Assembly (NCBI GenBank): GCA_022828125.1
Contig: JAJEJD010000016.1
Coordinates: 62,001-126,000 of the forward strand
Length of the DNA: 64,000 bases
Direction: 5' to 3'
DNA from: a bacterium
Lineage (GTDB): Bacteria > UBA8248
A program made the position numbers and the translations under genes. Each line of letters begins with the position of its first letter. Position 1 is the stretch's first letter. The notes beneath the pieces were generated by a model. That model saw only the letters and a list, made by a program, of their open reading frames with translations, had not been told where the DNA came from and ran no database searches. Shown piece by piece: positions 1-64,000 of the stretch.

Positions 1-93
1 CGGCCAGAGCGCGCTCTTTCTCGCCCAGGCGACCAGGCTGTCGACCTTCGACGTGATGAAGTTGTCGCTGAATTTGCCCTCGACTATGCCCAC
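1..93 (-). CDS. nuoB: Second NuoB-like NADH-quinone oxidoreductase subunit, N-terminal fragment
   Basis: The first 31 codons of a NuoB-like protein run off the left edge of the window. The start is a GTG at 93-91, giving GIVEGKFSDNF and then WARKSALWP. That segment matches the WARKNSLWP segment near the N-terminus of the complete NuoB at 14473-14970. The start overlaps the stop of the upstream nuoA copy by 10 bp, exactly as in the complete nuoA-nuoB pair. NuoB carries cluster N2, which passes electrons to quinone in complex I; its cysteines would lie outside the window. It is too short to judge whether the gene is intact. Confidence 0.8.
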   Translation of the reverse strand, partial: MGIVEGKFSDNFITSKVDSLVAWARKSALWP

Positions 94-485
94 TCCAACG
101 CTCCTTTTCGCCAAGCGTAGAAATAACCCACCAACAGGATGGCGATGAACAGCATCATCTCGATGAATCCGAACAGCCCGAGGGCGTCATATTGCACCGC
201 CCAGGGGAAGAGGAACAAGGCTTCCACGTCGAAAAGCAGGAACAGTATGCCCAGCAGGTAGAACCGGATGGAGAAGCGCTCGTGCGCCTCCATCAGCGGG
301 GGCATGCCGCACTCATACGGGGAGTTCTTCTCGGGGTCCGGGTTGTGCGGACGCACGATGAGCGCGAAGATCAGAATGCTCGCGGCGAGTGCGAACGCCA
401 TGAGCGTGACCAGGAATATGGGGATGTAGGGATTGATGGCCTGATAATCCCTGAAAAATGCGCCGACAACTTCCATCGCATCCAT
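84..485 (-). CDS. nuoA: Second NADH-quinone oxidoreductase subunit A (NuoA paralogue)
   Basis: This 133-residue membrane protein has three predicted helices and the NuoA signatures NSPYECGMPP, FLLFDVEALFLFPWAV and a C-terminal RKGALEW. NuoA is a small membrane subunit of complex I near the quinone site. It is clearly diverged from the NuoA at 14961-15317 and has a longer N-terminus (MDAMEVVGAFF). It lies 169 bp downstream of nuoN in the same orientation and overlaps the next gene, a second nuoB. It may open a second nuo cluster, or it may be a tail duplication of the first. The 486-654 gap shows no clear promoter or terminator. Confidence 0.92.
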   Translation of the reverse strand: MDAMEVVGAFFRDYQAINPYIPIFLVTLMAFALAASILIFALIVRPHNPDPEKNSPYECGMPPLMEAHERFSIRFYLLGILFLLFDVEALFLFPWAVQYDALGLFGFIEMMLFIAILLVGYFYAWRKGALEWA

Positions 486-654
486 GCTAGGCCCCCACTA
501 AAACGCGAACCGCCAGGGGGTGATGAAAAATGCGCCGCCCGCATCGTTGCCGCAAGGCGGTCATTCCCCTCGAAAACCCCTGGAACAAATGCCTGAAATC
601 GAGCGAACCGCCAAACTTATATCATGGCGGCAACCGAAAAACCAACCCCTGAGG

Positions 655-2133
655 TCAATTAAAAAAGACTGTGGAGCGATGGGCGAAATCGAGCACCGAG
701 GAGGGGAAAATCCCCAGTTGCAGGGTGCTCGCGACGGCGAGCACGAGCGCCGCGACGGCGTAGGACCAGCCCGGATGCGGAGCGCTGCTCATGGCTCCAC
801 CCTCCGGTTCGCGCATGTACATCACCACGACGAGGCGCAGGTAATAATACACGGCCACCACGCTGTTGAGCACCGCGATCACGGTCAGCCAGACGTAGCC
901 GCCGTTCAGCGCCGCGCTGAACACATGGAATTTCGCCACGAAACCCCCGGTGGGCGGCAGTCCCGAGAGCGACACCATGAACACGGCCATCGCCGCCGCG
1001 AGACCCGGCCGGAAAGAAGCCAGCCCCGCGAGGTTGTCGAGCTTCGTGCCGCCGTCCTCGCGCATGTTCGAGATGAGGATGAGCACGCAGAAAGCGCCCA
1101 TGTTCATGAAAACGTAGACGAGCATGTAATAGAGAAACCCGCTCGTGGCCAGCTCCACGCTCGATCGCGAGGCCACGAGCGCGACCATGAGATAGCCGGC
1201 GTGAGCGATGCTGGAATAGGCGAGCATCCGCTTCACGCAGGTCTGCCAGATGGCGACGAGGTTCGCCAGGCTCATCGTGAGGACGGCCATCACCCACAAG
1301 ACCGTATCGAGACTCCCGCCCGCGTCGCCCGCGGAGAGAAACACCCGGAAGAACGCGGCGAAGGCCGCCGCCTTGGGACCCACGGACATGAACGCCGTGA
1401 CCGCGGTGGGCGCACCCTCGTAAACGTCGGGCGTCCACATGTAGAACGGCGCTGCGGCCACCTTGAAGCCCAGGCCCACCACCATGAAGCCCAGGCCCAT
1501 CAGGAAGGCGGCCCCTCGCGAGGCGGGGTTCTCGTGAAGCCGCGTCGCGATTTCGATCAGGTCGACCGAGCCGGTGGCGCCGTATATGAGCGCCATGCCG
1601 TAGAGCAGAAAACCCGAGGCGAACGAACCGAGCAGGAAGTATTTGAGCGACGCCTCGTTGCCCTCGGGGCGCGAGCGCAGATACCCCGCCAGGACGTAGA
1701 GCGACAGGGAGAACACCTCGAGGCCCACGAATATCATCAGGAGGTTCCGCGTCGCCGCCATGAGCATCATGCCCGAAGTCGCGAAGAGGATGAGGCCGTA
1801 GTATTCGCCCGCGGGCGTTTCGTCCAGCTCCCGCTGGGCCGCGGCGATGAGCACCGCGAAAATGCTCGCGAACAGGATGACGACGTAGAGGAACTGCGTG
1901 AACCCGTCGAAGAGGTACATGCCGCCGAACGAGGCGGCCAGACCCGGCAGCGCGCGCGCGCCGAGCGTCACGCCCAGGGCGGCGGCCAGCGTCACCAGCG
2001 TGATGATGACGATGACGGAACGCTCCCCCTTGGCGAGAAAGGCGTCCCACATCAACACCAGCACCGCGCCGCACACCGGCAGGATCACCGGCAGCAGGTA
2101 TCCCCAATGGATGGTGGGATGAACGATATCCAA
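655..2133 (-). CDS. nuoN: NADH-quinone oxidoreductase subunit N
   Basis: This 492-residue polytopic protein is one of the three antiporter-like proton-pumping subunits of complex I. The conserved channel residues are visible: a glutamate in GLEVFSLSLYVLAGY and a lysine in GFKVAAAPFYMWTPD, followed by VYEGAPTAV. Length and about 14 helices are normal for NuoN. It begins 2 bp after the nuoM stop and is the last gene of the canonical nuoA-N order. Confidence 0.96.
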   Translation of the reverse strand: MDIVHPTIHWGYLLPVILPVCGAVLVLMWDAFLAKGERSVIVIITLVTLAAALGVTLGARALPGLAASFGGMYLFDGFTQFLYVVILFASIFAVLIAAAQRELDETPAGEYYGLILFATSGMMLMAATRNLLMIFVGLEVFSLSLYVLAGYLRSRPEGNEASLKYFLLGSFASGFLLYGMALIYGATGSVDLIEIATRLHENPASRGAAFLMGLGFMVVGLGFKVAAAPFYMWTPDVYEGAPTAVTAFMSVGPKAAAFAAFFRVFLSAGDAGGSLDTVLWVMAVLTMSLANLVAIWQTCVKRMLAYSSIAHAGYLMVALVASRSSVELATSGFLYYMLVYVFMNMGAFCVLILISNMREDGGTKLDNLAGLASFRPGLAAAMAVFMVSLSGLPPTGGFVAKFHVFSAALNGGYVWLTVIAVLNSVVAVYYYLRLVVVMYMREPEGGAMSSAPHPGWSYAVAALVLAVASTLQLGIFPSSVLDFAHRSTVFFN

Positions 2134-2135
2134 AG

Positions 2136-3689
2136 CTATTTCACCTCGACTCTTTGCGCATAGGCGAGCGCGTTCTTTTGCAATTTCAGATCAGGCGCCT
2201 TCTCCACGCGCAGCACCCGGCGGTTCACCTGCGAGAGCCAGGCCTCGGCCGAGGGCTCGATGCGGTTGAACAAGGGCTTGGGATACAGCCCGATCCAGAA
2301 CATCAGCGCCACCATGGGCAGCATGACGAGCCACTCGCGCCTGTTCATGTCGGCGAGCCCCAGGTTCGCCCGCACGCTCACCTCGCCGAACAGGACGCGC
2401 TGCAGCATCCAGAGCATGTAGACGGCAGAGAGCACCACGCCGGTGGCCGCGATGACAGCGAACCAGGCGTTGCGCTCGAACGCGCCCAAGAGAATCGTGA
2501 ACTCGCCCACGAAGCCGTTCAGCCCCGGAAGTCCGATGCTGCTGAGTGCGGTGATGATGAAAAACGTCGAAAAGACGGGCATCACCCGCAGAAGCCCGCC
2601 GAATTCATCGATCTGCCTCGTGTGCCGCCTCGAATAGATGAAGCCCACGATCAGGAAGAGCGCCCCGCTGCTGATGCCGTGGTTCACCATCTGGATGACG
2701 CTCCCCGAGGCGCCCAGCAGGTTGAAGGAGAAAAGCCCCAGCATCACGAAGCCCAAATGGCTCACCGAGGAGTAGGCCACCAGCTTTTTCACGTCGGTCT
2801 GCACCATGGCCATGAGCGCGCCGTAGATGATCCCCACCAGCGCCAGGCATATGATGAGGAACGCGAACTCGCGCGCCGCCGTCGGGAACAGCGGCATCGC
2901 CAGCCGCATGAAGCCGTAGGTGCCCATCTTCAGGAGCACGCCGGCGAGGATGACGCTCCCCGCCGTGGGCGCTTCCACGTGGGCGTCGGGCAGCCAGGTG
3001 TGGAACGGGAAAATCGGCACCTTGATGGCGAAGGAGATGGCGAACGCGGCGAACAGCCACGGCTGGAGGGCGGCGTCCACGGGTTCGCGGAAATGCGCGA
3101 GGATGTCGAACGTGCCGACTCCGCTCGCGAAGTACAGCCAGATGATCGCCACGAGCATCAGCACGCTCCCGGCCATGGTGTAGAGGAAGAACTTGACGGC
3201 CGCATATATACGCCTGCCCCCGCCCCAGACCCCGATGATGAGGTACATCGGAATCAGCATCCCTTCCCAGAAGACGTAGAACAGGAAGAAATCGAGTGCA
3301 AAGAACACGCCGAGCATCCCCGTCTCCAGGAACAGCAGGGACATGTAGTAGAGCCGCGTCTTCTTGCGCACGTCGTCGAAGGAGAAGAGGATCGCGACCG
3401 GCGTCAGGATGGTGGTCAGCATCACGAGCAGCAGGCTGATGCCGTCCACGCCCACCTTGTAGGAAATCCCGAACCTCGGGATCCAGGCCGCTTCCTCGAC
3501 GAACTGCATGCCCGCGTAATCGGGCCGGAAACCCAGGTACATCACCGCCGAGAGGGCGAACGTGACCAGGGAGGCCGCTAGCGCGAACGCGCGGACGCCG
3601 CCGTCTCTTCCCTCGCCCTCGCGCAGGAGAAGGAGCAGCAGTCCCCCCAGCATGGGCAAAAACAGTATCGAGGTGATTATTCCAGGCAC
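2136..3689 (-). CDS. nuoM: NADH-quinone oxidoreductase subunit M
   Basis: This 517-residue antiporter-like membrane subunit has the family's key residues: a Glu in YVFWEGMLIPMYLIIG and a Lys in AIKVPIFPFHTWLPDAH, with VEAPTAGSVILAG following. It pumps protons in complex I, coupled to quinone reduction. It lies 36 bp after nuoL and 2 bp before nuoN in the operon. Length and motif order are normal. Confidence 0.97.
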   Translation of the reverse strand: MPGIITSILFLPMLGGLLLLLLREGEGRDGGVRAFALAASLVTFALSAVMYLGFRPDYAGMQFVEEAAWIPRFGISYKVGVDGISLLLVMLTTILTPVAILFSFDDVRKKTRLYYMSLLFLETGMLGVFFALDFFLFYVFWEGMLIPMYLIIGVWGGGRRIYAAVKFFLYTMAGSVLMLVAIIWLYFASGVGTFDILAHFREPVDAALQPWLFAAFAISFAIKVPIFPFHTWLPDAHVEAPTAGSVILAGVLLKMGTYGFMRLAMPLFPTAAREFAFLIICLALVGIIYGALMAMVQTDVKKLVAYSSVSHLGFVMLGLFSFNLLGASGSVIQMVNHGISSGALFLIVGFIYSRRHTRQIDEFGGLLRVMPVFSTFFIITALSSIGLPGLNGFVGEFTILLGAFERNAWFAVIAATGVVLSAVYMLWMLQRVLFGEVSVRANLGLADMNRREWLVMLPMVALMFWIGLYPKPLFNRIEPSAEAWLSQVNRRVLRVEKAPDLKLQKNALAYAQRVEVK

Positions 3690-3725
3690 TCGCCCCTCAC
3701 GCTCCTCAAAGAATCGAAAGAATCA

Positions 3726-5630
3726 TCAGCGCGCCGTGAGATACAGCAGGATCACCAGCGCGCCGACCAGCATCGAAACGGCGTAGCTCTTCACGTAGCC
3801 CGTCTGGAGGCGCCTCAGGACGCCGCCCAGGGATCTCACGAAAAAGCCCGCCCCGTTCACGGCCGCGTCCACCAGGCCGTCCTCGAACGCTCTCCAGCAC
3901 CAGATAGACGCCCGCTTCACCGGCTGAATGATGCAGGCGTCGTATATCTCGTCCACGTAATACTTGTTCACCAAAAGCCGGTGGACCCCCGGCCAGAGCT
4001 CCGCGTACGCGCTGCCGCCGCCGCTCTTGAGCACATAGAGATTGTAGGCCGCGTAAATGCCGATGAAGGCGACGGCGAGCGAGAAGACCATCATCAGTAT
4101 CTCGAACACCACCTCGTGGTGCGCCTCCACGGGACCGCCGAAAGCGGGCGCCAGGAAATCGCCGAATACGTTCGCACCCGTGATGACGGGAATCCCCACC
4201 CAGCCGCCGACGATCGAGAGCGCCGCCAGCGCCTGAAGCGGAAGCGTCATGTTCGCGGGAGATTCATGGACTTTCTGCTGCTCCTCCAGGCTCAGATTGC
4301 AGACGCCGAAGAACACCCGGAACAAGAGCCTGAACATGTAGAACGCCGTCATCAGCGCGCCCGCCGCGCCCGCGAGCCACAGGAGAATGCCGCCGCGCTC
4401 GGCCGTCATGGCCGAGTAGAGAATGGCGTCCTTGCTGAAAAAACCGGCGAAGGGGAATACGCCCGCGATGGCCAGTGCGCCGATCATGAAGGTGTTGCTC
4501 GTTCGCGGAAGGGCCGCGTGGAGGCCGCCCATCCTGCGGATGTCCTGCTCGCCGTCGAGCGCGTGAATCACGCTGCCCGCGCCCAGGAACAGGAGCGCCT
4601 TGAAGAACGCATGGGTCATCAGGTGGAAGATCGCCGCGGAGAACGCCCCCACGCCGCATGCGAGGAACATGTAGCCGAGTTGGCTCACCGTGCTGTAGGC
4701 GAGCACCTTCTTGATGTCGGTCTGAACCAGGGCGATGGTCGCGGCCATCAACAGCGTGAGCGCGCCGACGACGGCCACCACCAGCATCGCCGTAGCAGAC
4801 AACTCGAAGAGTACGTGCGCTCTCGCCACCATGTAGACGCCCGCCGTCACCATGGTGGCCGCGTGAATCAGGGCGCTGACCGGGGTGGGGCCTTCCATCG
4901 CGTCGGGCAGCCAGACGTAAAGCGGAATCTGCGCGCTCTTGCCCGTGGCGCCCGCGAAGAGCAGCAGGCAGATTATCGTCGCCGCAGCGCTCTCGGGGCC
5001 GAGCAACTGGGGAGCCTTCGAGAACACGGTCGAGAAATCCAGCGAGCCCACGACGCTGTAGATGTAGAAAAGCGCTATCAGGAAGCAGAAATCACCCACC
5101 CGGTTCACGATGAAGGCCTTCTTGCCGGCCTCGGCCGCCGCCTTGCGCTCGTACCAGAAGCCGATGAGCAGGTAGCTGCAAAGACCCACCGCCTCCCAGC
5201 CCACGAACATGACCACGAAGTTGTCGCCCAGAACGAGCGTGAGCATCGAGAGCGAGAAGAGGTTCAGGTAGATGAAATAGCGCACCACGCCGCGGTCGCC
5301 GTGCATGTAGCCCATCGAGTAGAGGTGGATGAGCGTCCCGACGCCGGTGACGACGAGCGCCATGACGACGGAGAGCGGATCCAGCGAGAAGCTCGCCTTG
5401 ACCTCGAAGGCGCCCACGGGAATCCACTCGAACAAGACGGCGCGGATGAGCCGCCCGTTCTCGGGCATCGCCAAAAGGCGGAGCCAGCCCACGACCGACG
5501 CCGCGAAAGCGAGCGCCATCGCCAGCGTCGCGACCCAGCCGGCGAACTTCTCCCCGCGCTTCCAGCCGAAGATCAGGTTCACCAGCACGCCGATGAGAGG
5601 GAACAGCAATATGAGCGTCAGACTATCCAT
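3726..5630 (-). CDS. nuoL: NADH-quinone oxidoreductase subunit L
   Basis: This 634-residue protein is the largest antiporter-like subunit and has the C-terminal extension expected for the lateral helix HL. Motifs include a Glu in MFVGWEAVGLCSYLLIGFW, a Lys in GATGKSAQIPLYVWLPDAM and the following EGPTPVSALIHAATMV. It forms the distal proton channel of complex I. It follows nuoK by 12 bp in the same operon. Confidence 0.97.
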   Translation of the reverse strand: MDSLTLILLFPLIGVLVNLIFGWKRGEKFAGWVATLAMALAFAASVVGWLRLLAMPENGRLIRAVLFEWIPVGAFEVKASFSLDPLSVVMALVVTGVGTLIHLYSMGYMHGDRGVVRYFIYLNLFSLSMLTLVLGDNFVVMFVGWEAVGLCSYLLIGFWYERKAAAEAGKKAFIVNRVGDFCFLIALFYIYSVVGSLDFSTVFSKAPQLLGPESAAATIICLLLFAGATGKSAQIPLYVWLPDAMEGPTPVSALIHAATMVTAGVYMVARAHVLFELSATAMLVVAVVGALTLLMAATIALVQTDIKKVLAYSTVSQLGYMFLACGVGAFSAAIFHLMTHAFFKALLFLGAGSVIHALDGEQDIRRMGGLHAALPRTSNTFMIGALAIAGVFPFAGFFSKDAILYSAMTAERGGILLWLAGAAGALMTAFYMFRLLFRVFFGVCNLSLEEQQKVHESPANMTLPLQALAALSIVGGWVGIPVITGANVFGDFLAPAFGGPVEAHHEVVFEILMMVFSLAVAFIGIYAAYNLYVLKSGGGSAYAELWPGVHRLLVNKYYVDEIYDACIIQPVKRASIWCWRAFEDGLVDAAVNGAGFFVRSLGGVLRRLQTGYVKSYAVSMLVGALVILLYLTAR

Positions 5631-5642
5631 GATTCCTTAACT

Positions 5643-5945
5643 CTATAGCTTCAGAAGATTGATTTCGTCCAGATCGGTGGATTCGCGGTTTCTGTAGATC
5701 AGCACCACGATGGCCAGGCCGATGGCGGCTTCCGCCGCGGCCACCGCCATCACGAAAAACACGATCATCTGGCCCGCCATCGAATCGAGATACCGGCCAT
5801 AGGCCACGAACGCCAGGTTCGCCCCGTTCATCATCAACTCGATGCACAAGATGACGACGATGGCGTTTCTGCGCACCACGACGCCCACGACGCCCAGGGA
5901 AAAGAGAACCGCGCTCAGAATCAGGTAATGCTCAAGCGGCGCCAC
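5643..5945 (-). CDS. nuoK: NADH-quinone oxidoreductase subunit K
   Basis: This 100-residue protein has three membrane helices. The two buried glutamates needed for proton transfer are present, in [17 protein letters not shown] and in [17 protein letters not shown]. NuoK is related to MrpC and sits between NuoA/J and NuoN in the membrane arm. It ends in the short NLLKL tail and lies 12 bp after nuoJ. Confidence 0.96.
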
Positions 5946-5957
5946 GCCCCATCCCTC

Positions 5958-6476
5958 CTAGCGGCTTCGCCTGCGCGCCAGCACCACGGCGCCGACGATG
6001 CCCACGAACAACAATACGCCCATCGCCTGAAACGGCAGGACGTAATCCGTCAACAATAGATTTCCGATAATCTGCGTGTTACCCAGTTCGCTCACCCGCT
6101 CGGGCGGGAAGCTTCCCCTCTTTCCCGTCATGAGAGAGGTCGAGAGGAATATCTTGAGCAGCACGCTGAAGACGGCGAGCCCCGCGATGGCGCCCAGCAG
6201 CTTCTGGCCGGGCAGGCGCAACTCCCGCTTCTCCTCCCTCCCCAAGTTGATCAGCATCACCACGAACAGGAAGAGCATCATGATCGCGCTGGCGTAGATG
6301 ATCACCTGAACGATGGCGACGAACTGCGCGTGAAGGGAGAGATACAGCCCCGCGAGACCCAGGAAGGTCAGGATCAGGGCGAGTACGCTGTAGAGCGGGC
6401 TGGGGAACGCGACGACGGCTATCGCGCCCACCGTCGTCACCACCGCCAGGAAATAAAAAAACAGGGAACTGGCCAC
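5958..6476 (-). CDS. nuoJ: NADH-quinone oxidoreductase subunit J
   Basis: This 172-residue membrane protein has five predicted helices and the typical NuoJ segments NPLYSVL-like (SPLYSVLALILTFLGLAGLY) and VIIYASAIMMLFLFVVMLIN. The helix containing YASAIMMLF is the pi-bulge helix that rotates during turnover in structures of complex I. It lies between nuoI and nuoK. The C-terminus ends in a short arginine-rich tail (ARRRSR). Confidence 0.95.
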   Translation of the reverse strand: MASSLFFYFLAVVTTVGAIAVVAFPSPLYSVLALILTFLGLAGLYLSLHAQFVAIVQVIIYASAIMMLFLFVVMLINLGREEKRELRLPGQKLLGAIAGLAVFSVLLKIFLSTSLMTGKRGSFPPERVSELGNTQIIGNLLLTDYVLPFQAMGVLLFVGIVGAVVLARRRSR

Positions 6477-6521
6477 TACCGCCCTTCCTCCAGCGGGCGG
6501 GCGCCCGCTTCAAATCGAACC

Positions 6522-7001
6522 CTAGACATACGTGAGCAGGTTTTTCTCGTCATAGCGGGCATGAAGCTCCGGATGATCCTCGGTGCGCTCCACGAGCAAA
6601 TCGCCCTTCTCGTAGAGGAACTTGCCGCGATCGTCCTGGCAGAATTCATACTCGTTGCCCAGCACGACCGCGCCGACCGGGCAGGCTTCTTCGCAGTATC
6701 CGCAGAATATGCAGCGAAGCTCGTTGATCTCGTAAATGCTGGCGTAGCGCTCGCCCTTGGAAGTGGGCGCCTCGGGGTCGTTCTCCTCCGATTCCACATA
6801 AATGCAATCTACGGGACAGGCCGCCGAGCAGAGCTTGCACCCCACGCAGCGCTCCAGGCCGTCCTCCCAGCGCAGCAGCTTGTGGAGGCCGCGGTAGCCA
6901 ACGGGCATCTCCTCTTTGACGTCGGGGTATTGCACGGTCACGCGGTTTTTGAAGGAATGCTTGAGCGTCAGCCACAACCCCTTGCAAATCTCGCCTAACA
7001 T
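6522..7001 (-). CDS. nuoI: NADH-quinone oxidoreductase subunit I (2x[4Fe-4S])
   Basis: This 159-residue ferredoxin-like subunit has two complete C-x2-C-x2-C-x3-C motifs, CVGCKLCSAACPVDC and CIFCGYCEEACPVGA. These bind clusters N6a and N6b, which connect the peripheral arm to NuoB. The N-terminal LWLTLKHSFKNRVTVQYP segment is the usual membrane-arm contact. Its start lies 25 bp after the nuoH stop. Confidence 0.97.
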   Translation of the reverse strand: MLGEICKGLWLTLKHSFKNRVTVQYPDVKEEMPVGYRGLHKLLRWEDGLERCVGCKLCSAACPVDCIYVESEENDPEAPTSKGERYASIYEINELRCIFCGYCEEACPVGAVVLGNEYEFCQDDRGKFLYEKGDLLVERTEDHPELHARYDEKNLLTYV

Positions 7002-7026
7002 GGAACCTCCCCCCTTGAGCGGCCCG

Positions 7027-8007
7027 CTAGCCGATGAAAACGACGGCGCCGGCCGTGAGTATCACGTTCAGGATGGACAGCGGCAGAAGCACCTTCCATC
7101 CGAAGCCCATCAGTTGGTCATAGCGCAGGCGCGGCGTGGAGGCGCGCAGCCACATGAAGAAGAACATGAACGCCAGCACCTTGATCAGGAACCAGACGAC
7201 GGGCGGCAGCAGCGGCCCGCGCCATCCGCCGAGGAAAAAAGTCGCCCCCACCGCCGAGAGCGTGATCATGCTGCAGTACTCGGCGATGGAGTAAACCGCA
7301 AAGTGCATGCTGCTGTATTCGGTATGGAATCCGCCCGTGAGTTCGCTCTCGGCTTCGGGCAAATCGAACGGCGCCCGGTTCGTCTCCGCCAGCATGCAGA
7401 CGACGAAGAGCAGAAAACCCAGGGGCTGCAACACGATGTAGGGCATCCCGGCCTGGCCCTCGACGATTCCCTTCAGGCTCAGGGTGCCCGCGATCATGAC
7501 CACGCCCAGAAGCGACATGCCGAGCGAGAGTTCGTAGCTGATGAGCTGCGCGGCGGAGCGAAGCCCGCCGATGAGCGGGTACTTGCTGTTCGACGCCCAT
7601 GAGCCGAGCACGATGCCGTACACTCCGATGCCCGCCATGGCGAAGATGTAGAGGATGCCGACGTTGATGTCGGCCAGCACCAGGTCCACCTTCTGGCCGA
7701 GCACGGTCACCGAATCGCCGAAGGGCACCACGGCGAAGGCGGCCAGCGCCGGAATGAGCGTGACGGCGGGCGCGAGGACGTAAATCACCTTGTCCGCCTG
7801 GGCGGGAATGATGGTCTCCTTGAACATGAGCTTGATGCCGTCGGCGATGGGCTGCAACAGCCCCGACGGACCCACGCGGTTGGGTCCCACCCGCACCTGT
7901 ATGAGCGCGAACACGCGCCGCTCCATCCAAGTCATGTAGGCGGCGAGCAGCAAAAGCCCGCCGAAGCCCACGAGCACTTTCCCGAGAATGATGAGCAGCG
8001 TAACCAT
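7027..8007 (-). CDS. nuoH: NADH-quinone oxidoreductase subunit H
   Basis: This 326-residue, roughly eight-helix protein forms the quinone chamber with NuoB and NuoD. Signature segments are ERRVFALIQVRVGPNRVGP near the N-terminus and AETNRAPFDLPEAESELTGG in the middle, both with their conserved charged residues. The gene starts immediately after the nuoG stop codon with no spacer, which suggests translational coupling. Confidence 0.97.
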   Translation of the reverse strand: MVTLLIILGKVLVGFGGLLLLAAYMTWMERRVFALIQVRVGPNRVGPSGLLQPIADGIKLMFKETIIPAQADKVIYVLAPAVTLIPALAAFAVVPFGDSVTVLGQKVDLVLADINVGILYIFAMAGIGVYGIVLGSWASNSKYPLIGGLRSAAQLISYELSLGMSLLGVVMIAGTLSLKGIVEGQAGMPYIVLQPLGFLLFVVCMLAETNRAPFDLPEAESELTGGFHTEYSSMHFAVYSIAEYCSMITLSAVGATFFLGGWRGPLLPPVVWFLIKVLAFMFFFMWLRASTPRLRYDQLMGFGWKVLLPLSILNVILTAGAVVFIG

Positions 8008-10605
8008 CTATGCGCCCACCTCCTGGGGTTTCTCCGCTCTGCGGACCCGAATCTCCACCCCCTGGCGGCCCGGCGCGCCGCCGGTGTTGAGCGCCGAGCC
8101 TCCATGCGCGCGCAAATAACCCTCAGGTGCAAAGGCGACGCCCACGGGCGCGTTCTTCTCGACGTGCGCGGGGAGCCGGACGGCCCCGCCGCCCACTTCG
8201 AATTCCACGAGTTCGCCGTCCCGGACGCCGAGGCTTTCCGCATCGCTCGGCGAGAGCGCGAGCGCGGCTTCCGGCATGTCGGCCAGATGATAGGCAGAGG
8301 CCGCATAGGCCCCCGAGAGCCACAAGACGGGCGTCAACAGCATCCTGAGACCCGGCTCCTGCGCCTCTTTCTCCGGAATCTGCGCGATCTGGTAGGCGCG
8401 CCGCCCTTCTCTCCTCAAATGCAGACCCTCATCGGGAATACGGCCGAAGGCGTCCGCGTAATCGGCGACCAGCGAGCGCGCCTGAATCCGGATTTTATCC
8501 AGCGAGTTCGCCCGCATGGGCCGCTCCATCGCCTTGGCGATATCGGCGAAGGCCCGCCAGGCTTCGGGAACCATCTTGTCGATCATCGGCTTGAGCGCGC
8601 GCGGGAGAGACTGCGCCCTGCGCTCCAGGTTCGTGACGCTGCCCGTTTCTTCATACAGCGTGGGTGCGGGAATCACGACGTCCGCGTACTCTGCGCTCGC
8701 GTTCAAATGAGATGTCTGCAGGACGACGAAATCGGCCTTCTCCAGCGCCTCTCTCGCCCGCGCGCCGTCTGGATGCTCGGCTACGGGGTCGCAGCCCAGA
8801 ATGTAGAGTCCTTTCACTTCACCGCTCCCGAGGCCGTCGAGTATGCCATCCGCGTCCTTACCGGCCTGCGCGCCGGGCGGCCTTCCCCACGCCTCCCCGC
8901 AGGCGGCGCGGGCATCTTCATCCGACAAATCGCCGCCGGGAAGTGCTTTGGGGTGCAGGCCCATGTCGATTGCGCCTTGCAGGTTCGGCGCGCCGGCGGC
9001 GAAGAGCACGTTGGCGCGGAGCAGGAGTCCCAGATTGACCGCTTCCGATACGGCGACCTTCCCCGTCTCCCCGGGTCCTGAGAGGATGCTCACGGGGCCG
9101 TCCGCCGCCAGGATCGCCCGGGCGGCGGCCATGAGGTCACCGGACGACACGTCCGCCTCTTCGCACAGGGATTCCAAGTCGGCGGAACCCAGGAGCGCGG
9201 CGTAGTCTTCCGCGTTGTCTCCCTCGGGTCTCGCGCCGCCGTCGGCGAGGCAGGCCGCAAGCGCGCGCAGCGTTCGCGAGATGCCGCCCAGCACCGGCAC
9301 CAGATGATGCACCCGGCCCTGAACGCGCAGGTCGATGCGCCTTTGGTTCACGTTGACGACCACCGCGCCCGCGCGGTGCGCCTTTCTGATCTGAAGCGCG
9401 AGGATGGGATGCTGCGTGAACGGGTCGCTGCCCACGATGATGACGGCCTTCGAACGCCCCAACTCCTCGATGGAGCCTGCGCCGCCCACGCCGCCCAAAG
9501 CGGCGCGCTGCAAGTCCGTCTGCACGATGTCGCGCGGATGAATCCGGCTGTCGATATGATTAGTTCCCAGGACGGAGCGCATGAAGGCGCCGAACTGATA
9601 GGCCGTCTCGTTCGTGGAAGAGGCCCCGCCCAGACCGGCGACCCCGCCGCCGCCCGACTGTTCCATAACCGCGCCGAAGCCCCTCGCCGCCTCGCCGACC
9701 GCCTCCGCCCAGCCGACGGGCGTCAGTTCGCCGTCTTTTCTGATCATCGGCTGGGTGATGCGTCCCTCGCCGTGCGCCCCGCTCCAGCCGTAGCGCGCGA
9801 CGTCGCAAATCCAGGTGTCGTTCACCCTTTCGTTCTCCGCCGCCGTCACGCGCTTTATTTCGCCGTCCTTCGTCCAGACGCCCTGGCGGCAGCCCACGCT
9901 GCAAAGCGTGCAGGGACCTTGCGTTTCCTCCATCTCCCACACGCGCGCGGTGAAGCGGTATTTGTTGTCCGTGAGCGCGCCGACGGGGCAGATGTCGATG
10001 ACGTTGCCCGAGACGACGCTCGTCAGGGCCAGGTCCTCATAGACGCCCACTTCGGTGCGGTCGCCGCGCTGCGCCCAGCCGAACTCCGCTCCGCCGTCTA
10101 TCTCCTCGGTGAAGCGGATGCACCGGGTGCAGTGCACGCAGCGGTTCATCTCCGGCTTGATGAAAGCGCTGATCTCCTTGCTCGGATAAATGCGCCGGAA
10201 CTCGTGCGTCCTGCTGATCGCCTTGCCGTAGGCCATGGTCTGATCCTGCAAGGGACACTCGCCGCCTTGATCGCACACCGGGCAATCGAGGGGGTGGTTC
10301 TTGAGCAGGAATTCGAACACCCCCTCCTGCGCCTCGATGACGCGAGGCGTCACGGAACTGATCACCATGCCCTCGGCCGCATACGTGGCGCAGGAAGGCT
10401 GGAGTTTGGGTATCGGCCGGCCGTTGCCGGCGTCGAGCACTTCCACGAGACAGGCCCGGCACTGGCCCACGATGGAGAGGTTCTTGTGGTAGCAGAAATG
10501 CGGAACGTGCGCGCCGATGCGCAGCGCGGCCTCCAGGACGGGCAGGCTCTTGTCCATCGTGATGCTCTGATCGTTGAATACGAATGTTACCTGCTCATTC
10601 GACAT
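8008..10605 (-). CDS. nuoG: NADH-quinone oxidoreductase subunit G (iron-sulfur, molybdopterin-like fold)
   Basis: This 865-residue subunit has an N-terminal [2Fe-2S] domain (CYHKNLSIVGQCRACLVEV), a His-Cys3 [4Fe-4S] site (HPLDCPVCDQGGEC) and a second [4Fe-4S] site (CVHCTRCIRF). A further cysteine set, CTLCSVGCRQG, is present that corresponds to cluster N7, which only some lineages keep. The large C-terminal region has the molybdopterin-oxidoreductase fold, as expected for NuoG. It lies between nuoF and nuoH and carries electrons from NuoF toward NuoI. Confidence 0.95.
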   Translation of the reverse strand: MSNEQVTFVFNDQSITMDKSLPVLEAALRIGAHVPHFCYHKNLSIVGQCRACLVEVLDAGNGRPIPKLQPSCATYAAEGMVISSVTPRVIEAQEGVFEFLLKNHPLDCPVCDQGGECPLQDQTMAYGKAISRTHEFRRIYPSKEISAFIKPEMNRCVHCTRCIRFTEEIDGGAEFGWAQRGDRTEVGVYEDLALTSVVSGNVIDICPVGALTDNKYRFTARVWEMEETQGPCTLCSVGCRQGVWTKDGEIKRVTAAENERVNDTWICDVARYGWSGAHGEGRITQPMIRKDGELTPVGWAEAVGEAARGFGAVMEQSGGGGVAGLGGASSTNETAYQFGAFMRSVLGTNHIDSRIHPRDIVQTDLQRAALGGVGGAGSIEELGRSKAVIIVGSDPFTQHPILALQIRKAHRAGAVVVNVNQRRIDLRVQGRVHHLVPVLGGISRTLRALAACLADGGARPEGDNAEDYAALLGSADLESLCEEADVSSGDLMAAARAILAADGPVSILSGPGETGKVAVSEAVNLGLLLRANVLFAAGAPNLQGAIDMGLHPKALPGGDLSDEDARAACGEAWGRPPGAQAGKDADGILDGLGSGEVKGLYILGCDPVAEHPDGARAREALEKADFVVLQTSHLNASAEYADVVIPAPTLYEETGSVTNLERRAQSLPRALKPMIDKMVPEAWRAFADIAKAMERPMRANSLDKIRIQARSLVADYADAFGRIPDEGLHLRREGRRAYQIAQIPEKEAQEPGLRMLLTPVLWLSGAYAASAYHLADMPEAALALSPSDAESLGVRDGELVEFEVGGGAVRLPAHVEKNAPVGVAFAPEGYLRAHGGSALNTGGAPGRQGVEIRVRRAEKPQEVGA

Positions 10606-10622
10606 CTATCGCCTCTCCCCCA

Positions 10623-11927
10623 TCACATCGCGGCGGGATACGGGCTGCCCAGCGGACAGCGGCCCAGAGAGATGTGCGCTTCGAACTCATCGTGAAATTT
10701 CGTCAGGAACGCGCCGAACATCATGGCGCACGCATCAGACAACACGCAGATGGTGTTGCCGCGCATGTTGGGGTCTATCGACGCGAGCGTATCGAGATCG
10801 TCGGGCACTCCCTCGCCCCGCTCCATGCGCGCCAGAATCTCGGACACCCAGCCGGTCCCCTCCCGGCAGACCGAGCACTGCCCGCAGGATTCGTGCTCGA
10901 AAAAGGCGGCGAGCCTGCCCGCGGCCTGCACCATGCACGTCGTCTCGTCCATGACGATGACCCCGCCGCTGCCGCCCATGCTGCCGGCCTTGGCGAGGGA
11001 GTCGAAATCCATCGTCACCTTGTCTTCATATACTTCCTTCGCGGTGAGGGCGGGCGCGCTCGCGCCGCCGGGAATCACCGCCTTCAAGGCCGCGCCGTTT
11101 CGCATGCCGCCGCAGTGCTCGTGAATCATTTCCTCGCACGTGAGGCCGAGCGGCAACTCATACAGGCCCGGCTTCGCCACGTGGCCCGAGACGCAGTACA
11201 TGCGGGTGCCCGAGTTTTTCTCGTCGATCCCGATGCCGGCGAACCACTCCGCCCCCTTGTTCACGATGTGGGGGAGATTCGCTAGCGTCTCCACGTTGTT
11301 GATGACCGTGGGCCGCGCATAGAGGCCGATGACCGCCGGAAACGGCGGCTTGAGGCGCGGATGCCCGCGCTTGCCCTCGAGCGACTCCAGAAGCCCGGTC
11401 TCCTCGCCGCAGATGTAGGCGCCCGCGCCGCGGTGGGTGTAGATGTCGCACGAAAAACCGCTGCCCATGATGTTCTGGCCGACGTAACCCTTCTCATAGG
11501 CTTCGGCCAGCGCCTTTTCCACCGCGCGCCAGGGGGCGACGAACTCGCCGCGAATGTAGATGTAGGCCTTCTCGATGCCCACGGCGTAACACGCGATGAG
11601 GATGCCCTCGATGAGCTGGTGCGGGTCGCGGAGCATGAGTTCGCGGTCCTTGAACGTGCCGGGCTCTCCCTCGTCCGCGTTGACGGCGAGGTATTTCGGC
11701 CCGTCCACCTGGGGCACGAAGCTCCACTTGAGGCCGCAGGGGAAACCCGCGCCGCCGCGCCCGCGAAGGCCGGAGGCCTTCACCATCTCGATGACGTCGG
11801 CGGGTTCGACGCCGCCCAGGAGCTTCCGAATCGCCTCGTAGCCGCTTGTGGCCTCATAGCCCGCGATGTGCGGAGCATCCGGGTTGTCGAACCGGCCCGT
11901 CACGATTTTTTCCAGTACCAACGCCAT
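10623..11927 (-). CDS. nuoF: NADH-quinone oxidoreductase subunit F (FMN, NADH-binding)
   Basis: This 434-residue NADH dehydrogenase subunit has the NADH-binding segment GRGGAGFPCGLKW, the FMN-contacting segment GAGAYICGEETGLLESLEG and the [4Fe-4S] N3 ligands in ESCGQCSVCREGT plus a later Cys. It oxidises NADH and passes electrons to the cluster chain. It starts 10 bp after nuoE. The presence of NuoE/F/G means this is an NADH-linked complex, not a ferredoxin- or F420-linked one. Confidence 0.97.
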   Translation of the reverse strand: MALVLEKIVTGRFDNPDAPHIAGYEATSGYEAIRKLLGGVEPADVIEMVKASGLRGRGGAGFPCGLKWSFVPQVDGPKYLAVNADEGEPGTFKDRELMLRDPHQLIEGILIACYAVGIEKAYIYIRGEFVAPWRAVEKALAEAYEKGYVGQNIMGSGFSCDIYTHRGAGAYICGEETGLLESLEGKRGHPRLKPPFPAVIGLYARPTVINNVETLANLPHIVNKGAEWFAGIGIDEKNSGTRMYCVSGHVAKPGLYELPLGLTCEEMIHEHCGGMRNGAALKAVIPGGASAPALTAKEVYEDKVTMDFDSLAKAGSMGGSGGVIVMDETTCMVQAAGRLAAFFEHESCGQCSVCREGTGWVSEILARMERGEGVPDDLDTLASIDPNMRGNTICVLSDACAMMFGAFLTKFHDEFEAHISLGRCPLGSPYPAAM

Positions 11928-11937
11928 TTTCAGGTCC

Positions 11938-12537
11938 TCAACCCTGGCCTTCGCCGTCTGTTTCTTCCGCAGTTGCCAGTGCGGGCGATACCACCTCGTC
12001 CGCTCCGATGGGCGATACGGTCTCGCCCTTTTCCAGCGCGCCGAATATATCGTTCATGATCTCGGGCGTGACGCCCTCGAAATAGTTTTCGTTCACCTGC
12101 ACGCAGGGAGCGCCCCCGCACGCGCCCAGGCACTCGACCGCCTCGATCGAGAACTTCCCGTCCTCGCGCGTGTGGCCGGTGCGGCAATCCAGGCGGTTTT
12201 CGATCTCGCGCAGCAGCCTGCCCGCTCCCATCAAGGCGCAGGAGAGGTTGTTGCACACCTGCACGTGGTATTCCCCGATGGGCTGGGTCTTGAGCATGGT
12301 GTAGAAGCTCACCACGCCCCACACCTCCATGGGGGAGACCTCGAAAATCTCGGCCACGTGCTGCATGACCGCGCTGGTGATGAAGCCCTCCTGCTCCTGG
12401 GCCAACTGGAGCGCGGGGATGAGGGCCGAGCGCTTGACGGGATACTTGACGATGATGCGCTCCAGTTCCGCGCGGTTCTCGGGCGAGAACTCGAAGCGTT
12501 CTTCCTGCCCGGAATGGGGAAACCGTATCAACGCCAA
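11938..12537 (-). CDS. nuoE: NADH-quinone oxidoreductase subunit E ([2Fe-2S])
   Basis: This 199-residue thioredoxin-like subunit binds cluster N1a through VCNNLSC and ECLGACGGAPC, giving the C-x4-C and C-x3-C pattern. The N-terminal helical part (EFSPENRAELERIIVKYP) is normal. The last 30 or so residues are an acidic, low-complexity tail (ATAEETDGEGQG) beyond the usual core. It lies in the operon between nuoD and nuoF. Confidence 0.96.
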   Translation of the reverse strand: MALIRFPHSGQEERFEFSPENRAELERIIVKYPVKRSALIPALQLAQEQEGFITSAVMQHVAEIFEVSPMEVWGVVSFYTMLKTQPIGEYHVQVCNNLSCALMGAGRLLREIENRLDCRTGHTREDGKFSIEAVECLGACGGAPCVQVNENYFEGVTPEIMNDIFGALEKGETVSPIGADEVVSPALATAEETDGEGQG

Positions 12538-12561
12538 AACGAGGTCATCCTCTATTTCTCT

Positions 12562-13785
12562 CTAGCGGTCTATCTCGCCCAAAACGATGTCGATGCTGCC
12601 GATGGCCGCCACGACGTCGCCCATCAGCCCGCCCCGGGTGATCTCGCCGAGCGCGTGGAGGTTCGCGAAACTCGGCGCGCGCACCTTTACCTTGTAAGGA
12701 CCGGGACTGCCGTCGCTGATCATGTAATAGCCGAGCTCCCCCCGGGGGGACTCGATGGCCTGGTACACCTCGCCCTCGGGCACGCTGTAGCCCTCGGTGA
12801 ATATCTTGAAATGGTGGATCAGCGCTTCCATGTCGTGGGCCAGCTGTTCCTTGGGCGGCGGCACCACCTTGGGGTTGTCCGCCATGAGCGGCCCCTCGGG
12901 CATCCCCTCGATCGCCTGCATGGCGATGCGCCGGGACTCGCGCATCTCGGCGACCCGCACCAGATACCTGTCCAGAATATCGCCCCGCTCGCCCACGGGA
13001 ACCTCGAAGTCGAACTCCTCATAGCCCGAGTAGGGCTCGTTCTTGCGGATGTCGTAGGGTACGCCGCAGGCCCGGAGCAGCGGCCCCGTGATACCGAGCG
13101 CATAGGCCTGCTCGACCGTCATGGCGCAAACGCCCTCCGCGCGCCTCAGGTAGATGGGGTTGTTCGTGAGCAACTCCTCGTACTCGTCCACGCGGTCTGA
13201 GAAGGGTTCCAGAAAATTCCGGCAGTCGTCATAAAACGTCGGGTAGGGCTCGCGCGCGACGCCGCCCACCCGGAAATAGCTCGTCATCATACGGACGCCC
13301 GAGACTTTCTCGAAAATCTTCAAGAGCTGCTCGCGCTCCCTGAAGCAATAGAGAAAGACCGTCATCGCGCCCAGATCGAGCGCGTGGGTGCCGAGCCAGA
13401 CGAGGTGGCTGTTCAGCCGCGTCATCTCGGCGAGCAGCACGCGCAGGTACTTACAGCGCCGGGGAACCTCCATGTCCAGGAGTTTCTCGACCGCCAGGAC
13501 GAAGCCGAGGTTGTTCGACATGGGTGCGAGGTAGTCCATGCGGTCGGTCATGGGGAGGGCCTTGTTGTAGGTCTTCTCCTCCATGTTCTTCTCGATGCCG
13601 GTGTGCAGGTAGCCGATGACGGGCTTGCAGGTGAGCACCGTCTCGCCGTCGAGTTCGAGCACTACGCGCAAGACCCCGTGTGTGCTCGGGTGCTGCGGCC
13701 CCATGTTGAGCGTCATGGTCTCGGTCTGGATGGGACCGAGCATGTCGCTGTCGAGCGGGTCCGTTTGCCGGGTTTGCGTGGCCAT
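12562..13785 (-). CDS. nuoD: NADH-quinone oxidoreductase subunit D
   Basis: This 407-residue subunit is the 49-kDa homologue that lines the quinone site with NuoB. The conserved quinone-site histidine lies in GPQHPSTHGVLRV. Other signatures are IGYLHTGIEKNMEEK and ESPRGELGYY. The start is the ATG at 13785, preceded by an AGGAG ribosome-binding site; the frame is open further upstream, but only over nuoC. It is a separate gene, not a nuoCD fusion. Confidence 0.97.
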   Translation of the reverse strand: MATQTRQTDPLDSDMLGPIQTETMTLNMGPQHPSTHGVLRVVLELDGETVLTCKPVIGYLHTGIEKNMEEKTYNKALPMTDRMDYLAPMSNNLGFVLAVEKLLDMEVPRRCKYLRVLLAEMTRLNSHLVWLGTHALDLGAMTVFLYCFREREQLLKIFEKVSGVRMMTSYFRVGGVAREPYPTFYDDCRNFLEPFSDRVDEYEELLTNNPIYLRRAEGVCAMTVEQAYALGITGPLLRACGVPYDIRKNEPYSGYEEFDFEVPVGERGDILDRYLVRVAEMRESRRIAMQAIEGMPEGPLMADNPKVVPPPKEQLAHDMEALIHHFKIFTEGYSVPEGEVYQAIESPRGELGYYMISDGSPGPYKVKVRAPSFANLHALGEITRGGLMGDVVAAIGSIDIVLGEIDR

Positions 13786-13801
13786 CAAAGGCTCCTGATC
13801 C

Positions 13802-14362
13802 CTATTCCGCCGCCCTGGGCTTGCCCGCGGGCGTATCCCGGAAGGTGAACGCCACCGGCTCGGCGGAAATGTCGAAATCCTTGCGGTGGGGATGACCCTC
13901 GAAGCCCTCGGGCGTGAGGATGCGCTCGAGTTCGGGGTGTCCCTCGAAGGTGATGCCCAGAAGATCGTACGCCTCGCTCTCATGGAGTCTCGCGCCCGGC
14001 CATATCCCGCAGACGCTGGGCATCTTCGGTTCGAGATCGTCCGCGCAGGGGGCTTCGAGCCGCAGACGCCGCGATCTCTCGGGGTTCAGGAGCGAATACG
14101 TCACCTTGAAGCGGTAGGAAACCGGCAGTTCAAGGCAATCCACCCCGCAGACGAAGCTCAGCAGCTTGTATCCTCTCTCGTCTCGCAAAAACCGCGCCGC
14201 ATCGAGCAGGGCGTACGGCGCGACTTGCACGGAGATCTGCCCGCGATGCTCACTCGCCCCGAGAAATCCCTCCCCGATCTTCGCCTGAAGCAATACGAGG
14301 TCGGGGTCTTTTTTCTCGATCGGCTCCTCGGCCTCGACTTGCTCCCGCTCCTCTTCATTCAA
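13802..14362 (-). CDS. nuoC: NADH-quinone oxidoreductase subunit C
   Basis: This 186-residue 30-kDa-type subunit of the complex I peripheral arm has the signature WPGARLHESEAYDLLGITFEG followed by HPELERILTPEGFEGHPHRKDF (read in two parts), which marks this family. The first 20 residues are very acidic (MNEEEREQVEAEEPIEKKD). It lies 16 bp before nuoD and 110 bp after nuoB, the largest gap within the operon. Confidence 0.95.
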   Translation of the reverse strand: MNEEEREQVEAEEPIEKKDPDLVLLQAKIGEGFLGASEHRGQISVQVAPYALLDAARFLRDERGYKLLSFVCGVDCLELPVSYRFKVTYSLLNPERSRRLRLEAPCADDLEPKMPSVCGIWPGARLHESEAYDLLGITFEGHPELERILTPEGFEGHPHRKDFDISAEPVAFTFRDTPAGKPRAAE

Positions 14363-14472
14363 CGGCTCAATCCTTTATTTTTCAAATGTTTGTTTCACTT
14401 TACGAACAAGCCCGCATCCTGTATTCGCACCGGTTTTCAACTCAGGTGGCGTGGGGGGCTTTCGCGCATCTT

Positions 14473-14970
14473 CTAAAGCGAGGTGACGCCGGAATCCTCT
14501 CGGTAGAGCGTTTCATCCGCAATCTTCGCCTGGAGCTTCATGATCCCGTCGATGAGCGTTTCGGGACGCGGCGGACAGCCCGGCACGTAGATATCGACGG
14601 GCACGACTTCGTCCACGCCCTGCACGAGCGCGTAGTTGTTGAATATCCCGCCCGTGGACGCGCACGCGCCCATGGAAATCACCCATTTCGGCTCGGGCAT
14701 CTGATCGTAGATCTGCCGGAGCACGGGCGCCATCTTGCGCGACACCCGGCCCGCCACGATCATCAGATCCGCCTGTCGCGGCGACGCGCGGAACACCTCG
14801 GCGCCGAAGCGCGAGATGTCATATTTCGCCGCCGAAGTCGACATCATCTCGATGGCGCAGCACGCCAGTCCGAAAAGCGCGGGCCACAGGCTGTTCTTGC
14901 GCGCCCATTTGATGACGTCGGTCGCGCGGCCCAGCACCACCTGGCCTTCGAGTTGTTGTTCTAGTCCCAT
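14473..14970 (-). CDS. nuoB: NADH-quinone oxidoreductase subunit B (cluster N2)
   Basis: This 165-residue subunit contains all four N2 ligands: the adjacent Cys37-Cys38 in [10 protein letters not shown], Cys103 in GACASTGG and Cys132 in PGCPPRPE. N2 is the last cluster before quinone. The start is the ATG at 14970, which overlaps the nuoA stop by 10 bp; longer in-frame starts upstream lie inside nuoA. A second, diverged nuoB starts at position 93. Confidence 0.97.
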
Positions 14971-15317
14971 TCGAGCGCTCCCCGGCGCCACTCGTAAATC
15001 AGGCTGGCCACCAGCAAAGCCATGAAAGGCAGAATCGCGAGAAAGGCGTACACGCCCATGCTCTTCAGGTTCACCGCCCACGGATATAGGAAGATGAGCT
15101 CCACGTCGAAGACGATGAACAGTATCGCCACCAGAAAGAACTTCACGCTGAAGCGCCCGCGCGCGTTCGATTCGGGCACGATGCCGCATTCATAGGCGAC
15201 GTCCTTCTCTACCGTGGACTTGCGCCTGCCCAGGAGAAACGTCACGCCCAGGTTCACGATGGCGAACCCGACCGCCAGCGCGATCAGAATCAATATGGGT
15301 AGATATTCTTCCGGCAT
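14961..15317 (-). CDS. nuoA: NADH-quinone oxidoreductase subunit A
   Basis: This 118-residue, three-helix protein is the first gene of the nuo operon. It has the NuoA motifs [25 protein letters not shown] and RRGALEWD. I chose the ATG at 15317 ([10 protein letters not shown]), which follows an AGGAA sequence. An in-frame GTG at 15347 would add ten residues with no hydrophobic or conserved character. It sits about 60 bp downstream of a strong promoter candidate. Confidence 0.95.
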
Positions 15318-15384
15318 TTCCTGCCCCCACGGCGCTCGGACGCGCACTTACTGCTTATGCCACTTGGGATATCAAATCGAGCGC

Positions 15385-15413
15385 ATCTTACGGCTGGCAT
15401 CCCGTGGTGTCAA
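15385..15413 (-). promoter_or_regulatory. Sigma70-type promoter for the nuo operon
   Basis: Read on the minus strand, a perfect TTGACA (15413-15408) is followed after 17 bp by TAAGAT (15390-15385). Transcription would start near 15378, about 60 bp before the nuoA ATG. The 15318-15626 gap separates nuoA from the divergent decarboxylase gene. Nothing else in it was clear apart from the AT-rich stretch at 15470-15540. Confidence 0.65.
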
Positions 15414-15626
15414 CAATTCGCAGCCGCATACACCATAAACCGAAAACCGGCCCAAACTCCATACAACCCCTGTTCTATATTGTTGCTAACGCACAGGGAT
15501 TTTATCGTTTTCTCGCCCCTGAAAATAAGGTATTTTGTTCCTGCCGCCATCTACCGCCCGGGAGAATGGCGCGCATGCACGAATACCCGTGGCGTTCTCC
15601 CGCGCGCGGGCATGAGGGTTTGAGCC

Positions 15627-16757
15627 ATGAACGAACCGAATCCACTCATCAGGGCGCATCTCGACGCCTTGAAACGCGAATTCGAGGAACTGGCGCAGCG
15701 GCAGGTGGGCTATCCCTGCAACCAGAGTTTCGACTATTCGGATTTGACGCCCTTTCTGGAATACACCCTCAACAACGTGGGCGACCCCTTTCACGACAGT
15801 AATTTCCGCAGCAACACGCACGAGATCGAGCGCGAGGTCATCGCCCGCTTCGCCTCCCTGATGCATCTCGAACAGGAACAGGCCTGGGGCTACGTCACCT
15901 CCGGCGGAACCGAGGGGAACATGTACGGCATCTACATGGGGCGTGAGCTGTTCCCGGACGGGGTGGTGTATTTCTCCCAGGACACCCACTACAGCGTCCT
16001 CAAGATCCTGCGCGTGCTGAACGTGCGCAACATCATGATCAAGAGTCAGGAAAACGGAGAAATCGACTACGAGGACCTCCGCGAGACCATACGCATCCAC
16101 CGCGACGCGCCGGTCATCTTCATGGCGAACATCGGCTCCACGATGAAAGGCGCCGTGGACGACGTGCAAAAGGTGCGCGGCATCCTGGACGACCTGGCGG
16201 TCACGAACGCCTACATCCACGCGGACGCCGCCCTGAGCGGCATGATCCTGCCCTTCGTCGATGAGCCGCAGCCCTACGGGTTCGACGCCGGTTTCGACAG
16301 CGTATCCATCAGCGGCCACAAGCTCATCGGCTGTCCGCTGCCCTGCGGCGTCGTGCTGACGAAGCGCGACTACGTGGCGCGCATCGCGCGCTCGATTGAA
16401 TACGTGGGCGTGCTCGACACCACGCTGCCCGGCTCGCGCAACGCGCTGACGCCGCTCATGCTGTGGTACGCCTTCGAGCGCCTGGGGATGGAGGGGTTCC
16501 GGGAACTCGTGGCGGAGATGCTCGCGGTCGCCGAGTACGCCGTTGAGCGCTTCGGCGAGTTCGGGGTCCCCGCGTGGCGCCACAAGAACTCGGTGACGGT
16601 CGTTTTCCCGAGACCCCCGGCAGAGGTGTCGCGCAAGTGGCAAATCGCGCCGCTGGGCGACATCGCCCACATCATCACCATGCCGCACGTCACGCGCGAG
16701 ATGGTGAACGAGTTCGTCGACGACTGCGTGAAGCAAAAACACAGGCAAACGGCCTGA
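15627..16757 (+). CDS. hdc: PLP-dependent histidine decarboxylase-like enzyme
   Basis: This 376-residue group II PLP decarboxylase matches the 377-378-residue enterobacterial histidine decarboxylases in length and motif placement. The PLP lysine is in SISGHKLIGCPLPCG (Lys232). The histidine that stacks on the cofactor is in SQDTHYSVLK, the phosphate-binding TSGGTEGNMYG precedes it, and YIHADAALSG carries the Asp. The expected reaction is histidine to histamine plus CO2 in the cytoplasm. Substrate is inferred from family resemblance; serine or another amino acid is possible. A GAGGG sequence precedes the start. An ACT-domain gene follows after 12 bp, suggesting amino-acid-dependent control. 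Confidence 0.75.
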   Translation: MNEPNPLIRAHLDALKREFEELAQRQVGYPCNQSFDYSDLTPFLEYTLNNVGDPFHDSNFRSNTHEIEREVIARFASLMHLEQEQAWGYVTSGGTEGNMYGIYMGRELFPDGVVYFSQDTHYSVLKILRVLNVRNIMIKSQENGEIDYEDLRETIRIHRDAPVIFMANIGSTMKGAVDDVQKVRGILDDLAVTNAYIHADAALSGMILPFVDEPQPYGFDAGFDSVSISGHKLIGCPLPCGVVLTKRDYVARIARSIEYVGVLDTTLPGSRNALTPLMLWYAFERLGMEGFRELVAEMLAVAEYAVERFGEFGVPAWRHKNSVTVVFPRPPAEVSRKWQIAPLGDIAHIITMPHVTREMVNEFVDDCVKQKHRQTA

Positions 16758-16769
16758 GGAGGATTCCGG

Positions 16770-17162
16770 ATGAACCGAATCATCATCACGGTGCGCGACG
16801 AGGTCGGCGTCATCGCGGACATCAGCAAGGCGCTGGCCGACGAGAACATCAACATCGAAGCCCTGAACACCGAGGTCGCAGGCGAGAAGGGCGTCGTCAT
16901 CCTGACCACGAACGAGTCCGACCGCGCCCTGCGCGTGCTCATGAACGCGGGCTTCCGCGCGATCTCGGACGAAGCGACTGTCATCAGGCTGCGCGACGAG
17001 CCGGGCGCCCTCGCCAAGGTGGCGGAGAAATTCAAGATCGCGGGCGTGAACATCCAGAGCATGCACATCCTGAACCGCCACGCCGGCTACGCGAACGTCG
17101 CCCTGACCGCGGACGACGAGGCGAAAGCGAAGGCGCTGTTAGAGGGCGAGGACGTTCTCTGA
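16770..17162 (+). CDS. Double ACT-domain regulatory protein
   Basis: This 130-residue protein consists of two ACT-like repeats. Residues 1-65 begin IIITVRDEVGVIADISKALAD, and residues 70-130 contain RDEPGALAKVAEKF and INIQSMHILNRHAG-like strands. ACT domains bind amino acids and usually regulate an enzyme allosterically. It starts 12 bp after the decarboxylase, behind GAGGA, so the two are probably co-transcribed. A role in sensing histidine or histamine is inference. It has no DNA-binding or catalytic domain. Confidence 0.8.
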   Translation: MNRIIITVRDEVGVIADISKALADENINIEALNTEVAGEKGVVILTTNESDRALRVLMNAGFRAISDEATVIRLRDEPGALAKVAEKFKIAGVNIQSMHILNRHAGYANVALTADDEAKAKALLEGEDVL

Positions 17163-17190
17163 AAATTCCCGTAAGGGTCATTCCCGGTTT

Positions 17191-17294
17191 TGTAGGGACA
17201 GGCTCCTCTGCCTGTCCGAGGTCGCGACCTGTGCTTACGAGGTGGTGCGGTTTTGTTCGTCATTCCCGAGCGAGGTAGGGTTTTTCAACAACCC
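17191..17294. repeat. Convergent-junction repeat: GTAGGGACAGG palindrome and TTGTTGAAAAA end
   Basis: This lies between two converging genes. The left part (17191-17230) contains TGTAGGGACAGGC, its inverted copy GCCTGTCC, and then a GGTCGCGACCTG palindrome. The same block appears at 43801-43825. The right end (17278-17294) is GGGTTTTTCAACAACCCC, which belongs to the repeat ends seen at 23292, 23529, 43976, 51709, 53536, 56926 and 60231. No T-rich terminator is present. Confidence 0.6.
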
Positions 17295-17309
17295 CTCTCC
17301 GGTTGGAAT

Positions 17310-18179
17310 TCACCCCGCCAGGATCAGCAACACGATCCCCGCCAGAATCACCACGCCGCCCAGTAGCGTCTCGCGCACGCGGTCGCGCTCCCTGAAGAAG
17401 ACATAGCCGATGCCGATCGCCAGGAGAATCTCGACCTGCTTCACCGACTCCACATAAGAAGTGAGCGTGAGTCGGAAGGCCTCCGCCTGGGCTAAGCTCG
17501 TGATGAAGGCGAACAGCCCCAGCGAGACGAAGCCCTTCCAGAGCCTGGGGGCGTCCTTGAAGTGCTCGGCGGATTTCCACAGGGTCAGCGGCAGCACGAC
17601 GAGCGATGCCGCCGCATAAGTCATGAACGTCCCGAAAGTGGCGTCCGAGAGCACCGCCGCCTGCTTGAAGGTGATCACCGAGGGCGCGTAGAGCAGCGAG
17701 GCGAGCACGGTGTAGCGCATCCCCTTGTCGGTGAATATGGCGCGGACGGGCTCGAACCAGCCGATCCGCGCGCGCGATACGTTCAGCCCGTAGACGCCCG
17801 CCAGGGTGACGAAAATGCCTACGAGCCCCCAGGCCGAGGGCGCTTCGCCCAGCGTGATGAAAGCGAGCACCACCAGCCAGATGGTCGCGAGCTTCCACAG
17901 CGAGGTCACCACGCCCATCGAGCCGTAGAGGAGCGCTTTCGAGAGCGAGAGCGTGGCCGCCGTCTGCAGGAAGCCGAAGAGAACGCACACCCACCAGAAG
18001 CCGGGCTGTATCTCGGGCACGCCCTTCATCCACACCGCCGCGGCCGCGAAGGGGAGCAGGAACGCGAACCGCCCCAGCACGTTGATGTACTCATCAAGCT
18101 TGTGGCCGATGGATTTCATCGCCGCGTTTCTGAGCACCTGCGCGAGGGCCGCTATGACGGCGAGCGTCACCCAGTCCAT
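17310..18179 (-). CDS. EamA/DMT-family permease
   Basis: This 289-residue protein has ten predicted helices in two homologous five-helix halves, the drug/metabolite-transporter fold. The start is the ATG at 18179 (MDWVTLAVIAALAQVLRNAA), behind GAGGAG; the frame extends upstream but is antisense to the next gene. It acts in the inner membrane, and the substrate is unknown. The segment TLTSYVESVKQVEILLAIGIG near the C-terminus (given here in part) resembles the EamA repeat. It converges with the decarboxylase-ACT pair and is a single-gene unit. Confidence 0.82.
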   Translation of the reverse strand: MDWVTLAVIAALAQVLRNAAMKSIGHKLDEYINVLGRFAFLLPFAAAAVWMKGVPEIQPGFWWVCVLFGFLQTAATLSLSKALLYGSMGVVTSLWKLATIWLVVLAFITLGEAPSAWGLVGIFVTLAGVYGLNVSRARIGWFEPVRAIFTDKGMRYTVLASLLYAPSVITFKQAAVLSDATFGTFMTYAAASLVVLPLTLWKSAEHFKDAPRLWKGFVSLGLFAFITSLAQAEAFRLTLTSYVESVKQVEILLAIGIGYVFFRERDRVRETLLGGVVILAGIVLLILAG

Positions 18180-18316
18180 TCCATGCTCCTCGATTCCCTT
18201 GCTGCGTGAAAAACCAGAGCCTTTTCTACGCGCACTTTTGGTGTAAGTCCAACAACGAACCGCTCGCGGGTTTGACTGAACCCCCAGAGAAAACGCCTCG
18301 TGATTCACCTTCCCGT

Positions 18317-18344
18317 CTGACACGGCGGCGCGCGGTGTGATAAT
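18317..18344 (+). promoter_or_regulatory. Sigma70-type promoter for the amidohydrolase-MFS-selenoprotein unit
   Basis: CTGACA (18317-18322) and GATAAT (18339-18344) are separated by 16 bp; each box matches the sigma70 consensus at five of six positions. The predicted start near 18351 leaves a 36-nt leader with an AGGAG site before the ATG at 18387. No terminator is visible between this promoter and 23244. Confidence 0.6.
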
Positions 18345-18386
18345 CTGGCGGTGGTGATTCTTATCCCTGCGCAGGAGTTTCCTCTC

Positions 18387-19415
18387 ATGATTCGCGACGA
18401 CGTATTCGTCTTCGACAACGTGGTGCACATGTACGACTACTCGGACGAGAACCTCGTCTCGGAGCAAAGCGAATACGACCGCCACTACCACGTGAGCAAG
18501 GTGCTCGGCAGAAGGCGGACGGCGCCCACGGACGTCTACGCGAACTGGCACCCGGTGGAGGGCTTCAAGCGCCGCTGGACCGTCGAGGACATGGGCCGCC
18601 TCGTCTTCGAGGATTCGGGCACCGACATGGCGATGGCCCAGGCCGTGCCCCTGTTCGATCTCTACAAGGACGGCTTCGCGCCCGTGAAGGCGCAATACAC
18701 CTTCGCCCAGGCCTATCCCGAGCGCTGCCTGTTCTGCGGGGCCGTGGACCCCATGTACCCGAGCGTGGCCGCCGCGTGCGAGGAGATGGAGCGCCAGGTG
18801 AAGGAGTGGGGGGCCAAATCCATCAAAATCTACAACGCCCACGTGGACGGAAAATCCTGGGCGTGCGACGACCCCGAAATCGCCTACCCCCTCTATGAGA
18901 AAGGGCGCGAACTGGGTATCGAGGTATTCCAGTTCCACAAGGGAAACCCCATCACGAGGGCGAAGCTGCGCGATCTCTCACCGCTCGACATCGAGGGCGC
19001 GGCGCTCGATTTTCCCGATCTGCTCTTCGGCGTCCACCACCTGGCGGTGCCCTATTTCGAGGAAGTCGTCTGGATGGCGAACCGCTATGAGAACGTGTTC
19101 CTCGTGCTCTCGGGCATCGGCCACACGCCGATGATCGCGCCCAGAACCTTCACCGAATGGATGGGCAGATTGTTGCGCGACGTGGGTTCGGAGAGGGTTC
19201 TCTGGGGTTCGGAGATGGCGCTCCTCGGAAACGCGAAGCCCGTGATTGAGTGGATATGGGATATGGAAATCCCCGAATCCATGCAGGACGACTACGGCTA
19301 TCCACAGATCACGGAAGAGGACAAGCGCAACATCCTGGGTCTCAACCAGGCGCGCATCTTCGGCGTGGACGTGGAGGCCAAGAAACGAGAACTCTGGAAC
19401 GGAGCGGCGCGATGA
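18387..19415 (+). CDS. Amidohydrolase-2 (ACMSD-like) family metalloenzyme
   Basis: This 342-residue TIM-barrel protein is related to the amidohydrolase-2 family, which includes decarboxylases and hydrolases that act on cyclic acids. Visible features are VFDNVVHMYDYSDEN near the N-terminus (the usual H-x-H is not obvious), KSIKIYNAHVDGKSW, EVFQFHKGNP, and WGSEMALLGNAKP near the C-terminus. ATG 18387 is preferred because it follows AGGAG at the right distance. Its stop overlaps the next start (ATGA). It opens a cluster with a NifU-like protein, two carriers and a selenoprotein. Substrate unknown. Confidence 0.75.
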   Translation: MIRDDVFVFDNVVHMYDYSDENLVSEQSEYDRHYHVSKVLGRRRTAPTDVYANWHPVEGFKRRWTVEDMGRLVFEDSGTDMAMAQAVPLFDLYKDGFAPVKAQYTFAQAYPERCLFCGAVDPMYPSVAAACEEMERQVKEWGAKSIKIYNAHVDGKSWACDDPEIAYPLYEKGRELGIEVFQFHKGNPITRAKLRDLSPLDIEGAALDFPDLLFGVHHLAVPYFEEVVWMANRYENVFLVLSGIGHTPMIAPRTFTEWMGRLLRDVGSERVLWGSEMALLGNAKPVIEWIWDMEIPESMQDDYGYPQITEEDKRNILGLNQARIFGVDVEAKKRELWNGAAR

Positions 19416-19750
19416 ACGAGCACGAAGCCCTCATCACCGACGTCGAGGACATCATCGAGACGCAGATCCGCCCGCTGCTCAAGATTCACGGCGGGGGCAT
19501 CACGCTCGAGGGCGTGAGCGAGAAAGGCGAAGTATCGCTTCGCTTCGAGGGCGCGTGCCGGGGCTGCATGCTCAAGAGCGTCACTTACGCCCTGGGCGTG
19601 CGGCAGAAGCTCATGCAGCACCCCGGCGTCACGGACGTCGCCGTCGAGGGTGTGCGCATCTCCGATCACGCCATCAAACGGGTGGAGAAATTCTACTCCG
19701 GCTATTCGTTTTGGGTGGGGCATCCGCTCAAAGACCAGTCATCGACTTGA
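19412..19750 (+). CDS. NifU-like C-terminal domain protein
   Basis: This 112-residue protein is a stand-alone NifU C-terminal (NFU) domain with the Fe-S-binding pair in GACRGCMLKS (Cys49 and Cys52) preceded by IHGGGITLEGV. NFU proteins receive or transfer [4Fe-4S] clusters. It overlaps the preceding amidohydrolase by 4 bp (ATGA), and its own stop overlaps the likely TTG start of the next gene. The tight coupling suggests a cluster-specific maturation or scaffold role, but that is inference. The C-terminal 30 residues (ISDHAIKRVEKFYSGYSFWV) lie outside the usual domain. Confidence 0.82.
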   Translation: MNEHEALITDVEDIIETQIRPLLKIHGGGITLEGVSEKGEVSLRFEGACRGCMLKSVTYALGVRQKLMQHPGVTDVAVEGVRISDHAIKRVEKFYSGYSFWVGHPLKDQSST

Positions 19751-21036
19751 TCGCATCGCGCTACCAGACACGAAAAGAACTGCGCTTGTGGTACGGCTGG
19801 GTGATTCTCCTCAGCGTCTTCATCATCATGACGGTGGTCATCGGCATCAGGAACTCCATCGGCGTCTTCTTCAAGGAGATCTCCGGCGAGTTCGGCTGGA
19901 ACCGCGCGCAGACGGCCGGCGCCTTCACCATGGGCATGCTCGGCCAGGGGCTGGTGGCTCCTTTCGCGGGATGGGTGCTCGAGCGCTTCAACATGCGCTG
20001 GGTGATCGGGGCGGGCATTCTCGTGAACGGCGCGGCCCTCATCATCGGGGCCTACATCGGCGCGCTCTGGCATTTTTACGCTATGTATTTCCTGCTCTCG
20101 CTCGGCTTCGCCTTCACGGCCAACCTGCCCCAGGTGCAACTGCTCGCCAACTGGTTCGTCTTAAAGCGCGGGCTCGCGATGGGGTTTTCGCACGCCGCCC
20201 AGGGCTTCGCGCCCATCGTGAACATCTTCACCCCCCTGCTCATCGCGGCCTTCGGCTGGCGGGGGAGCTACCTCGCGCTGGCGGGGGTCGTGCTCCTCTT
20301 CGTGCTGCCCTTCTCCGTAGCGCTGCTGCGCGAGCACCCCAGAGAGAAACGCACCGCTCCCGACGCGCCCTTTCTCACTTCCGAGGAATTCTCCCGCGCG
20401 CGCGCCAGAAGCGCCGTTATTATCCCCCTGGATAAGGAGAAAGAGACCGCCTCGTTCTCTTTTTTCTTCACCCGCAGGTTCATGCTGATCGGCGGCATCT
20501 ACGGCAGCATCGCCTACATCTTCACCGCCGTCCTGGTGCACCTGATCCCCCACGCGACGGACCAGGGCTTCTCCCCCTCGGGGGGTGCTGCGCTCTTCGC
20601 CCTCTACGGGGCGGCCCTCGTCGCGGGAAACGGGCTGAGCGCGGTATCGGATCGCATCGGGAGGCTCCCCACCTTCATGGTGGGGGTGGTGTGCGGCGTG
20701 GCCGCGTGCTATCTCCTGGCCGCCTTCACCAGCGCGTCGGCCGAGTGGCGGATATACGCGGGCGCGATGGGGGTGGGCTTCGCTTTGGGATTCGTCCGGC
20801 CTACGGCGTCCTCTCTTCTGGCGGATCACTTCGCGGGGCCGGGCTTCGGCCTCGTGAACGGATGCGCGATGATGGTCTTCTCCATCATGGGCGCTTTAGG
20901 TCCCCTCGCGACGGGAATGCTCTTCGACGCGAGCGGCAACTACTACGCGGGTTTCCTCCTCGTGGGCTGCATGTTCCCCGCGGGCGCGGTTTTCGTGGCG
21001 AGCCTCTCGCGCATGCCGCGCGAAGAGCGCGGCTAG
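19747..21036 (+). CDS. MFS transporter (OxlT/monocarboxylate-like), first of tandem pair
   Basis: This 429-residue, 12-helix MFS protein begins RLWYGWVILLSVFIIMTVVIG and has FFKEISGEFGWNRAQTAGAF, the helix 1-2 segment typical of oxalate/monocarboxylate-type carriers, and RPTASSLLADHFAGPGFG near the C-terminus. The start is most likely the TTG at 19747, which overlaps the preceding TGA; no ATG lies close by. It is paralogous to the next gene and separated from it by 4 bp. The two may carry related small organic acids. Substrate unknown. Confidence 0.85.
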   Translation: MIASRYQTRKELRLWYGWVILLSVFIIMTVVIGIRNSIGVFFKEISGEFGWNRAQTAGAFTMGMLGQGLVAPFAGWVLERFNMRWVIGAGILVNGAALIIGAYIGALWHFYAMYFLLSLGFAFTANLPQVQLLANWFVLKRGLAMGFSHAAQGFAPIVNIFTPLLIAAFGWRGSYLALAGVVLLFVLPFSVALLREHPREKRTAPDAPFLTSEEFSRARARSAVIIPLDKEKETASFSFFFTRRFMLIGGIYGSIAYIFTAVLVHLIPHATDQGFSPSGGAALFALYGAALVAGNGLSAVSDRIGRLPTFMVGVVCGVAACYLLAAFTSASAEWRIYAGAMGVGFALGFVRPTASSLLADHFAGPGFGLVNGCAMMVFSIMGALGPLATGMLFDASGNYYAGFLLVGCMFPAGAVFVASLSRMPREERG

Positions 21037-21040
21037 GACC

Positions 21041-22309
21041 ATGAACGTCATGCGGGACGATTCGCGCCTCTGGTACGGCTGGGTGGTTCTGGGCGTGGTC
21101 TTCATCGTCATGATCACCCTCATCGCCTTCCGGGCCACCATCGGGCCCTTCTTCAAGGAAATCTCGGGCGAGTTGGGCTGGAGCCGGGGTGCGACGGCGG
21201 CGGCTTTTTCCATCGGCATGCTGGCCCAGGCGCTCGTCTCGCCGCTGGCGGGCATCTTTTCCGACCGCTGGAGCATCCGGGCGTCGATGGCAGCGGGCGT
21301 TCTGGTGTTCGGCCTCTCCCTGCTCATCGGGAGCTGGATCACCTCGCTCTGGCATTTTTATCTGATGTACATCGGCCTGTGCGCGGGCTTCGCCGCGAGC
21401 ACGTGGATCGCCCAGGTGCCCACGCTCTCGAACTGGTTCGTGAAAAAAAGAGGCCTCGCCCTGGGCATTTCCAACACCTGCCAGGGAGGGGCCTTCTGCC
21501 TGAACATCGCCACCCCCTACCTCATCGCGGCCCTGGGCTGGCGGATGAGCTACCTGGCGCTTGCGGGCGTGACGCTGCTCGTCGTGCTTCCCGTCTGCAT
21601 CATTTTCCACAGGGACCACCCTTCCGAGAAAGGCACCATCGCCGACGCCCCCTTCGTCCAGAACTTGCCAGATGAAGGCGCGCCGAAACCGGCGCCCCCG
21701 TCCGCCGACGGGCCGCCGGTCTCCATGTACAACCTGCCGTTTTTCTTCTTCCTGGGCTCGTTCCTGCCCATGGCCTACGCCTTCGCGGGCATGCTCGTGC
21801 ATCTGGTGCCTCACGCCACCGACCAGGGCTTCTCGCTCCAGACAGCGAGCGTGCTGTTCGCCATCTGGGGGCTTTGCCAGGTGGCGGCGAACCTCGTCAG
21901 CCCGGTCTCGGACCGGCTGGGCCGCGTGCCGACCTACCTCATCGGCAACGCGCTCGGAATCGCCTCCGCCTTCATTCTCGCCACCTACGAGAAGGGAGAC
22001 CCGGAGATCCGCTTCTACGTCGGCACGATAACCAACGGTCTGGCCCTGGGCCTCATACGGCCCACCGGCTCGGCCATCCTGGCGGATTATTTCGAAGGCC
22101 CCGGCTTCGGGCGCGTGAACGGGGTGGCGATGATGGCGTTCGCCCTCTGGGGCGCGGCGGGGCCGTGGACCACGGGCTTCCTCTTCGACCTGCACGGCTC
22201 CTATCTGTGGGGCTTGTCGGCCTTCGCGCTCATGTTCTTTCTCTGCGGTCTTTTCGCCGTGTTGCTCGGCTGGACGAAAAGAGATAAGAGAGGAGCGTCT
22301 CCCGCCTGA
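21041..22309 (+). CDS. MFS transporter (OxlT/monocarboxylate-like), second of tandem pair
   Basis: This 422-residue, 12-helix MFS carrier parallels its upstream neighbour through its length: RLWYGWVVLGVVFIVMITL at the start, FFKEISGELGWSRGATAAAF in the first loop, and RPTGSAILADYFEGPGFGRV near the end. The two came from a tandem duplication and have since diverged. The start is the ATG at 21041, 4 bp after the previous stop. A selenoprotein gene follows after 11 bp. The pair may import the substrate handled by the cluster's enzymes, which is inference. Confidence 0.88.
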   Translation: MNVMRDDSRLWYGWVVLGVVFIVMITLIAFRATIGPFFKEISGELGWSRGATAAAFSIGMLAQALVSPLAGIFSDRWSIRASMAAGVLVFGLSLLIGSWITSLWHFYLMYIGLCAGFAASTWIAQVPTLSNWFVKKRGLALGISNTCQGGAFCLNIATPYLIAALGWRMSYLALAGVTLLVVLPVCIIFHRDHPSEKGTIADAPFVQNLPDEGAPKPAPPSADGPPVSMYNLPFFFFLGSFLPMAYAFAGMLVHLVPHATDQGFSLQTASVLFAIWGLCQVAANLVSPVSDRLGRVPTYLIGNALGIASAFILATYEKGDPEIRFYVGTITNGLALGLIRPTGSAILADYFEGPGFGRVNGVAMMAFALWGAAGPWTTGFLFDLHGSYLWGLSAFALMFFLCGLFAVLLGWTKRDKRGASPA

Positions 22310-22320
22310 ATCATGGAACC

Positions 22321-23244
22321 ATGAATTCGAGGATGAGCATGCCGATCGAAAGAGTCGACGGATTCTATTTTCACCCCACCTCGCGCGAGCGCGTCCTGGC
22401 GCAGCGCCACGCCGACCCGGCCAAAACGCCGTGGACGCTGATGGCGAAACCGCTCGCGGAGTGCAAGGTCACCCTCGTCTCCACGGCCGGCATCTTCATG
22501 AAGGACGACGTTTCATTCGATTACGAGCGGGAGCGCCGCGAGGGCACCTGGGGCGACCCCACCCACCGGGAGATCCCCAAGTCAGCGGGCCAGGACGACG
22601 TGGCGTATTCCCACCTGCACGTCGACACCTCGTTCATGGCCGAGGACAGGAACGTGGCCTGGCCGGTCGACATCTTCCTCGATTTCGAGAGGGAGGGGAA
22701 AATCGGCGCGCTGGCCGATACGCTCTACTCCATCATGGGCTACATCCCGAACTTCAACCCGCTCGTGAAGCGCACGGCGCCCCTGATGATCGAGAAGATG
22801 AAGGCGGAAGGCGTGGACGCGGCCTTCCTCTATCCCGTCTGACCGCTCTGCAACCGGTCCGGCGGACTGCTTCAGCGCGAAATCGAAAAGGCAGGCATCG
22901 CCACCGTCATCATCTCCAACGTGCCCGAGACGACCGAGCGCGTCTGCGTGCCGAGAGCGGTGTTCGTCCAGTATCCCTTCGGGCGGCAGTTGGGCCTCGT
23001 GGGAGACTACGCGGGCCAGCGAAAGATTTGCGAGGACATGGCCGCGCTGCTCGATGAGGCGCAAGCGCCCAACGCCTACAGGCATCTGCCGTATGAGTGG
23101 CCCGAGCCGCCCGAGACCACCAAATGGCGCCCCGACGTTCCGCCGCCCATCTTCTCCGTCCGGCAGGGACAAGAGGGCGGGCACAATCTGCTGGATGACT
23201 TCAAGGACGAGGAGCGCGCCGCGTATTCCGACGCCGAGCGTTAG
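22321..23244 (+). CDS. GrdB-like reductase selenoprotein with in-frame UGA at the active site
   Basis: Reading through the TGA at 22840-22842 as selenocysteine gives 307 residues in one frame. Residue 174 becomes Sec in FLYPV-U-PLCNRSGG, a U-x-x-C redox motif at the place where glycine/sarcosine/betaine-reductase selenoprotein B relatives carry Sec. The conserved family segments continue on both sides: before it, HLHVDTSF...WPVDIFLDFEREGKIG and SIMGYIPNF; after it, LLQREIEKAGIATV and VQYPFGRQLG. The downstream part has no start codon or ribosome site of its own that fits. It closes the amidohydrolase-NifU-MFS-MFS cluster. The family link is strong; the substrate is unknown. Confidence 0.85.
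22855..22869 (+). promoter_or_regulatory. Candidate bacterial SECIS hairpin
   Basis: Twelve nucleotides after the UGA (22840-22842), CGGTCC (22855-22860) pairs with GGACTG (22864-22869), including one G-U pair, around a GGC loop. The loop guanines lie about 19-20 nt downstream of the UGA, as in known bacterial SECIS elements read by SelB. Folding was done by eye. Confidence 0.45.
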
Positions 23245-23291
23245 GCGAGTTTACAGGATGGGCCTGCCGTCCTCCGCGCGGCGTTTATAAC

Positions 23292-23543
23292 GGGGTTGTT
23301 GAATAAGCCCGAGGAGAGAGGAATCACTCCCCCCTTGAGGGGGAGTCGAAGAGCTGAGGGCGTAAGCCCGAAAGCGATTCGGTGGGGGGTATAATCCGGA
23401 GTGGCGATAAAACACATTTTACCCCCCACCGATTCAGCCTTCGCACAAACCGCTCGGCTTCATCGACTCCCCCTCAAGGGGGGAGTGAACTTCAAGAACA
23501 TGCGCTCAACCAAAATCGCTCCACGGGACTTTTTCAACAACCC
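23292..23543. repeat. MITE-like palindromic element, copy 1
   Basis: About 250 bp bounded by inverted ends: GGGGTTGTTGAATAAG (23292-23307) and CTTTTTCAACAACCC (23529-23543). Inside is a long imperfect palindrome: ACTCCCCCCTTGAGGGGGAG, then GATTCGGTGGGGGGTATAA, answered on the other side by TTTTACCCCCCACCGATTCA and GACTCCCCCTCAAGGGGGGA. TTTATAA/TATAAA flanks both ends. It fills the gap between two converging genes and has no coding capacity. A related copy lies at 53536-53922. Confidence 0.75.
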
Positions 23544-23550
23544 TATAAAG

Positions 23551-24957
23551 CTACGCCTTCTCAAGCCTGGCGAAGTTGAGGTAAAACCGCCCGTCCGCTT
23601 CGGTGCGCGAGAGCGTCTGCGCGAAATCTTTCGATTCCACCCGGTAGAGCCGCTCCTCTCCCCTCGCTCGGGGCATTTTGGTAAGCGCCTCGCCATCGAG
23701 GCCGGAGGTCTCCTTCCCCATCAGGGAGAGGATGGTGGGAGCCAGGTCGATGTTGCCCGTCGGCGCGTCCACCCGCGAGCCCGCCTCGAAGGCGGGGCCT
23801 GCGCCAATCAGGAAATTGCGAAGCTCATACGGGCTGCACGAGCCGTGCGTGCCGCCGCTCCCCTTGTTGTTGACGGATGAATATCCCCAGCCGGGCAGCG
23901 CGCCCTCGCGGTTCTCGCCCTCCAGGAAACCATCGCCCCACTGAAAGCCCATGAGCAAATCGGGCGCGCGGGCTCCGCCGCAGCCCGCCAGCCCAAGAGA
24001 CATCGTGCCCGGAAGCGCGCCCTCCGCTCCTTCCCCCTCTTTCGAGAACAATGGCCCCGCCCAGCCCTTCGTCCGCAAGAACGCGGCGAGTTCGATAAGC
24101 GTATCTTCCGATTCGGCGTAGAAAAGAGCGGCCCCCTCGCTGTGCGCCACATGCCAGCTCTCACCGCGACCGGGGAGATCCGCTAGTTCGGCTTCCAGGT
24201 CGATCATGCCCGCCGTCGCCACGACCCCGTGATCCGAGAACAGGAGGAGGTTCGTCTGCTCTGAATCATCGCGCTCCGCCTGAAACCTCTCCCGGAACGC
24301 GCCGAACAGCCTGTCCACGCCCACGAGCGCCTGGCGGTGAACCGCGCCCGCGGCTCCCTGGTGATGCTGCGTGCTGTCCGGCTCGCTCAGGTGAACCACG
24401 AGCACCGGAGGCGCGAGTTCTGGGATCACGTAATCGAGCGCCAGGTCGAGCGCCCACGCACAGCGATCCAGATCGGGCTCGCCGGCAGGGGGGATTTCTC
24501 CGGCCTTCTCGATTTCATCTCGCCACTCGTCGGGATACGCCGCAACGGGGTGGATCAGGTGAGCGGCGCGGCCTGCGTTCCAGAGCCAGGCGGAGCCGCT
24601 CGACGCCGCGCTGATGATGACGCCGCCCCCCAGCCGCTCGAAAAAGGTATCGCGCAGCAGCAGACGCCCGCCCATGGCGCGCTGCCAGTTTACGAGATTC
24701 TCATGGCGGCCCGTCGTGATGGTTTCGCCCAGCTCGCGCGAGAAGAGCGAATTGCCCGGCAGACCGTGCTCTTGGGGATAAACGCCGGTGGCGAGGCTCG
24801 ATACGCAGACTCTCGTCGAGGTGGGAAACGTGCTGCGGTGGTTCTGAAACCACGTGCCTCGCTCCGCCGCTGCGAGGAGATTCGGCGTGGACTCCTCAGT
24901 CAGGGCGTCCGCGCGCAGACCGTCGAACTGGATCGCGATGACTCGGGGTGCCCGCAT
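23551..24957 (-). CDS. Type I phosphodiesterase/nucleotide pyrophosphatase-like protein
   Basis: This 468-residue protein belongs to the alkaline-phosphatase superfamily. It begins VIAIQFDGLRADALTEESTP, the first metal-binding Asp and then the nucleophile Thr region (FPTSTRVCVSSLATGVYP). Later motifs are HLSEPDSTQHHQG (metal-binding Asp and His), LLFSDHGV (Asp-His) and SWHVAHSEGAALFY. It would hydrolyse phosphodiesters, pyrophosphates or phosphonates such as phosphonoacetate; the substrate is not clear. No signal peptide is visible. It is separated from the upstream nitrile-hydratase unit by a strong terminator, so it may have its own weak promoter. Confidence 0.78.
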   Translation of the reverse strand: MRAPRVIAIQFDGLRADALTEESTPNLLAAAERGTWFQNHRSTFPTSTRVCVSSLATGVYPQEHGLPGNSLFSRELGETITTGRHENLVNWQRAMGGRLLLRDTFFERLGGGVIISAASSGSAWLWNAGRAAHLIHPVAAYPDEWRDEIEKAGEIPPAGEPDLDRCAWALDLALDYVIPELAPPVLVVHLSEPDSTQHHQGAAGAVHRQALVGVDRLFGAFRERFQAERDDSEQTNLLLFSDHGVVATAGMIDLEAELADLPGRGESWHVAHSEGAALFYAESEDTLIELAAFLRTKGWAGPLFSKEGEGAEGALPGTMSLGLAGCGGARAPDLLMGFQWGDGFLEGENREGALPGWGYSSVNNKGSGGTHGSCSPYELRNFLIGAGPAFEAGSRVDAPTGNIDLAPTILSLMGKETSGLDGEALTKMPRARGEERLYRVESKDFAQTLSRTEADGRFYLNFARLEKA

Positions 24958-24971
24958 TCGTTCTCATCCCG

Positions 24972-25004
24972 AAAAAAAGCGGCGGGGGATTCCACCCCCG
25001 CCGC
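24972..25004 (-). terminator. Rho-independent terminator of the nitrile-hydratase-like unit
   Basis: On the minus strand, GCGGCGGGGG (25004-24995) pairs perfectly with CCCCCGCCGC (24988-24979) around TGGAAT and is followed by seven T residues (24978-24972). It lies just after the stop at 25026. This is the clearest terminator in the window. Confidence 0.92.
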
Positions 25005-25025
25005 GTGGAGAGATTGAGACTGTGA

Positions 25026-25790
25026 TCAGGTGGCCTGCCCCGACGCCTGTACGGCTTCTTCGAGCTGCTCGGGCGTCAGGGGGTCGCCCACGCCGATCAT
25101 TGAATCGCGCGTCACGAGCTGGAAGAGCTGCGCTTCCGTCCAGTCCTCTGTTCCCGCCGGACGCTGGGGGATGATGAGATAGCGGCAATCCGCGTTCGAG
25201 TCGATGACGATGAGCTCCACGTCGTCGGGCGCATCGAAGCCCATGTCCTTAAGAGTGCCCCTCGGGTCCGTCACGGCTTTCGAGCGATAGGGGAAACTCT
25301 TGTACCAGGTGGGGGGCTGCCCGAGGATTTGCCTCGGGTAGCACGAACACAGCGTGCACACCACCATGTAGCGGGTCGTGTCGGTATTTTCGAGCGCCAC
25401 CACGCGGTTGATGCCCGTGGTGTCGACGCCCATCTCGCCGCAGGCGGCGTCCGCATCCGCCAGGAGCCTTTCCTTGAAGCCCTCATCCACCCAGGCGCGC
25501 GCGATGATGCGCGAACCGATAGCCGGGCTCTGGCCGTAGATCTCCTCCACCGCGCGCCGCATCTCGTCCGTCGTGAGAAGGCCCTTCTCGCGGAGGACGT
25601 TCATCAGCGCCATCATGCGCACCTGGTAGTAGTCCAGATCGTGCTCGACCTGCTTCACGGCCCCCTCGCGGTAGGCGTCGTCGGACTGCATCCGCGCGTT
25701 GTGGGCCGAGGGGTCCTGACTGTAGGTGTGGGGATGATCGCCGTGGTGGTGAACATGTCCGCCGTTGTGATGATCGTGTGAGTGCGCCAT
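25026..25790 (-). CDS. Nitrile hydratase alpha / thiocyanate hydrolase gamma-like subunit, cobalt type
   Basis: This 254-residue protein has the metal-claw motif CTLCSC (Cys145, Cys148, Ser149, Cys150), with the Thr that marks cobalt-type enzymes, in VVCTLCSCYPRQILGQPPTWYKS. NHase hydrates nitriles to amides; SCNase converts thiocyanate to carbonyl sulfide. The N-terminus is a histidine-rich stretch (MAHSHDHHNGGHVHHHGDH) that could bind or store cobalt. The start is the ATG at 25790, 6 nt after GAGGAG. It follows a short beta-C-like gene by 38 bp. A gene for the beta N-terminal half is absent here, so activity and partner are open questions. Confidence 0.88.
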   Translation of the reverse strand: MAHSHDHHNGGHVHHHGDHPHTYSQDPSAHNARMQSDDAYREGAVKQVEHDLDYYQVRMMALMNVLREKGLLTTDEMRRAVEEIYGQSPAIGSRIIARAWVDEGFKERLLADADAACGEMGVDTTGINRVVALENTDTTRYMVVCTLCSCYPRQILGQPPTWYKSFPYRSKAVTDPRGTLKDMGFDAPDDVELIVIDSNADCRYLIIPQRPAGTEDWTEAQLFQLVTRDSMIGVGDPLTPEQLEEAVQASGQAT

Positions 25791-25828
25791 GGTGTGCTCC
25801 TCGCTCACGTGGGAGCCGGTGGATTCGC

Positions 25829-26116
25829 CTAGACCGGCTCCAGCCAATGCTCATAAATCTCGATATAGAGTTTGTCCTGTTTTTTCCCCGCCTCGTGGTC
25901 CCAGAGATCGTTGATGTCGAACTCCACCCAGTAGAGTTCCCGGAGCGGCAGGCCGTCGCCGCCGTAGGCGAGATTCTCGGGGTTCTTGTATTTGCCGAAA
26001 TAGCGGTTGACGACGCCCGTCTTCCCCTTCACGAAATACGTCGTCCGGTGGTGGCCGTCGGGGTACATCTCCTTGATGCGCACCCTGTCGCCCACGCGGA
26101 AGGTGGTTTCCTCCAT
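25829..26116 (-). CDS. Nitrile hydratase beta C-terminal-domain-like small subunit
   Basis: This 95-residue protein aligns with only the SH3-like C-terminal half of nitrile hydratase beta: FRVGDRVRIKEMYPDGHHR, then TYFVKGKTGVVNRYFG and YWVEFDINDLWDHEAG. Thiocyanate hydrolase and toyocamycin nitrile hydratase split beta into two proteins, but there both halves are encoded together. Here the N-terminal half is missing; the upstream neighbour is an amidohydrolase. The ATG at 26116 follows GGGGAAG. It is the first gene of a two-gene unit with its own promoter (26168-26195) and terminator (24972-25004). Confidence 0.85.
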   Translation of the reverse strand: MEETTFRVGDRVRIKEMYPDGHHRTTYFVKGKTGVVNRYFGKYKNPENLAYGGDGLPLRELYWVEFDINDLWDHEAGKKQDKLYIEIYEHWLEPV

Positions 26117-26167
26117 CGGAACTTCCCCTTTGCAGTTGAACCGGCTCGAACTGGAATACTTACCTGA

Positions 26168-26195
26168 ATTTTACACCCAGAAGGCTCTTTGTCCA
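26168..26195 (-). promoter_or_regulatory. Sigma70-type promoter for the nitrile-hydratase-like unit
   Basis: On the minus strand TGGACA (26195-26190) and TAAAAT (26173-26168) are 16 bp apart, each five of six to consensus. It lies in the 83-bp gap after the amidohydrolase stop at 26200, so the pair at 26116-25026 can be transcribed separately. Confidence 0.5.
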
Positions 26196-26199
26196 GCCC

Positions 26200-27216
26200 C
26201 TATACCGCAAGCCCGTACATGCGCCTGGCGTTGGTCGTGAGAATCATCTCCTGCTCCGCTTCCGGGAGGCGGCTCAGGCCCGGGATGTCCCGCGCGGGCT
26301 GGTGATAGCCCATGTCCGCCGGATAGTCCGTGCCGTAGAGAATCCGCTCCGCCCCCAGCGTCTTCGCCGCGAACTCGAAGCAGTCCGCGTTGTGGATGAT
26401 CGTGTCGTAATAGAAGCGGCCGAAATACTGCTCGGGGTCCTTCGCACCGTGCACCTTGGGCTCCCTGCGCTCGCCGTAGCCGTGCTGCCAGCGGCCTCTG
26501 ATCCAGGGCACGAAGCCGCCCACGTGGGAGAGATAGAACCGAAGCCCCGGGAACCTGTCCATCACGCCGCCGAATATCAAGCACGCCACCGCGACCGTGG
26601 TGTCGAGCGGGTTGCCGATGAAGTTCCTCAGGTAGAAATCCTTTAAGCGGTCGTCCCCGCCCAGCACGTTCGTGGGGTGCACGAACACGGGCACGTCGAG
26701 CGCCTGGGCCTTCGCCCAGAATACGTCCAGACCGGGATCGTCCAGGTTCTTCCCCGCAACGTTCGAGGCGATCATCACGCCGAGGTGGCCGTTCGCGCAC
26801 GCGCGTTCGAGTTCCGCTGCCGCGGCTTCCGGATCTTGGAGGGGAACGGTGGCCATGCAGGAGAACTTGTCGGGATACTCCTTCGCCAGCGCCGTGAGGC
26901 CGTCGTTCAGCGATGCGGCCAGTTCCCTGTTCGCCTCCGCCTCCAATGTATAGAGCGTCATGGCGGGGCCGATGGAGAGCACTTGATGCGCGACGCCCAT
27001 CCGCTCCATGTCGGCGAAGCGGGGTTCCAACTCATAGTAAAGAGGCGTGAGCTTGTTCCTGAGTTCCGAGTCGCGCCCCAGAACCTTGCCCCGCGTGATG
27101 AGCCACTCGCCGTGCTCGTCGGCCTCTATCGACGCGGTGCGTCCGAAGCGGCTTGCGCGCACGTCCTCGATGAACTGCCCGGGATAGATATGGGTGTGGG
27201 GATCGATCGCCGCCAT
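26200..27216 (-). CDS. Amidohydrolase-2 family (ACMSD-like), tandem paralogue 2
   Basis: This 338-residue protein has the metal-binding start IDPHTHIYPGQFIEDVRAS, VPVFVHPTN, YLSHVGGFVPWIRGRWQHGY and YGTDYPADMG, the motif set of aminocarboxymuconate-semialdehyde decarboxylase relatives. Such zinc enzymes decarboxylate or hydrolyse ring-derived acids in the cytoplasm. It has the same length as the next upstream gene (27298-28314) and is closely related to it along the whole chain. Substrate unknown. The 81-bp gap between them holds no clear terminator. Confidence 0.82.
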   Translation of the reverse strand: MAAIDPHTHIYPGQFIEDVRASRFGRTASIEADEHGEWLITRGKVLGRDSELRNKLTPLYYELEPRFADMERMGVAHQVLSIGPAMTLYTLEAEANRELAASLNDGLTALAKEYPDKFSCMATVPLQDPEAAAAELERACANGHLGVMIASNVAGKNLDDPGLDVFWAKAQALDVPVFVHPTNVLGGDDRLKDFYLRNFIGNPLDTTVAVACLIFGGVMDRFPGLRFYLSHVGGFVPWIRGRWQHGYGERREPKVHGAKDPEQYFGRFYYDTIIHNADCFEFAAKTLGAERILYGTDYPADMGYHQPARDIPGLSRLPEAEQEMILTTNARRMYGLAV

Positions 27217-27297
27217 CTTCTTCTCTTATAGATAAGGGGAAGAGGCCCTCCCGGGCCCCCTCGCCGAAACTATCGAGCGTTTCGTTGTCGAAGCCTT

Positions 27298-28314
27298 CTA
27301 CACGTCCAGCTTGTAGAGCTTCTTCACGTTCCCGTAGAGCATCTGTTCCTGCTCTTCCGCCGAGAAGCGCGAAAGGCCGGGAATCTCCTTCGCCCCGGCC
27401 AGATAGCCCATGTCGAAGGGATAGTCCGTGCCGTAGAGAATCCTGTCCACGCCGAGCGTTTTCACGGCGAACTCGAACGAATCCGCGTTGTGGATGATGG
27501 TGTCGTAATAAATCTTGCCGAAATACTGTTCGGGGTCCTTCGCGCCGTGCACCTTGGGCTCCCTGCGCTCGCCGTAGCCGTGCTGCCAGCGGCCCCGTAT
27601 CCAGGGGGTGAAGCCGCCCACGTGCGAGACCAGGAACTTGATGTTCGGGAAGCGGTCGAACACGCCGCCGAAGATGAGGCACGCGATGGATATCGTCGTG
27701 TCGAGCGGGTTGCCGATGAAGTTTCTCAGGTAATAGTCCTTGAGCCTGTCGTTGACGCCCATGACGTCCACCGGGTGAATGAATATCGGCACGTCGTGCT
27801 CGCACGCCTTCGCCCAGACGACGTCGAGCGCGGGGTCGTCGAGGTTCTTCCCCGCGACGTTCGAGCCGATCTGGCAGCCCAGGTGGCCGTTTTTCACCGC
27901 GCGGTCGAGTTCGGCCGCCGCGGCTTCGGGGTCCTGGAGCGGAATCTGCGCCATGCACAGGAAGCGGTCGGAGTGTTCTTTCGTGAGCGCGGTGAGCGCG
28001 TCGTTCAGCGATGCGGAAAGCTCCCTGTTGAGCCCTGCGTCGAGCGCATAGTGCGTCATGGGCGGAACGACGGAGAGAATCTGCACGTCCACGTTCTGGT
28101 TGTTCGCCATGTCGCTCAGGCGCATCTCGACGTCATAGGTTTCCTTCGGCAGCGGGTTCTTATGAATCCGCTCCTCGCCGAGCACGGTGTTTTTCGTAAC
28201 GAGCAGTTCCCACGGGTCGCCCGCTTCGATGGTGACGGCGTCGCCGAAACGGCCCTGGCGTACGTCTTCGATGAAACTCTCGGGAGCGATGTGGGCATGG
28301 GGGTCGATGATCAC
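27298..28314 (-). CDS. Amidohydrolase-2 family (ACMSD-like), tandem paralogue 1
   Basis: This 338-residue enzyme starts with a GTG (MIIDPHAHIAPESFIEDV) after AAGGAGAAG. It has VPIFIHPVDVMGVNDRLKDY, FLVSHVGGFTPWIRGRWQHG and YGTDYPFDMG. Together with the preceding paralogue it forms a tandem duplication. Members of this family need a Zn2+ ion held by H-x-H, a later His and the Asp of GTD, all present here. Reaction and substrate are not known. The 130-bp gap upstream contains a GC hairpin but no T-run. Confidence 0.82.
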   Translation of the reverse strand: MIIDPHAHIAPESFIEDVRQGRFGDAVTIEAGDPWELLVTKNTVLGEERIHKNPLPKETYDVEMRLSDMANNQNVDVQILSVVPPMTHYALDAGLNRELSASLNDALTALTKEHSDRFLCMAQIPLQDPEAAAAELDRAVKNGHLGCQIGSNVAGKNLDDPALDVVWAKACEHDVPIFIHPVDVMGVNDRLKDYYLRNFIGNPLDTTISIACLIFGGVFDRFPNIKFLVSHVGGFTPWIRGRWQHGYGERREPKVHGAKDPEQYFGKIYYDTIIHNADSFEFAVKTLGVDRILYGTDYPFDMGYLAGAKEIPGLSRFSAEEQEQMLYGNVKKLYKLDV

Positions 28315-28444
28315 CTGGACTTCTCCTTATCGGTGCGTGAATGAGGAAAACCCTAACTTCATGTAGAAATAGATTCTCGGAAATTTCGAGGGGCGATTAT
28401 GCACATTTTGCCGCCGCCGCGCCAGAGCGCGGGGCCTTGCGCCG

Positions 28445-29674
28445 TTAAAACGCCCTGTCGATCACGATGCGCACGTCCTTCGCCCCCACCCGCACGGGTT
28501 GGTCGGTACGGCCCTCGAGATCGCCCGCGCTCGCGGGTCCCGCCGAGCCGTCCGCGTCCAGTCGGGCCGAGAGCGTAACCACCCCCTCGAACGGGACGCC
28601 GGGGATCATCACGTTCCGCTTCGAAATCTCGAACGCCAGCGGGAAGCGGGGGCTCGCCACGCGCACGACCGCCAGCGGGGGGCCTCCACCGCCCTTGCGC
28701 GCGATCAGGAACAAGACGGGCTTGCCTGCGGCCTTCGCCCGCAACGCGGGAGCAATCTCGATCGTTCCCGAAATCACCTCGCCCGTATCTTCTCTGGTTG
28801 CGGGTTTCGGCGCGGCTTCGCCTTTCGCCTCCTGCGTCAGAACGATCTCCACGCCGCGTGCGCCCACCTGCACCGGTCCGCGCGCGCCGCCGAAAATATC
28901 CCCCGGCTGCGTCCCGACTTTCCCGTCGCCGTCCAGCTTCGCGATGAGGCTGACCTCGCCTTCGAACGCCACCCCCTGCATCATCACGTTCTGCTCGCTC
29001 ATGGTGAACTCCAGGGGAAAGCTGGGATTCAGAATCCGCATGACGGCCAGGGGCGGGCCGGGCCGGCTTCCGCGCGCGATGATGAAAATCGCCGCCTTGC
29101 CCTTCGCCTTATCCTTAAGTTTGGGCGCAACGCGAACCACGCCGCGAATCGTCTTTCCGCTCCCGGCCGGTGGCGTCGCCTTTGGAGGCGGAGCGGGCTT
29201 CGGGGGAGATTTCTTCGCCACCTTCGGCGGAGGCGCGGTTCCGATCCGGTCGATCACCACGTCCACGTTCTTCGCACCCACGGTGACCACGCCTGCCGTC
29301 CGCCCCTCGTAATCGCCTTGGACAAGCTTGCCCGGAACACCGTCCGCATCGAGGCGGGCGCGCACGCGGACGTTTCCGGCGAACTTCTGCCCGCGAATCA
29401 TCACGTCGTCTTTCGTGATGACGTATTGATAGGGAAACCGCGTCTCCACGAGGCGCTGCACGGCCAACGGCGGGCCGCCCCCCTCGCGCTCCACGATGAT
29501 GAAGAGCGTGCGCGTGCGCCACGCCTTTACGGGCAGGTTCGCACTCATCCGAATGGTGCCCGAGACGGATTCTTCCGGCGGACTGAGTTCGGGGAGCAGA
29601 TCGCAACCGCTCAGCACGACGGACAGGCACAGCAAGACGAGGGCGTCGCAAAATTTTTCGAGTATGCGCTTCAT
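28445..29674 (-). CDS. Lipoprotein with three CcmI-type Ig-like repeats
   Basis: This 409-residue protein starts MKRILEKFCDALVLLCLSVV and has the lipobox LSGC (Cys24), so it should be a lipid-anchored exported protein. Three repeats of about 105 residues follow (roughly 37-140, 165-275 and 300-409). Each has GPPLAV-R/M-R/L, then FPL-x-F-x-S-x-x-NVM and A-R/K-LD-x-DG with a GD-x-x-G end. This pattern is the C-terminal Ig-like domain of the cytochrome c maturation factor CcmI. Proline/lysine-rich linkers join the repeats. The ATG overlaps the kinase stop (ATGA). No CcmI TPR region is present. Role unknown; apocytochrome or protein binding is possible. Confidence 0.75.
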   Translation of the reverse strand: MKRILEKFCDALVLLCLSVVLSGCDLLPELSPPEESVSGTIRMSANLPVKAWRTRTLFIIVEREGGGPPLAVQRLVETRFPYQYVITKDDVMIRGQKFAGNVRVRARLDADGVPGKLVQGDYEGRTAGVVTVGAKNVDVVIDRIGTAPPPKVAKKSPPKPAPPPKATPPAGSGKTIRGVVRVAPKLKDKAKGKAAIFIIARGSRPGPPLAVMRILNPSFPLEFTMSEQNVMMQGVAFEGEVSLIAKLDGDGKVGTQPGDIFGGARGPVQVGARGVEIVLTQEAKGEAAPKPATREDTGEVISGTIEIAPALRAKAAGKPVLFLIARKGGGGPPLAVVRVASPRFPLAFEISKRNVMIPGVPFEGVVTLSARLDADGSAGPASAGDLEGRTDQPVRVGAKDVRIVIDRAF

Positions 29675-30606
29675 GCACTTTTCCCTGGTGAATTCGCCCG
29701 CAGAAAGGCTTCCACTTCGCTCAGGCGGGGGAGCGCGGCCCTTCCCCCGAGGGCGGTGCAATTCATCGCGGCGACCGCGTTTGCGAAGCGCAACGTATCC
29801 TCAAGGCGCATCTTTCGCAATACGCCGTACAGGAACCCGCCATGAAACGCATCGCCCGCCCCTGTGGTGTCGAGCACGTCGACATGAAAGCCCGGCGCTT
29901 CATAAAACCGCGCCCCGTCGTATGCGAGCGCGCCGCGCGCGCCCAGGGTGACGCCCGCCACCTTGGGCCCCATCGCATGAAGCCGTCGCAACGCCTCTCG
30001 GTGCTCGGAAACGCCGGTGAGCAAGGCGGGAAAATCCTCCGCCGCGATCAGGTAATCCGTGAGACTTATCAGGTCCTCGATTCCCTCGGGCGCGCGCTCC
30101 GCATCCAGGAACACGGGCGCGCCTTCTTCACGCGCCCACCGCGCGGCCCGGATTTCCGCCTCGACGTGGTGGCCATCGAGATGAAGTGCGCGCCCCGCCC
30201 GCACGATCTCCTCATTCACGTCTCCTCGCGCCAGGGACACCTCGCGCCGCCACAGAATTGTCCGCGAGCCTTTCTCTTCCCCGTCGCCTTCTTGCTGCAC
30301 AATGACGAGGGCGGACTGGCTCGCGCGTCCTCGCTGCGTGACGACGCCTTCCACGTTCACGCCCTCGGTTTCCAGACTCGCAAGGGAAAACGCGCCCGCC
30401 TCATCGTCGCCCACCGTGCCGATGTAGGCCGCGCGCATGCCCAGACGCGCCAGCGCCGCCATGGCCGTCGCCGCCTGACCGCCGCCTGCGCGCGCCATGT
30501 CCAGAATCCCGCCCTTGGTGTTCGGTTTCGGGTATTCGCGCACCACGCAGAACTGATCGGCCGAGTTCAGGCCGATTCCCACGACGTCGAATTTTTCCCG
30601 GGGCAT
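29671..30606 (-). CDS. PfkB-family carbohydrate kinase
   Basis: This 311-residue ribokinase-fold protein has GGGQAATAMAALARLG, the first PfkB signature, and DTTGAGDAFHGGFLYGVL, the second, with the catalytic Asp. It would phosphorylate a sugar or nucleoside using ATP; the substrate cannot be read from sequence. It lies 17 bp after the CoA-transferase beta subunit and overlaps the lipoprotein gene by 4 bp, so these genes are probably one transcript. The combination is unusual. Confidence 0.85.
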   Translation of the reverse strand: MPREKFDVVGIGLNSADQFCVVREYPKPNTKGGILDMARAGGGQAATAMAALARLGMRAAYIGTVGDDEAGAFSLASLETEGVNVEGVVTQRGRASQSALVIVQQEGDGEEKGSRTILWRREVSLARGDVNEEIVRAGRALHLDGHHVEAEIRAARWAREEGAPVFLDAERAPEGIEDLISLTDYLIAAEDFPALLTGVSEHREALRRLHAMGPKVAGVTLGARGALAYDGARFYEAPGFHVDVLDTTGAGDAFHGGFLYGVLRKMRLEDTLRFANAVAAMNCTALGGRAALPRLSEVEAFLRANSPGKSA

Positions 30607-30623
30607 GAAATGAGACTTCCGCT

Positions 30624-31376
30624 TCAGATGAATTCGCGCAGGCGGACACCTTCGGGGTCTGCGGCGTGGAGTGCCGTGCGCTCGGCACCCGTCGGTTCAG
30701 GCGTGGTGGGAGCGCGCTCCAAATCACCGAGATCGAACCCCGTGGCTGCGCGCAAAGCATCCGCCGTTACGCCCTGGTGAATCGACTTCACGCGGAGACA
30801 ACCGCCCACCTTCTCAAAAATACACAAGGGGGTCACCACCGCATCCACGTTGCCCGAAGCGGTCACGAAGTCGCAGCGCTCGGGAAAGCTCTTCGCGTCG
30901 TGAATCGTCCGCCACAGCACGGTTCGTCTCGCCGTGGGCAGAATGTGCGCGCTGCCCGCGCCGCCCGGCAAACGCACATTGGGCGCCGCGGGGTCCCCGA
31001 TGAAGGAGAGGTTCATGTCGCCCCGCGCATCGATTTGCGCGCCTCCCAGAAACGCGAGTCCGAGCTTGCCCCGGGCGGATAAATCGAAAATTTCCGTGAG
31101 GGTGAAATATGAAAGCGCGCCCTCCATGAGCTGTCGCGCCACGGTCGAGCCGGGAAGATAGGAGGGCCTGGGGTCCACACCGCCCGGTATGTTCAGGTAG
31201 GTCAGGTTTGGCGCATGGGTGTTCCGGGCCATGACCATCGCCGTCATCGGCAGCGCAGATGCCACGCCATGGAACACGAGTTCCCCGTCGCGGATGAATC
31301 TGGAGAGAAAAACCGCCATCCTGTCGGCGGTGGCGCGCACCTCCTCGGACGCGCCTTCGCGCATTGCGACGCTCAT
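30624..31376 (-). CDS. CoA-transferase subunit beta (glutaconate CoA-transferase/IpdB-like)
   Basis: This 250-residue protein belongs to the family I CoA-transferase fold: LVFHGVASALPMTAMVMARN near the start, FLGGAQIDARGDMNLSFIGD in the centre, and CDFVTASGNVDAVVTPLCIF. The ATG at 31376 overlaps the alpha-subunit stop (ATGA). The alpha/beta pair would transfer CoA between acids, or hydrolyse a cyclic acyl-CoA if it follows IpdAB. I could not see the strict catalytic Glu motif (ENGI) found in the other pair at 48090, so its mechanism is uncertain. Confidence 0.8.
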   Translation of the reverse strand: MSVAMREGASEEVRATADRMAVFLSRFIRDGELVFHGVASALPMTAMVMARNTHAPNLTYLNIPGGVDPRPSYLPGSTVARQLMEGALSYFTLTEIFDLSARGKLGLAFLGGAQIDARGDMNLSFIGDPAAPNVRLPGGAGSAHILPTARRTVLWRTIHDAKSFPERCDFVTASGNVDAVVTPLCIFEKVGGCLRVKSIHQGVTADALRAATGFDLGDLERAPTTPEPTGAERTALHAADPEGVRLREFI

Positions 31377-32215
31377 ACAACGTCCCCGGAGACCGCCGCG
31401 CTTCCCGCATGGTCGCTCGCCTCCCAGGAATCGAGATGAGCGCGCAGGGATTCCGCGCCGGACGCCGAATCGAGGTACGCGCCCACGGCGTCCTCGTCGA
31501 TGTCGTAAAACGGATGACACCCCCCGGGCCGCGCTCCTCCCGGCGCGTGAACCACCGCCTGCACCATGAAGGCGGGAACCGCCGTTCTGTCGGGTTTCTC
31601 GACGAAAAACGCAGTCTCCTCGATGCGCTCCGCCGTCAGGATCACCGACTCGGCGGCTCTGGACATCAAGACGTCCTCGAACGCGCCGCCGTCTATACGT
31701 GCGTTTCCCTCCGCGTCGGCGTACGTCACGTGGAGAACGGCGAATCTGGGCCTGATTTTTGGAATCATGAATACCGACTCGCCCGTGTAGGGGTCTCTCG
31801 CTTGCCGGAAACCCGTATGCGCCGCCACGTCGCTCCCGTCCAGCCCCGCCACGGGCTGGCTCGGTAGGCCGTAGGCGGACGCCCTGAGACCCGCGATGAC
31901 GGTGGAGCAGGCGTGTTCGACCGCCTGCACACGGCCTTCCTCCACGCCCCGGCGGTAGGAGGGCGCCAGACCGAAGAGATTCTCGAATCCCACGTAGCCC
32001 GTCTGCGTCTGGGCCACGGCTCCCGCTGCGCACAGCAAGTCGACGTCATAGGCACCGGCCGTTTTGACGAGACGCAAATTCTCCCGCTCCTGACGGGCGA
32101 GTTCCCGGATGAAGGCGGCGGGAATTCTCGTGAGCGCGTTTCCGCCCAAAGCGAGTAAATCTCCATCCTGCACCAGGGCCGCCGCTTCCGTGAGGGACGT
32201 GATTTTGCCTGCCAT
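31373..32215 (-). CDS. CoA-transferase subunit alpha (glutaconate CoA-transferase/IpdA-like)
   Basis: This 280-residue subunit begins MAGKITSLTEAAALVQDGDL and has LALGGNALTRIPAAFIRELA, RLVKTAGAYDVDLLCAAGAV and VLHVTYADAEGNARIDG. These match glutaconate-CoA-transferase-type alpha subunits. The start at 32215 follows a strong AGGAGG site; upstream in-frame codons run into the divergent promoter region. It is the first gene of a likely four-gene unit with the beta subunit, PfkB kinase and lipoprotein. Natural substrate unknown. Confidence 0.8.
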   Translation of the reverse strand: MAGKITSLTEAAALVQDGDLLALGGNALTRIPAAFIRELARQERENLRLVKTAGAYDVDLLCAAGAVAQTQTGYVGFENLFGLAPSYRRGVEEGRVQAVEHACSTVIAGLRASAYGLPSQPVAGLDGSDVAAHTGFRQARDPYTGESVFMIPKIRPRFAVLHVTYADAEGNARIDGGAFEDVLMSRAAESVILTAERIEETAFFVEKPDRTAVPAFMVQAVVHAPGGARPGGCHPFYDIDEDAVGAYLDSASGAESLRAHLDSWEASDHAGSAAVSGDVV

Positions 32216-32352
32216 CGATTCCTCCTCGTCGAGATTACCAGAATTCCGATTATCCCCCAGAGGCGCTTCTCCCTCAAGGCGGAGGGGCCGACGCGTCGCC
32301 AGGTTTACGCATAAAGGTTTGAATTTTTTTGAAAAATTCCGATTTTTCCCAT

Positions 32353-32381
32353 TTGACAAGAATATCCATATTTTCTAGGCT
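32353..32381 (+). promoter_or_regulatory. Possible promoter for scpA-scpB
   Basis: TTGACA (32353-32358) is a perfect -35 box, with TAGGCT (32376-32381) 17 bp downstream as a weak -10. Just upstream (32321-32339) is the inverted repeat GAATTTTT...AAAAATTC, an AT-rich stretch that stands out in this GC-rich region and could be an UP element or an operator. The 32216-32475 gap is divergent, between the CoA-transferase and scpA. Confidence 0.4.
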
Positions 32382-32475
32382 TGATAGTAATTCCAGGGCG
32401 ATGAAGGGCCTCCCCGCCCGTAGGCTCGTGAAATCACCCGGCAAAGACCGCTCAGTCCGCCCATCCGGGGTGAGC

Positions 32476-33405
32476 ATGAATCCCCCAGAAAATACGCCAC
32501 CACCAGAAGGCCCGGCTACGCCTTCAGAGGCGACCGATTTCGCCGATCTGCCCTGGGGCAGCGATATGTCCGCGGGAAATCCCGATAACTGGGAAATCCT
32601 GGAGACTGGCCGTGCGCCCGATGCGGATCATCCCGAGGACCAAGAGACCACATTTGAAGCTTCGGATGATTCCGAGCGATTCAACGTCAAGATCGACGTC
32701 TTCGAAGGTCCGCTCGAACTCCTGCTACATCTGGTGCGCGAGCACAGGCTGGACATAAACGATATTCCGGTCGCCTTCATTACAGATCAATACCTGAAAT
32801 ACGTGGAACTGCTCAAAAAGCTGAACATCAACCTGGCGTCGGAATACCTCGTCATGGCCTCTTATCTGGTCTACATCAAGAGCAGAACGCTTCTGCCCCG
32901 GACCGAGGACGACGCGGAAGAGGAAGACCCCGAAGTCCTGCGCCAGGAGCTTCAGCGCCAACTCATCGAGTACCAGAAATTCAAGAAAATCAGCCAGGTG
33001 TTCCGCCATGCCGAGGAGGAGCAATCCTGGCTCTTCACGCGGGGCGCCGATCCTCTCCTTATAGAGGATGACGAGGAAGAAGAAGCGCCCAAGCTGCAAG
33101 TCACGGTGTTCGACCTCATCAGCGCCATGCAGCACCTCATCGAATCCATCGGGGAAGAAGGCGTCCACCTCGTGGACATCGATGAGCTCGAAGTCGCCGA
33201 CATGAGAACCATGCTCATCGACACCCTGGAGGACGCAGGCGGGGAGGGAGTGCTCTTCCACTCGTTGTTCCAGACAAGGCGCGTGCTCGAAGTGGTGGCC
33301 ATATTCCTGGCGCTTCTGGAACTCATCAAGGGAAATCTTGTCGTGGCGCAACAGGCGTCCAATTTCGGTGAAATCCGAATTACAAAGGCGGTGCGTGATG
33401 AATGA
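32476..33405 (+). CDS. scpA: Segregation and condensation protein A
   Basis: This 309-residue kleisin partners with ScpB and SMC to condense and segregate the chromosome. The ScpA core starts at FNVKIDVFEGPLELLLHLVR and continues ITDQYLKYVELLKKLNINLA and SEYLVMASYLVYIKSRTLLP. The C-terminal SMC-binding winged helix is the VVAIFLALLELIKGNLVVAQ region. The N-terminal 60 residues are acidic and proline-rich, and the start is uncertain: ATG 32476 is a compromise, with in-frame ATG at 32401 also possible. It overlaps scpB by 8 bp. Confidence 0.9.
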   Translation: MNPPENTPPPEGPATPSEATDFADLPWGSDMSAGNPDNWEILETGRAPDADHPEDQETTFEASDDSERFNVKIDVFEGPLELLLHLVREHRLDINDIPVAFITDQYLKYVELLKKLNINLASEYLVMASYLVYIKSRTLLPRTEDDAEEEDPEVLRQELQRQLIEYQKFKKISQVFRHAEEEQSWLFTRGADPLLIEDDEEEEAPKLQVTVFDLISAMQHLIESIGEEGVHLVDIDELEVADMRTMLIDTLEDAGGEGVLFHSLFQTRRVLEVVAIFLALLELIKGNLVVAQQASNFGEIRITKAVRDE

Positions 33406-34405
33406 CCCTCAAACGGAAAATCAGGAAACAGCGCGGGCGGAAACGAAAGTTCCCTTCGAGCTCGCCGAGGATGGAGCGTCGTCTCCGGACGCCGCGGCCA
33501 GGGCTCTGGCCGAACATCAGCTGGAAGCCATGGAGGAGCCACGCCAGGAAACGCTCTTCGAGATTGAGGAGCCGCAGGAGCACGCCGGGATGACCGAAGA
33601 GGCGCCCGATGAGGAGGAAGCAGGGGAAATCGACAAGGACGCGCCGCTCGTCATGGACCTGGACGAGGCGAAAAAAATCGTCGAATCCATCCTCTTCGTC
33701 GCGAGCGAGCCGCTCAGGCCGCGGGACATCTCTTTTCTGTTCAAGGGCGTCTCCAACGTGAACGTCAAGGTCGTCCGAAAACTGCTCGACGAACTCGTGG
33801 AGGAATATGGCGACAAGACTCTGCAGATCATCGAAGTGGCCGAGGGCTTTCGCCTTTGCACGCGCGCGGAGTTCTCCCCCTGGGTGAAGCGCTTCTCCAA
33901 GAGAGAGAGAAAAACCAAGCTCTCCCAGGCGGCGCTCGAAACCCTGGCCATTTTGGCCTACAAGCAACCCATCACAAAAGCGGAGATCGAAGAGATCAGG
34001 CGCGTGGATTGCGGCGGCGTGCTGCACACCCTGCTCGAGCGCGGCCTCATCCGCATCCTCGGGCGGCGGGACGTCGTGGGCCGGCCCATCGTCTACGGCA
34101 CCACGCCACTGTTCCTGGAGCATTTCGGCTTCAAGAGCCTCTCGGACATGCCGAAGCCCGAGGAGTTCGAGGCGACCGAAGACCTCGATTTGGGGCCTGT
34201 GGGCGGTCAAGAGGAGATCATCTCCCTGGATGCCGAAGAGCAGGCGACGGCATCGAATGGACACGCAAACGGTTCAAACGGCCATACAAACGGCGCTAAC
34301 GGTCATTCCAACGGTCACGCGCACGAGAGTACCGAGCAAGGCGAGATGTCCACGGAAACGACGACGCCCCAAGAACCGGAAAAGAAAATGGATACCACCT
34401 CCTGA
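33398..34405 (+). CDS. scpB: Segregation and condensation protein B
   Basis: This 335-residue protein contains the two winged-helix domains of ScpB: EAKKIVESILFVASEPLRPR, then FRLCTRAEFSPWVKRF and SQAALETLAILAYKQPITKA, ending RPIVYGTTPLFLEHFGFKSL. It binds ScpA within the SMC complex. The start is the ATG at 33398 inside the end of scpA. Both termini are extended: the N-terminal 85 residues are acidic, and the C-terminus carries a tract of NGH/NGA/NGS units. Such tails are not part of the core and are probably disordered. A terminator follows at 34433. Confidence 0.93.
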   Translation: MNDPQTENQETARAETKVPFELAEDGASSPDAAARALAEHQLEAMEEPRQETLFEIEEPQEHAGMTEEAPDEEEAGEIDKDAPLVMDLDEAKKIVESILFVASEPLRPRDISFLFKGVSNVNVKVVRKLLDELVEEYGDKTLQIIEVAEGFRLCTRAEFSPWVKRFSKRERKTKLSQAALETLAILAYKQPITKAEIEEIRRVDCGGVLHTLLERGLIRILGRRDVVGRPIVYGTTPLFLEHFGFKSLSDMPKPEEFEATEDLDLGPVGGQEEIISLDAEEQATASNGHANGSNGHTNGANGHSNGHAHESTEQGEMSTETTTPQEPEKKMDTTS

Positions 34406-34432
34406 CGCAACCCCTGAGGTTCTGGTACAACC

Positions 34433-34471
34433 AAAAGGAGGAGAGCTTGGGCTTTCCTCCTTTTCTTTTTT
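34433..34471 (+). terminator. Rho-independent terminator after scpAB
   Basis: AAAAGGAGGA (34433-34442) pairs perfectly with TCCTCCTTTT (34455-34464) around a 12-nt loop, followed by CTTTTTT. It lies 28 bp after the scpB stop. Confidence 0.85.
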
Positions 34472-34513
34472 CCGTGCACGGCGGGAACCGGGCCTTTCCG
34501 GGAAGGATGGAAC

Positions 34514-35458
34514 ATGCGTTTCGGCATCATGGCGACAGGGGGCGTGGGCGGCTATTTCGGCGCCATGCTGGCGAGGAGCGGTAAAGAGACCGCCTTCATC
34601 GCGCGCGGCGCACACTTGGAAGCCATGCGGAAAGAGGGGCTCCGCGTGGAGAGCGTCACGCCCGGAGAATTCAGCGTGCGCGATGGGGTGTTTACGGATT
34701 CTCCGGCGGAGGCCGGCGTTTGCGACGTCATCCTCTATTGCGTGAAGACGACCGCCGACGACGCAGCCGTTCCCGCCATCGCGCCCATGGTCGACGCAGA
34801 CACCGTCATCATCAACCTGCAAAACGGCGTGGCGGGCGAAGAGAAACTCGCGGCCGTCTACGGCGCGGAACGCGTGATGGGCGGTGCGGCCTATATATTC
34901 ACCTCCATCGCGGCGCCGGGCCTCATCCGGCAAATCGGGGGTCCGAGACGAATGGTTTTCGGCGAAACGGGCGGCGGCGCGAGCGTACGCGGCGATGCGA
35001 TATTCACCGAACTCAAAGACGCGGAGATCAACGCGGTATACTCGGAAGACATCGAAGCGGAGCTTTGGACGAAGTTCATCTTCATCTGCGCGGTCGGCGG
35101 GGTGACGGCGCTCACGCGCTCCACCCTCGGTGAGATCATGGCCTATGAGGGCACGAAAAACATGATGCGCGAGACGATGCGCGAGGTCTACCTCGTGGGC
35201 CGGGCCAAAGGCGTGAACCTTCCCGATGGCGCGGATGAGGACCGCTACCGCTTCATCGACGAGCAGAACCCGGCCAGCAAGGGCAGTCTGTGCCATGACC
35301 TGGAGGCGGGCAGGCGCCTCGAGATCGACGCGCTGTGCGGAACGGTCTCGCGCCTCGGAGCGGAGGTGGGCGTCGAGACGCCGTGCAACGATTTCATCTC
35401 GCACACCCTGAAACTCGCCGACCTCCAAATCGCGGGCGAGGTCAAGCCGGCATCCTGA
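34514..35458 (+). CDS. 2-dehydropantoate 2-reductase family protein
   Basis: This 314-residue protein has the Rossmann start FGIMATGGVGGYFGAMLA, the lysine in YCVKTTADDAAVP, INLQNGVAGEEKL (catalytic-site Asn), and a C-terminal helical domain with the conserved Lys region WTKFIFICAVGGVTALTR. The family reduces ketopantoate to pantoate with NADPH for pantothenate and CoA synthesis. PanE/ApbA paralogues with other substrates are common, so panE is not assigned firmly. It follows the scpAB terminator and stands mostly alone, with an AAGGA ribosome site. Confidence 0.82.
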   Translation: MRFGIMATGGVGGYFGAMLARSGKETAFIARGAHLEAMRKEGLRVESVTPGEFSVRDGVFTDSPAEAGVCDVILYCVKTTADDAAVPAIAPMVDADTVIINLQNGVAGEEKLAAVYGAERVMGGAAYIFTSIAAPGLIRQIGGPRRMVFGETGGGASVRGDAIFTELKDAEINAVYSEDIEAELWTKFIFICAVGGVTALTRSTLGEIMAYEGTKNMMRETMREVYLVGRAKGVNLPDGADEDRYRFIDEQNPASKGSLCHDLEAGRRLEIDALCGTVSRLGAEVGVETPCNDFISHTLKLADLQIAGEVKPAS

Positions 35459-35553
35459 GCGCGCCGCTCACCCATATTTCACCACCAGCCGCGACGTGGT
35501 AGGCTCACCGTAATCCTGAATTCATCCACGCCAACCATGGAGATACGCTTTCG

Positions 35554-36021
35554 ATGGCCCGAAAATACTGGCTCATGAAGAGCGAACCGGACGCATACTC
35601 TTTCGACGATCTGATGGCGGAGCCCGAGCAGACCGCCTGCTGGGACGGCATCCGAAACTACCAGGCCAGAAATTTCATGATGGAGATGGAGGTGGACGAC
35701 TACGTTCTCTTCTATCACTCGAGCACGAAGCCGCCCCACGTGGCGGGCACCGCGCGGGTGGCGCGGGAGTCCTACCCCGATCACACCCAGTACGACGAGA
35801 AATCCAAGTACTACGACCCGAAAGCCCCCGCCGACGCCCCGCGCTGGCAGATGGTGGATTTGCAGGCGATGGAAAAGCTTCCCCGTCCCGTCTCGCTGAA
35901 CGAGTTAAAAGAAAATCCCAGGCTCGCAGAGATGCGCGTCACCCAGAAAGGGCAGCGCCTAAGCGTTCAGCCCGTGACGAAAAAGGAATTCGACGAGGTG
36001 CTGCGCATGGCGAAGAAGTAG
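35554..36021 (+). CDS. EVE-domain protein (modified-base reader family)
   Basis: This 155-residue protein is a stand-alone EVE domain: YWLMKSEPDAYSFDDLM at the start, CWDGIRNYQARNFMM, DYVLFYHSSTKPPHVAGTAR and the final RLSVQPVTKKEFDEVL. EVE domains belong to the PUA-like superfamily and are thought to bind modified bases in DNA or RNA. The length is normal for bacterial members. It is a single gene between PanE-like and KamA-like genes. Confidence 0.9.
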   Translation: MARKYWLMKSEPDAYSFDDLMAEPEQTACWDGIRNYQARNFMMEMEVDDYVLFYHSSTKPPHVAGTARVARESYPDHTQYDEKSKYYDPKAPADAPRWQMVDLQAMEKLPRPVSLNELKENPRLAEMRVTQKGQRLSVQPVTKKEFDEVLRMAKK

Positions 36022-36049
36022 CCACTCGCAGCGCGGAGAATCGCTACCC

Positions 36050-37462
36050 CTAACTCGCCAGTTTCTGCTTCATCGCCTCGAAGTCCGCCTCGTAGAAGAA
36101 CTCCTTCTCTCCAAAGGCCGGCTTGAGGCCGGTGAGCCAGGTGGCGTTTTCGTCATACCCGGCGAAGAAGACGCGGCCCAGCCACTCGGGGTTTCTCGCC
36201 TGGAGGAACTGAAGCGCGATGATACGCTCTCCGCGGATCTCTTCTATCCCCAGGACTTGCACCTTGCCGGGCGCCGCGCTCATCGAGGGTCCCCGCGCGG
36301 TGCGCGCCAGACCGGACACCTGGGAGTAGGCCTTCCGGTAGATCGCGTGCGCTTCCACCAGGGGCAGTTCGAAGTAGCGCTTGGCGCCCGTGTCCCTCTC
36401 CACGAACATGTAATAGGGTATCAGGCCCAGCCGCACCTGCTCCTTCCACATGCGCGCCCACATGTCCGCGTCGTCGTTGATGTGCCTGAGAAGAGGCGCC
36501 TGCGTCCGGATGACGGCGCCCGTATCCCGCACCCTCCTGATGGCCTCGCGCGCCATCGGGGTCTGGACCTCACGCTCGTGGTTGAAGTGCGCCATGATGG
36601 CGATGTGCTTGCCGCCTTTCACCATCTTATCGAATAGACGCAGCAGATCGTCCGCATCGGCGTCGGTGGTGAAGCGGTACGGCCAGAAGGTCAGCGCCTT
36701 CGAGCCGATGCGGATATCGCGGATGTGCGCGAAGCGCGAATCGTCCAGCAGGGGCTCCATATAGCCCTCGAGCGCCTTGGTCTTCATGATCAAGGGATCG
36801 CCGCCCGTGAAGAGGACGTCCGTCACTTCTTTGTGCTCGGCGAGATACCTGTGCAGGATGTCCGCGTCCGTGGAGATGAAGCGAAGCTCCTTGTCGCCCA
36901 CGAACTGCGCCCAGCGGAAACAGAAGGTGCAGTAGGCGTGGCACGTCTGTCCCTGGCCGGGGAAGAAGAGCACCGTCTCATGGTATTTGTGCTGCATGCC
37001 CTCTACGTGCTCCTCGTCGAGGACGGGCACGTTCAGCGTCTGCTGCCCGGCGGGGTGGGGGTTCAGGCCGGCCCTGATCTCGTGGATGGCGGCGTTGAGC
37101 TGCTCCTTGGGCGCGTCGCGCCTCAGGAGATCCGCCACGCAATCGAAATCCTCTTTCGAGATCATCCCCTCCTGGGGAAAAGAGAGCTGGAACAGTGGGT
37201 CTTCGGGCACATTGTCCCAGTCGATGAGATTCTCCACCATGTAGCGGTTCGTGCGGAAAGGCAGCACGTGCCCCACCACCTTCATGCTGAAGCGAATGTC
37301 CTCGGGCAGGCTCTGCAACTCGGGGACTTTGTCGATTTGCTGGACCACGATGGGCTTGTAGCGAGGCGGGTCGATAGACAACAGGTTCTGGCCGTTCGGA
37401 CCGCCGTTTTGGGTTTTTGCAGTCCCCGTCTCGGCGGGATTTTCTGAAGAAGACATGTTCAT
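36050..37462 (-). CDS. Lysine 2,3-aminomutase (KamA)-family radical SAM enzyme
   Basis: This 470-residue radical SAM protein has the cluster motif C-x3-C-x2-C in TCHAYCTFCFRWAQF (Cys174, Cys178, Cys181), followed by FTGGDPLIMKTKALEGYM and the lysine in MSAAPGKVQVLG, which would bind PLP in the KamA family. KamA interconverts L-lysine and L-beta-lysine; relatives include EpmB and glutamate 2,3-aminomutase. The protein is longer than EpmB and nearer to KamA, but the substrate is not certain. The start is the ATG at 37462, after GGAGG. It is a single gene. Confidence 0.85.
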   Translation of the reverse strand: MNMSSSENPAETGTAKTQNGGPNGQNLLSIDPPRYKPIVVQQIDKVPELQSLPEDIRFSMKVVGHVLPFRTNRYMVENLIDWDNVPEDPLFQLSFPQEGMISKEDFDCVADLLRRDAPKEQLNAAIHEIRAGLNPHPAGQQTLNVPVLDEEHVEGMQHKYHETVLFFPGQGQTCHAYCTFCFRWAQFVGDKELRFISTDADILHRYLAEHKEVTDVLFTGGDPLIMKTKALEGYMEPLLDDSRFAHIRDIRIGSKALTFWPYRFTTDADADDLLRLFDKMVKGGKHIAIMAHFNHEREVQTPMAREAIRRVRDTGAVIRTQAPLLRHINDDADMWARMWKEQVRLGLIPYYMFVERDTGAKRYFELPLVEAHAIYRKAYSQVSGLARTARGPSMSAAPGKVQVLGIEEIRGERIIALQFLQARNPEWLGRVFFAGYDENATWLTGLKPAFGEKEFFYEADFEAMKQKLAS

Positions 37463-37678
37463 TTCATGGCCCTCCGGGCAGTGTCCAACGGGTTTCGAGA
37501 CAGAATTCGAAATTTCTTCGTGCCGTTTATCTCCTTATGCGTTCATCACAATTCATCCTGTTCTATAATAGATGATACCCCCGACTTTGAAAACATGCCA
37601 CAAAATACGCTCCGCCCTCATTCGGGAAAGCCGGTATTTTCTAACAAAAAATGAAACCGTCCCGAAAAATACGGGAAG

Positions 37679-37716
37679 AAAACACCCGCCCGGACGTCAT
37701 TCATCGCGCGGGCGGG
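37679..37716 (-). terminator. Probable terminator after the metallophosphoesterase gene
   Basis: On the minus strand CCCGCCC (37716-37710) pairs with GGGCGGG (37691-37685), followed by TGTTTTC. The loop is 18 nt and the T-run is short, so it is weaker than the others. It lies 15 bp after the stop at 37731. The rest of 37463-37730 is the promoter region of the KamA-like gene. Confidence 0.6.
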
Positions 37717-37730
37717 GGCGTTCCGCTTAT

Positions 37731-38471
37731 CTAGTGGGGCATGTGGGCGGGGTTCCAGAACTCGCCCGTGCGAATCGTGTGGGCCTGCTTGTCTCCGCCG
37801 GGGTCCCAGCTCTCCTCGTTCTTGCGCGCCTGCTCCTCGAAATCATACTCGACGCGGTGAATCTCCCCTTCCCAGTTCCCGCCCCCCTGGTATTCGAGGA
37901 GGACGTAGGCGGGGCGGTTGTCCCCGTCCCAGTTCACGGCGGCGGACGCGGCGCATACGAGCGTCTGATCCCCGACCTGGCGGATGTAGGGGCCGTGGCA
38001 CTGCCCGAAGGCCACGACTTCCGATTTCTCCCCCGCGAGTCGTTCGAGTATCTCCTCGTCGGTGAGCCTGAGCGGGAGCGCGCCCTCGTCGTTCCCCGGC
38101 GAGCCGTGGAAGATGCGGAGGTCGTGCCCGGGTTCGGGCGTAAGCGTCATTTCGCGGGGCAGCCCCCGCAGCCAGTCGAGTTGATCTTCGCTCAAGTGCT
38201 CGCGCGTCAGGCGGGAACTATCGTTTCTCGCGGGAAAATCGTTTTCTCCCTCGTCGACGTGGTCGATGACCCAGCGATCGAAATTCCCCAGTATGGGCAG
38301 GCAGTTTTTTCGGGAGCGGAGGCGATCGACCACCTCGCCCGGCTCCGGCCCGCCCATCACGTGATCGCCGGGTACGATCTCCCAGTGCACGTCGTGCTTG
38401 TCGACTTCCGCCAGAACGGCGTCCAGAGGTGCGAGTTGGGCATGAATATCGGAATAAAGCGCCAGTTTCAT
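37731..38471 (-). CDS. Calcineurin-like metallophosphoesterase
   Basis: This 246-residue protein has the metallophosphoesterase order: LYSDIHAQLAPL (D-x-H), IVPGDHVMGG (G-D), ILGNFDRW in place of the usual GNHD, LRIFHGSPGNDEG, and FGQCHGPYIRQ where most relatives have GHTH. The core metal ligands are largely present, but the replacement of the GNHD histidine is notable. It resembles YfcE/MJ0936-like phosphodiesterases. The C-terminal tail after residue 220 is hydrophilic. Substrate unknown. Its neighbours on the same strand are the amidohydrolase and the enolase-superfamily gene. Confidence 0.8.
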   Translation of the reverse strand: MKLALYSDIHAQLAPLDAVLAEVDKHDVHWEIVPGDHVMGGPEPGEVVDRLRSRKNCLPILGNFDRWVIDHVDEGENDFPARNDSSRLTREHLSEDQLDWLRGLPREMTLTPEPGHDLRIFHGSPGNDEGALPLRLTDEEILERLAGEKSEVVAFGQCHGPYIRQVGDQTLVCAASAAVNWDGDNRPAYVLLEYQGGGNWEGEIHRVEYDFEEQARKNEESWDPGGDKQAHTIRTGEFWNPAHMPH

Positions 38472-38524
38472 GTTCTTTCTCCATGATGATGATGTATGAA
38501 TACCGATATATGACGATGTGCGAT

Positions 38525-39859
38525 CTAGTGTAGCAATCTCCTGCCCGACTCCGCCAACGCCCCCATCTTCTCCCGCAGGCGGGGGTAGACCAGTTCACCG
38601 TTTTTCTTCACGGCCTTTCCGGCCACGAAAACCGTGTCCACGTTGGCGAACGACGCCTGGAAAACGACCGTTTCCAGCGGATCGTTCACGGGGAAGAGGT
38701 TCAGGTCGCTCTTCCTGATCAGGACGACGTCCGCCTGCTTGCCCGGCTTGAGCGTGCCCGCCTTGTATCCGAGCCCCAGGGCGTTGGCGCCGTCTATCGT
38801 CGCCCACTCCAGCGCGCGCCGCGCGGGAATCGCGATTTGCGCCGGGGAGGTTCGCCCGTCGAGTATCTCCTGGTTCTCCTGCGCGCGGGCGAACTGTAGC
38901 CCTGCCCGCATCATAGTGAACATGTCGCCGCTGATGTTCGATTCCACGTCGATCCCCAGCGTCGGCCTGCCGCCCAGCGCCAGCACGCGCCCGATGACGG
39001 GCTCGCCGTGGCCCATCTGCATCTCCACCTCGGGGCAGGAGGTGACCGAACAGCCCGAGTCGACGAGGATGCGCAATTCCTCCTCGCTCAACTGGTTCGC
39101 GTGCACGGCGTTGAAATCGGGCCCGAGAAGTCCTTCCCGCGCCAACTGCCGTATCCCGTCGGGCGTCACCCGGTGGAACCCGCCGCCGATGTGCGCGCTC
39201 CAGAGCAGATCGTACTCGCGGGCCAGGCAGATATCGTGCACGCACATCTCGAGCGTGGAGAGGTCGGGGCCTCTCGTCGCCAGGGCCAGTTTGATGAGGC
39301 CGCCGTCCGATGCCAGCCGCCCAGATCGCAAACGCCGCACCTCATCGGGAGGATGCGGCCTGTGGCTGAGCGGCGTCTCGCCCTCCGCGATTTTGGGCTT
39401 GGGCGTCCCGTGGCCGAAGACGGCGCGGATACCCGCTTCCTCCAGGCCGTCCAGGCCCGCATCGGTGTGTTCGGGCGTGGGGTTGTTGTGACACCAGTCG
39501 AACAGCGTCGTAACGCCGCCATTCAGTTGATTCAGCGCGCCCACGAGGTTCGCGAGATAAATATCTTCCGGCCGGAACCTCGGGCCGAAACCCTCGTGCA
39601 TCTGCCGGACGTACTCCACCAGCGTCCAGTCGCCGGCGATCCCGCGGATGCCCGTCTGCCAGGTATGCTGGTGCGCGTTCACGAAACCCGGCATGACGAT
39701 GAAATCGCTCGCGTCCACCTCCTCGGCCTCGGGCGCGTGGACGTTTTGGCCGACATCTCTTATCTCATCGTCCTCGATGAGCAGGTCGCCGCCTTCGATA
39801 TCGCCGAGTCCGGGGTCGAGCGTGAGGATGCTCCCCCCGCGCAGTAGCGTCTTTCCCAT
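38525..39859 (-). CDS. Amidohydrolase, chlorohydrolase/cytosine-deaminase-like (TrzN/SsnA type)
   Basis: This 444-residue metal-dependent hydrolase has the urease-superfamily order: MPGFVNAHQHTWQTG (H-x-H), SAHIGGGFHRV, NAVHANQLSEEEL, SCPEVEMQMGHG and LGIDVESNISGDMF. It likely deaminates or dechlorinates an N-heterocycle or guanidine compound. The ATG at 39859 overlaps the upstream stop as TAATG, with GGAGG 9 nt before it. The coupled enolase-superfamily gene suggests a two-step pathway. Confidence 0.82.
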   Translation of the reverse strand: MGKTLLRGGSILTLDPGLGDIEGGDLLIEDDEIRDVGQNVHAPEAEEVDASDFIVMPGFVNAHQHTWQTGIRGIAGDWTLVEYVRQMHEGFGPRFRPEDIYLANLVGALNQLNGGVTTLFDWCHNNPTPEHTDAGLDGLEEAGIRAVFGHGTPKPKIAEGETPLSHRPHPPDEVRRLRSGRLASDGGLIKLALATRGPDLSTLEMCVHDICLAREYDLLWSAHIGGGFHRVTPDGIRQLAREGLLGPDFNAVHANQLSEEELRILVDSGCSVTSCPEVEMQMGHGEPVIGRVLALGGRPTLGIDVESNISGDMFTMMRAGLQFARAQENQEILDGRTSPAQIAIPARRALEWATIDGANALGLGYKAGTLKPGKQADVVLIRKSDLNLFPVNDPLETVVFQASFANVDTVFVAGKAVKKNGELVYPRLREKMGALAESGRRLLH

Positions 39860-40968
39860 TACAATGAACCTCCCACGGGCGGCGCGAACTCCCGGAGCGC
39901 CTCTTCTTTCCATTCCAATCCGAGACCGGGCTTGTCGGAGAGCACCAGGTTTCCGTCCCTGAACGCCATCGGCTCCTCGATGATGCACTCCCACCAGGGC
40001 ATGTGCTCGCACCAGACGCCGTGTTCTTCTGCGCTCAGAAGGTGCGCCGAAACCTCGTGAAACAGGTGCGGGGTCACCGGCTTTCCGAACTCCTTCGCCA
40101 TCGCCGCCGCGCGGCGCCAGCCCGTGACGCCCGAGCAGCGCTCGAGGTCGGGCATGAGAATGTCGGCGGCACCCGCGACGAGCAGGTGGCGCATCCCGCG
40201 CGGGTTGTAGTTCGTCTCCCCGGTGCAGATGGGGATATTGCTGGCCTCCGCTACCTCCGCGCACCCCCTGATGTCTTCGTGATCGACCGGCTCCTCCACC
40301 CAGTAAAGGCCGAAGGGCTCGAACGCCCTGCACGCGCTTATCGCGGTTTCCACGTCCCAGGCCTGGTTGGCGTCCACCATGAGCGCGACCTCATCGCCTA
40401 TCGCCTCGCGTACCGCGCGGATTCGCTCGACGTCGTCATTCACCTCCCCTCCCACGCGGAGCTTCATGGCCCTGAAGCCGCGCGCCTTGAGCGCCGCGGC
40501 TTCTTCCACGAGTTCGTCTATCGAGAGATTCAGCCAAAGGCCCTCGCTCGCGTAGCAGGGGATCTCGCGCCTCTCGCCGCCCAGATACTTCCAGAGCGGC
40601 AGACCCGCCGCCTGGGCCGCCAGGTCCCAACAGGCGGTGTCGAGTGCCGACATCGCCAGGGCGCTGATGCCGTCGCGGCCCACGAAGCTCACCGCCTTGC
40701 GCATCGCCTCCCAGTTCGTATCCGTGTCCGCCGGGTCCTTGCCCAGCAGATTGGCGAACAGATCGCGCACCATCGCTATCATCGCGCGGGTGCGCTCCGG
40801 ACCGAAGGCGAAGCACCAGCCGTGGCCCTTCAAGCCCTCTTTCGTGCGCAGGGTGACGCAGCAGGTGTCGACGGCGTGCACCTCGAAGGTGGCCACCTTG
40901 AGCGGCCGCTCCAGCGGCACGCAAACGTGCGCCGGCGTCATGCTGATGATGGTTTGAGAAGACGGCAA
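39859..40968 (-). CDS. Enolase-superfamily enzyme (mandelate racemase/muconate-lactonizing group)
   Basis: This 369-residue enzyme has the metal ligands in LMVDANQAWD (Asp), YWVEEPVDHED (Glu) and CTGETNYNPRG (Glu), the KxR pair AMKLRVGG, and a terminal PHLFHEVSAHL histidine, as in the mandelate racemase subgroup. It would abstract an alpha proton from an acid, as a racemase or dehydratase of sugar or aromatic acids. I chose the TTG at 40968 because a perfect AAGGAGGT lies 5 nt upstream; the frame extends further, but without support. It is translationally coupled to the amidohydrolase that follows. Confidence 0.85.
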   Translation of the reverse strand: MPSSQTIISMTPAHVCVPLERPLKVATFEVHAVDTCCVTLRTKEGLKGHGWCFAFGPERTRAMIAMVRDLFANLLGKDPADTDTNWEAMRKAVSFVGRDGISALAMSALDTACWDLAAQAAGLPLWKYLGGERREIPCYASEGLWLNLSIDELVEEAAALKARGFRAMKLRVGGEVNDDVERIRAVREAIGDEVALMVDANQAWDVETAISACRAFEPFGLYWVEEPVDHEDIRGCAEVAEASNIPICTGETNYNPRGMRHLLVAGAADILMPDLERCSGVTGWRRAAAMAKEFGKPVTPHLFHEVSAHLLSAEEHGVWCEHMPWWECIIEEPMAFRDGNLVLSDKPGLGLEWKEEALREFAPPVGGSL

Positions 40969-41110
40969 AACGGACCTCCTTCGCAACGAGTGTGAGATGT
41001 CGCCCTGTTCTTCATGCGCTTTGCGCAACAGGTTACCCTGTTCGGCCCCGTATGGCTATAATCCCGTGTCCTATAATTGTCGTAGAACGGGCCAGGGAGA
41101 AAAACAAAAA

Positions 41111-41980
41111 ATGTCCGCTATCAGGCTTCAGAAGATCATCGCCCAGGCCGGCATCGCCTCGCGCCGGGAAGCGGAGCGACTGATCACGGAGGGCTGCGTC
41201 CAAGTGAACGGAAAGCGCGTGCTCACCCTGGGCGCCAAGGCGGATCCGCTGGCCGATGCCGTCAAGGTGAACGGAAAGCTCATCACGAAAAAGGAGCCGC
41301 CCGTATATCTCGTGCTGAACAAACCGAAAAACGTGCTCACCACCATGCGCGACGAGGAGGGCAAGGACAGGCCCACCGTGGCGGACCTGCTGCCCCAGGG
41401 CCTTCGGCGCGTATTCCCCGTCGGCAGGCTCGATTTCGACGTCGAAGGCGTCTTGCTCTTGACCAACGACGGCGAGATGGCGAACCGGCTCGCCCACCCG
41501 AAATACGGGATACCCCGCGTCTATGAGGCGAAGGTGAAGGGAGCACCCTCCGAGAACGCCCTCGCCCGGATGGCGGACGGGTCATGGATGCGCGGGCGGG
41601 GCGGAAAAGCCCAGCCTGCCGGCGTGCGGGTCATCCGGGGCAAAACGGAGAAGAACGCGTGGCTCAGAATCGAACTCCGCGAGGGCAGACAGCACCAGGT
41701 CAAGAAGATGTGCGAGGCCGTGGGGCATCCCGTGATCAAGCTCGTCCGGCGCGCATACGGCGGCATCACGGCCAGGGGGCTTCCCGGCGCCAAGGTGAGG
41801 ACCCTCACCCGCGATGAGGTCGAAAAGCTGAAACAAATGACGAACATCAGCGCCAACGCATCCAGGCGCCCGCCTTCCAGGGCAGGCTGGGCCAAGGCCA
41901 GGACGAACCCGAAACGCACCGCGCGCAAAGGGTCCGCGAAACAGCAGACGAGAGAACCCGGGAAATCCGGCTCTTCATGA
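41111..41980 (+). CDS. rluB: RluB/RsuA-type pseudouridine synthase
   Basis: This 289-residue protein has an N-terminal S4 domain (LQKIIAQAGIASRREAERLI) and the RsuA/RluB catalytic region VFPVGRLDFDVEGVLLLTND with the active-site Asp. The next motifs are YEAKVKG and ELREGRQHQVKKMCEAVGHP. It modifies uridine in rRNA (23S position 2605 for RluB in E. coli). The last 40 residues are a lysine/arginine-rich tail. The start ATG 41111 follows CAGGGAG. RluB is favoured over RsuA by length and tail, but RluE/F types are not excluded. Confidence 0.85.
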   Translation: MSAIRLQKIIAQAGIASRREAERLITEGCVQVNGKRVLTLGAKADPLADAVKVNGKLITKKEPPVYLVLNKPKNVLTTMRDEEGKDRPTVADLLPQGLRRVFPVGRLDFDVEGVLLLTNDGEMANRLAHPKYGIPRVYEAKVKGAPSENALARMADGSWMRGRGGKAQPAGVRVIRGKTEKNAWLRIELREGRQHQVKKMCEAVGHPVIKLVRRAYGGITARGLPGAKVRTLTRDEVEKLKQMTNISANASRRPPSRAGWAKARTNPKRTARKGSAKQQTREPGKSGSS

Positions 41981-42078
41981 AACACTCGCTCGATGAGCAA
42001 ACCGGACAAGGAAAACCGCGGGGTTCGTGTGTTATGATTCGGCAACAGACCAAGGAGAAGGAAAAGGCCGCTTAAACG

Positions 42079-42684
42079 ATGAGCGCACCTGCTTCAAACA
42101 GATTAACGCTGGCGACCAAGATCACGCTGGTGCGGGTTATACTGATACCAGTTTTCGTGATGTGTCTCGCCTACAGGAAGCCGGGAATCGCCCTCGCCGT
42201 CTTCATCATCGCGGGCGTGGCGGACGGCGTTGACGGCTATATCGCGAGACGGCGCGGCGAGATGACGGAGTTGGGCGCCATGCTCGACCCCATTGCGGAT
42301 AAACTGCTCATGTTTACCGCCTACATGATGATGGGGATTTCGGGACAAATCCCGATCTGGCTGGCCGTCTCCGTGGTGAGCCGGGATTTGCTGCTGTCCA
42401 TCGGCTGCCTGATGTTGTTCATGACGGTGGGCTTCCAGGCGCCGTCCCCTTCCATGCTGGGGAAAACCACGACGACCGCCCAGATGGTCACCGCGGGGGC
42501 CGCTCTTCTGGCGGCGGCGCTGGCGGCGGAGCAGAACGTCGTGCTGTTGTCCATGTACCTGATCACCTGTGGGCTGACTCTTGCCTCGGGTGTTCATTAT
42601 CTCTTCTTCGTGGGCGCCCGGATGATTTACGAGAAACCGGATGAAGAGCAGGCGGAGAAACCCACCCCTGCAGCCCGGAACTGA
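42079..42684 (+). CDS. pgsA: CDP-alcohol phosphatidyltransferase (PgsA-like)
   Basis: This 201-residue membrane enzyme carries the complete family motif D-G-x2-A-R-x8-G-x3-D-x3-D in DGYIARRRGEMTELGAMLD followed by PIADK. About six helices are predicted. It makes phosphatidylglycerophosphate or a related lipid from CDP-diacylglycerol in the inner membrane. ITLVRVILIPVF at the N-terminus resembles PgsA (ITLSRIFLIPVF-type). The start follows a purine-rich stretch, with the clear AAGGAGAAGG slightly far at about 16 nt. An AI-2E permease gene follows after 15 bp. Confidence 0.85.
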   Translation: MSAPASNRLTLATKITLVRVILIPVFVMCLAYRKPGIALAVFIIAGVADGVDGYIARRRGEMTELGAMLDPIADKLLMFTAYMMMGISGQIPIWLAVSVVSRDLLLSIGCLMLFMTVGFQAPSPSMLGKTTTTAQMVTAGAALLAAALAAEQNVVLLSMYLITCGLTLASGVHYLFFVGARMIYEKPDEEQAEKPTPAARN

Positions 42685-42699
42685 GGCAAGTCACTCAAA

Positions 42700-43746
42700 A
42701 TGGACGACCAAACCCAAATCCTCACGTGGAAGAGAATCTGGCTCATTCTCATACTCATCGCCGCCGTCTGGATATTGGTGAGCGCCCGGGCGGCGCTGGT
42801 CCCCCTGGCGGCTTCGTTCATCCTCGCCTATCTGCTCCAGCCGCTGGTCGATACGCTGGAGAAATGGAAGATACCGCGGCCCCTCGCCGTCCTGATCCCC
42901 CTGCTGGGTTTGGGCGTGGGCCTGTTCATCCTGTGGGTCAGCATATCGCCCGTGGTGCAGAAGCAGGTGGCGGCGTTCGCCAAAAAACTCCCCGGCTACG
43001 TCACCATCGCCGAATCATGGCTCATCGCCACGCTCGATCAATTCGAACTCCCCCAGACGGCGGAACTCAAGAAATACTTCACCGAAAACCTCTCCTTGCT
43101 GGGACAGTTGCCCGTTACCGCGCTCCGGTTTCTGCTGAGAACGACCAGCGGCATTTTTTCCATCGCCATCGGCATGATCTATCTCGTCCTCATCCCCGTG
43201 ATGACGTTCTACGTCCTGAGGGACTGGAAAGAGCTGTGGGCGGGGTTTTTCGCCTACGTGCACCGCGACTACCGTGCAGAGGTGGAAAAAAGGGTCTTCC
43301 GTCTCGACGAGCTCCTCGGTTCGTTCATCAAGGGGCAGTTGCTGATCGCCTGCATCCTCTCCGCCTTTTACGTGCTGGGCTTTTACATCGTGGGGATGCC
43401 GCTGTGGCTGGTGATGGGCATCTTCACGGGTATCGCCTGCATGTTCCCCTATGTGGAATGGATAGTGGCCCTGCCGATCGCCCTGCTTCTCTCGGGGCTC
43501 GCGCATCAGGACTGGCTTCATCCGCTGGGGACGCTGGCCGTATTCGGAGTCATCTCGCCCATCGCGGGCATGGCGCTCGTTCCCCGCATCCTGGGAAACC
43601 GCATCGGGCTTCACCCCGTGGTGGTGCTCGCCTCCATCATGATAGGGGGCGAACTGATGGGCTTCGCGGGAATCCTACTCGCCGTGCCGCTCGCGGCGGC
43701 GATCAAGGTGGGCCTCGAAGCCATCAGCGACTACTACCTGACGTAA
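42700..43746 (+). CDS. AI-2E family transporter (PerM/YdiK-type)
   Basis: This 348-residue membrane protein has eight predicted helices in the order of the AI-2E transporter family: AALVPLAASFILAYLLQPLV near the start, then a cytoplasmic central region, and GIACMFPYVEWIVALPIALL, LVPRILGNRIGLHPVVVLAS and GILLAVPLAAAIKVGLEAIS at the C-terminal half. The family includes the autoinducer-2 exporter TqsA and the PerM Na+/H+ antiporters; the substrate cannot be chosen here. It is downstream of pgsA and ends at a repeat-filled convergent junction. Confidence 0.88.
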   Translation: MDDQTQILTWKRIWLILILIAAVWILVSARAALVPLAASFILAYLLQPLVDTLEKWKIPRPLAVLIPLLGLGVGLFILWVSISPVVQKQVAAFAKKLPGYVTIAESWLIATLDQFELPQTAELKKYFTENLSLLGQLPVTALRFLLRTTSGIFSIAIGMIYLVLIPVMTFYVLRDWKELWAGFFAYVHRDYRAEVEKRVFRLDELLGSFIKGQLLIACILSAFYVLGFYIVGMPLWLVMGIFTGIACMFPYVEWIVALPIALLLSGLAHQDWLHPLGTLAVFGVISPIAGMALVPRILGNRIGLHPVVVLASIMIGGELMGFAGILLAVPLAAAIKVGLEAISDYYLT

Positions 43747-43800
43747 GTTCTTCCGGACGTTTCTGGAAAGATAACGAACTGCAACGCGGATCAGGGGGCT

Positions 43801-43990
43801 GTAGGGACAGGTCGCGACCTGTCCTCCCCACTGGAAAACCAACCCCCCCTACCCCCCCTTGTCAGGGGGGTAAGAAAAAACAAAGCCCCCTCAGCCCGGT
43901 AGGGGCGCATCGCCTTTTTATACCCCCCTGACAAGGGGGGTAGGGGGGGTTGCCTCTTTATCCCCAGACAAGGGGGCTTTTTCAACGGCC
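43801..43990. repeat. Convergent-junction palindromic repeat, CCCCCC/GGGGGG hairpin copy 1
   Basis: GTAGGGACAGGTCGCGACCT (43801-43820) opens the region. The main palindrome is 43839-43953: AACCCCCCCTACCCCCCCTT then GTCAGGGGGG, a central spacer with GCGCATCGCC, and the inverted arm CCCCCCTGACAAGGGGGGTA to GGTTGCC. A CTTTTTCAACGG end (43977-43988) closes it. It lies between the converging AI-2E and cobalamin adenosyltransferase genes, and related copies occur at 51551, 56673 and 60315. No protein is encoded. Confidence 0.75.
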
Positions 43991-43992
43991 GC

Positions 43993-44517
43993 TCAGGCGG
44001 GAACTTCCACGCCCCTGTCCACGGCGCGGGCCATGAGGAAGAGGAGGTCGGAGACGCGGTTGAGATATACGAGCAGGTCGGGGTTGTCGATGTAGCCCTC
44101 ATCCCGCAGCTTGACCGACCATCGCTCGCCACGGCGGATGATGGTGAGCGCCATGTCCAGCGCGGCGCCGCAGGGCGAATCGCCGGAGATGACCCAGTCG
44201 GTGATCTGAATCTCCTTTTCATAGCGCGCCACCTGCGCGTCGGCCCACTCGACCTGCTCCGCGCCCACGCGCTCTCCCAGCCTGCCGGTCTTGCCCCGCA
44301 GCGTCGCCAGGTCGCTGCTCACGAGGTAGAGGTCTTTCTGGATTTTGAGGATTTCAGGCTTCAGCCATTCGGGTGCGGTCGAGCGGGCGAGGCCGAGCGC
44401 CGCCTTCGCCTCGTCGAGCGCGCCGTAGGCCTGCACCTGGGGATGATACTTGGGAACCCTGTCGGCGAACCACAAATCGGTGTTCCCGTCGTCCCCTCTT
44501 CGCGTGACGATGGACAT
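43993..44517 (-). CDS. PduO-type ATP:cob(I)alamin adenosyltransferase
   Basis: This 174-residue protein has the PduO/MMAB motifs VTRRGDDGNTDLWF (a variant of TRTGDxGxT), a conserved-helix ALTIIRRGERWSV and VYLNRVSDLLFLMARAVDRG. It transfers adenosyl from ATP to cobalamin, producing coenzyme B12 for mutases and dehydratases. The N-terminal motif has R for T at its third residue, an unusual change to the ATP loop. GGAGGAG precedes the start. It follows the dehydrogenase gene by 18 bp. Confidence 0.88.
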   Translation of the reverse strand: MSIVTRRGDDGNTDLWFADRVPKYHPQVQAYGALDEAKAALGLARSTAPEWLKPEILKIQKDLYLVSSDLATLRGKTGRLGERVGAEQVEWADAQVARYEKEIQITDWVISGDSPCGAALDMALTIIRRGERWSVKLRDEGYIDNPDLLVYLNRVSDLLFLMARAVDRGVEVPA

Positions 44518-44535
44518 CGCGTCACTCCTCCAAGG

Positions 44536-45597
44536 CTAGAGTCTCTTGATCACGTCGGTGGCGACGGAGCGCGTCGTCCCGGTTCCCCCCAGGTCCGCCG
44601 TGCGGTTTCCCCCGGCCAGATGCGCGCGGACCGCGCCGTCGAGCCGCTTCGCCGCGCGCTCCTCGCCCAGATAGTCAAGCATCAGGGCGGCGGAGATGAG
44701 CGCGGCCACCGGGTTGGCGATCCCCTTGCCCATGATGTCGGGGGCCGAGCCGTGCACGGGCTCGAACAGGCCGGGCGCGTCGCCTTTGGGGTTCGTGTTG
44801 GCGCTCGCGGCGACTCCCAGCCCGCCGACGATGGCGGCGCCCAGGTCCGTCAGGATGTCGCCGAACAGGTTCGTGGACACCACGACGTCGAAATGCTCAG
44901 GGCGCCTCACGAACTCCAGGGCGGCGGCGTCGACGAGATATTTCGCCGTCTCGACTTTCCTGTAGCGGGGCCTCGCCGCGACTTCCTCGAAAATCTCGTC
45001 CCACATCACCAGCGTGTGGCCCTGCGCGTTCGATTTTGTGACGTTCGTGACGTGTTTTTTCCGCTTGAGCGCCGCCTCGAACGCCGCCTCGATGATGCGC
45101 TCACAGCCCATGCGCGTGAAGACCGTTATCTGGGCGGCCATCTGCGAGGGGTGTCCCTCGTAGTGCCTGCCGCCGATGGGGCTGTATTCCCCCTCGGTGT
45201 TCTCGCGGAAGAAGAGCATGTCGATGTCGCCCGGCTCGTAGCCGCGCAGCGGCGATTCCAGCCCTTCGTACAGGATGATGGGGCGCATGTTGACGTAGAG
45301 GTCGAACCCCCTGCGCAGCGGAAGCAGGAGCTGGTTGAGCGTGATGTGATCAGGAATGTCGGGCCGGCCCACGGCGCCGAGCAGAATCGCGTCGTGTTTT
45401 CTCACGCGGTTCAGGAAATTCTCCGGGCACATCCGGCCCGTCTCGTGATAGAAATCGCTCCCCCAGGGGTATTTCGTAAAAGAAAACGCGAGACCCCGCT
45501 CGCTCTTCGCCAGTGCGCGCAGGACGCGCACCGCCTGGGTGACGACTTCGGGCCCGATGCCGTCCGCCGGTATTAAACCGATGCTGTGCTTCGCCAT
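44536..45597 (-). CDS. Isocitrate/isopropylmalate/tartrate dehydrogenase family enzyme
   Basis: This 353-residue beta-decarboxylating dehydrogenase starts IGLIPADGIGPEVVTQAVRV and has FDLYVNMRPIILYEG, MLFFRENTEGEYSPIGGRHY, VTKSNAQG with the catalytic Lys, FDVVVSTNLFGDILTDLGAA (metal Asp) and APGLFEPVHGSAPD. The ENTEGEYS loop and YVNMRP resemble tartrate dehydrogenase more than LeuB, but the two cannot be separated with certainty. It uses NAD and oxidises a 2-hydroxy acid with loss of CO2. AAGGAGGAG precedes the start. Confidence 0.82.
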   Translation of the reverse strand: MAKHSIGLIPADGIGPEVVTQAVRVLRALAKSERGLAFSFTKYPWGSDFYHETGRMCPENFLNRVRKHDAILLGAVGRPDIPDHITLNQLLLPLRRGFDLYVNMRPIILYEGLESPLRGYEPGDIDMLFFRENTEGEYSPIGGRHYEGHPSQMAAQITVFTRMGCERIIEAAFEAALKRKKHVTNVTKSNAQGHTLVMWDEIFEEVAARPRYRKVETAKYLVDAAALEFVRRPEHFDVVVSTNLFGDILTDLGAAIVGGLGVAASANTNPKGDAPGLFEPVHGSAPDIMGKGIANPVAALISAALMLDYLGEERAAKRLDGAVRAHLAGGNRTADLGGTGTTRSVATDVIKRL

Positions 45598-45658
45598 TAC
45601 TCCTCCTTCAAGGTTCCATACGCGGCAGGTGTGTCGAGCACATCCGGGCCGCCAGGCA

Positions 45659-47242
45659 TTAAAGTCCCCTTTCGATCAGATATTCCACCGGATTGTAGTC
45701 GTCCGTCAAAACCGGCCCGTAGATGCGCTCTCCCGGCGGCGACACGCGCGCGCGGGCGGCGAACGCGAACCTGAGCTCCCGGCGCATCGCCTCGCTCACG
45801 CGTCGGAAGCGGCCCGCGTCCTCGTCCCGGAACGCGAAGAAGAGAATGTTCTGCGCCGTGTAGGGATTCGCAGGGTCGGTGCTGTAGATGAGTATCTCCG
45901 GGAACACGCTGTTCATCGTCCGGTAGACGGACGCGTATATCGCCCCGCCTGCGCCCGCGCGGTAGCCGATGAGATTCAGCATGAAGGCGCCGCCGGGCGA
46001 GAGGCGTTCGCTCGCTTCCTCGAAAAACTCCTTCGTGACCAGATGCGGCGGTATGTTCCGCAAGCCCCGGTAGGCGTCGCCCACGATGAGATCGTATTTT
46101 TTTTTCGATGAGCGCAGAATGCGCCTGCCGTCTCCCACCAGGTTCTTGAGCCTCGGAAACTTCGCGAGCCTGAAAAACTTGCGCCCCGCATCGACGACTT
46201 CCGCGTCGAGTTCGGCCACTTCGATGGACATCTCCGGCCTCATGAGATGCAGCGCCTTGGGCATCGTGAAAGCGCCGCCGCCGATGAAGATCGCGCGCTT
46301 CATGTGGGGCACGAACAGAGGTCCCAATTCCAGGAAGCGGGTGTATTCATAGAAAAACTTTCTGTCGTCTCCCAGGACCATCGCCCCTTCGGGCTGGTGA
46401 TCCAGAAACATCTCGCGCACCCGCACGCCGTCGGCTTCCGTCCTCTCGAACACGCGGATCATGTGGTACATGTTCTCGCGCACCCACACCGTATCTTTAT
46501 CCACGCCGGGGATGACGCCCAGCCACGCGGCGCCCGTCCCCATCGAGGCCAGGAGGAACGCCGCGAGAAGCAGGTTCGCCCGCGCGTTTCGCTTCGAGAA
46601 CAATCTGGCGAGGTCGCCGCTGAGGTAGAGCCCCAGCGTCGCCGTGAGTGTAAGCGCCGCCGCCGTCGTCAGGAAGATGCCGTTCAGTCCGAAAAAGGGA
46701 ATGAAGACGAAGCCCGTCGCGAACGTGCCGAGAATGCTCCCGACCGTGGACCAGGTGAAGAGGTTGCCCGTCACCGCCCCCAGGCTGCCCTCTCCTCTTG
46801 CGGCAAGCTTCACCGCGAAGGGCGTGAGCGTGGCGAGCACGCATCCCGGAGCGGCGAAGAGCAGGAGACCGGCGATCACCGGCCCCGATTGGAGGCTCAG
46901 GCTCTCTTCCATCGTGGGCAGCAGGATCCCCCGAAGGGCGGGCACCAGCGCGACCAGGCCCGCGCCGGCCAGCATGAGGGAGAAAAACAGCCTGCTCGAC
47001 GGGTTGCGGTCCGCGAGCCTTCCCCCGATGGAATAGCCGAGGCTCAGCGCGGCCAGGATGATGCCGATCATCGAGGTCCACGTGTAGAGGGTATTGCCGA
47101 AGTGGGGGGCGAGGACGCGCCCCGCCGCGATCTCCATGACGAGAATCGAGCCGCCCGAGAGGAAGACCGAGAAATAGAGATACAGGCCCACCACGTTCTT
47201 CGTTTCAGATTCCGGCGCTCGCCTGGGCTGCCTGGCCACCAC
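45659..47242 (-). CDS. Fused membrane domain-spermidine synthase-like protein
   Basis: This 527-residue protein has an N-terminal part (about 250 residues) with seven to eight helices and a C-terminal Rossmann methyltransferase-type domain like spermidine synthase: RAIFIGGGAFTMPKALHLMR, VAELDAEVVDAGRKFF, LVGDGRRILRSSKKKYDLIV and the GDAYRG loop. Fused forms are common in bacteria, and their substrates are usually unknown because the polyamine site is not conserved. It sits 61 bp upstream of the dehydrogenase. The 47243-47383 gap upstream is divergent from a CoA-transferase. Confidence 0.85.
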   Translation of the reverse strand: MVARQPRRAPESETKNVVGLYLYFSVFLSGGSILVMEIAAGRVLAPHFGNTLYTWTSMIGIILAALSLGYSIGGRLADRNPSSRLFFSLMLAGAGLVALVPALRGILLPTMEESLSLQSGPVIAGLLLFAAPGCVLATLTPFAVKLAARGEGSLGAVTGNLFTWSTVGSILGTFATGFVFIPFFGLNGIFLTTAAALTLTATLGLYLSGDLARLFSKRNARANLLLAAFLLASMGTGAAWLGVIPGVDKDTVWVRENMYHMIRVFERTEADGVRVREMFLDHQPEGAMVLGDDRKFFYEYTRFLELGPLFVPHMKRAIFIGGGAFTMPKALHLMRPEMSIEVAELDAEVVDAGRKFFRLAKFPRLKNLVGDGRRILRSSKKKYDLIVGDAYRGLRNIPPHLVTKEFFEEASERLSPGGAFMLNLIGYRAGAGGAIYASVYRTMNSVFPEILIYSTDPANPYTAQNILFFAFRDEDAGRFRRVSEAMRRELRFAFAARARVSPPGERIYGPVLTDDYNPVEYLIERGL

Positions 47243-47383
47243 GCACTCCTCGAAAAAAAGAAAACCACGCCCTGCAAAAAGAAAACCGCACTCTATGGCA
47301 CTGAAAGACCTGAGGCAAGCCTTGGTGCGTCTGGATTTTTTCGGGTCGATGCCTCATAAATAGAATGAAATTCACCCGGAATC

Positions 47384-48112
47384 ATGCTGCATGGATTTTT
47401 CCTCAATAAAGAGAACGACGAGTTGGCCTCCGACAAGGTGTATCCATCATCCAGAGCCGCCATCGCCGACATACCCGATGGCGCCACCATTCTGCTGGGC
47501 GGGTTCGGCGGCGCGGGCATCCCGGAAAACCTCCTGGTCGCCATGGCCGACCACCCCGCGCGCGACCTGACCGTCGTCACGAACCACGCGGGTTTCGGCG
47601 AGCGCGGCCTCGCCGTGCTGCTCCGGCAGGGGAAGGTGCGGAAAATCATCTGCAGCTACGCCTTCCACAGGAGCGCGTTCGTGTTCAGAGAACTTTATCT
47701 CGAGGGGAAAATCGAACTCGAACAGCTCCCCCAGGGGACCATGGCCGAGAGGATCCGGGCGGCGGGCGCGGGCGTTTCCGCCTTCTACACACCCACCGGC
47801 GTCGGCACGCAGGCGGCCGAGGGCAAGGAGACCCGCACGATCAACGGGCGCGAGGCCGTGCTCGAATACCCCCTGCCCGGCGACGTGGCCGTCATCAAGG
47901 CGCACCGGGCCGACCGCGCGGGGAACCTCACCTACCGGGGCACGGCGGCGAACTTCAACCCCGTCATGGCGACGGCAGCCCCGCTCACCATCGCCGAGGT
48001 GGAGGAAATCGTGGAACCCGGCGTCATCGCGCCCGAGAGCGTGCACACGCCCTCGATTTACGTGCAAAGAGTCGTCAGAGGAGAAGACCTTGGCCTCCGA
48101 TCCGAAACTTGA
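47384..48112 (+). CDS. 3-oxoacid CoA-transferase subunit A
   Basis: This 242-residue alpha subunit has the SCOT/AtoD signatures IPDGATILLGGFGGAGIPEN, VVTNHAGFGERGLAVLL and FYTPTGVGTQAAEGKETRTI. It partners with the beta subunit that overlaps it by 23 bp. Together they transfer CoA between acyl-CoA and a 3-oxoacid (such as succinyl-CoA and acetoacetate). The ATG at 47384 is used, but a TTG at 47423 (MASDKVYPSS) is nearer the usual family start. Substrate specificity is not clear. Confidence 0.88.
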   Translation: MLHGFFLNKENDELASDKVYPSSRAAIADIPDGATILLGGFGGAGIPENLLVAMADHPARDLTVVTNHAGFGERGLAVLLRQGKVRKIICSYAFHRSAFVFRELYLEGKIELEQLPQGTMAERIRAAGAGVSAFYTPTGVGTQAAEGKETRTINGREAVLEYPLPGDVAVIKAHRADRAGNLTYRGTAANFNPVMATAAPLTIAEVEEIVEPGVIAPESVHTPSIYVQRVVRGEDLGLRSET

Positions 48113-48785
48113 AAGCTGCGCCTTAAAGCCTGCCGACATCGCCCGGCGCGTGGCGGCGGAACTGCCCGACGGCGCGGTGGTGAACCTGGGGATAGGCATA
48201 CCCACGCTCGTGGGAAACTACGTGGAAGCCGAACGCGGCGTGTTGTTCATGGCCGAAAACGGCATCATCGGCGCGGGTCCCAGACCGGAGGAGGGCCGGG
48301 AGGACAAGGACTACATCAACGCGTCGCGCGAACCCATCACCACCCTTCCGGGCGCGTCGGTGTTCGGGCACGCCGACGCCTTCGCCATGATACGCGGCGG
48401 CCACATCGACATCGCCATTATGGGCGCGCTGCAGGTCTCCGCCCGCGGCGACCTCGCCAACTGGACGGTGCCGGGGCTGGGCAAGGGCGGCATCGGCGGC
48501 GCGATGGACCTGGCGGCGGGCGCGCGCGAGGTCTACGCCATCATGACCCACACCATGAAAGACGGCGGCCTGAAGCTCCTGGAAGATTGCAGCTATCCCC
48601 TCACCGCGCGGCGAGTCGTCACCAAGCTGTTCACCGACATCGCGTTCATCGAGATCACGCCGGACGGCCCCCTTTTAAGAGAAGTGGCTGAAGGCTTAAC
48701 GGCTGAGGACGTGCAGGCGGTGAGCGAGCCCAAACTCATCACGAACGGATCGCCCGGCACGCTCATGCGCGAGGAAACTCCATGA
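48090..48785 (+). CDS. 3-oxoacid CoA-transferase subunit B
   Basis: This 231-residue beta subunit carries the catalytic glutamate in LFMAENGIIGAGPRP (Glu56), with NLGIGIPTLVGNYV before it and GGHIDIAIMGALQVSARGDL and KGGIGGAMDLAAGAREVYAI after it. The start is a TTG at 48090, 5 nt after GAGGAG. It overlaps subunit A upstream and the FIST-domain gene downstream (ATGA), so all three are probably translated together. Confidence 0.9.
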   Translation: MASDPKLESCALKPADIARRVAAELPDGAVVNLGIGIPTLVGNYVEAERGVLFMAENGIIGAGPRPEEGREDKDYINASREPITTLPGASVFGHADAFAMIRGGHIDIAIMGALQVSARGDLANWTVPGLGKGGIGGAMDLAAGAREVYAIMTHTMKDGGLKLLEDCSYPLTARRVVTKLFTDIAFIEITPDGPLLREVAEGLTAEDVQAVSEPKLITNGSPGTLMREETP

Positions 48786-50002
48786 CGCGCGCGGGCAGCG
48801 GCTTATCCGCGAATCCCGATTCCGCCGCCGCCGCGCAAGAGGCGATAGAAGAAGCCATGGCGGAGGCGAAGCTCGACGCCGCCTCCCTCGTCTTCCTGTT
48901 CGCGACACCCGCACACCTGCAGCGATGGCCCGAGGTGGTCGCCGCCGTAGCCGAGGGAACGGGCGGCGCGCGAATCGTCGGCTGCACGGGCTTCGGCGTC
49001 ATGACGGCGCAGGGCGAAATCGAGCGCACGCCGGGAATCTCGGTTCTGGCGGTGGGCGGGGACGCCCCGCCCGCAGCGCCTTTTCTCGTCGAGGGCCTGG
49101 GCGACTCACCACTGGAATGCGGGCGCGCCATCGGGCGGACGGCAAAAAAAGAATTGGCGGACGCGCTCTCGCAGGAGAGTCCGCCCCTGGTCGTCATCAT
49201 GCCCGACAGCTACCAACTACAGGCCGACGCGCTCTTCGAGGGAATCCACGAGGAACTGGGAGATGAGGCCATCATCGTTGGGGGCGGCGCCGCGGAGGAC
49301 GGCTCGGCGGGGAGAACCTTCCAGTTCCTGGACGGGCAGGTGCAGACAAACGCCGTCTCGGGCGTCGTGTTCGCGGGCGCGCCGAGGCGGTTCATCGGGA
49401 TATCGCAGGCCTATCTGCCGGTGGGCGAGCCCAGGCTCATCACCCGGGCGGAGGAGAACGTGGTCTGGGAAATCTCCGGCGAGCGCGCGTACGACGCCTA
49501 CGCCGAGGCGGCGGGTCCCGAATGGATGGAGAACATCCGCTTCGCGGCCATGAACCTGTTCATCGGCATTCCGGGAGACCCGGACAAGGTGACGCTCGAC
49601 CACGGCGAGTACATCGTGCGGCCCATCGTGGGCGCAGACGAGGAACGGGGGGTCATCGCGCTGCCGACGCCGGTCAAGACCGGCCAGGCCATCACCTTCG
49701 CCAAACGGGACGGATCGCGTGCGCGTGAGGACCTCCGCACCATGCTCGAAAAAGGAGCGCGCCGTTTCGGCGCCTCTGAAGATGCGGACGCAAGCGCGTT
49801 CGGCCTTTACTTCAACTGCGCGGGCCGGGGCAGTTCCCTCTACGGGGAGATGGAGGTGGACGCAGGCGCGATCCGGGAGAAGATGCGCGGGCTGCCCGTC
49901 GCCGGGTTCTTCACGGGTTCGGAGATCGCGCCCATCGGAAAAATCGACCATCTCCACCAGTATTCCGGCGTCCTCGTTCTGCTGGGAGAGGACACGGCTT
50001 AA
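48782..50002 (+). CDS. FIST N/C-domain sensor-like protein
   Basis: This 406-residue protein has FIST_N features, IVGCTGFGVMTAQGEIERT and VIIMPDSYQL-type strands (VVIMPDSYQLQADALFEGIH), and FIST_C features in the second half: DASAFGLYFNCAGRGSSLYG and VAGFFTGSEIAPIGKIDHLH. FIST domains are thought to bind small ligands, possibly amino acids, in signalling. No transmembrane helix or output domain is present. It overlaps the CoA-transferase subunit B gene by 4 bp. Confidence 0.85.
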   Translation: MTRAGSGLSANPDSAAAAQEAIEEAMAEAKLDAASLVFLFATPAHLQRWPEVVAAVAEGTGGARIVGCTGFGVMTAQGEIERTPGISVLAVGGDAPPAAPFLVEGLGDSPLECGRAIGRTAKKELADALSQESPPLVVIMPDSYQLQADALFEGIHEELGDEAIIVGGGAAEDGSAGRTFQFLDGQVQTNAVSGVVFAGAPRRFIGISQAYLPVGEPRLITRAEENVVWEISGERAYDAYAEAAGPEWMENIRFAAMNLFIGIPGDPDKVTLDHGEYIVRPIVGADEERGVIALPTPVKTGQAITFAKRDGSRAREDLRTMLEKGARRFGASEDADASAFGLYFNCAGRGSSLYGEMEVDAGAIREKMRGLPVAGFFTGSEIAPIGKIDHLHQYSGVLVLLGEDTA

Positions 50003-50036
50003 GGAAAATTTCTCATCATCCACGGGAGTACGACTC

Positions 50037-50465
50037 ATGGGATACAGCACGGGAAGCATCATCGTCACGACCCTTCATATACTGAGCGCGATACTTGCGG
50101 TCGGCGGCGTGGCCTTTCTTCGCTTCGTGGTCATACCCACCGCAGCGGACCTGCCCGAGGCGGAGCGCGGGCCGTTCATGGCGAAAATCCAGAAACGGTT
50201 CATCCCGATTCTCCACGGCTCGTTCCTGATCCTGTTGCTGACGGGGCTTCACCACTTAACCCGCCTCGTGCGGAGCGGCCTTGCTATTCCGGGGTCGCTG
50301 ATCGTGAAGATCGTCCTGGCCCTCGTCATCATCTTCGTGGGCGTCGCACTCACCATCCCGAAGGGCTTCGGGGGCATGAAAGCGCAGCGCAAGACGTGGC
50401 TCCTCTTCAACCTCATCCTCGCCCTCATCGTCGTCTACCTGGGCGTTTCATTCACCCACGGGTAA
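50037..50465 (+). CDS. Small four-helix membrane protein
   Basis: This 142-residue protein has four predicted membrane helices beginning IIVTTLHILSAILAVGGVAF and ending LILALIVVYLGVSF. Between them are conserved-looking charged stretches (RFVVIPTAADLPEAERGPFM and FGGMKAQRKTWLLF). It resembles the small CopD-like/DUF-type heme or copper membrane proteins, but no exact family is claimed. The ATG is 34 bp after the FIST stop, with GGGAG upstream. Function unknown. Confidence 0.7.
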   Translation: MGYSTGSIIVTTLHILSAILAVGGVAFLRFVVIPTAADLPEAERGPFMAKIQKRFIPILHGSFLILLLTGLHHLTRLVRSGLAIPGSLIVKIVLALVIIFVGVALTIPKGFGGMKAQRKTWLLFNLILALIVVYLGVSFTHG

Positions 50466-50489
50466 GGCTGGCAAAGGAGAGCGCAAGTG

Positions 50490-51491
50490 ATGCGGGCAGG
50501 CTGGTACGAGCGCAAGGGCGCGGCGCGCGAGGTGGTCGAAGTCGGCGAGATGGAGACGCCCGAACCCGGCGCAGGCGAAATAAGAGTGCGGCTTCACGCG
50601 TCGGGCGTAAATCCCACGGACTGCAAGCGCCGTGGGGGCCAGGGGTCCGAGGACTGGGGCTATTTCGAGCATTTTCCCGATTTTCCGAGAATCATCCCCC
50701 ACAACGACGGGGCGGGCGTCGTGGAGGAGATCGGCCCGGGTGCGGGCGGGCATGAAGCCGGCGATCGCGTATGGGTCTACAACGCGCGCTACAAACGCGC
50801 GTTCGGCACTTCGGCGCAATACGTCTGCCTGCCGGAGAAGTTTCTCGTCCGCCTGCCTGAAGAGACCAGCTTCGCAGAGGGGGCGTGCCTCGGCATTCCC
50901 GCCATGACGGCCCACCGCTGCCTGTTCGCGGACGGCCCCATCGACGGCAAGACGGTGCTCGTGACGGGCGGCGCCGGCCGCGTGGGGGTCTACGCCGTGC
51001 AACTGGCCAAATGGGCGGGAGCGAGGGTCATCGCCACGGTGAGCTCGGCGGCAAAGGCGGCACGCGCGACTCGTGCGGATCACGTCATCAACTACCGCGA
51101 AGAGGACGTCTTCGAGAGAATCATGGAGATCACGGACGGCGTGGGCGTGGACCGCGTGGTGGACGTGAATCTCGGCGTGAACTGGGAGACGAACTACAAG
51201 ATCCTGAAAATAGGGGGCGTCATCACTTCCTATTCCTCCATGGGGGATCGCACGCCCCCCTTCCCCCACTACGAACTCATGCTGAACAACATCACCATCC
51301 GCCTCGTGATGGTCCACTGCTGCCCGCCGGAGGCTCTGCTCGATGCCGCAGCAGACATCACTCGCGCCCTGGACGCAGGCGCGCTCACCCACCACATCGC
51401 GGAGCGGTTCCCGCTCGATGAACTCGCCGGCGCACACGAGGCCGTAGAAGCGGGCGAGGCGGTGGGCAACGTGATCGTGGAAATCGACTAA
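50490..51491 (+). CDS. Zinc-independent MDR alcohol dehydrogenase/quinone oxidoreductase
   Basis: This 333-residue medium-chain reductase has the NADPH-binding loop VLVTGGAGRVGVYAVQLAKW, the GroES-like N-terminal domain VRLHASGVNPTDCKRR, IIPHNDGAGVVEEIGPG, and DRVVDVNLGVNWETNYK. It lacks the catalytic-zinc Cys/His set of alcohol dehydrogenases and so resembles QOR/crotonyl-CoA-type reductases. It would reduce quinones or enones with NADPH. ATG 50490 follows AAGGAG at 8 nt; GTG 50487 is 5 nt from it and is equally possible. Confidence 0.85.
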   Translation: MRAGWYERKGAAREVVEVGEMETPEPGAGEIRVRLHASGVNPTDCKRRGGQGSEDWGYFEHFPDFPRIIPHNDGAGVVEEIGPGAGGHEAGDRVWVYNARYKRAFGTSAQYVCLPEKFLVRLPEETSFAEGACLGIPAMTAHRCLFADGPIDGKTVLVTGGAGRVGVYAVQLAKWAGARVIATVSSAAKAARATRADHVINYREEDVFERIMEITDGVGVDRVVDVNLGVNWETNYKILKIGGVITSYSSMGDRTPPFPHYELMLNNITIRLVMVHCCPPEALLDAAADITRALDAGALTHHIAERFPLDELAGAHEAVEAGEAVGNVIVEID

Positions 51492-51550
51492 AGCGAGAAT
51501 CAGGCGGCGCCGGGGGGGATGGCAACTTCCTGAAAGGGAAACCCCATAAA

Positions 51551-51725
51551 GGCAACCCCCCCTACCCCCCCTTGTCAGGGGGGCAAGAAAAAGCAAAACT
51601 CCCCAGCCCGGCGGGGACGCATCGCCTTTTTATACCCCCCTGTCAAGGGGGGGTAGGGGGGGTTGCCTTTCCAGTCGAGAGAGGTGCCCCTCTATCCCCT
51701 GAAAAGGGGCTTTTCAACAGCCCCC
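51551..51725. repeat. Convergent-junction palindromic repeat, hairpin copy 2
   Basis: The palindrome spans 51551-51667, starting GGCAACCCCCCCTACCCCCC and ending in the inverted arm TAGGGGGGGTTGCC, with GCATCGCCTTTTTATACCCC in the centre. It is followed by AAAAGGGGCTTTTCAACAGC (51702-51721). That end runs into the stop codon of the BioF-like gene (51714-51716), so the repeat supplies the gene's last codons. Copies exist at 43839, 56673 and 60315. Confidence 0.75.
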
Positions 51726-52946
51726 GGGAGCAAGGCCCAGCTTCTTGATACCAGATTCCAGGGCGTCGAGCGTCTTGTCGATCTGCGCTTCGGTGTGCGT
51801 CGCCATGAGGGTGGCCCTTAACCTGCTCGTTCCTTCGGGCACCGTGGGCGGGCGGATGGCGAGCAGGTACACGCCCGCCTCCATTAGATACTCCGCGAGC
51901 GCCAGCGTTTTTTCCGTATCCCTGATGATGATGGGGAAAATCGGTATCTCGGCACCCGGCGGCGGTTCGTTCAGGCGTACCCCGATAAAGCGAAGCCCGG
52001 CGCGAAAGCGCGCGCACAGGTTCGCCAGATTCTCCCGGCGGCGCGCCCCCTCGGCGCCTTTTACGAAGCGGACGGCGGCACAAGAGGCGGCGGCCACGGC
52101 GGGCGGGGGACTCGTCGAATAGATATAGGGACGCGCCTTGTTGATGAGGTAATCGACCACTTCCGAATCCGCGCAGGCGAACGCGCCGTAAGAGGCGAGC
52201 GCCTTACCCAACGTGCCCATGGATACCGAAACGCCCTCCTCCACACCGAAATAAGCGGCGCTCCCCCTGCCGCCCTCGCCGATGACGCCCGTGCCGTGCG
52301 CGTCGTCCACCACGAGCACGGCATTGTATTTGTCCGCGAGGTCGCAGATTCCGGGCAGAGGCGCCAGATCCCCGTCCATGCTGAACACGCCATCCGTCAC
52401 GATGAGCTTCCGGCGGGCCCGGGAACCCTTCAAAGCGTCTTCCAGACGATTGAGGCTCCCGTGCGGGTAGATGTGGACGCGCGCCCTGGAGAGTCGGCAG
52501 CCGTCCACGATGCTCGCGTGGTTTAACGCGTCGCTGAAAACGGCGTCTCCATCGCCCGCCAGGGCCGTGATCAATCCTAAGTTCGCCAGAAAACCCGAAC
52601 CGAAGACGAGCGCGGCGTCCTTTCGCTTGAAGGCGGCCAGCGCGCGCGCCAACTCCTCGTGGGCGGCCATGTGGCCCGAGATGAGCGGGGAGGCGGCACC
52701 GCTCGCGCCAGCGCTTCTCGCGGCCTCGACAGACGCCTCGATGATGGCGGGATAGCCCGCGAGGCCCAGGTAGTTGTTGCTGGAGAGGTTGACGAGGGTC
52801 CTCCCGCCATAACGCATGGTGGGCCCCTGCATTCCCTCGACCGTGCGCAGCCCCCGGCGCAGGTTTTGAGCCGAGAGTTCGCGCAACTCCGCGCCTATCT
52901 GCGCTTTCCAGTCCTCTTGGGCGTTGCTCACGCTTGTCTCGTCCAT
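51714..52946 (-). CDS. 2-amino-3-ketobutyrate CoA ligase / 8-amino-7-oxononanoate synthase family (Kbl/BioF)
   Basis: This 410-residue alpha-oxoamine synthase has the PLP lysine in SMGTLGKALASYGAF, with VDDAHGTGVIGEGGRG before it and DALNHASIVDGCRLSRARV earlier. It condenses an amino acid with an acyl-CoA. The GMQGPTMRYGG-type N-terminal loop and FPIIIRDTEKTLAL are compatible with either glycine C-acetyltransferase or BioF; no other biotin gene is nearby. The last residues (APGGC) and the TGA come from the adjacent repeat, so the true ancestral C-terminus may have differed. Confidence 0.85.
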   Translation of the reverse strand: MDETSVSNAQEDWKAQIGAELRELSAQNLRRGLRTVEGMQGPTMRYGGRTLVNLSSNNYLGLAGYPAIIEASVEAARSAGASGAASPLISGHMAAHEELARALAAFKRKDAALVFGSGFLANLGLITALAGDGDAVFSDALNHASIVDGCRLSRARVHIYPHGSLNRLEDALKGSRARRKLIVTDGVFSMDGDLAPLPGICDLADKYNAVLVVDDAHGTGVIGEGGRGSAAYFGVEEGVSVSMGTLGKALASYGAFACADSEVVDYLINKARPYIYSTSPPPAVAAASCAAVRFVKGAEGARRRENLANLCARFRAGLRFIGVRLNEPPPGAEIPIFPIIIRDTEKTLALAEYLMEAGVYLLAIRPPTVPEGTSRLRATLMATHTEAQIDKTLDALESGIKKLGLAPGGC

Positions 52947-53078
52947 CCACTCATTTTAGGAGACAAAGACGCGCCCGAAAAGCGAGGGCAACGAAACTCT
53001 TGCGCCGCCCCCGCAATGGTGTCATTTTTTCCGGGTACCGAGACGGTTCGGATTCCACACGGCGGAAAGGAGCCTCAC

Positions 53079-53453
53079 TTGAACTGGCTTTTGGTGGCAG
53101 GCGGCGGCGCAATCGGCAGCGCGCTGCGCTACGGACTGGCGCTTTTCGTGCAGCGGTCGCTGGGCGCAGGCTGGCCCTTCGGCACGCTGGCGGCGAACGT
53201 CATCGGCTCGTTCATCATCGGGTGTATGTACGAATTACTCGTCGCGAGGGAGGTGTTCAGCGAGGAGGTCCGCCTGTTCACGATGATCGGCCTGCTGGGC
53301 GGGTTCACCACGTTCTCCGCCTTCAGCCTCGAAACCCTCCTCATGTTCCAGGAGGGCGACTGGCTTCTCGCGGCGCTCTACGTCGCGCTCTCGGTCGCCG
53401 GGTGTCTCCTCGCCGTCTGGGCGGGGTTTCAGTTCACCGCCGCGATGACATAG
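53079..53453 (+). CDS. crcB: Fluoride channel Fluc/CrcB
   Basis: This 124-residue protein has four helices and the Fluc signatures GGGAIGSALRYGLALF, GTLAANVIGSFIIGCMYEL (conserved Asn) and GLLGGFTTFSAFSLETLLM (the Phe box and TTFS track). It exports F- as a dual-topology dimer in the inner membrane. The start is a TTG at 53079 preceded by AAAGGAG. A single copy is present, so a homodimer is expected. I searched upstream for a fluoride riboswitch and did not find a convincing one. Confidence 0.92.
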   Translation: MNWLLVAGGGAIGSALRYGLALFVQRSLGAGWPFGTLAANVIGSFIIGCMYELLVAREVFSEEVRLFTMIGLLGGFTTFSAFSLETLLMFQEGDWLLAALYVALSVAGCLLAVWAGFQFTAAMT

Positions 53454-53535
53454 CGCATCAAAAACTTCCCCGGCGAGGAATTTCTCTATTCGCGCAAAAA
53501 ATTCCCCGCGCCGCGCAGGGCAACGAGGACTACCA

Positions 53536-53922
53536 GGGAGTTGTTGAAAAAGCCAGTTTACAACCTTTACGGAGATATCTCCCCACCAAGGAGAATTTCA
53601 AATCCACTCCCCCCTTGAGGGGGAGTCGAAGAGGCCGAGCGCTTTATGCGAAGGCCGATTCGGTGGGGGGTAAAATGCGTTTTTGCCCACTCCGATTTAT
53701 CCCCCCACCAGTTCGCTTTCGGGCTTGCGCCCTCACCTCACTGACTCCCCCTCAAGGGGGGAGTGATTCTTCCTCCTTCATCAGTCGCCGACGACCCTCA
53801 AGGGGGAAGTCGATTTCCCCTCTACTTGAATAGCAATGACCCTTAAGAGGAAATGATTTTGGAATTCTCTTCGATGGGGAACGATCTTTGTAGAGGTCGT
53901 ATATCTAGTTGTCCAACAACCC
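53536..53922. repeat. MITE-like palindromic element, copy 2
   Basis: Bounded by GGGAGTTGTTGAAAAAGCC (53536-53554) and GTTGTCCAACAACCC (53908-53922), it repeats the inner arms of copy 1: ACTCCCCCCTTGAGGGGGAG (53606 on), GATTCGGTGGGGGGTAAAAT, then GACTCCCCCTCAAGGGGGGA. It is longer than copy 1, by about 135 bp of extra sequence near the ends. It occupies the gap between the converging fluc and Panacea genes (53454-54020), where nothing else was seen. Confidence 0.7.
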
Positions 53923-54020
53923 TATGATCGTGAGATTTGCTTATTTCCTGACGAACTTCCTTGACGGATTCCCTGCTTGAGGGGCTGGATTGTCGGGGAA
54001 TTGTTTTTCGCCGCCTACCT

Positions 54021-54452
54021 CTATTCCTGGAGGGAGCCATAATATTCCGCCAGTGATTCATGTGAAATAACCTGATTGCCTCTTTCCCTGGCCGGAATAC
54101 CCTTCCTTGCGTTCATCCATGGGGGTTCGGAATGCGTGAGATCGCTCAGTTGCTGACCGCTGTATTCCCCGTAATGAGCCACCACGACATCAACGGTCTC
54201 ACGTTCGCTCTCGGACAATGCGTCGGGGTTCGACCGGACCGTAGAGACATGGAAAAAACCTTGATGCCTTTTGTATAAATCGGGACACACCGGACCATTC
54301 GCCCACGCCTGAATCTCTTCGGGGAACAAAGGCTCTTCATCCCAAACGAGATGCCAAGCCTGCGCATAATAAACGATCTTTTGAAGTTTCCACGTCGTGA
54401 TCCTGCCGGTTTTCGATAGAATATATTCCGCGGCATCATAAACTGACGCCAT
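54021..54452 (-). CDS. Panacea (DUF4065/SocA-like) domain protein
   Basis: This 143-residue protein matches the Panacea/SocA/GepA domain: VYDAAEYILSKTGRITTWKL, YYAQAWHLVWDEEPLF, EIQAWANGPVCPDLYKRH and an acidic/aromatic middle (VVVAHYGEYSGQQLSDLTHS). Panacea domains act as antitoxins that neutralise many unrelated toxins when the two are encoded side by side. No adjacent toxin gene is visible here. The codons are noticeably more AT-rich than in the neighbours, suggesting recent transfer. I chose ATG 54452 after AAGGGGAGCGAGG; an upstream ATG at 54503 adds 17 residues. Confidence 0.82.
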   Translation of the reverse strand: MASVYDAAEYILSKTGRITTWKLQKIVYYAQAWHLVWDEEPLFPEEIQAWANGPVCPDLYKRHQGFFHVSTVRSNPDALSESERETVDVVVAHYGEYSGQQLSDLTHSEPPWMNARKGIPARERGNQVISHESLAEYYGSLQE

Positions 54453-54590
54453 GCCTCGCTCCCCTTTCGCCTTTCTGTATTCACCTATTCTGGACGTGAA
54501 CATTCAAAATTTCAACGTGCGAATAAAAAACGATAATACCACAAAAATGCTCCGGTGAATACAAAAAAATTCCCCGCGCCGCATGACCAC

Positions 54591-55376
54591 TCAGATCGAA
54601 GACATCTCGCCCCCGTCGACCTGCAGCGCAGCTCCCGTGATGTAGCTCGCCCGCTCGCTGGCGAGAAAGGCCACCGCCGCCGCGAATTCCTCAGCCTCGC
54701 CGAGGCGGCCGATGGCGATGTCCTTCGTCACCTCGGCGTAGACTTCCTCCTCGCTGCGGCCGCTTTCGGCGGCCATCTTCGCGATGCGCTCGGGCCAGTG
54801 GGTGTTGAAGCGCCCGGGGTTCACGATGTTGACCAGAATGCCGTCGCGCACGAATTCGCCGGCGAGTGATTTCGTGAAGTTGAGCAGCGCCGCCTTCGAC
54901 GCGTTCGAGACCACGCGGCGGGGCCGGGGCTGGCGGCTGCTCGTGGAGCCGGTCATGATGATGCGGCCCCACTTCTGCTTCTGCATGTAGGGGATCACCA
55001 GGCGGCTGAATTCGGACGCCGCGAAGAGGATGCTGCTCATCGAGTAATCCCAATCCGCGCGCTCGACGTCGAGAAAATCCTTGGTGGTGCTCACGCCTGC
55101 GTTGCTCACGAGAATATGGACCGTCCCGAAAAGGGCGACCGTCTCCTCCACCACGGCGGCGATGTCTTCCGGGACGCTCACGTCGCAGCGCATCGCGCGC
55201 ACCACGCCCTCCGAGACCGACTGGATTTCCTGTTTCGCCGCCGCCAAGCGCTCCTCGTTCCGCGCGCAGATGCAGACGTCGCAGCCCTCACGCGCGAGTT
55301 CTTTCGCGACCGCTAGGCCAAGACCCGAGTTCCCGCCGGTTACGATGGCGGCTTTTCCGTGAAGTCCCAAATCCAT
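54591..55376 (-). CDS. SDR-family oxidoreductase lacking the catalytic Tyr
   Basis: This 261-residue short-chain reductase has the cofactor motif TGGNSGLGLAVAKELARE, NAG in LVSNAGVSTTKD, and a GSTSSRQPRPRRVVSNASKA active-site region. The usual Y-x3-K catalytic pair reads S-N-A-S-K here, so the Tyr is Ser. The NAD(P) side looks intact (ARNEERLA suggests NADP). It may bind a cofactor without normal catalysis, or use another acid. The C-terminus ITGAALQVDGGEMSS is typical for SDRs. Confidence 0.85.
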   Translation of the reverse strand: MDLGLHGKAAIVTGGNSGLGLAVAKELAREGCDVCICARNEERLAAAKQEIQSVSEGVVRAMRCDVSVPEDIAAVVEETVALFGTVHILVSNAGVSTTKDFLDVERADWDYSMSSILFAASEFSRLVIPYMQKQKWGRIIMTGSTSSRQPRPRRVVSNASKAALLNFTKSLAGEFVRDGILVNIVNPGRFNTHWPERIAKMAAESGRSEEEVYAEVTKDIAIGRLGEAEEFAAAVAFLASERASYITGAALQVDGGEMSSI

Positions 55377-55452
55377 TTTTCATCCTCTTACAATGTAAAA
55401 ATCCGCTTACCCTGTCGCGACGTTTTACCCGGCTGATCAAAGAGAGAATACC

Positions 55453-55542
55453 GTAGGGGCGGACCCATATTTCCGCCCTGGTTTATGTTTTCACCCAGCA
55501 TGTTTTGACAGGATGCGGGCGGACACATAGGTCCGCCCCTAC
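55453..55542. repeat. Intergenic inverted repeat GTAGGGGCGGACC
   Basis: GTAGGGGCGGACC (55453-55465) and its exact inverse GGTCCGCCCCTAC (55530-55542) flank a 64-bp spacer which itself contains GGGCGGACACATAGG. The same block opens as CGTAGGGGCGGACCGATGTG at 56632. The 55377-55663 gap is divergent between the SDR and the small selenoprotein gene, whose promoter follows at 55597. Confidence 0.65.
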
Positions 55543-55596
55543 AACACATGAGCATCTCTTTGCACCCTTATCGCATTTCACAGCATCCCCTGGCGA

Positions 55597-55625
55597 TTGA
55601 GAATGCGCATACGCCCCCTTATAAT
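55597..55625 (+). promoter_or_regulatory. Sigma70 promoter for the AhpD-like selenoprotein
   Basis: TTGAGA (55597-55602) and a perfect TATAAT (55620-55625) are separated by 17 bp. Transcription should start near 55632, about 30 bp before the ATG at 55664, with GGAGAGG as the ribosome site. Confidence 0.75.
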
Positions 55626-55663
55626 CCACCGATTCCGCCGTTCGCCACCCGAGGAGAGGAAAA

Positions 55664-55936
55664 ATGACGGAGCGCGCCGATTTCCGCCAGTTCTACCGCG
55701 ACGCCCACAACGTGGACCTGCTCACCGACCGCGAGAAAATCCTGATGGGCCTCGCCGTCGCCATCGTGCGCAACTGCCAGCCGTGAGTGGGCCGCCGCCT
55801 GGCGGACGCCGGGAAAGCGGGCCTCTCCGAGGAGACGCTCGACGCCGCATTCGATTTGACCGCCGCCGTCATGGCGGGGGTCGCCCAGAGCATGAACCAG
55901 CGCTACAAGGAGTCGCGGGCTCAGGGCGCTTCCTAG
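55664..55936 (+). CDS. AhpD-like small selenoprotein (C-x-x-U)
   Basis: The frame reads 90 residues with one in-frame TGA at 55784-55786 (residue 41). Decoded as Sec, the site becomes AIVRNCQP-U-VGRRLADA, the C-x-x-U form of the CxxC motif in AhpD/carboxymuconolactone-decarboxylase-like proteins. The rest fits the helical pattern of that family: LTDREKILMGLAVA before it and AGLSEETLDAAFDLTAAVMA after it. AhpD is a peroxidase/redox partner; a Sec at the resolving position would make it a fast thiol oxidoreductase. It has its own promoter and is 10 bp upstream of a methyltransferase gene. A pseudogene is unlikely because both halves stay in one frame. Confidence 0.82.
55792..55805 (+). promoter_or_regulatory. 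Candidate SECIS hairpin
   Basis: Five nt after the UGA, CCGCC (55792-55796) pairs with GGCGG (55801-55805) around GCCT; alternative registers with neighbouring GC-rich arms exist. The loop is about 11-14 nt after the UGA, slightly closer than usual, so this is less convincing than the hairpin at 22855. Confidence 0.35.
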
Positions 55937-55946
55937 AGATCCTCTT

Positions 55947-56498
55947 ATGAAAGACTGGTTCAGGAGATTCACGGATTTCGACGATCCGAACAAGCTGATG
56001 CCCTGGAAGGACAAAAGCCCCGAACCCCAGGGGGAGACGCCCGAGGACCGCCCCGAGGTCCCCATCAAGCCGGTCTGGTATTTCGCCATGTACTTCATCA
56101 TGGGCGTGGGCTTCGACACCCTGTTCCCCACCTACGCCTTCCCGGAGAGCATGCGCTTCACGCTCGGAGCGGGGCTGGTGCTTATCGGCGCCGTGATGAA
56201 CTCGACCTCCCTCGTCTGCTACAGAAACGCGCGCACGAACCACGAGACGGACAAGCCCGCGCGCGTCCTCATCACCGACGGCCCCTACCGCTTTTCGCGC
56301 AACCCCATCTATCTCGGCTACATATGCCTCTTCCTGGGACTGGGGATTTTCCTCAATAACCTGTGGATTTTCGTTCTGGGCGCGCCGCTCCTCGCCACGG
56401 TGCAGGTGGCTATCGTCGCGCGCGAGGAGGATTACCTCGCGGAGAAATTCGGCGAGGAATACGGCGAATACTGCCAGAGCGTACGCCGCTGGCTGTAG
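55947..56498 (+). CDS. Isoprenylcysteine carboxyl methyltransferase (ICMT)-family membrane protein
   Basis: This 183-residue protein has four predicted helices and the ICMT/PEMT-like signature VLITDGPYRFSRNPIYLGYI followed by a C-terminal REEDYLAEKFGEEYGEYCQS. Such proteins methylate isoprenylated or lipid substrates with S-adenosylmethionine; bacterial members are mostly uncharacterised. It lies 10 bp after the small selenoprotein, and the pair shares a promoter. Confidence 0.8.
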   Translation: MKDWFRRFTDFDDPNKLMPWKDKSPEPQGETPEDRPEVPIKPVWYFAMYFIMGVGFDTLFPTYAFPESMRFTLGAGLVLIGAVMNSTSLVCYRNARTNHETDKPARVLITDGPYRFSRNPIYLGYICLFLGLGIFLNNLWIFVLGAPLLATVQVAIVAREEDYLAEKFGEEYGEYCQSVRRWL

Positions 56499-56518
56499 GG
56501 CGGCGATGGGGGTAACCG

Positions 56519-56941
56519 GTAGGGACAACCCCTCCTCGGGGTTGTCCTGCCCTCCGTGGTTGTCCTTCGTCGAGGTGTCGGACAGGCACGGAGGCCTGTC
56601 CCTACGCCTCGTATCGAACGCGGCATCTCGTAGGGGCGGACCGATGTGTCCGCCCTTGTCATCGGTTTGAAAGGCAACCCCCCCTACCCCCCCTTGTCAG
56701 GGGGGTATAAAAAGGCGATGCGCCTTCGCCGGGCTGAGTGGGCTTTGTTTTTTCTTGCTCCCGACACCGCCATACCTGAATCCCCGCGCCATTTTAGCTG
56801 AGGGGGTTTTGCTTTTTCTTGCCCCCCTGACAAGGGGGGGTAGGGGGGGTTGCCTTTCAAAGAGGGAGGTCGGGGGTTCGCGCGAAATCGGCCTTCCCGC
56901 TAACGGCAATAACCCTCAACAAGGACTTTTTCAACAATCCC
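56519..56941. repeat. Convergent-junction repeat block, hairpin copy 3
   Basis: Three parts follow each other. First, 56519-56661 is built of GTAGGGACAACCCC, GTCGGACAGGCACGGAGGCC and CGTAGGGGCGGACCG units. Second, the long palindrome runs 56673-56854 with GGCAACCCCCCCTACCCCCC and TAGGGGGGGTTGCC arms, longer than other copies because of an extra central section. Third, GACTTTTTCAACAATCCC (56925-56942) ends it. The first part is a close inverted copy of 60480-60598. It separates the converging ICMT-like and PPC-domain genes. No coding sequence was found in 56499-57025. Confidence 0.72.
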
Positions 56942-56959
56942 TTCAGCGCGGCTCACTCG

Positions 56960-56990
56960 AAAAAAAGGGCCGCCCCATGCGGAGCGGCCC
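56960..56990 (-). terminator. Rho-independent terminator of the PPC-domain gene
   Basis: On the minus strand GGGCCGC (56990-56984) pairs with GCGGCCC (56973-56967), followed by seven T residues (56966-56960). It lies 35 bp after the stop at 57026. Confidence 0.85.
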
Positions 56991-57025
56991 CGGAAACATT
57001 TTTCTTACAATCGAATTTCTTAAGA

Positions 57026-57631
57026 CTAACGCACGCCCTTGGGCTTGGGGCGCGCCTTGCGCCTGGTGATCTCTTTTTTGATCGCGGCGTCGGATTTCCC
57101 GTTCGTCTCGATGCCGAAGACCTCGCCCACGCGGGTGTGCTTGTCCATGAGGCGCATGAAGGAGATGTCCGACAACTCGGCGATCACCATCTCGCAGGTG
57201 CTGAAGATGGTGCACCCCTCCACGAGGTGGCCGCCGAAGCACGTCGCCTCGGGCCGGCCCATCGAGATGGTGACGTGGGCATGGAGGTAGGGCTCGCCCG
57301 CCTCGGTCTGGGTGATGTTGCCGCTCATCTGCAGGAGTTCGAGCGGGCCGTTTATGGGCGTGAAGATGCGGCAATCGTCGTTGATGGGGAACGGGTTGGG
57401 GAACTGCCAGACGTTTCTGAGCACCGCCTTTTGCAGGCTCGCCGCCACGCTCAGGATGACGCCCGCCTTCACGCCCTTCTCCTGGCATATCTTGAGCGTC
57501 GTGCCGAACAGATCGTCGCCCGGCGCCATGCGGATGGCCAGGACGCGGCCGATGCCCGCCTCGGCCACGTCGTAGCGGGCCTTGCGGGTCTTCCAGTTGG
57601 AATTATCGAAACTCGTCAGTTTTCTCGCCAT
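57026..57631 (-). CDS. PPC/DUF296-domain protein
   Basis: This 201-residue protein contains the PCC/PPC (DUF296) fold: RVLAIRMAPGDDLFGTTLKI, LLQMSGNITQTEAGEPYLHA (with the H-x-H that follows, LHAHVTISM) and FGGHLVEGCTIFSTCEMVIA. Bacterial members form trimers with a metal-like His cluster (LHAH), and plant relatives are AT-hook DNA-binding factors. No AT-hook is present here. The C-terminal tail (RRKARPKPKGVR) is basic. Function unknown. It is its own transcription unit with a good terminator. Confidence 0.85.
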   Translation of the reverse strand: MARKLTSFDNSNWKTRKARYDVAEAGIGRVLAIRMAPGDDLFGTTLKICQEKGVKAGVILSVAASLQKAVLRNVWQFPNPFPINDDCRIFTPINGPLELLQMSGNITQTEAGEPYLHAHVTISMGRPEATCFGGHLVEGCTIFSTCEMVIAELSDISFMRLMDKHTRVGEVFGIETNGKSDAAIKKEITRRKARPKPKGVR

Positions 57632-57763
57632 GGATACTCATTCTCCCTGAGAGGCATACCGCCTCGTATGTGAAAAGATACGTTGAGCACGAAATTTTTC
57701 GGGGTTATATCACACCGAACCCCGGCGCGCATTCCGCATCGGTGCACACGCGGCGAACCCGCC

Positions 57764-59047
57764 TCAAACGCCCGGCGCCTCGTAGCGGACCTCCCCGTTC
57801 GTGACGGTGCAGACGACGAACGCGTCCTCCTCGAAGACGTCGCCCAGGTGCAAACCGCCCACCCCGCGAGGCGGACAGACGACGCAGAAATCGGCCGCGC
57901 CGCCCGGCTTCAGGACGCCCAGGTTATCGAAGCCGAGCGCTTCGGCGCCCGAGCGCGTGCACATCTCGAGCAACTCACTATCGCTGATCTCCGCATCCGC
58001 ATCCCTGAGCGCGCGGGCTTCTTCCAGGAGTGAGAGCGAGGGGCTGCTCGCCAGGCTGTCGGTTCCCAGGCATAGCTCCAGCCCCGCCTCGCGCATGCGC
58101 GCCGCATCGGCGAAGGGGTGGCCGAAAAAACGCGCCGAGCGCGGACAGAGGCAAACGCGCACCCCGTTCTTCCTCAAGAGCGCCCAGTCTTCGGCGTTCG
58201 TCTGGTTCGCGTGAACGGCGAGCGTGAGGCCATCGAGCGCGCCCCCTAAGTCGAGATGGGCGGCGGGGCGAAGCCCCGAGGGCCTGAAGCCGTCCAGCGC
58301 GCCGTTAAGCGCCCGGTGGACCCTTGCGAGCGCGCCGCCGCCGTCTTGTAAGAATTCGACCTCCTCAGCACTTTCTCCCAAGTGCGTCGCCACGGGCCAG
58401 CCTCTCTCCCTCGCCTCATCGCGGGCGGCGCGGTAGAGGGCGAGCGATGCCGAATAAGGCGCATGGGGGCTCAGGCCGTGCCGGACGGCGCCCGGAACGG
58501 GGCCTTCGTATTCCGGGAAAAGGTCGCAGGACTTCATTTTTTCCGCCAGAATCTCATCCGCCCGCGCCGGGTCGAGCCCCAGCAGCTCGTGAAACACCAC
58601 CCCGCGCATGCCCGCGCCCGCTATCGCCGTGGCGCTCTCGCCCGAAGTCGAGACGTCGCCGGCGCAAGTGACGCCCGCCGCCAGGCTCGCTGCAGCGCCG
58701 ATCTGCGCAGACGCCAGAAAAAGGTGCGCGGGCCAGCCCCTCATCTCGCGCACGAGGGAGACTATCCACTCCTCCATCGGCCCGGCCTCGCGCTTGAGGC
58801 CCGAGAGTTCGAGGTGCGTATGCGCGTTCACGAGGCCCGGAATCAGGATCGCGCGGCCGAAATCGCGCTCCTCGGCCACGGGTTCCGCGGGGCGCACGAA
58901 CGCCTCCTCACCCACCGCCAGGACGCGGCCCCCGGAAGTCAGGATCGCGCCGCGCCGGATGGGCGGCCCGTCCACCGGACAGACCAAGTCCGCCAGCCAA
59001 AGCTCCATCTTCTGCGTCGGGGGCGTTCGGGGAGGTTCCGTCGTCAC
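57764..59047 (-). CDS. Probable aminofutalosine deaminase (amidohydrolase)
   Basis: This 427-residue amidohydrolase has the order LIPGLVNAHTHLELSGLKRE (H-x-H), GLSPHAPYSASLALYRA, PVATHLGESAEEVEFL, VHANQTNAEDW, CLCPRSARFFGHPFADA and LGTDSLASSPSLSLLEEARA. The final motif set is the one seen in aminodeoxyfutalosine deaminases of the futalosine menaquinone pathway. It is separated by only 13 bp from mqnC, which supports the assignment. A generic SAH/chlorohydrolase-type enzyme is the alternative. No quinone methyltransferase is adjacent. Confidence 0.75.
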   Translation of the reverse strand: MTTEPPRTPPTQKMELWLADLVCPVDGPPIRRGAILTSGGRVLAVGEEAFVRPAEPVAEERDFGRAILIPGLVNAHTHLELSGLKREAGPMEEWIVSLVREMRGWPAHLFLASAQIGAAASLAAGVTCAGDVSTSGESATAIAGAGMRGVVFHELLGLDPARADEILAEKMKSCDLFPEYEGPVPGAVRHGLSPHAPYSASLALYRAARDEARERGWPVATHLGESAEEVEFLQDGGGALARVHRALNGALDGFRPSGLRPAAHLDLGGALDGLTLAVHANQTNAEDWALLRKNGVRVCLCPRSARFFGHPFADAARMREAGLELCLGTDSLASSPSLSLLEEARALRDADAEISDSELLEMCTRSGAEALGFDNLGVLKPGGAADFCVVCPPRGVGGLHLGDVFEEDAFVVCTVTNGEVRYEAPGV

Positions 59048-59060
59048 GGGAGAGACGTTG

Positions 59061-60140
59061 TCAGATCAGTTCGTAGAAGAAATTGCGCCGCCTGGGCGTG
59101 AAGCCCGCATTCCGCGCCATGCGGTGGAGGTCGTCCTCGTTCAGGGCATACGTGGTGCCCGCGGCGCTCACCACGTTTTCCTCCAGCATGGTGGAGCCCA
59201 TGTCGTTGCAGCCGTAGTGCAGCGATATCTCGCCGATCTTCATGCCCTGCGTCACCCAGGAGGACTGGAAGTTCGCGATGTTGTCCAGATACAGGCGGCT
59301 GATGGCGAGCATTCTCAAATACTCGCTGCTGCCCACCGTCTGCGCCTTCAAGGGGGCTGCGCCGTCGTTCTGGAACGTCCAGCAGATATACGCCGTAAAG
59401 CCGCCCGTCTCGTCCTGAAGCTCGCGCAGGCGGTGCAGGTGTTCGACGCGCTCGGCATCGGTTTCCACGTGGCCGAACATCATCGTGGCGGAAGAGCGGA
59501 TCCCCAGGTTGTGGGCGACGCGCATGACCTCGAGCCAGCCCTCCGTGTCGACTTTGAGCCTCGATATCTTCTCCCGCACGCGGTCGACGAGAATCTCGCC
59601 GCCGCCGCCCGGCACGGAATCGAGGCCCGCCGCATGCAGGCGCGTGAGCACCACCTCATAGGGCATGTCTTCCAGCCTCGCGATGTGGTGAATCTCCGGC
59701 GGACTCAGAGCGTGGAGGTGGAGATCGGGAAACTCCCCCTTCATCCAGGAGAAAAGCTCCTCGTACCATTCGATCCGCAGGTCCGGATGGTGGCCCCCCT
59801 GGAGCAGGATCTGCCTGCCGCCGACGGCGTAGAGCTCGTCGAGTTTCTGCCGAATCTCCTCGCGCGTCCTGATGTAGGCCTCGGGGTGATCGCCGGGCGG
59901 GCGGTAGAACGCGCAGAAGGTGCAGTAGACGTCGCACACGTTCGTGTAGTTGATGTTCCTGTCCACGCAGTAGGTGGCGTAACCCTCGGGATGCAGGCGC
60001 GCGCGAACGTCGTCCGCCGCGGCGCCGAGCGCGACCAGGTCGTCTCCTTCGAGCAGGGAGAGTCCCTCCTCGAAAGAGAGCCGCTCGCCCGCCGCCGCCT
60101 TCTCAATCGCCTCGTAAAACGCCGTCGTCGCCGTTGTCAT
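59061..60140 (-). CDS. mqnC: Cyclic dehypoxanthinyl futalosine synthase
   Basis: This 359-residue radical SAM enzyme has the cluster motif C-x3-C-x2-C in NVCDVYCTFCAFYR (Cys69, Cys73, Cys76). Other family signatures are QILLQGGHHPDLRIEWYEEL, HAAGLDSVPGGGGEILVDRV, SATMMFGHVETDAERVEHLH, SWVTQGMKIGEISLHYGCND and MGSTMLEENVVSAAG. It closes the cyclic intermediate that leads to menaquinone. The start is ATG 60140, after GAGGAA; upstream in-frame codons lie in repeat sequence. It indicates menaquinone as the respiratory quinone. Confidence 0.93.
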   Translation of the reverse strand: MTTATTAFYEAIEKAAAGERLSFEEGLSLLEGDDLVALGAAADDVRARLHPEGYATYCVDRNINYTNVCDVYCTFCAFYRPPGDHPEAYIRTREEIRQKLDELYAVGGRQILLQGGHHPDLRIEWYEELFSWMKGEFPDLHLHALSPPEIHHIARLEDMPYEVVLTRLHAAGLDSVPGGGGEILVDRVREKISRLKVDTEGWLEVMRVAHNLGIRSSATMMFGHVETDAERVEHLHRLRELQDETGGFTAYICWTFQNDGAAPLKAQTVGSSEYLRMLAISRLYLDNIANFQSSWVTQGMKIGEISLHYGCNDMGSTMLEENVVSAAGTTYALNEDDLHRMARNAGFTPRRRNFFYELI

Positions 60141-60230
60141 GGATTTCCTCGGATGTAGTTCCAAGCCTCTCGAATAATGAGGGAGAGACACTATCAGGTC
60201 AACAGATGAAACCGGAGGGGGGAACGGGGT

Positions 60231-60600
60231 TGTTGGAAAAGTCGTCCGATAAGGGGCTGTTGAAAAAGCCCCTGAGAGGGTAACGGCAACTCCCTGAAAG
60301 GGAAAGCCCACAAAGGCAACCCCCCCTACCCCCCCTTGTCAGGGGGGCAAGAAAAAGAAAAACCCCCTCGGCCCGGCGGGGGCGCATCGCCTTTTTATAC
60401 CCCCCTGACACGGGGGCCTTTGTTTCTTTTTACCCCCCTGTCAAGGGGGGGTAGGGGGGGTTGGTTTTCCAGATGACGAGGGAGGCCACGGGGGGCCGCC
60501 CCTACGAGATTCCGCGTTCGATACGAGGCGTAGGGACAGGCCCCCGTGCCTGTCCGACACCCCGACGAAGGACAACCACGGAGGGTTGTCCCTACAGGTC
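60231..60600. repeat. Repeat block between mqnC and the cyclase gene, hairpin copy 4
   Basis: It starts with two tandem ends, GGGGTTGTTGGAAAAGTC (60234-60251) and GGGCTGTTGAAAAAGCCCCT (60256-60275). The palindrome follows at 60315-60464 (GGCAACCCCCCCTACCCCCC to TAGGGGGGGTTGG). Then 60480-60598 is a close inverted copy of 56519-56645, including GCGTTCGATACGAGGCGTAG. The repeat supplies the TAG stop of the cyclase gene (60592-60594). No gene was seen in 60141-60591. Confidence 0.72.
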
Positions 60601-62313
60601 ATCCCCTCCCTGCCCCGGCGCCACATCGCGGGGATTCTCGACCGCGCGGATGGTGAGGGGCGCTGCGCGGTTACGCACCTCGATCTGATGCGCGGGAAAG
60701 GCGGAGACGTCCGCGCCCGCGCGCTCCGCCACCTGGGCGGAGATGACAAGCCTGCAACCGTATTCCTTTGTCAGATCCTGTAAGCGGCTGGCCGTGTTCA
60801 CCGTATCGCCCACCGCCGTGAGATACTTCGCCACGCCCCGGCCCATGTGGCCCACCACGGTGGGGCCGGTGTGCACCCCGATTCCGACTCGAAGAGGTTC
60901 ATCCAGTTCATCGGCGAGCGTCTCGCTCATCTCCTCAATCGCGTCCACGATGGCGCAGGCCGCCGAGAGGGCCTGCCTGCAGCCTTCCTCGGGGCCTTCT
61001 TCCACGCCGAAGAGCGCCATGACGCCGTCTCCCACGAACTGGTTGATGAGTCCGCCCTCCTTGGTGATCGCCTCGCCCATCACGTCGAAGTAGCAGTTGA
61101 GAAAAAACACGACGTCATAGGGGAGTTTCTTCTCGGCGATGCGCGTAAAGCCCCTGAGATCCGCGAACAGGACGGCCACGCCGCGCTCCTGGCCTGCGGC
61201 GTAGCCCTTTTGCGCAAAGCCCTGCGCCGCGTCCGCGCCTGCGGGCAGCAGGAGCAGCACCGAGAGGTCCGCCCCCGGACGCAACTGGCACGCCAGGCGA
61301 ACGTCGGGCGCGGCCTTGATGCGATCCAGAACGCGCTGCTCCTCCACTTGCGCGGGCGGTATGGCGTCCGCCCCGCCCAGCAGTTTCACCCGGCAGGTGG
61401 AGCACCGCCCGCGTCCCCCGCATACGGAGGCATGCGGTATATCTGCGGCGCGGCTCGCCTCCAGCACGGTGGAGCCCACCGGCGCGACCGCCTCACGCCC
61501 GCCCGCATAGGCGACGCGGAACGTCTTCCGCATCCGCTCCCGCGCACAGCGCGCTCCCCTGGCTGCGAACACCAGCGCAATCAGGCCCAGATAGCCCCAC
61601 CACAGCGCGTCGCGCGCGAGGTGGAGTTCTCCCCTCTGCGCGCGGTTCGGCATCCCGGTGCGGCTGAGCATCGCGCGACGCCACTGCGCATCCGCCGAGA
61701 GTCTCGCCGCCTCGCGACCGCCCTGGCTGAAGCCCGCCAGCGAGAGAGCGGCGACCAGCACCATGACGGACAGACACGCCGGGAACCACTTGGAGTACCA
61801 GGGCTTGAGCCTCAGCCAGTAGTGGAGGCCCACGCAGGCGTGCGTCCAAGCGATGAGCAGAAAAATCGACTGCTTCAAGCCCACGTCCGGCGAGCGCTCC
61901 CAGTAGAGGTACATCAGGCGCTCATAGGTATCCAGCGTGCCGAACCACTCATGGGCCAGGCGCGTGCCGACGACGTGCGAGATCATGAACAGGGGGATGG
62001 AAAGGCCCAGGACGATCTGGGCCGCCTCCCAGAGCGGCATCCTGAGGCTCCTGCGGTTGAACAGCCCGTACATCGCGAGCGCCGTATGCAGGATGAGCGA
62101 ACTGTAAAAGAGGACCGAACCCGGAACGCTCCGCCAGAACCCCAGAAACCAGAACCTGCCCGCGTCCATCGCGGCGAGCGAGGCCAGGCCCAGGGCGTGG
62201 TTCAGAAGATGGGTGATAAGAAAGAGGAAAAGAACGCAGCCGGTCGCGAGACTCATGCGTCTGCGCCAGTGTTCGATCTTCGAGGCGGCGGCAGGCGCTT
62301 CCGTGGTCATCAA
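60592..62313 (-). CDS. Membrane-ferredoxin-class III adenylate/guanylate cyclase fusion
   Basis: This 573-residue protein has three parts. Residues 20-250 hold about six helices with histidines at 35, 39, 76, 113, 158 and 164, in positions that could bind b-type heme, like succinate-dehydrogenase cytochrome b. Residues 265-355 are a plant-type [2Fe-2S] ferredoxin domain with Cys298, Cys304, Cys307 and Cys342 (CGGRGRCSTC). Residues 378-540 are a class III cyclase domain with metal aspartates in LFADLRGFT and VGDGVMALFG. It would couple redox state or quinone status to cAMP or cGMP. The stop codon lies in a repeat. Confidence 0.85.
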   Translation of the reverse strand: MMTTEAPAAASKIEHWRRRMSLATGCVLFLFLITHLLNHALGLASLAAMDAGRFWFLGFWRSVPGSVLFYSSLILHTALAMYGLFNRRSLRMPLWEAAQIVLGLSIPLFMISHVVGTRLAHEWFGTLDTYERLMYLYWERSPDVGLKQSIFLLIAWTHACVGLHYWLRLKPWYSKWFPACLSVMVLVAALSLAGFSQGGREAARLSADAQWRRAMLSRTGMPNRAQRGELHLARDALWWGYLGLIALVFAARGARCARERMRKTFRVAYAGGREAVAPVGSTVLEASRAADIPHASVCGGRGRCSTCRVKLLGGADAIPPAQVEEQRVLDRIKAAPDVRLACQLRPGADLSVLLLLPAGADAAQGFAQKGYAAGQERGVAVLFADLRGFTRIAEKKLPYDVVFFLNCYFDVMGEAITKEGGLINQFVGDGVMALFGVEEGPEEGCRQALSAACAIVDAIEEMSETLADELDEPLRVGIGVHTGPTVVGHMGRGVAKYLTAVGDTVNTASRLQDLTKEYGCRLVISAQVAERAGADVSAFPAHQIEVRNRAAPLTIRAVENPRDVAPGQGGDDL

Positions 62314-62334
62314 ACCAACCTCCAGGCAGGCGGC

Positions 62335-63126
62335 TCAGAGGGGGTTTTTCTCCAGAAACTTTTCCATCTGCGCGATGAAGGCTTCGGGCTGATCCCAGAA
62401 GGAGCTGTGGCCCGCATCGGGGATGATCGAAGTCGTGCAATCGGGCACGTGCTTCGCGTAGACCTCGCTGAAATCTATCGGCCCCGCGTCATTCTCCCCG
62501 TGGCATACCCAGGTGGGGACGGAGATTCTGTGCAGCTCGTCTCTTAAAACCGGCATCGTGAACAGCGCGTGCGCGGTATCGGCGAACGTCTGCGGCGTGT
62601 TCTTGAGGAAATTCTCCCTGTACTCCGCCGCCAGGGGTCCCTCGCGCAGGCCTTCGGGGACTTCGTCGCGGCGCAGCTTGAATTCGTGCAGCGCTTCCAT
62701 CCCTTCTGCTTCGGCCACCTTCAGGTGCTCCTCGAACATCTGCCGGTAGGCACCCGAGGGCGGGCCTGCGGAGGAGGCAGAGAGCATCAGGCGGCTCAGT
62801 CGCCCGGAATGCTGGATACCCACCATGGTGCCCGTGCGTCCGCCCATGCTGTGGCCGAGATAATCGGTGCGCTCGATCCCCAGCGCATCCAGAAAACCCA
62901 CGACGTCGTCCGCGAAGGTCTGGATGGTGTAGGGGCCGCGCGGCTTGTCCGAATCGCCGTGGCCGCGCAAGTCGAGCGCGTAGACGCGGAAGCGCTCTGC
63001 GAGCCAGTCGAAGAGAGGGGTAAAGCTGAAATGAGAGTTCTGGAACCCGTGCACCGCAAGGAGCGGCGTCCCTTCGCCCCGTTCGATAAAGTTAATGTCG
63101 ATTCCGTTCACGCGCGCTTTCGGCAA
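62335..63126 (-). CDS. Alpha/beta-hydrolase
   Basis: This 263-residue protein has the catalytic nucleophile in LGHSMGGRTGT (Ser93), the oxyanion-forming start LLAVHGFQNSHFSF, an acid (Asp/Glu) in VPTWVCHGENDAG and the His in DAGHSSFWDQPE. RVYALDLRGHGDSDKP is the usual second strand-loop. It could be an esterase, epoxide hydrolase or C-C hydrolase; the substrate is not identified. It is 21 bp upstream of the cyclase gene and downstream of the truncated amidase on the same strand. Confidence 0.85.
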   Translation of the reverse strand: MPKARVNGIDINFIERGEGTPLLAVHGFQNSHFSFTPLFDWLAERFRVYALDLRGHGDSDKPRGPYTIQTFADDVVGFLDALGIERTDYLGHSMGGRTGTMVGIQHSGRLSRLMLSASSAGPPSGAYRQMFEEHLKVAEAEGMEALHEFKLRRDEVPEGLREGPLAAEYRENFLKNTPQTFADTAHALFTMPVLRDELHRISVPTWVCHGENDAGPIDFSEVYAKHVPDCTTSIIPDAGHSSFWDQPEAFIAQMEKFLEKNPL

Positions 63127-63152
63127 GGTTTTCTCTCCTCTAAGTCTGTTCG

Positions 63153-64000
63153 CTACCCGACGGGCGGCCGTTCGTTCCTGAGTTCGGGCGTGGCCTCCTC
63201 GTAGGCGTGCGCGGCGCGCAGGACGTCGGTCTCGCGCCAGGGGCCGCCTGCTATCTGGAGCGACATGGGCATCCCTTCCGAGTTGCGGCCCATCGGGGTG
63301 ACGAGCGCCGGGAAGCCCGTGGCGTTGTGCGGCGCCAGAAACGGCCTGTGGATGTTCTTGTAGGATACGTCGCGCCCGTTCATCCGCGCGGTGAGCGTCG
63401 CAATCGGCGGGGCGACGCAGGGCATGGCGGGCTGGATGAGGGCGTCCGCGCCCTCAAAGAACGCGGCTACCTCGCGCTGCGCCAGAACGCGTTCTCTCAT
63501 CGCGCGCACGTAGTCGTCCGGCTCAATCTCGAACGACCACTCAATGCGCTCGCGCACGTCCTCCCCGTAGCCGGCCGGGTTCTGCTCGAAATACGGCCTG
63601 TGGAACTCGCTGAACTCAGGCCCCGAGATGAGGGGGAAGAAATCCATCAACCTCTTATGGTGCGCGAAGGAGACTTCCTCCACCTCGGCGCCCAGGGAGC
63701 GGAACACCTCCACCGCCGCCTCGAACGCCGCCGTGATCTCCGAATCCACCTCGACGCCCCCGTGAAAATCGGGACACACGAGCACCCGGCTGCCGCGCAC
63801 GCCGTCCTTGATGCCCGCGGTGTAGTCGGGAACGGGGACGTTCTGCGATTTGGAATCCTTCGCGTCATAGCCCGCCACCGCCTGAAGCATGAGGCCTGCG
63901 TCGCGCGCCGTGCGCGTCATGGGGCCCGCGTGGTCCAGGCTCAGGGCGTTGGGGCAGATGCCCCGCAGGCTCACCCGGCCGTGCGTCGCCTTGAAACCCA
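63153..64000 (-). CDS. Amidase signature-family enzyme, C-terminal part
   Basis: The gene enters from the right edge of the window, so the start and the Ser-cisSer-Lys catalytic centre are missing. The visible 282 residues contain the family's C-terminal half: GFKATHGRVSLRGICP, SLDHAGPMTRTARDAGLMLQ, and a late FPALVTPMGRNSEGMPMSLQ stretch followed by the IAGGPWRETDVLRAAHAYE end. Amidases of this type hydrolyse amides, including Glu-tRNA(Gln) or small substrates. It is probably a GatA-like amidase with a small-molecule substrate, but that cannot be decided here. Confidence 0.85.
   Translation of the reverse strand, partial: GFKATHGRVSLRGICPNALSLDHAGPMTRTARDAGLMLQAVAGYDAKDSKSQNVPVPDYTAGIKDGVRGSRVLVCPDFHGGVEVDSEITAAFEAAVEVFRSLGAEVEEVSFAHHKRLMDFFPLISGPEFSEFHRPYFEQNPAGYGEDVRERIEWSFEIEPDDYVRAMRERVLAQREVAAFFEGADALIQPAMPCVAPPIATLTARMNGRDVSYKNIHRPFLAPHNATGFPALVTPMGRNSEGMPMSLQIAGGPWRETDVLRAAHAYEEATPELRNERPPVG

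Follow-up and report, generated by a model that had tools for sequence, protein, structure and literature searches.

A PrdB/GrdB-family selenoprotein encoded across an in-frame UGA in a bacterium of the phylum UBA8248, and its possible function

A PrdB/GrdB-family gene from a bacterium of UBA8248, a name that denotes a GTDB phylum (PMC10839748), codes for a selenoprotein, and the single TGA at 22840-22842 in its frame is a selenocysteine codon. Coordinates refer to the window, i.e., the whole 64-kb stretch of DNA analysed here, which corresponds to positions 62001-126000 of contig C5 in a 3.9 Mb genome that is 97% complete. It is almost certain that SelB decodes UGA 22840 as selenocysteine with the aid of the hairpin at 22855-22869 (Table 1). 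With regard to function, the reading given slightly better than even chances is that the product is a partnerless Sec/Cys reductase that would cleave a carbon-heteroatom bond of a small imported acid, its selenocysteine being inserted with the help of this hairpin.

Table 1. Features of the selenoprotein gene and its upstream run in the window, and MDMPI_N/SCP2 genes upstream of type A genes at other loci
Feature	Position	Strand	Basis
Amidohydro_2 metal-dependent hydrolase, first gene of the run	18387..19415	+	PF04909; synteny
NifU-domain protein, same packed run	19412..19750	+	PF01106
Second MFS transporter of the run	19747..21036	+	PF07690; synteny
MFS transporter, 11 nt upstream of the selenoprotein frame	21041..22309	+	PF07690; lactate/oxalate-formate types nearest, under all cut-offs; synteny
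Probable Shine-Dalgarno GAGG for start 22339	22329..22332	+	kept in five congeners
PrdB/GrdB-family selenoprotein gene	22339..23244	+	301 aa, Sec168; TIGR04483 124.7 bits, PF07355 37 bits
In-frame UGA, Sec codon, first residue of U-P-L-C	22840..22842	+	TGA in 32/32 copies; Sec machinery
Resolving Cys codon of U-x-x-C	22849..22851	+	invariant alignment column
SECIS-like hairpin CGGUCC-GGC-GGACUG	22855..22869	+	comparison, bSECIS model, fdhF GG position
MDMPI_N/SCP2 gene	L040:9028-9876
MDMPI_N/SCP2 gene	L077:5157-5984
MDMPI_N/SCP2 gene	L078:7979-8809
MDMPI_N/SCP2 gene	L081:7454-8281
MDMPI_N/SCP2 gene	L083:10186-11013

The open frame 22321-23244 is interrupted by one TGA, at which standard translation halts, and the codons TGA CCG CTC TGC spell U-P-L-C, a U-x-x-C motif. 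On either side of the TGA, the translated piece separately matches the TIGR04483 profile (71.8 bits before and 38.2 bits after it; 124.7 bits for the joined protein), and the second match restarts 3 residues past the TGA, before GTG 22921, where translation in that frame could restart at the earliest. The long open frame as such was discarded as weak evidence for recoding: at 63% GC, 20 of the 1743 TGAs in the window have equally long open frames on both sides, so that frame length says little, and homology and conservation decide. The aligned codon is TGA in all 32 distinct copies read (this gene and 31 others) and Cys in none. Matches were found in each of the 18 genomes of the phylum sampled (all from one family), usually several per genome; only two of them lack a stop, both being partial matches that stop short of the aligned codon. 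In a distant relative from Roseomonas, Cys occupies the position. The dN/dS values against five congeners are 0.09-0.14 before the TGA and 0.08-0.13 after it; judged by these ratios, purifying selection is as strong downstream of the codon as upstream of it. The genome further encodes the complete selenocysteine machinery, with selA (575.9 bits), selB (384.5 bits), tRNA-Sec (selC, 75.9 bits) and selD (334.9 bits) all above the cut-offs and located together on contig C30. The UGA would be a true stop if the gene were a pseudogene, contained a sequencing error or comprised two separate genes; the end of standard translation at this codon and the unexceptional stability of the hairpin as a single sequence agree with that explanation, which is nevertheless extremely improbable, and was rejected, given that 32 distinct copies, drawn from many species, retain TGA, that purifying selection is equal on both sides and that the machinery is complete. 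Thus, the original prediction of a selenoprotein with family-conserved sequence on both sides of a UGA at a U-x-x-C site is borne out, as are its expectations that the sel genes would be present in the genome and that homologues would carry Sec or Cys at this position, which all relatives read do.

The same prediction placed the start at ATG 22321, which yields 307 aa and Sec174, and in this respect has to be corrected. In four of five related species (L018-L021), 22321 does not correspond to an initiation codon, whereas at the position of 22339 all five keep ATG or GTG behind GAGG, so that, on this comparison, ATG 22339 is most likely the start and the selenocysteine is residue 168. The numbers given below for conserved residues (H98, D109, N111) follow the 307-aa frame from 22321.

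Several other observations concern selenocysteine use in this genome. The selD gene (C30:4116-5078), for selenophosphate synthetase, scores above the cut-off with one in-frame TGA and probably encodes a selenoprotein as well. Eight matches to the UGSC family, a large set, each with one in-frame TGA, are scattered over the genome (C19:200904, C5:172199, C14:9790, C19:73423, C29:42253, C23:109624, C31:1891 and C11:29153). UGSC selenoproteins were considered as direct partners of the product and rejected, as none is encoded adjacent to the gene in its own genome; UGSC genes lie near type C paralogues and only one gene of type A, the type to which the gene belongs (L081, L088, L090), and this proximity is no more than a lead. 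No tRNA was found in the 64-kb window.

The hairpin begins 12 nt downstream of the TGA, as originally predicted, and its stem is formed by 22855-22860 paired with 22864-22869 around the loop GGC (22861-22863). Counted from the U of the UGA, the GG of the loop occupies +22/+23, the same position as in Escherichia coli fdhF (NC_000913.3). The bSECIS model describes a loop of 3-9 nt that has G at its first two positions, a stem of 4-16 bp, a distance of 16-37 nt from the UGA and a minimum free energy of -7.5 kcal/mol or lower (PMC13188914); here, all values are within these limits, the loop having 3 nt (GGC) and the stem 6 bp, with a distance of 18 nt and an energy of -15.8 kcal/mol. The proposed folding test had a mixed outcome: taken alone, the sequence does not exceed its shuffles in stability (z = 0.58), so that support for the hairpin rests on comparison, in which it is conserved. 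Among 25 gap-free sequences, 92% of stem cells are paired compared to 86.7% in shuffles, and the covariation score was reached by none of 500 shuffles, although kinship among the sequences inflates such scores. The strongest synonymous-codon conservation of the gene begins 2-3 codons past the UGA. The Arg codon in the stem is CGG in 24 of the 25 type A sequences; the exception, L061, has AGG, matched by a synonymous CTG to CTT change on the opposite side of the stem, and the L036-type subclade has two mismatches in the stem. The alignment thus shows synonymous sites of the hairpin to be conserved, and some of the changes in it to be compensatory.

The designation "GrdB-like" holds in part. The product exceeds the gathering cut-off of PF07355 (GRDB; 37 bits against 22), but no equivalog cut-off is reached: it scores 124.7 bits against 300 for PrdB (TIGR04483), and 49.7 and 54.7 bits against 602.2 and 65.45 for GrdB (TIGR01917 and TIGR01918, respectively). 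At 307 aa in the frame from 22321, it is shorter than full-length GrdB (about 435 aa). Although it aligns with the C-terminal half of GrdB, GrdF and GrdH, with the selenocysteine at the same place, the N-terminal half (the first 200 or so residues) is absent, and the scores stay at 60 bits or less, unlike the separate full-length GrdB/F-like protein of the same genome, which scores 410 bits. With PrdB, a component of D-proline reductase, the protein shares the length class, the Pfam family, the place of the UxxC motif and the best match among profiles of known families, at about 33% identity to clostridial PrdB; in the tree, however, the 25 type A proteins form one clade (support 100/100) set apart from clostridial PrdB by a long branch, the exact position being unsure because of long branches. 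By profile scores and tree, the protein is nearer to PrdB than to GrdB and belongs to a clade of its own. Its genome has four such genes with one TGA each: this one, paralogues on C19 (66%) and C17 (41%), and a gene on C15 for the full-length GrdB/F-like protein. As many as eight matches to the wider family were counted in a single genome. There is also a longer PrdB-like type of selenoprotein (about 428 aa, with a C-terminal extension of about 190 aa; L088:7331-8614 and L090:8571-9851), encoded near genes for a UGSC selenoprotein, a CoA-transferase and an FAA-hydrolase.

The gene differs from the proline reductase systems in its surroundings as well. In Terrisporobacter and Ligilactobacillus, prdB adjoins prdA, whereas here there is no adjacent prdA, nor a PrdA-type gene elsewhere: the only PF09338 gene (GrdE/GrdG/PrdA-type subunits) of the genome lies away from the selenoprotein gene, inside a grd cluster on contig C15. 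Also unlike the PrdB system, the genome has a haem-copper aerobic oxidase (COX1). Across the phylum, PF09338 is present in 15 of the 18 genomes and was not found in G003 (96% complete) and G011 (95% complete), each of which at such completeness may merely miss a contig bearing it; both carry type A genes with selenocysteine, and the G011 gene groups with the subclade of the window gene with moderate support (87/82). Because the gene has no PF09338 gene of its own and these two genomes lack the family yet keep the selenocysteine genes, type A proteins probably act without a PrdA/GrdE-type pyruvoyl subunit, as far as gene content can tell.

The C15 cluster (L039:9565-14157) consists of grdA with selenocysteine (CFVU), a grdG-like gene, a grdB/F-like gene with selenocysteine in a UxxG context, and grdC; no GrdD above the cut-off was found in the genome. 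Thus, the statement in the original prediction that GrdA and GrdC partners are lacking is valid within the window but not for the genome, where GrdA (with its own TGA) and GrdC are encoded on C15, and GrdE/A/C/D genes do not accompany the selenoprotein gene, those of the A, C and E types surrounding another gene on C15. These genes allow for an arrangement in which the product serves the glycine-reductase-type system as an interchangeable subunit for a substrate, borrowing the single GrdG-like subunit and handing its product to GrdA and GrdC, and many bacteria feed several B complexes into one reductase (PMC10838667). This arrangement is improbable considering that two genomes with 95-96% completeness have the protein without any PF09338 gene, that the protein lacks the N-terminal 200 or so residues of GrdB, and that the gene is on a different contig from the grd cluster, with GrdD not found above the cut-off.

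The gene is the last of a tight co-directional run (Amidohydro_2, NifU domain, MFS, MFS, selenoprotein), in which 4 nt overlaps are followed by gaps of 4 and 11 nt (the latter to the first ATG), and this run is kept in the other species of the genus examined. Both MFS proteins are similar, with scores under the cut-offs, to carriers of lactate and of oxalate/formate. The link with MFS transporters is confined to this genus; elsewhere, the gene follows an MDMPI_N/SCP2, Zn-dehydrogenase or cyclase gene. In other genera of the subclade of the window gene, the upstream gene codes for a Zn-dehydrogenase/quinone reductase (L025, L026, L079, L082) or for a cyclase (L022, L080). The deepest branch (L061/L078, with a gap of 8 nt), G011 (L081) and the group of the C19 paralogue, four genera overall, have an MDMPI_N/SCP2 gene as the immediate upstream neighbour in the same orientation, so the distribution makes MDMPI_N/SCP2 plus selenoprotein look like the ancestral arrangement. 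In L040 and L078, hydantoinase/oxoprolinase-like and SDR genes are found near this pair. Two further features of the window lie downstream of the gene. Directly after it (23293-23543), there are nested inverted repeats with arms of 18, 29 and 20 nt (89-97% complementary) that resemble a small non-autonomous mobile element, and 25026-28314 encodes nitrile-hydratase-type alpha and beta-C subunits together with two Amidohydro_2 genes, a group conserved in the genus. A phage origin was dismissed, being represented by a single weak match only.

A related case is FarB/FarE of Cloacibacillus, where, by the description in the paper, a GrdB-family selenocysteine protein is likewise encoded in a run with an oxalate/formate-type MFS transporter (PMC10838667). 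For Grd-type proteins with such an operon gene, cleavage of the C-F bond of fluoroacetate has been proposed, with a GrdE homologue that, as proposed, makes no pyruvoyl group (PMC10838667). The difference is that FarB acts with the GrdE homologue FarE, whereas the gene described here has no adjacent partner.

Residues kept across 30 homologues include the selenocysteine, the cysteine of U-x-x-C, H98, D109 and N111. In the AlphaFold model, which is confident (pLDDT 85), the selenocysteine is located just before a helix that follows a strand. Searches of PDB sequences, with the single sequence and with a profile, identified no relative, and a Foldseek search of the model against the PDB returned nothing with E under 0.05; as solved structures resembling the model were not found, no fold inference or active-site comparison is offered. 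By analogy with the attack-and-resolve mechanism proposed for PrdB (PMC3091704), the selenolate would attack a small organic acid at an activated carbon, cleaving a carbon-heteroatom bond; the cysteine three residues on would resolve the selenoether to an Se-S bond, and a cellular dithiol of the thioredoxin type would reduce that bond. In this genus, import of the substrate would probably fall to either of the two MFS transporters in the run.

The UxxC motif is a general redox motif, and the genome has the aerobic oxidase COX1 along with many selenoproteins, such as the UGSC proteins; in addition, the title of a paper cited in PMC3091704 refers to a peroxidase activity of GrdB. These points leave a minor chance that the product works in thiol redox chemistry or as a peroxidase, using UxxC in the manner of thioredoxins or peroxiredoxins, and handles oxidants instead of reducing organic substrates. 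The invariance of many polar residues besides UxxC, the profile matches to amino-acid reductases, and the neighbouring hydrolases and organic-acid-type transporters argue against this. A broader version of the reductase reading, put forward tentatively and considered possible but not probable, is that of a partnerless PrdB-type clade in aerobic respirers that, with no pyruvoyl subunit, would cleave carbon-heteroatom bonds of imported acids or thiol adducts and whose ancestral pairing was with MDMPI_N/SCP2; under that broader version, MDMPI_N/SCP2 would be a low-molecular-weight-thiol type enzyme.

The family itself is already known and has been reported as abundant in sea water: UxxC selenoproteins labelled "PrdB" account for 42 sequences in the Sargasso Sea survey of 2005 (PMC1088965) and 235 sequences in the GOS survey of 2008 (PMC2398784). 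These marine proteins are likened to the present one by family label and UxxC motif only, and the surveys carried the proline-reductase name over. What is new are genomes that lack the partner family and the conserved pairing with MDMPI_N, neither of which was found in the literature searches made here; the papers searched included none on selenoproteins together with the name Nitrospinae. A proline-reductase function inherited by the clade is doubtful because the supposed catalytic partner is absent, an aerobic oxidase is present, and selenocysteine occurs in every copy read. PrdB-like UxxC proteins are among the commoner selenoproteins of sea-water metagenomes, under a name inherited from anaerobic proline fermenters. 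If the broader version of the reductase reading is true, the clade would carry out a reaction type so far unassigned to the PrdB-like family. Concrete leads on its function are provided by the pairing with MDMPI_N and by the MFS run.
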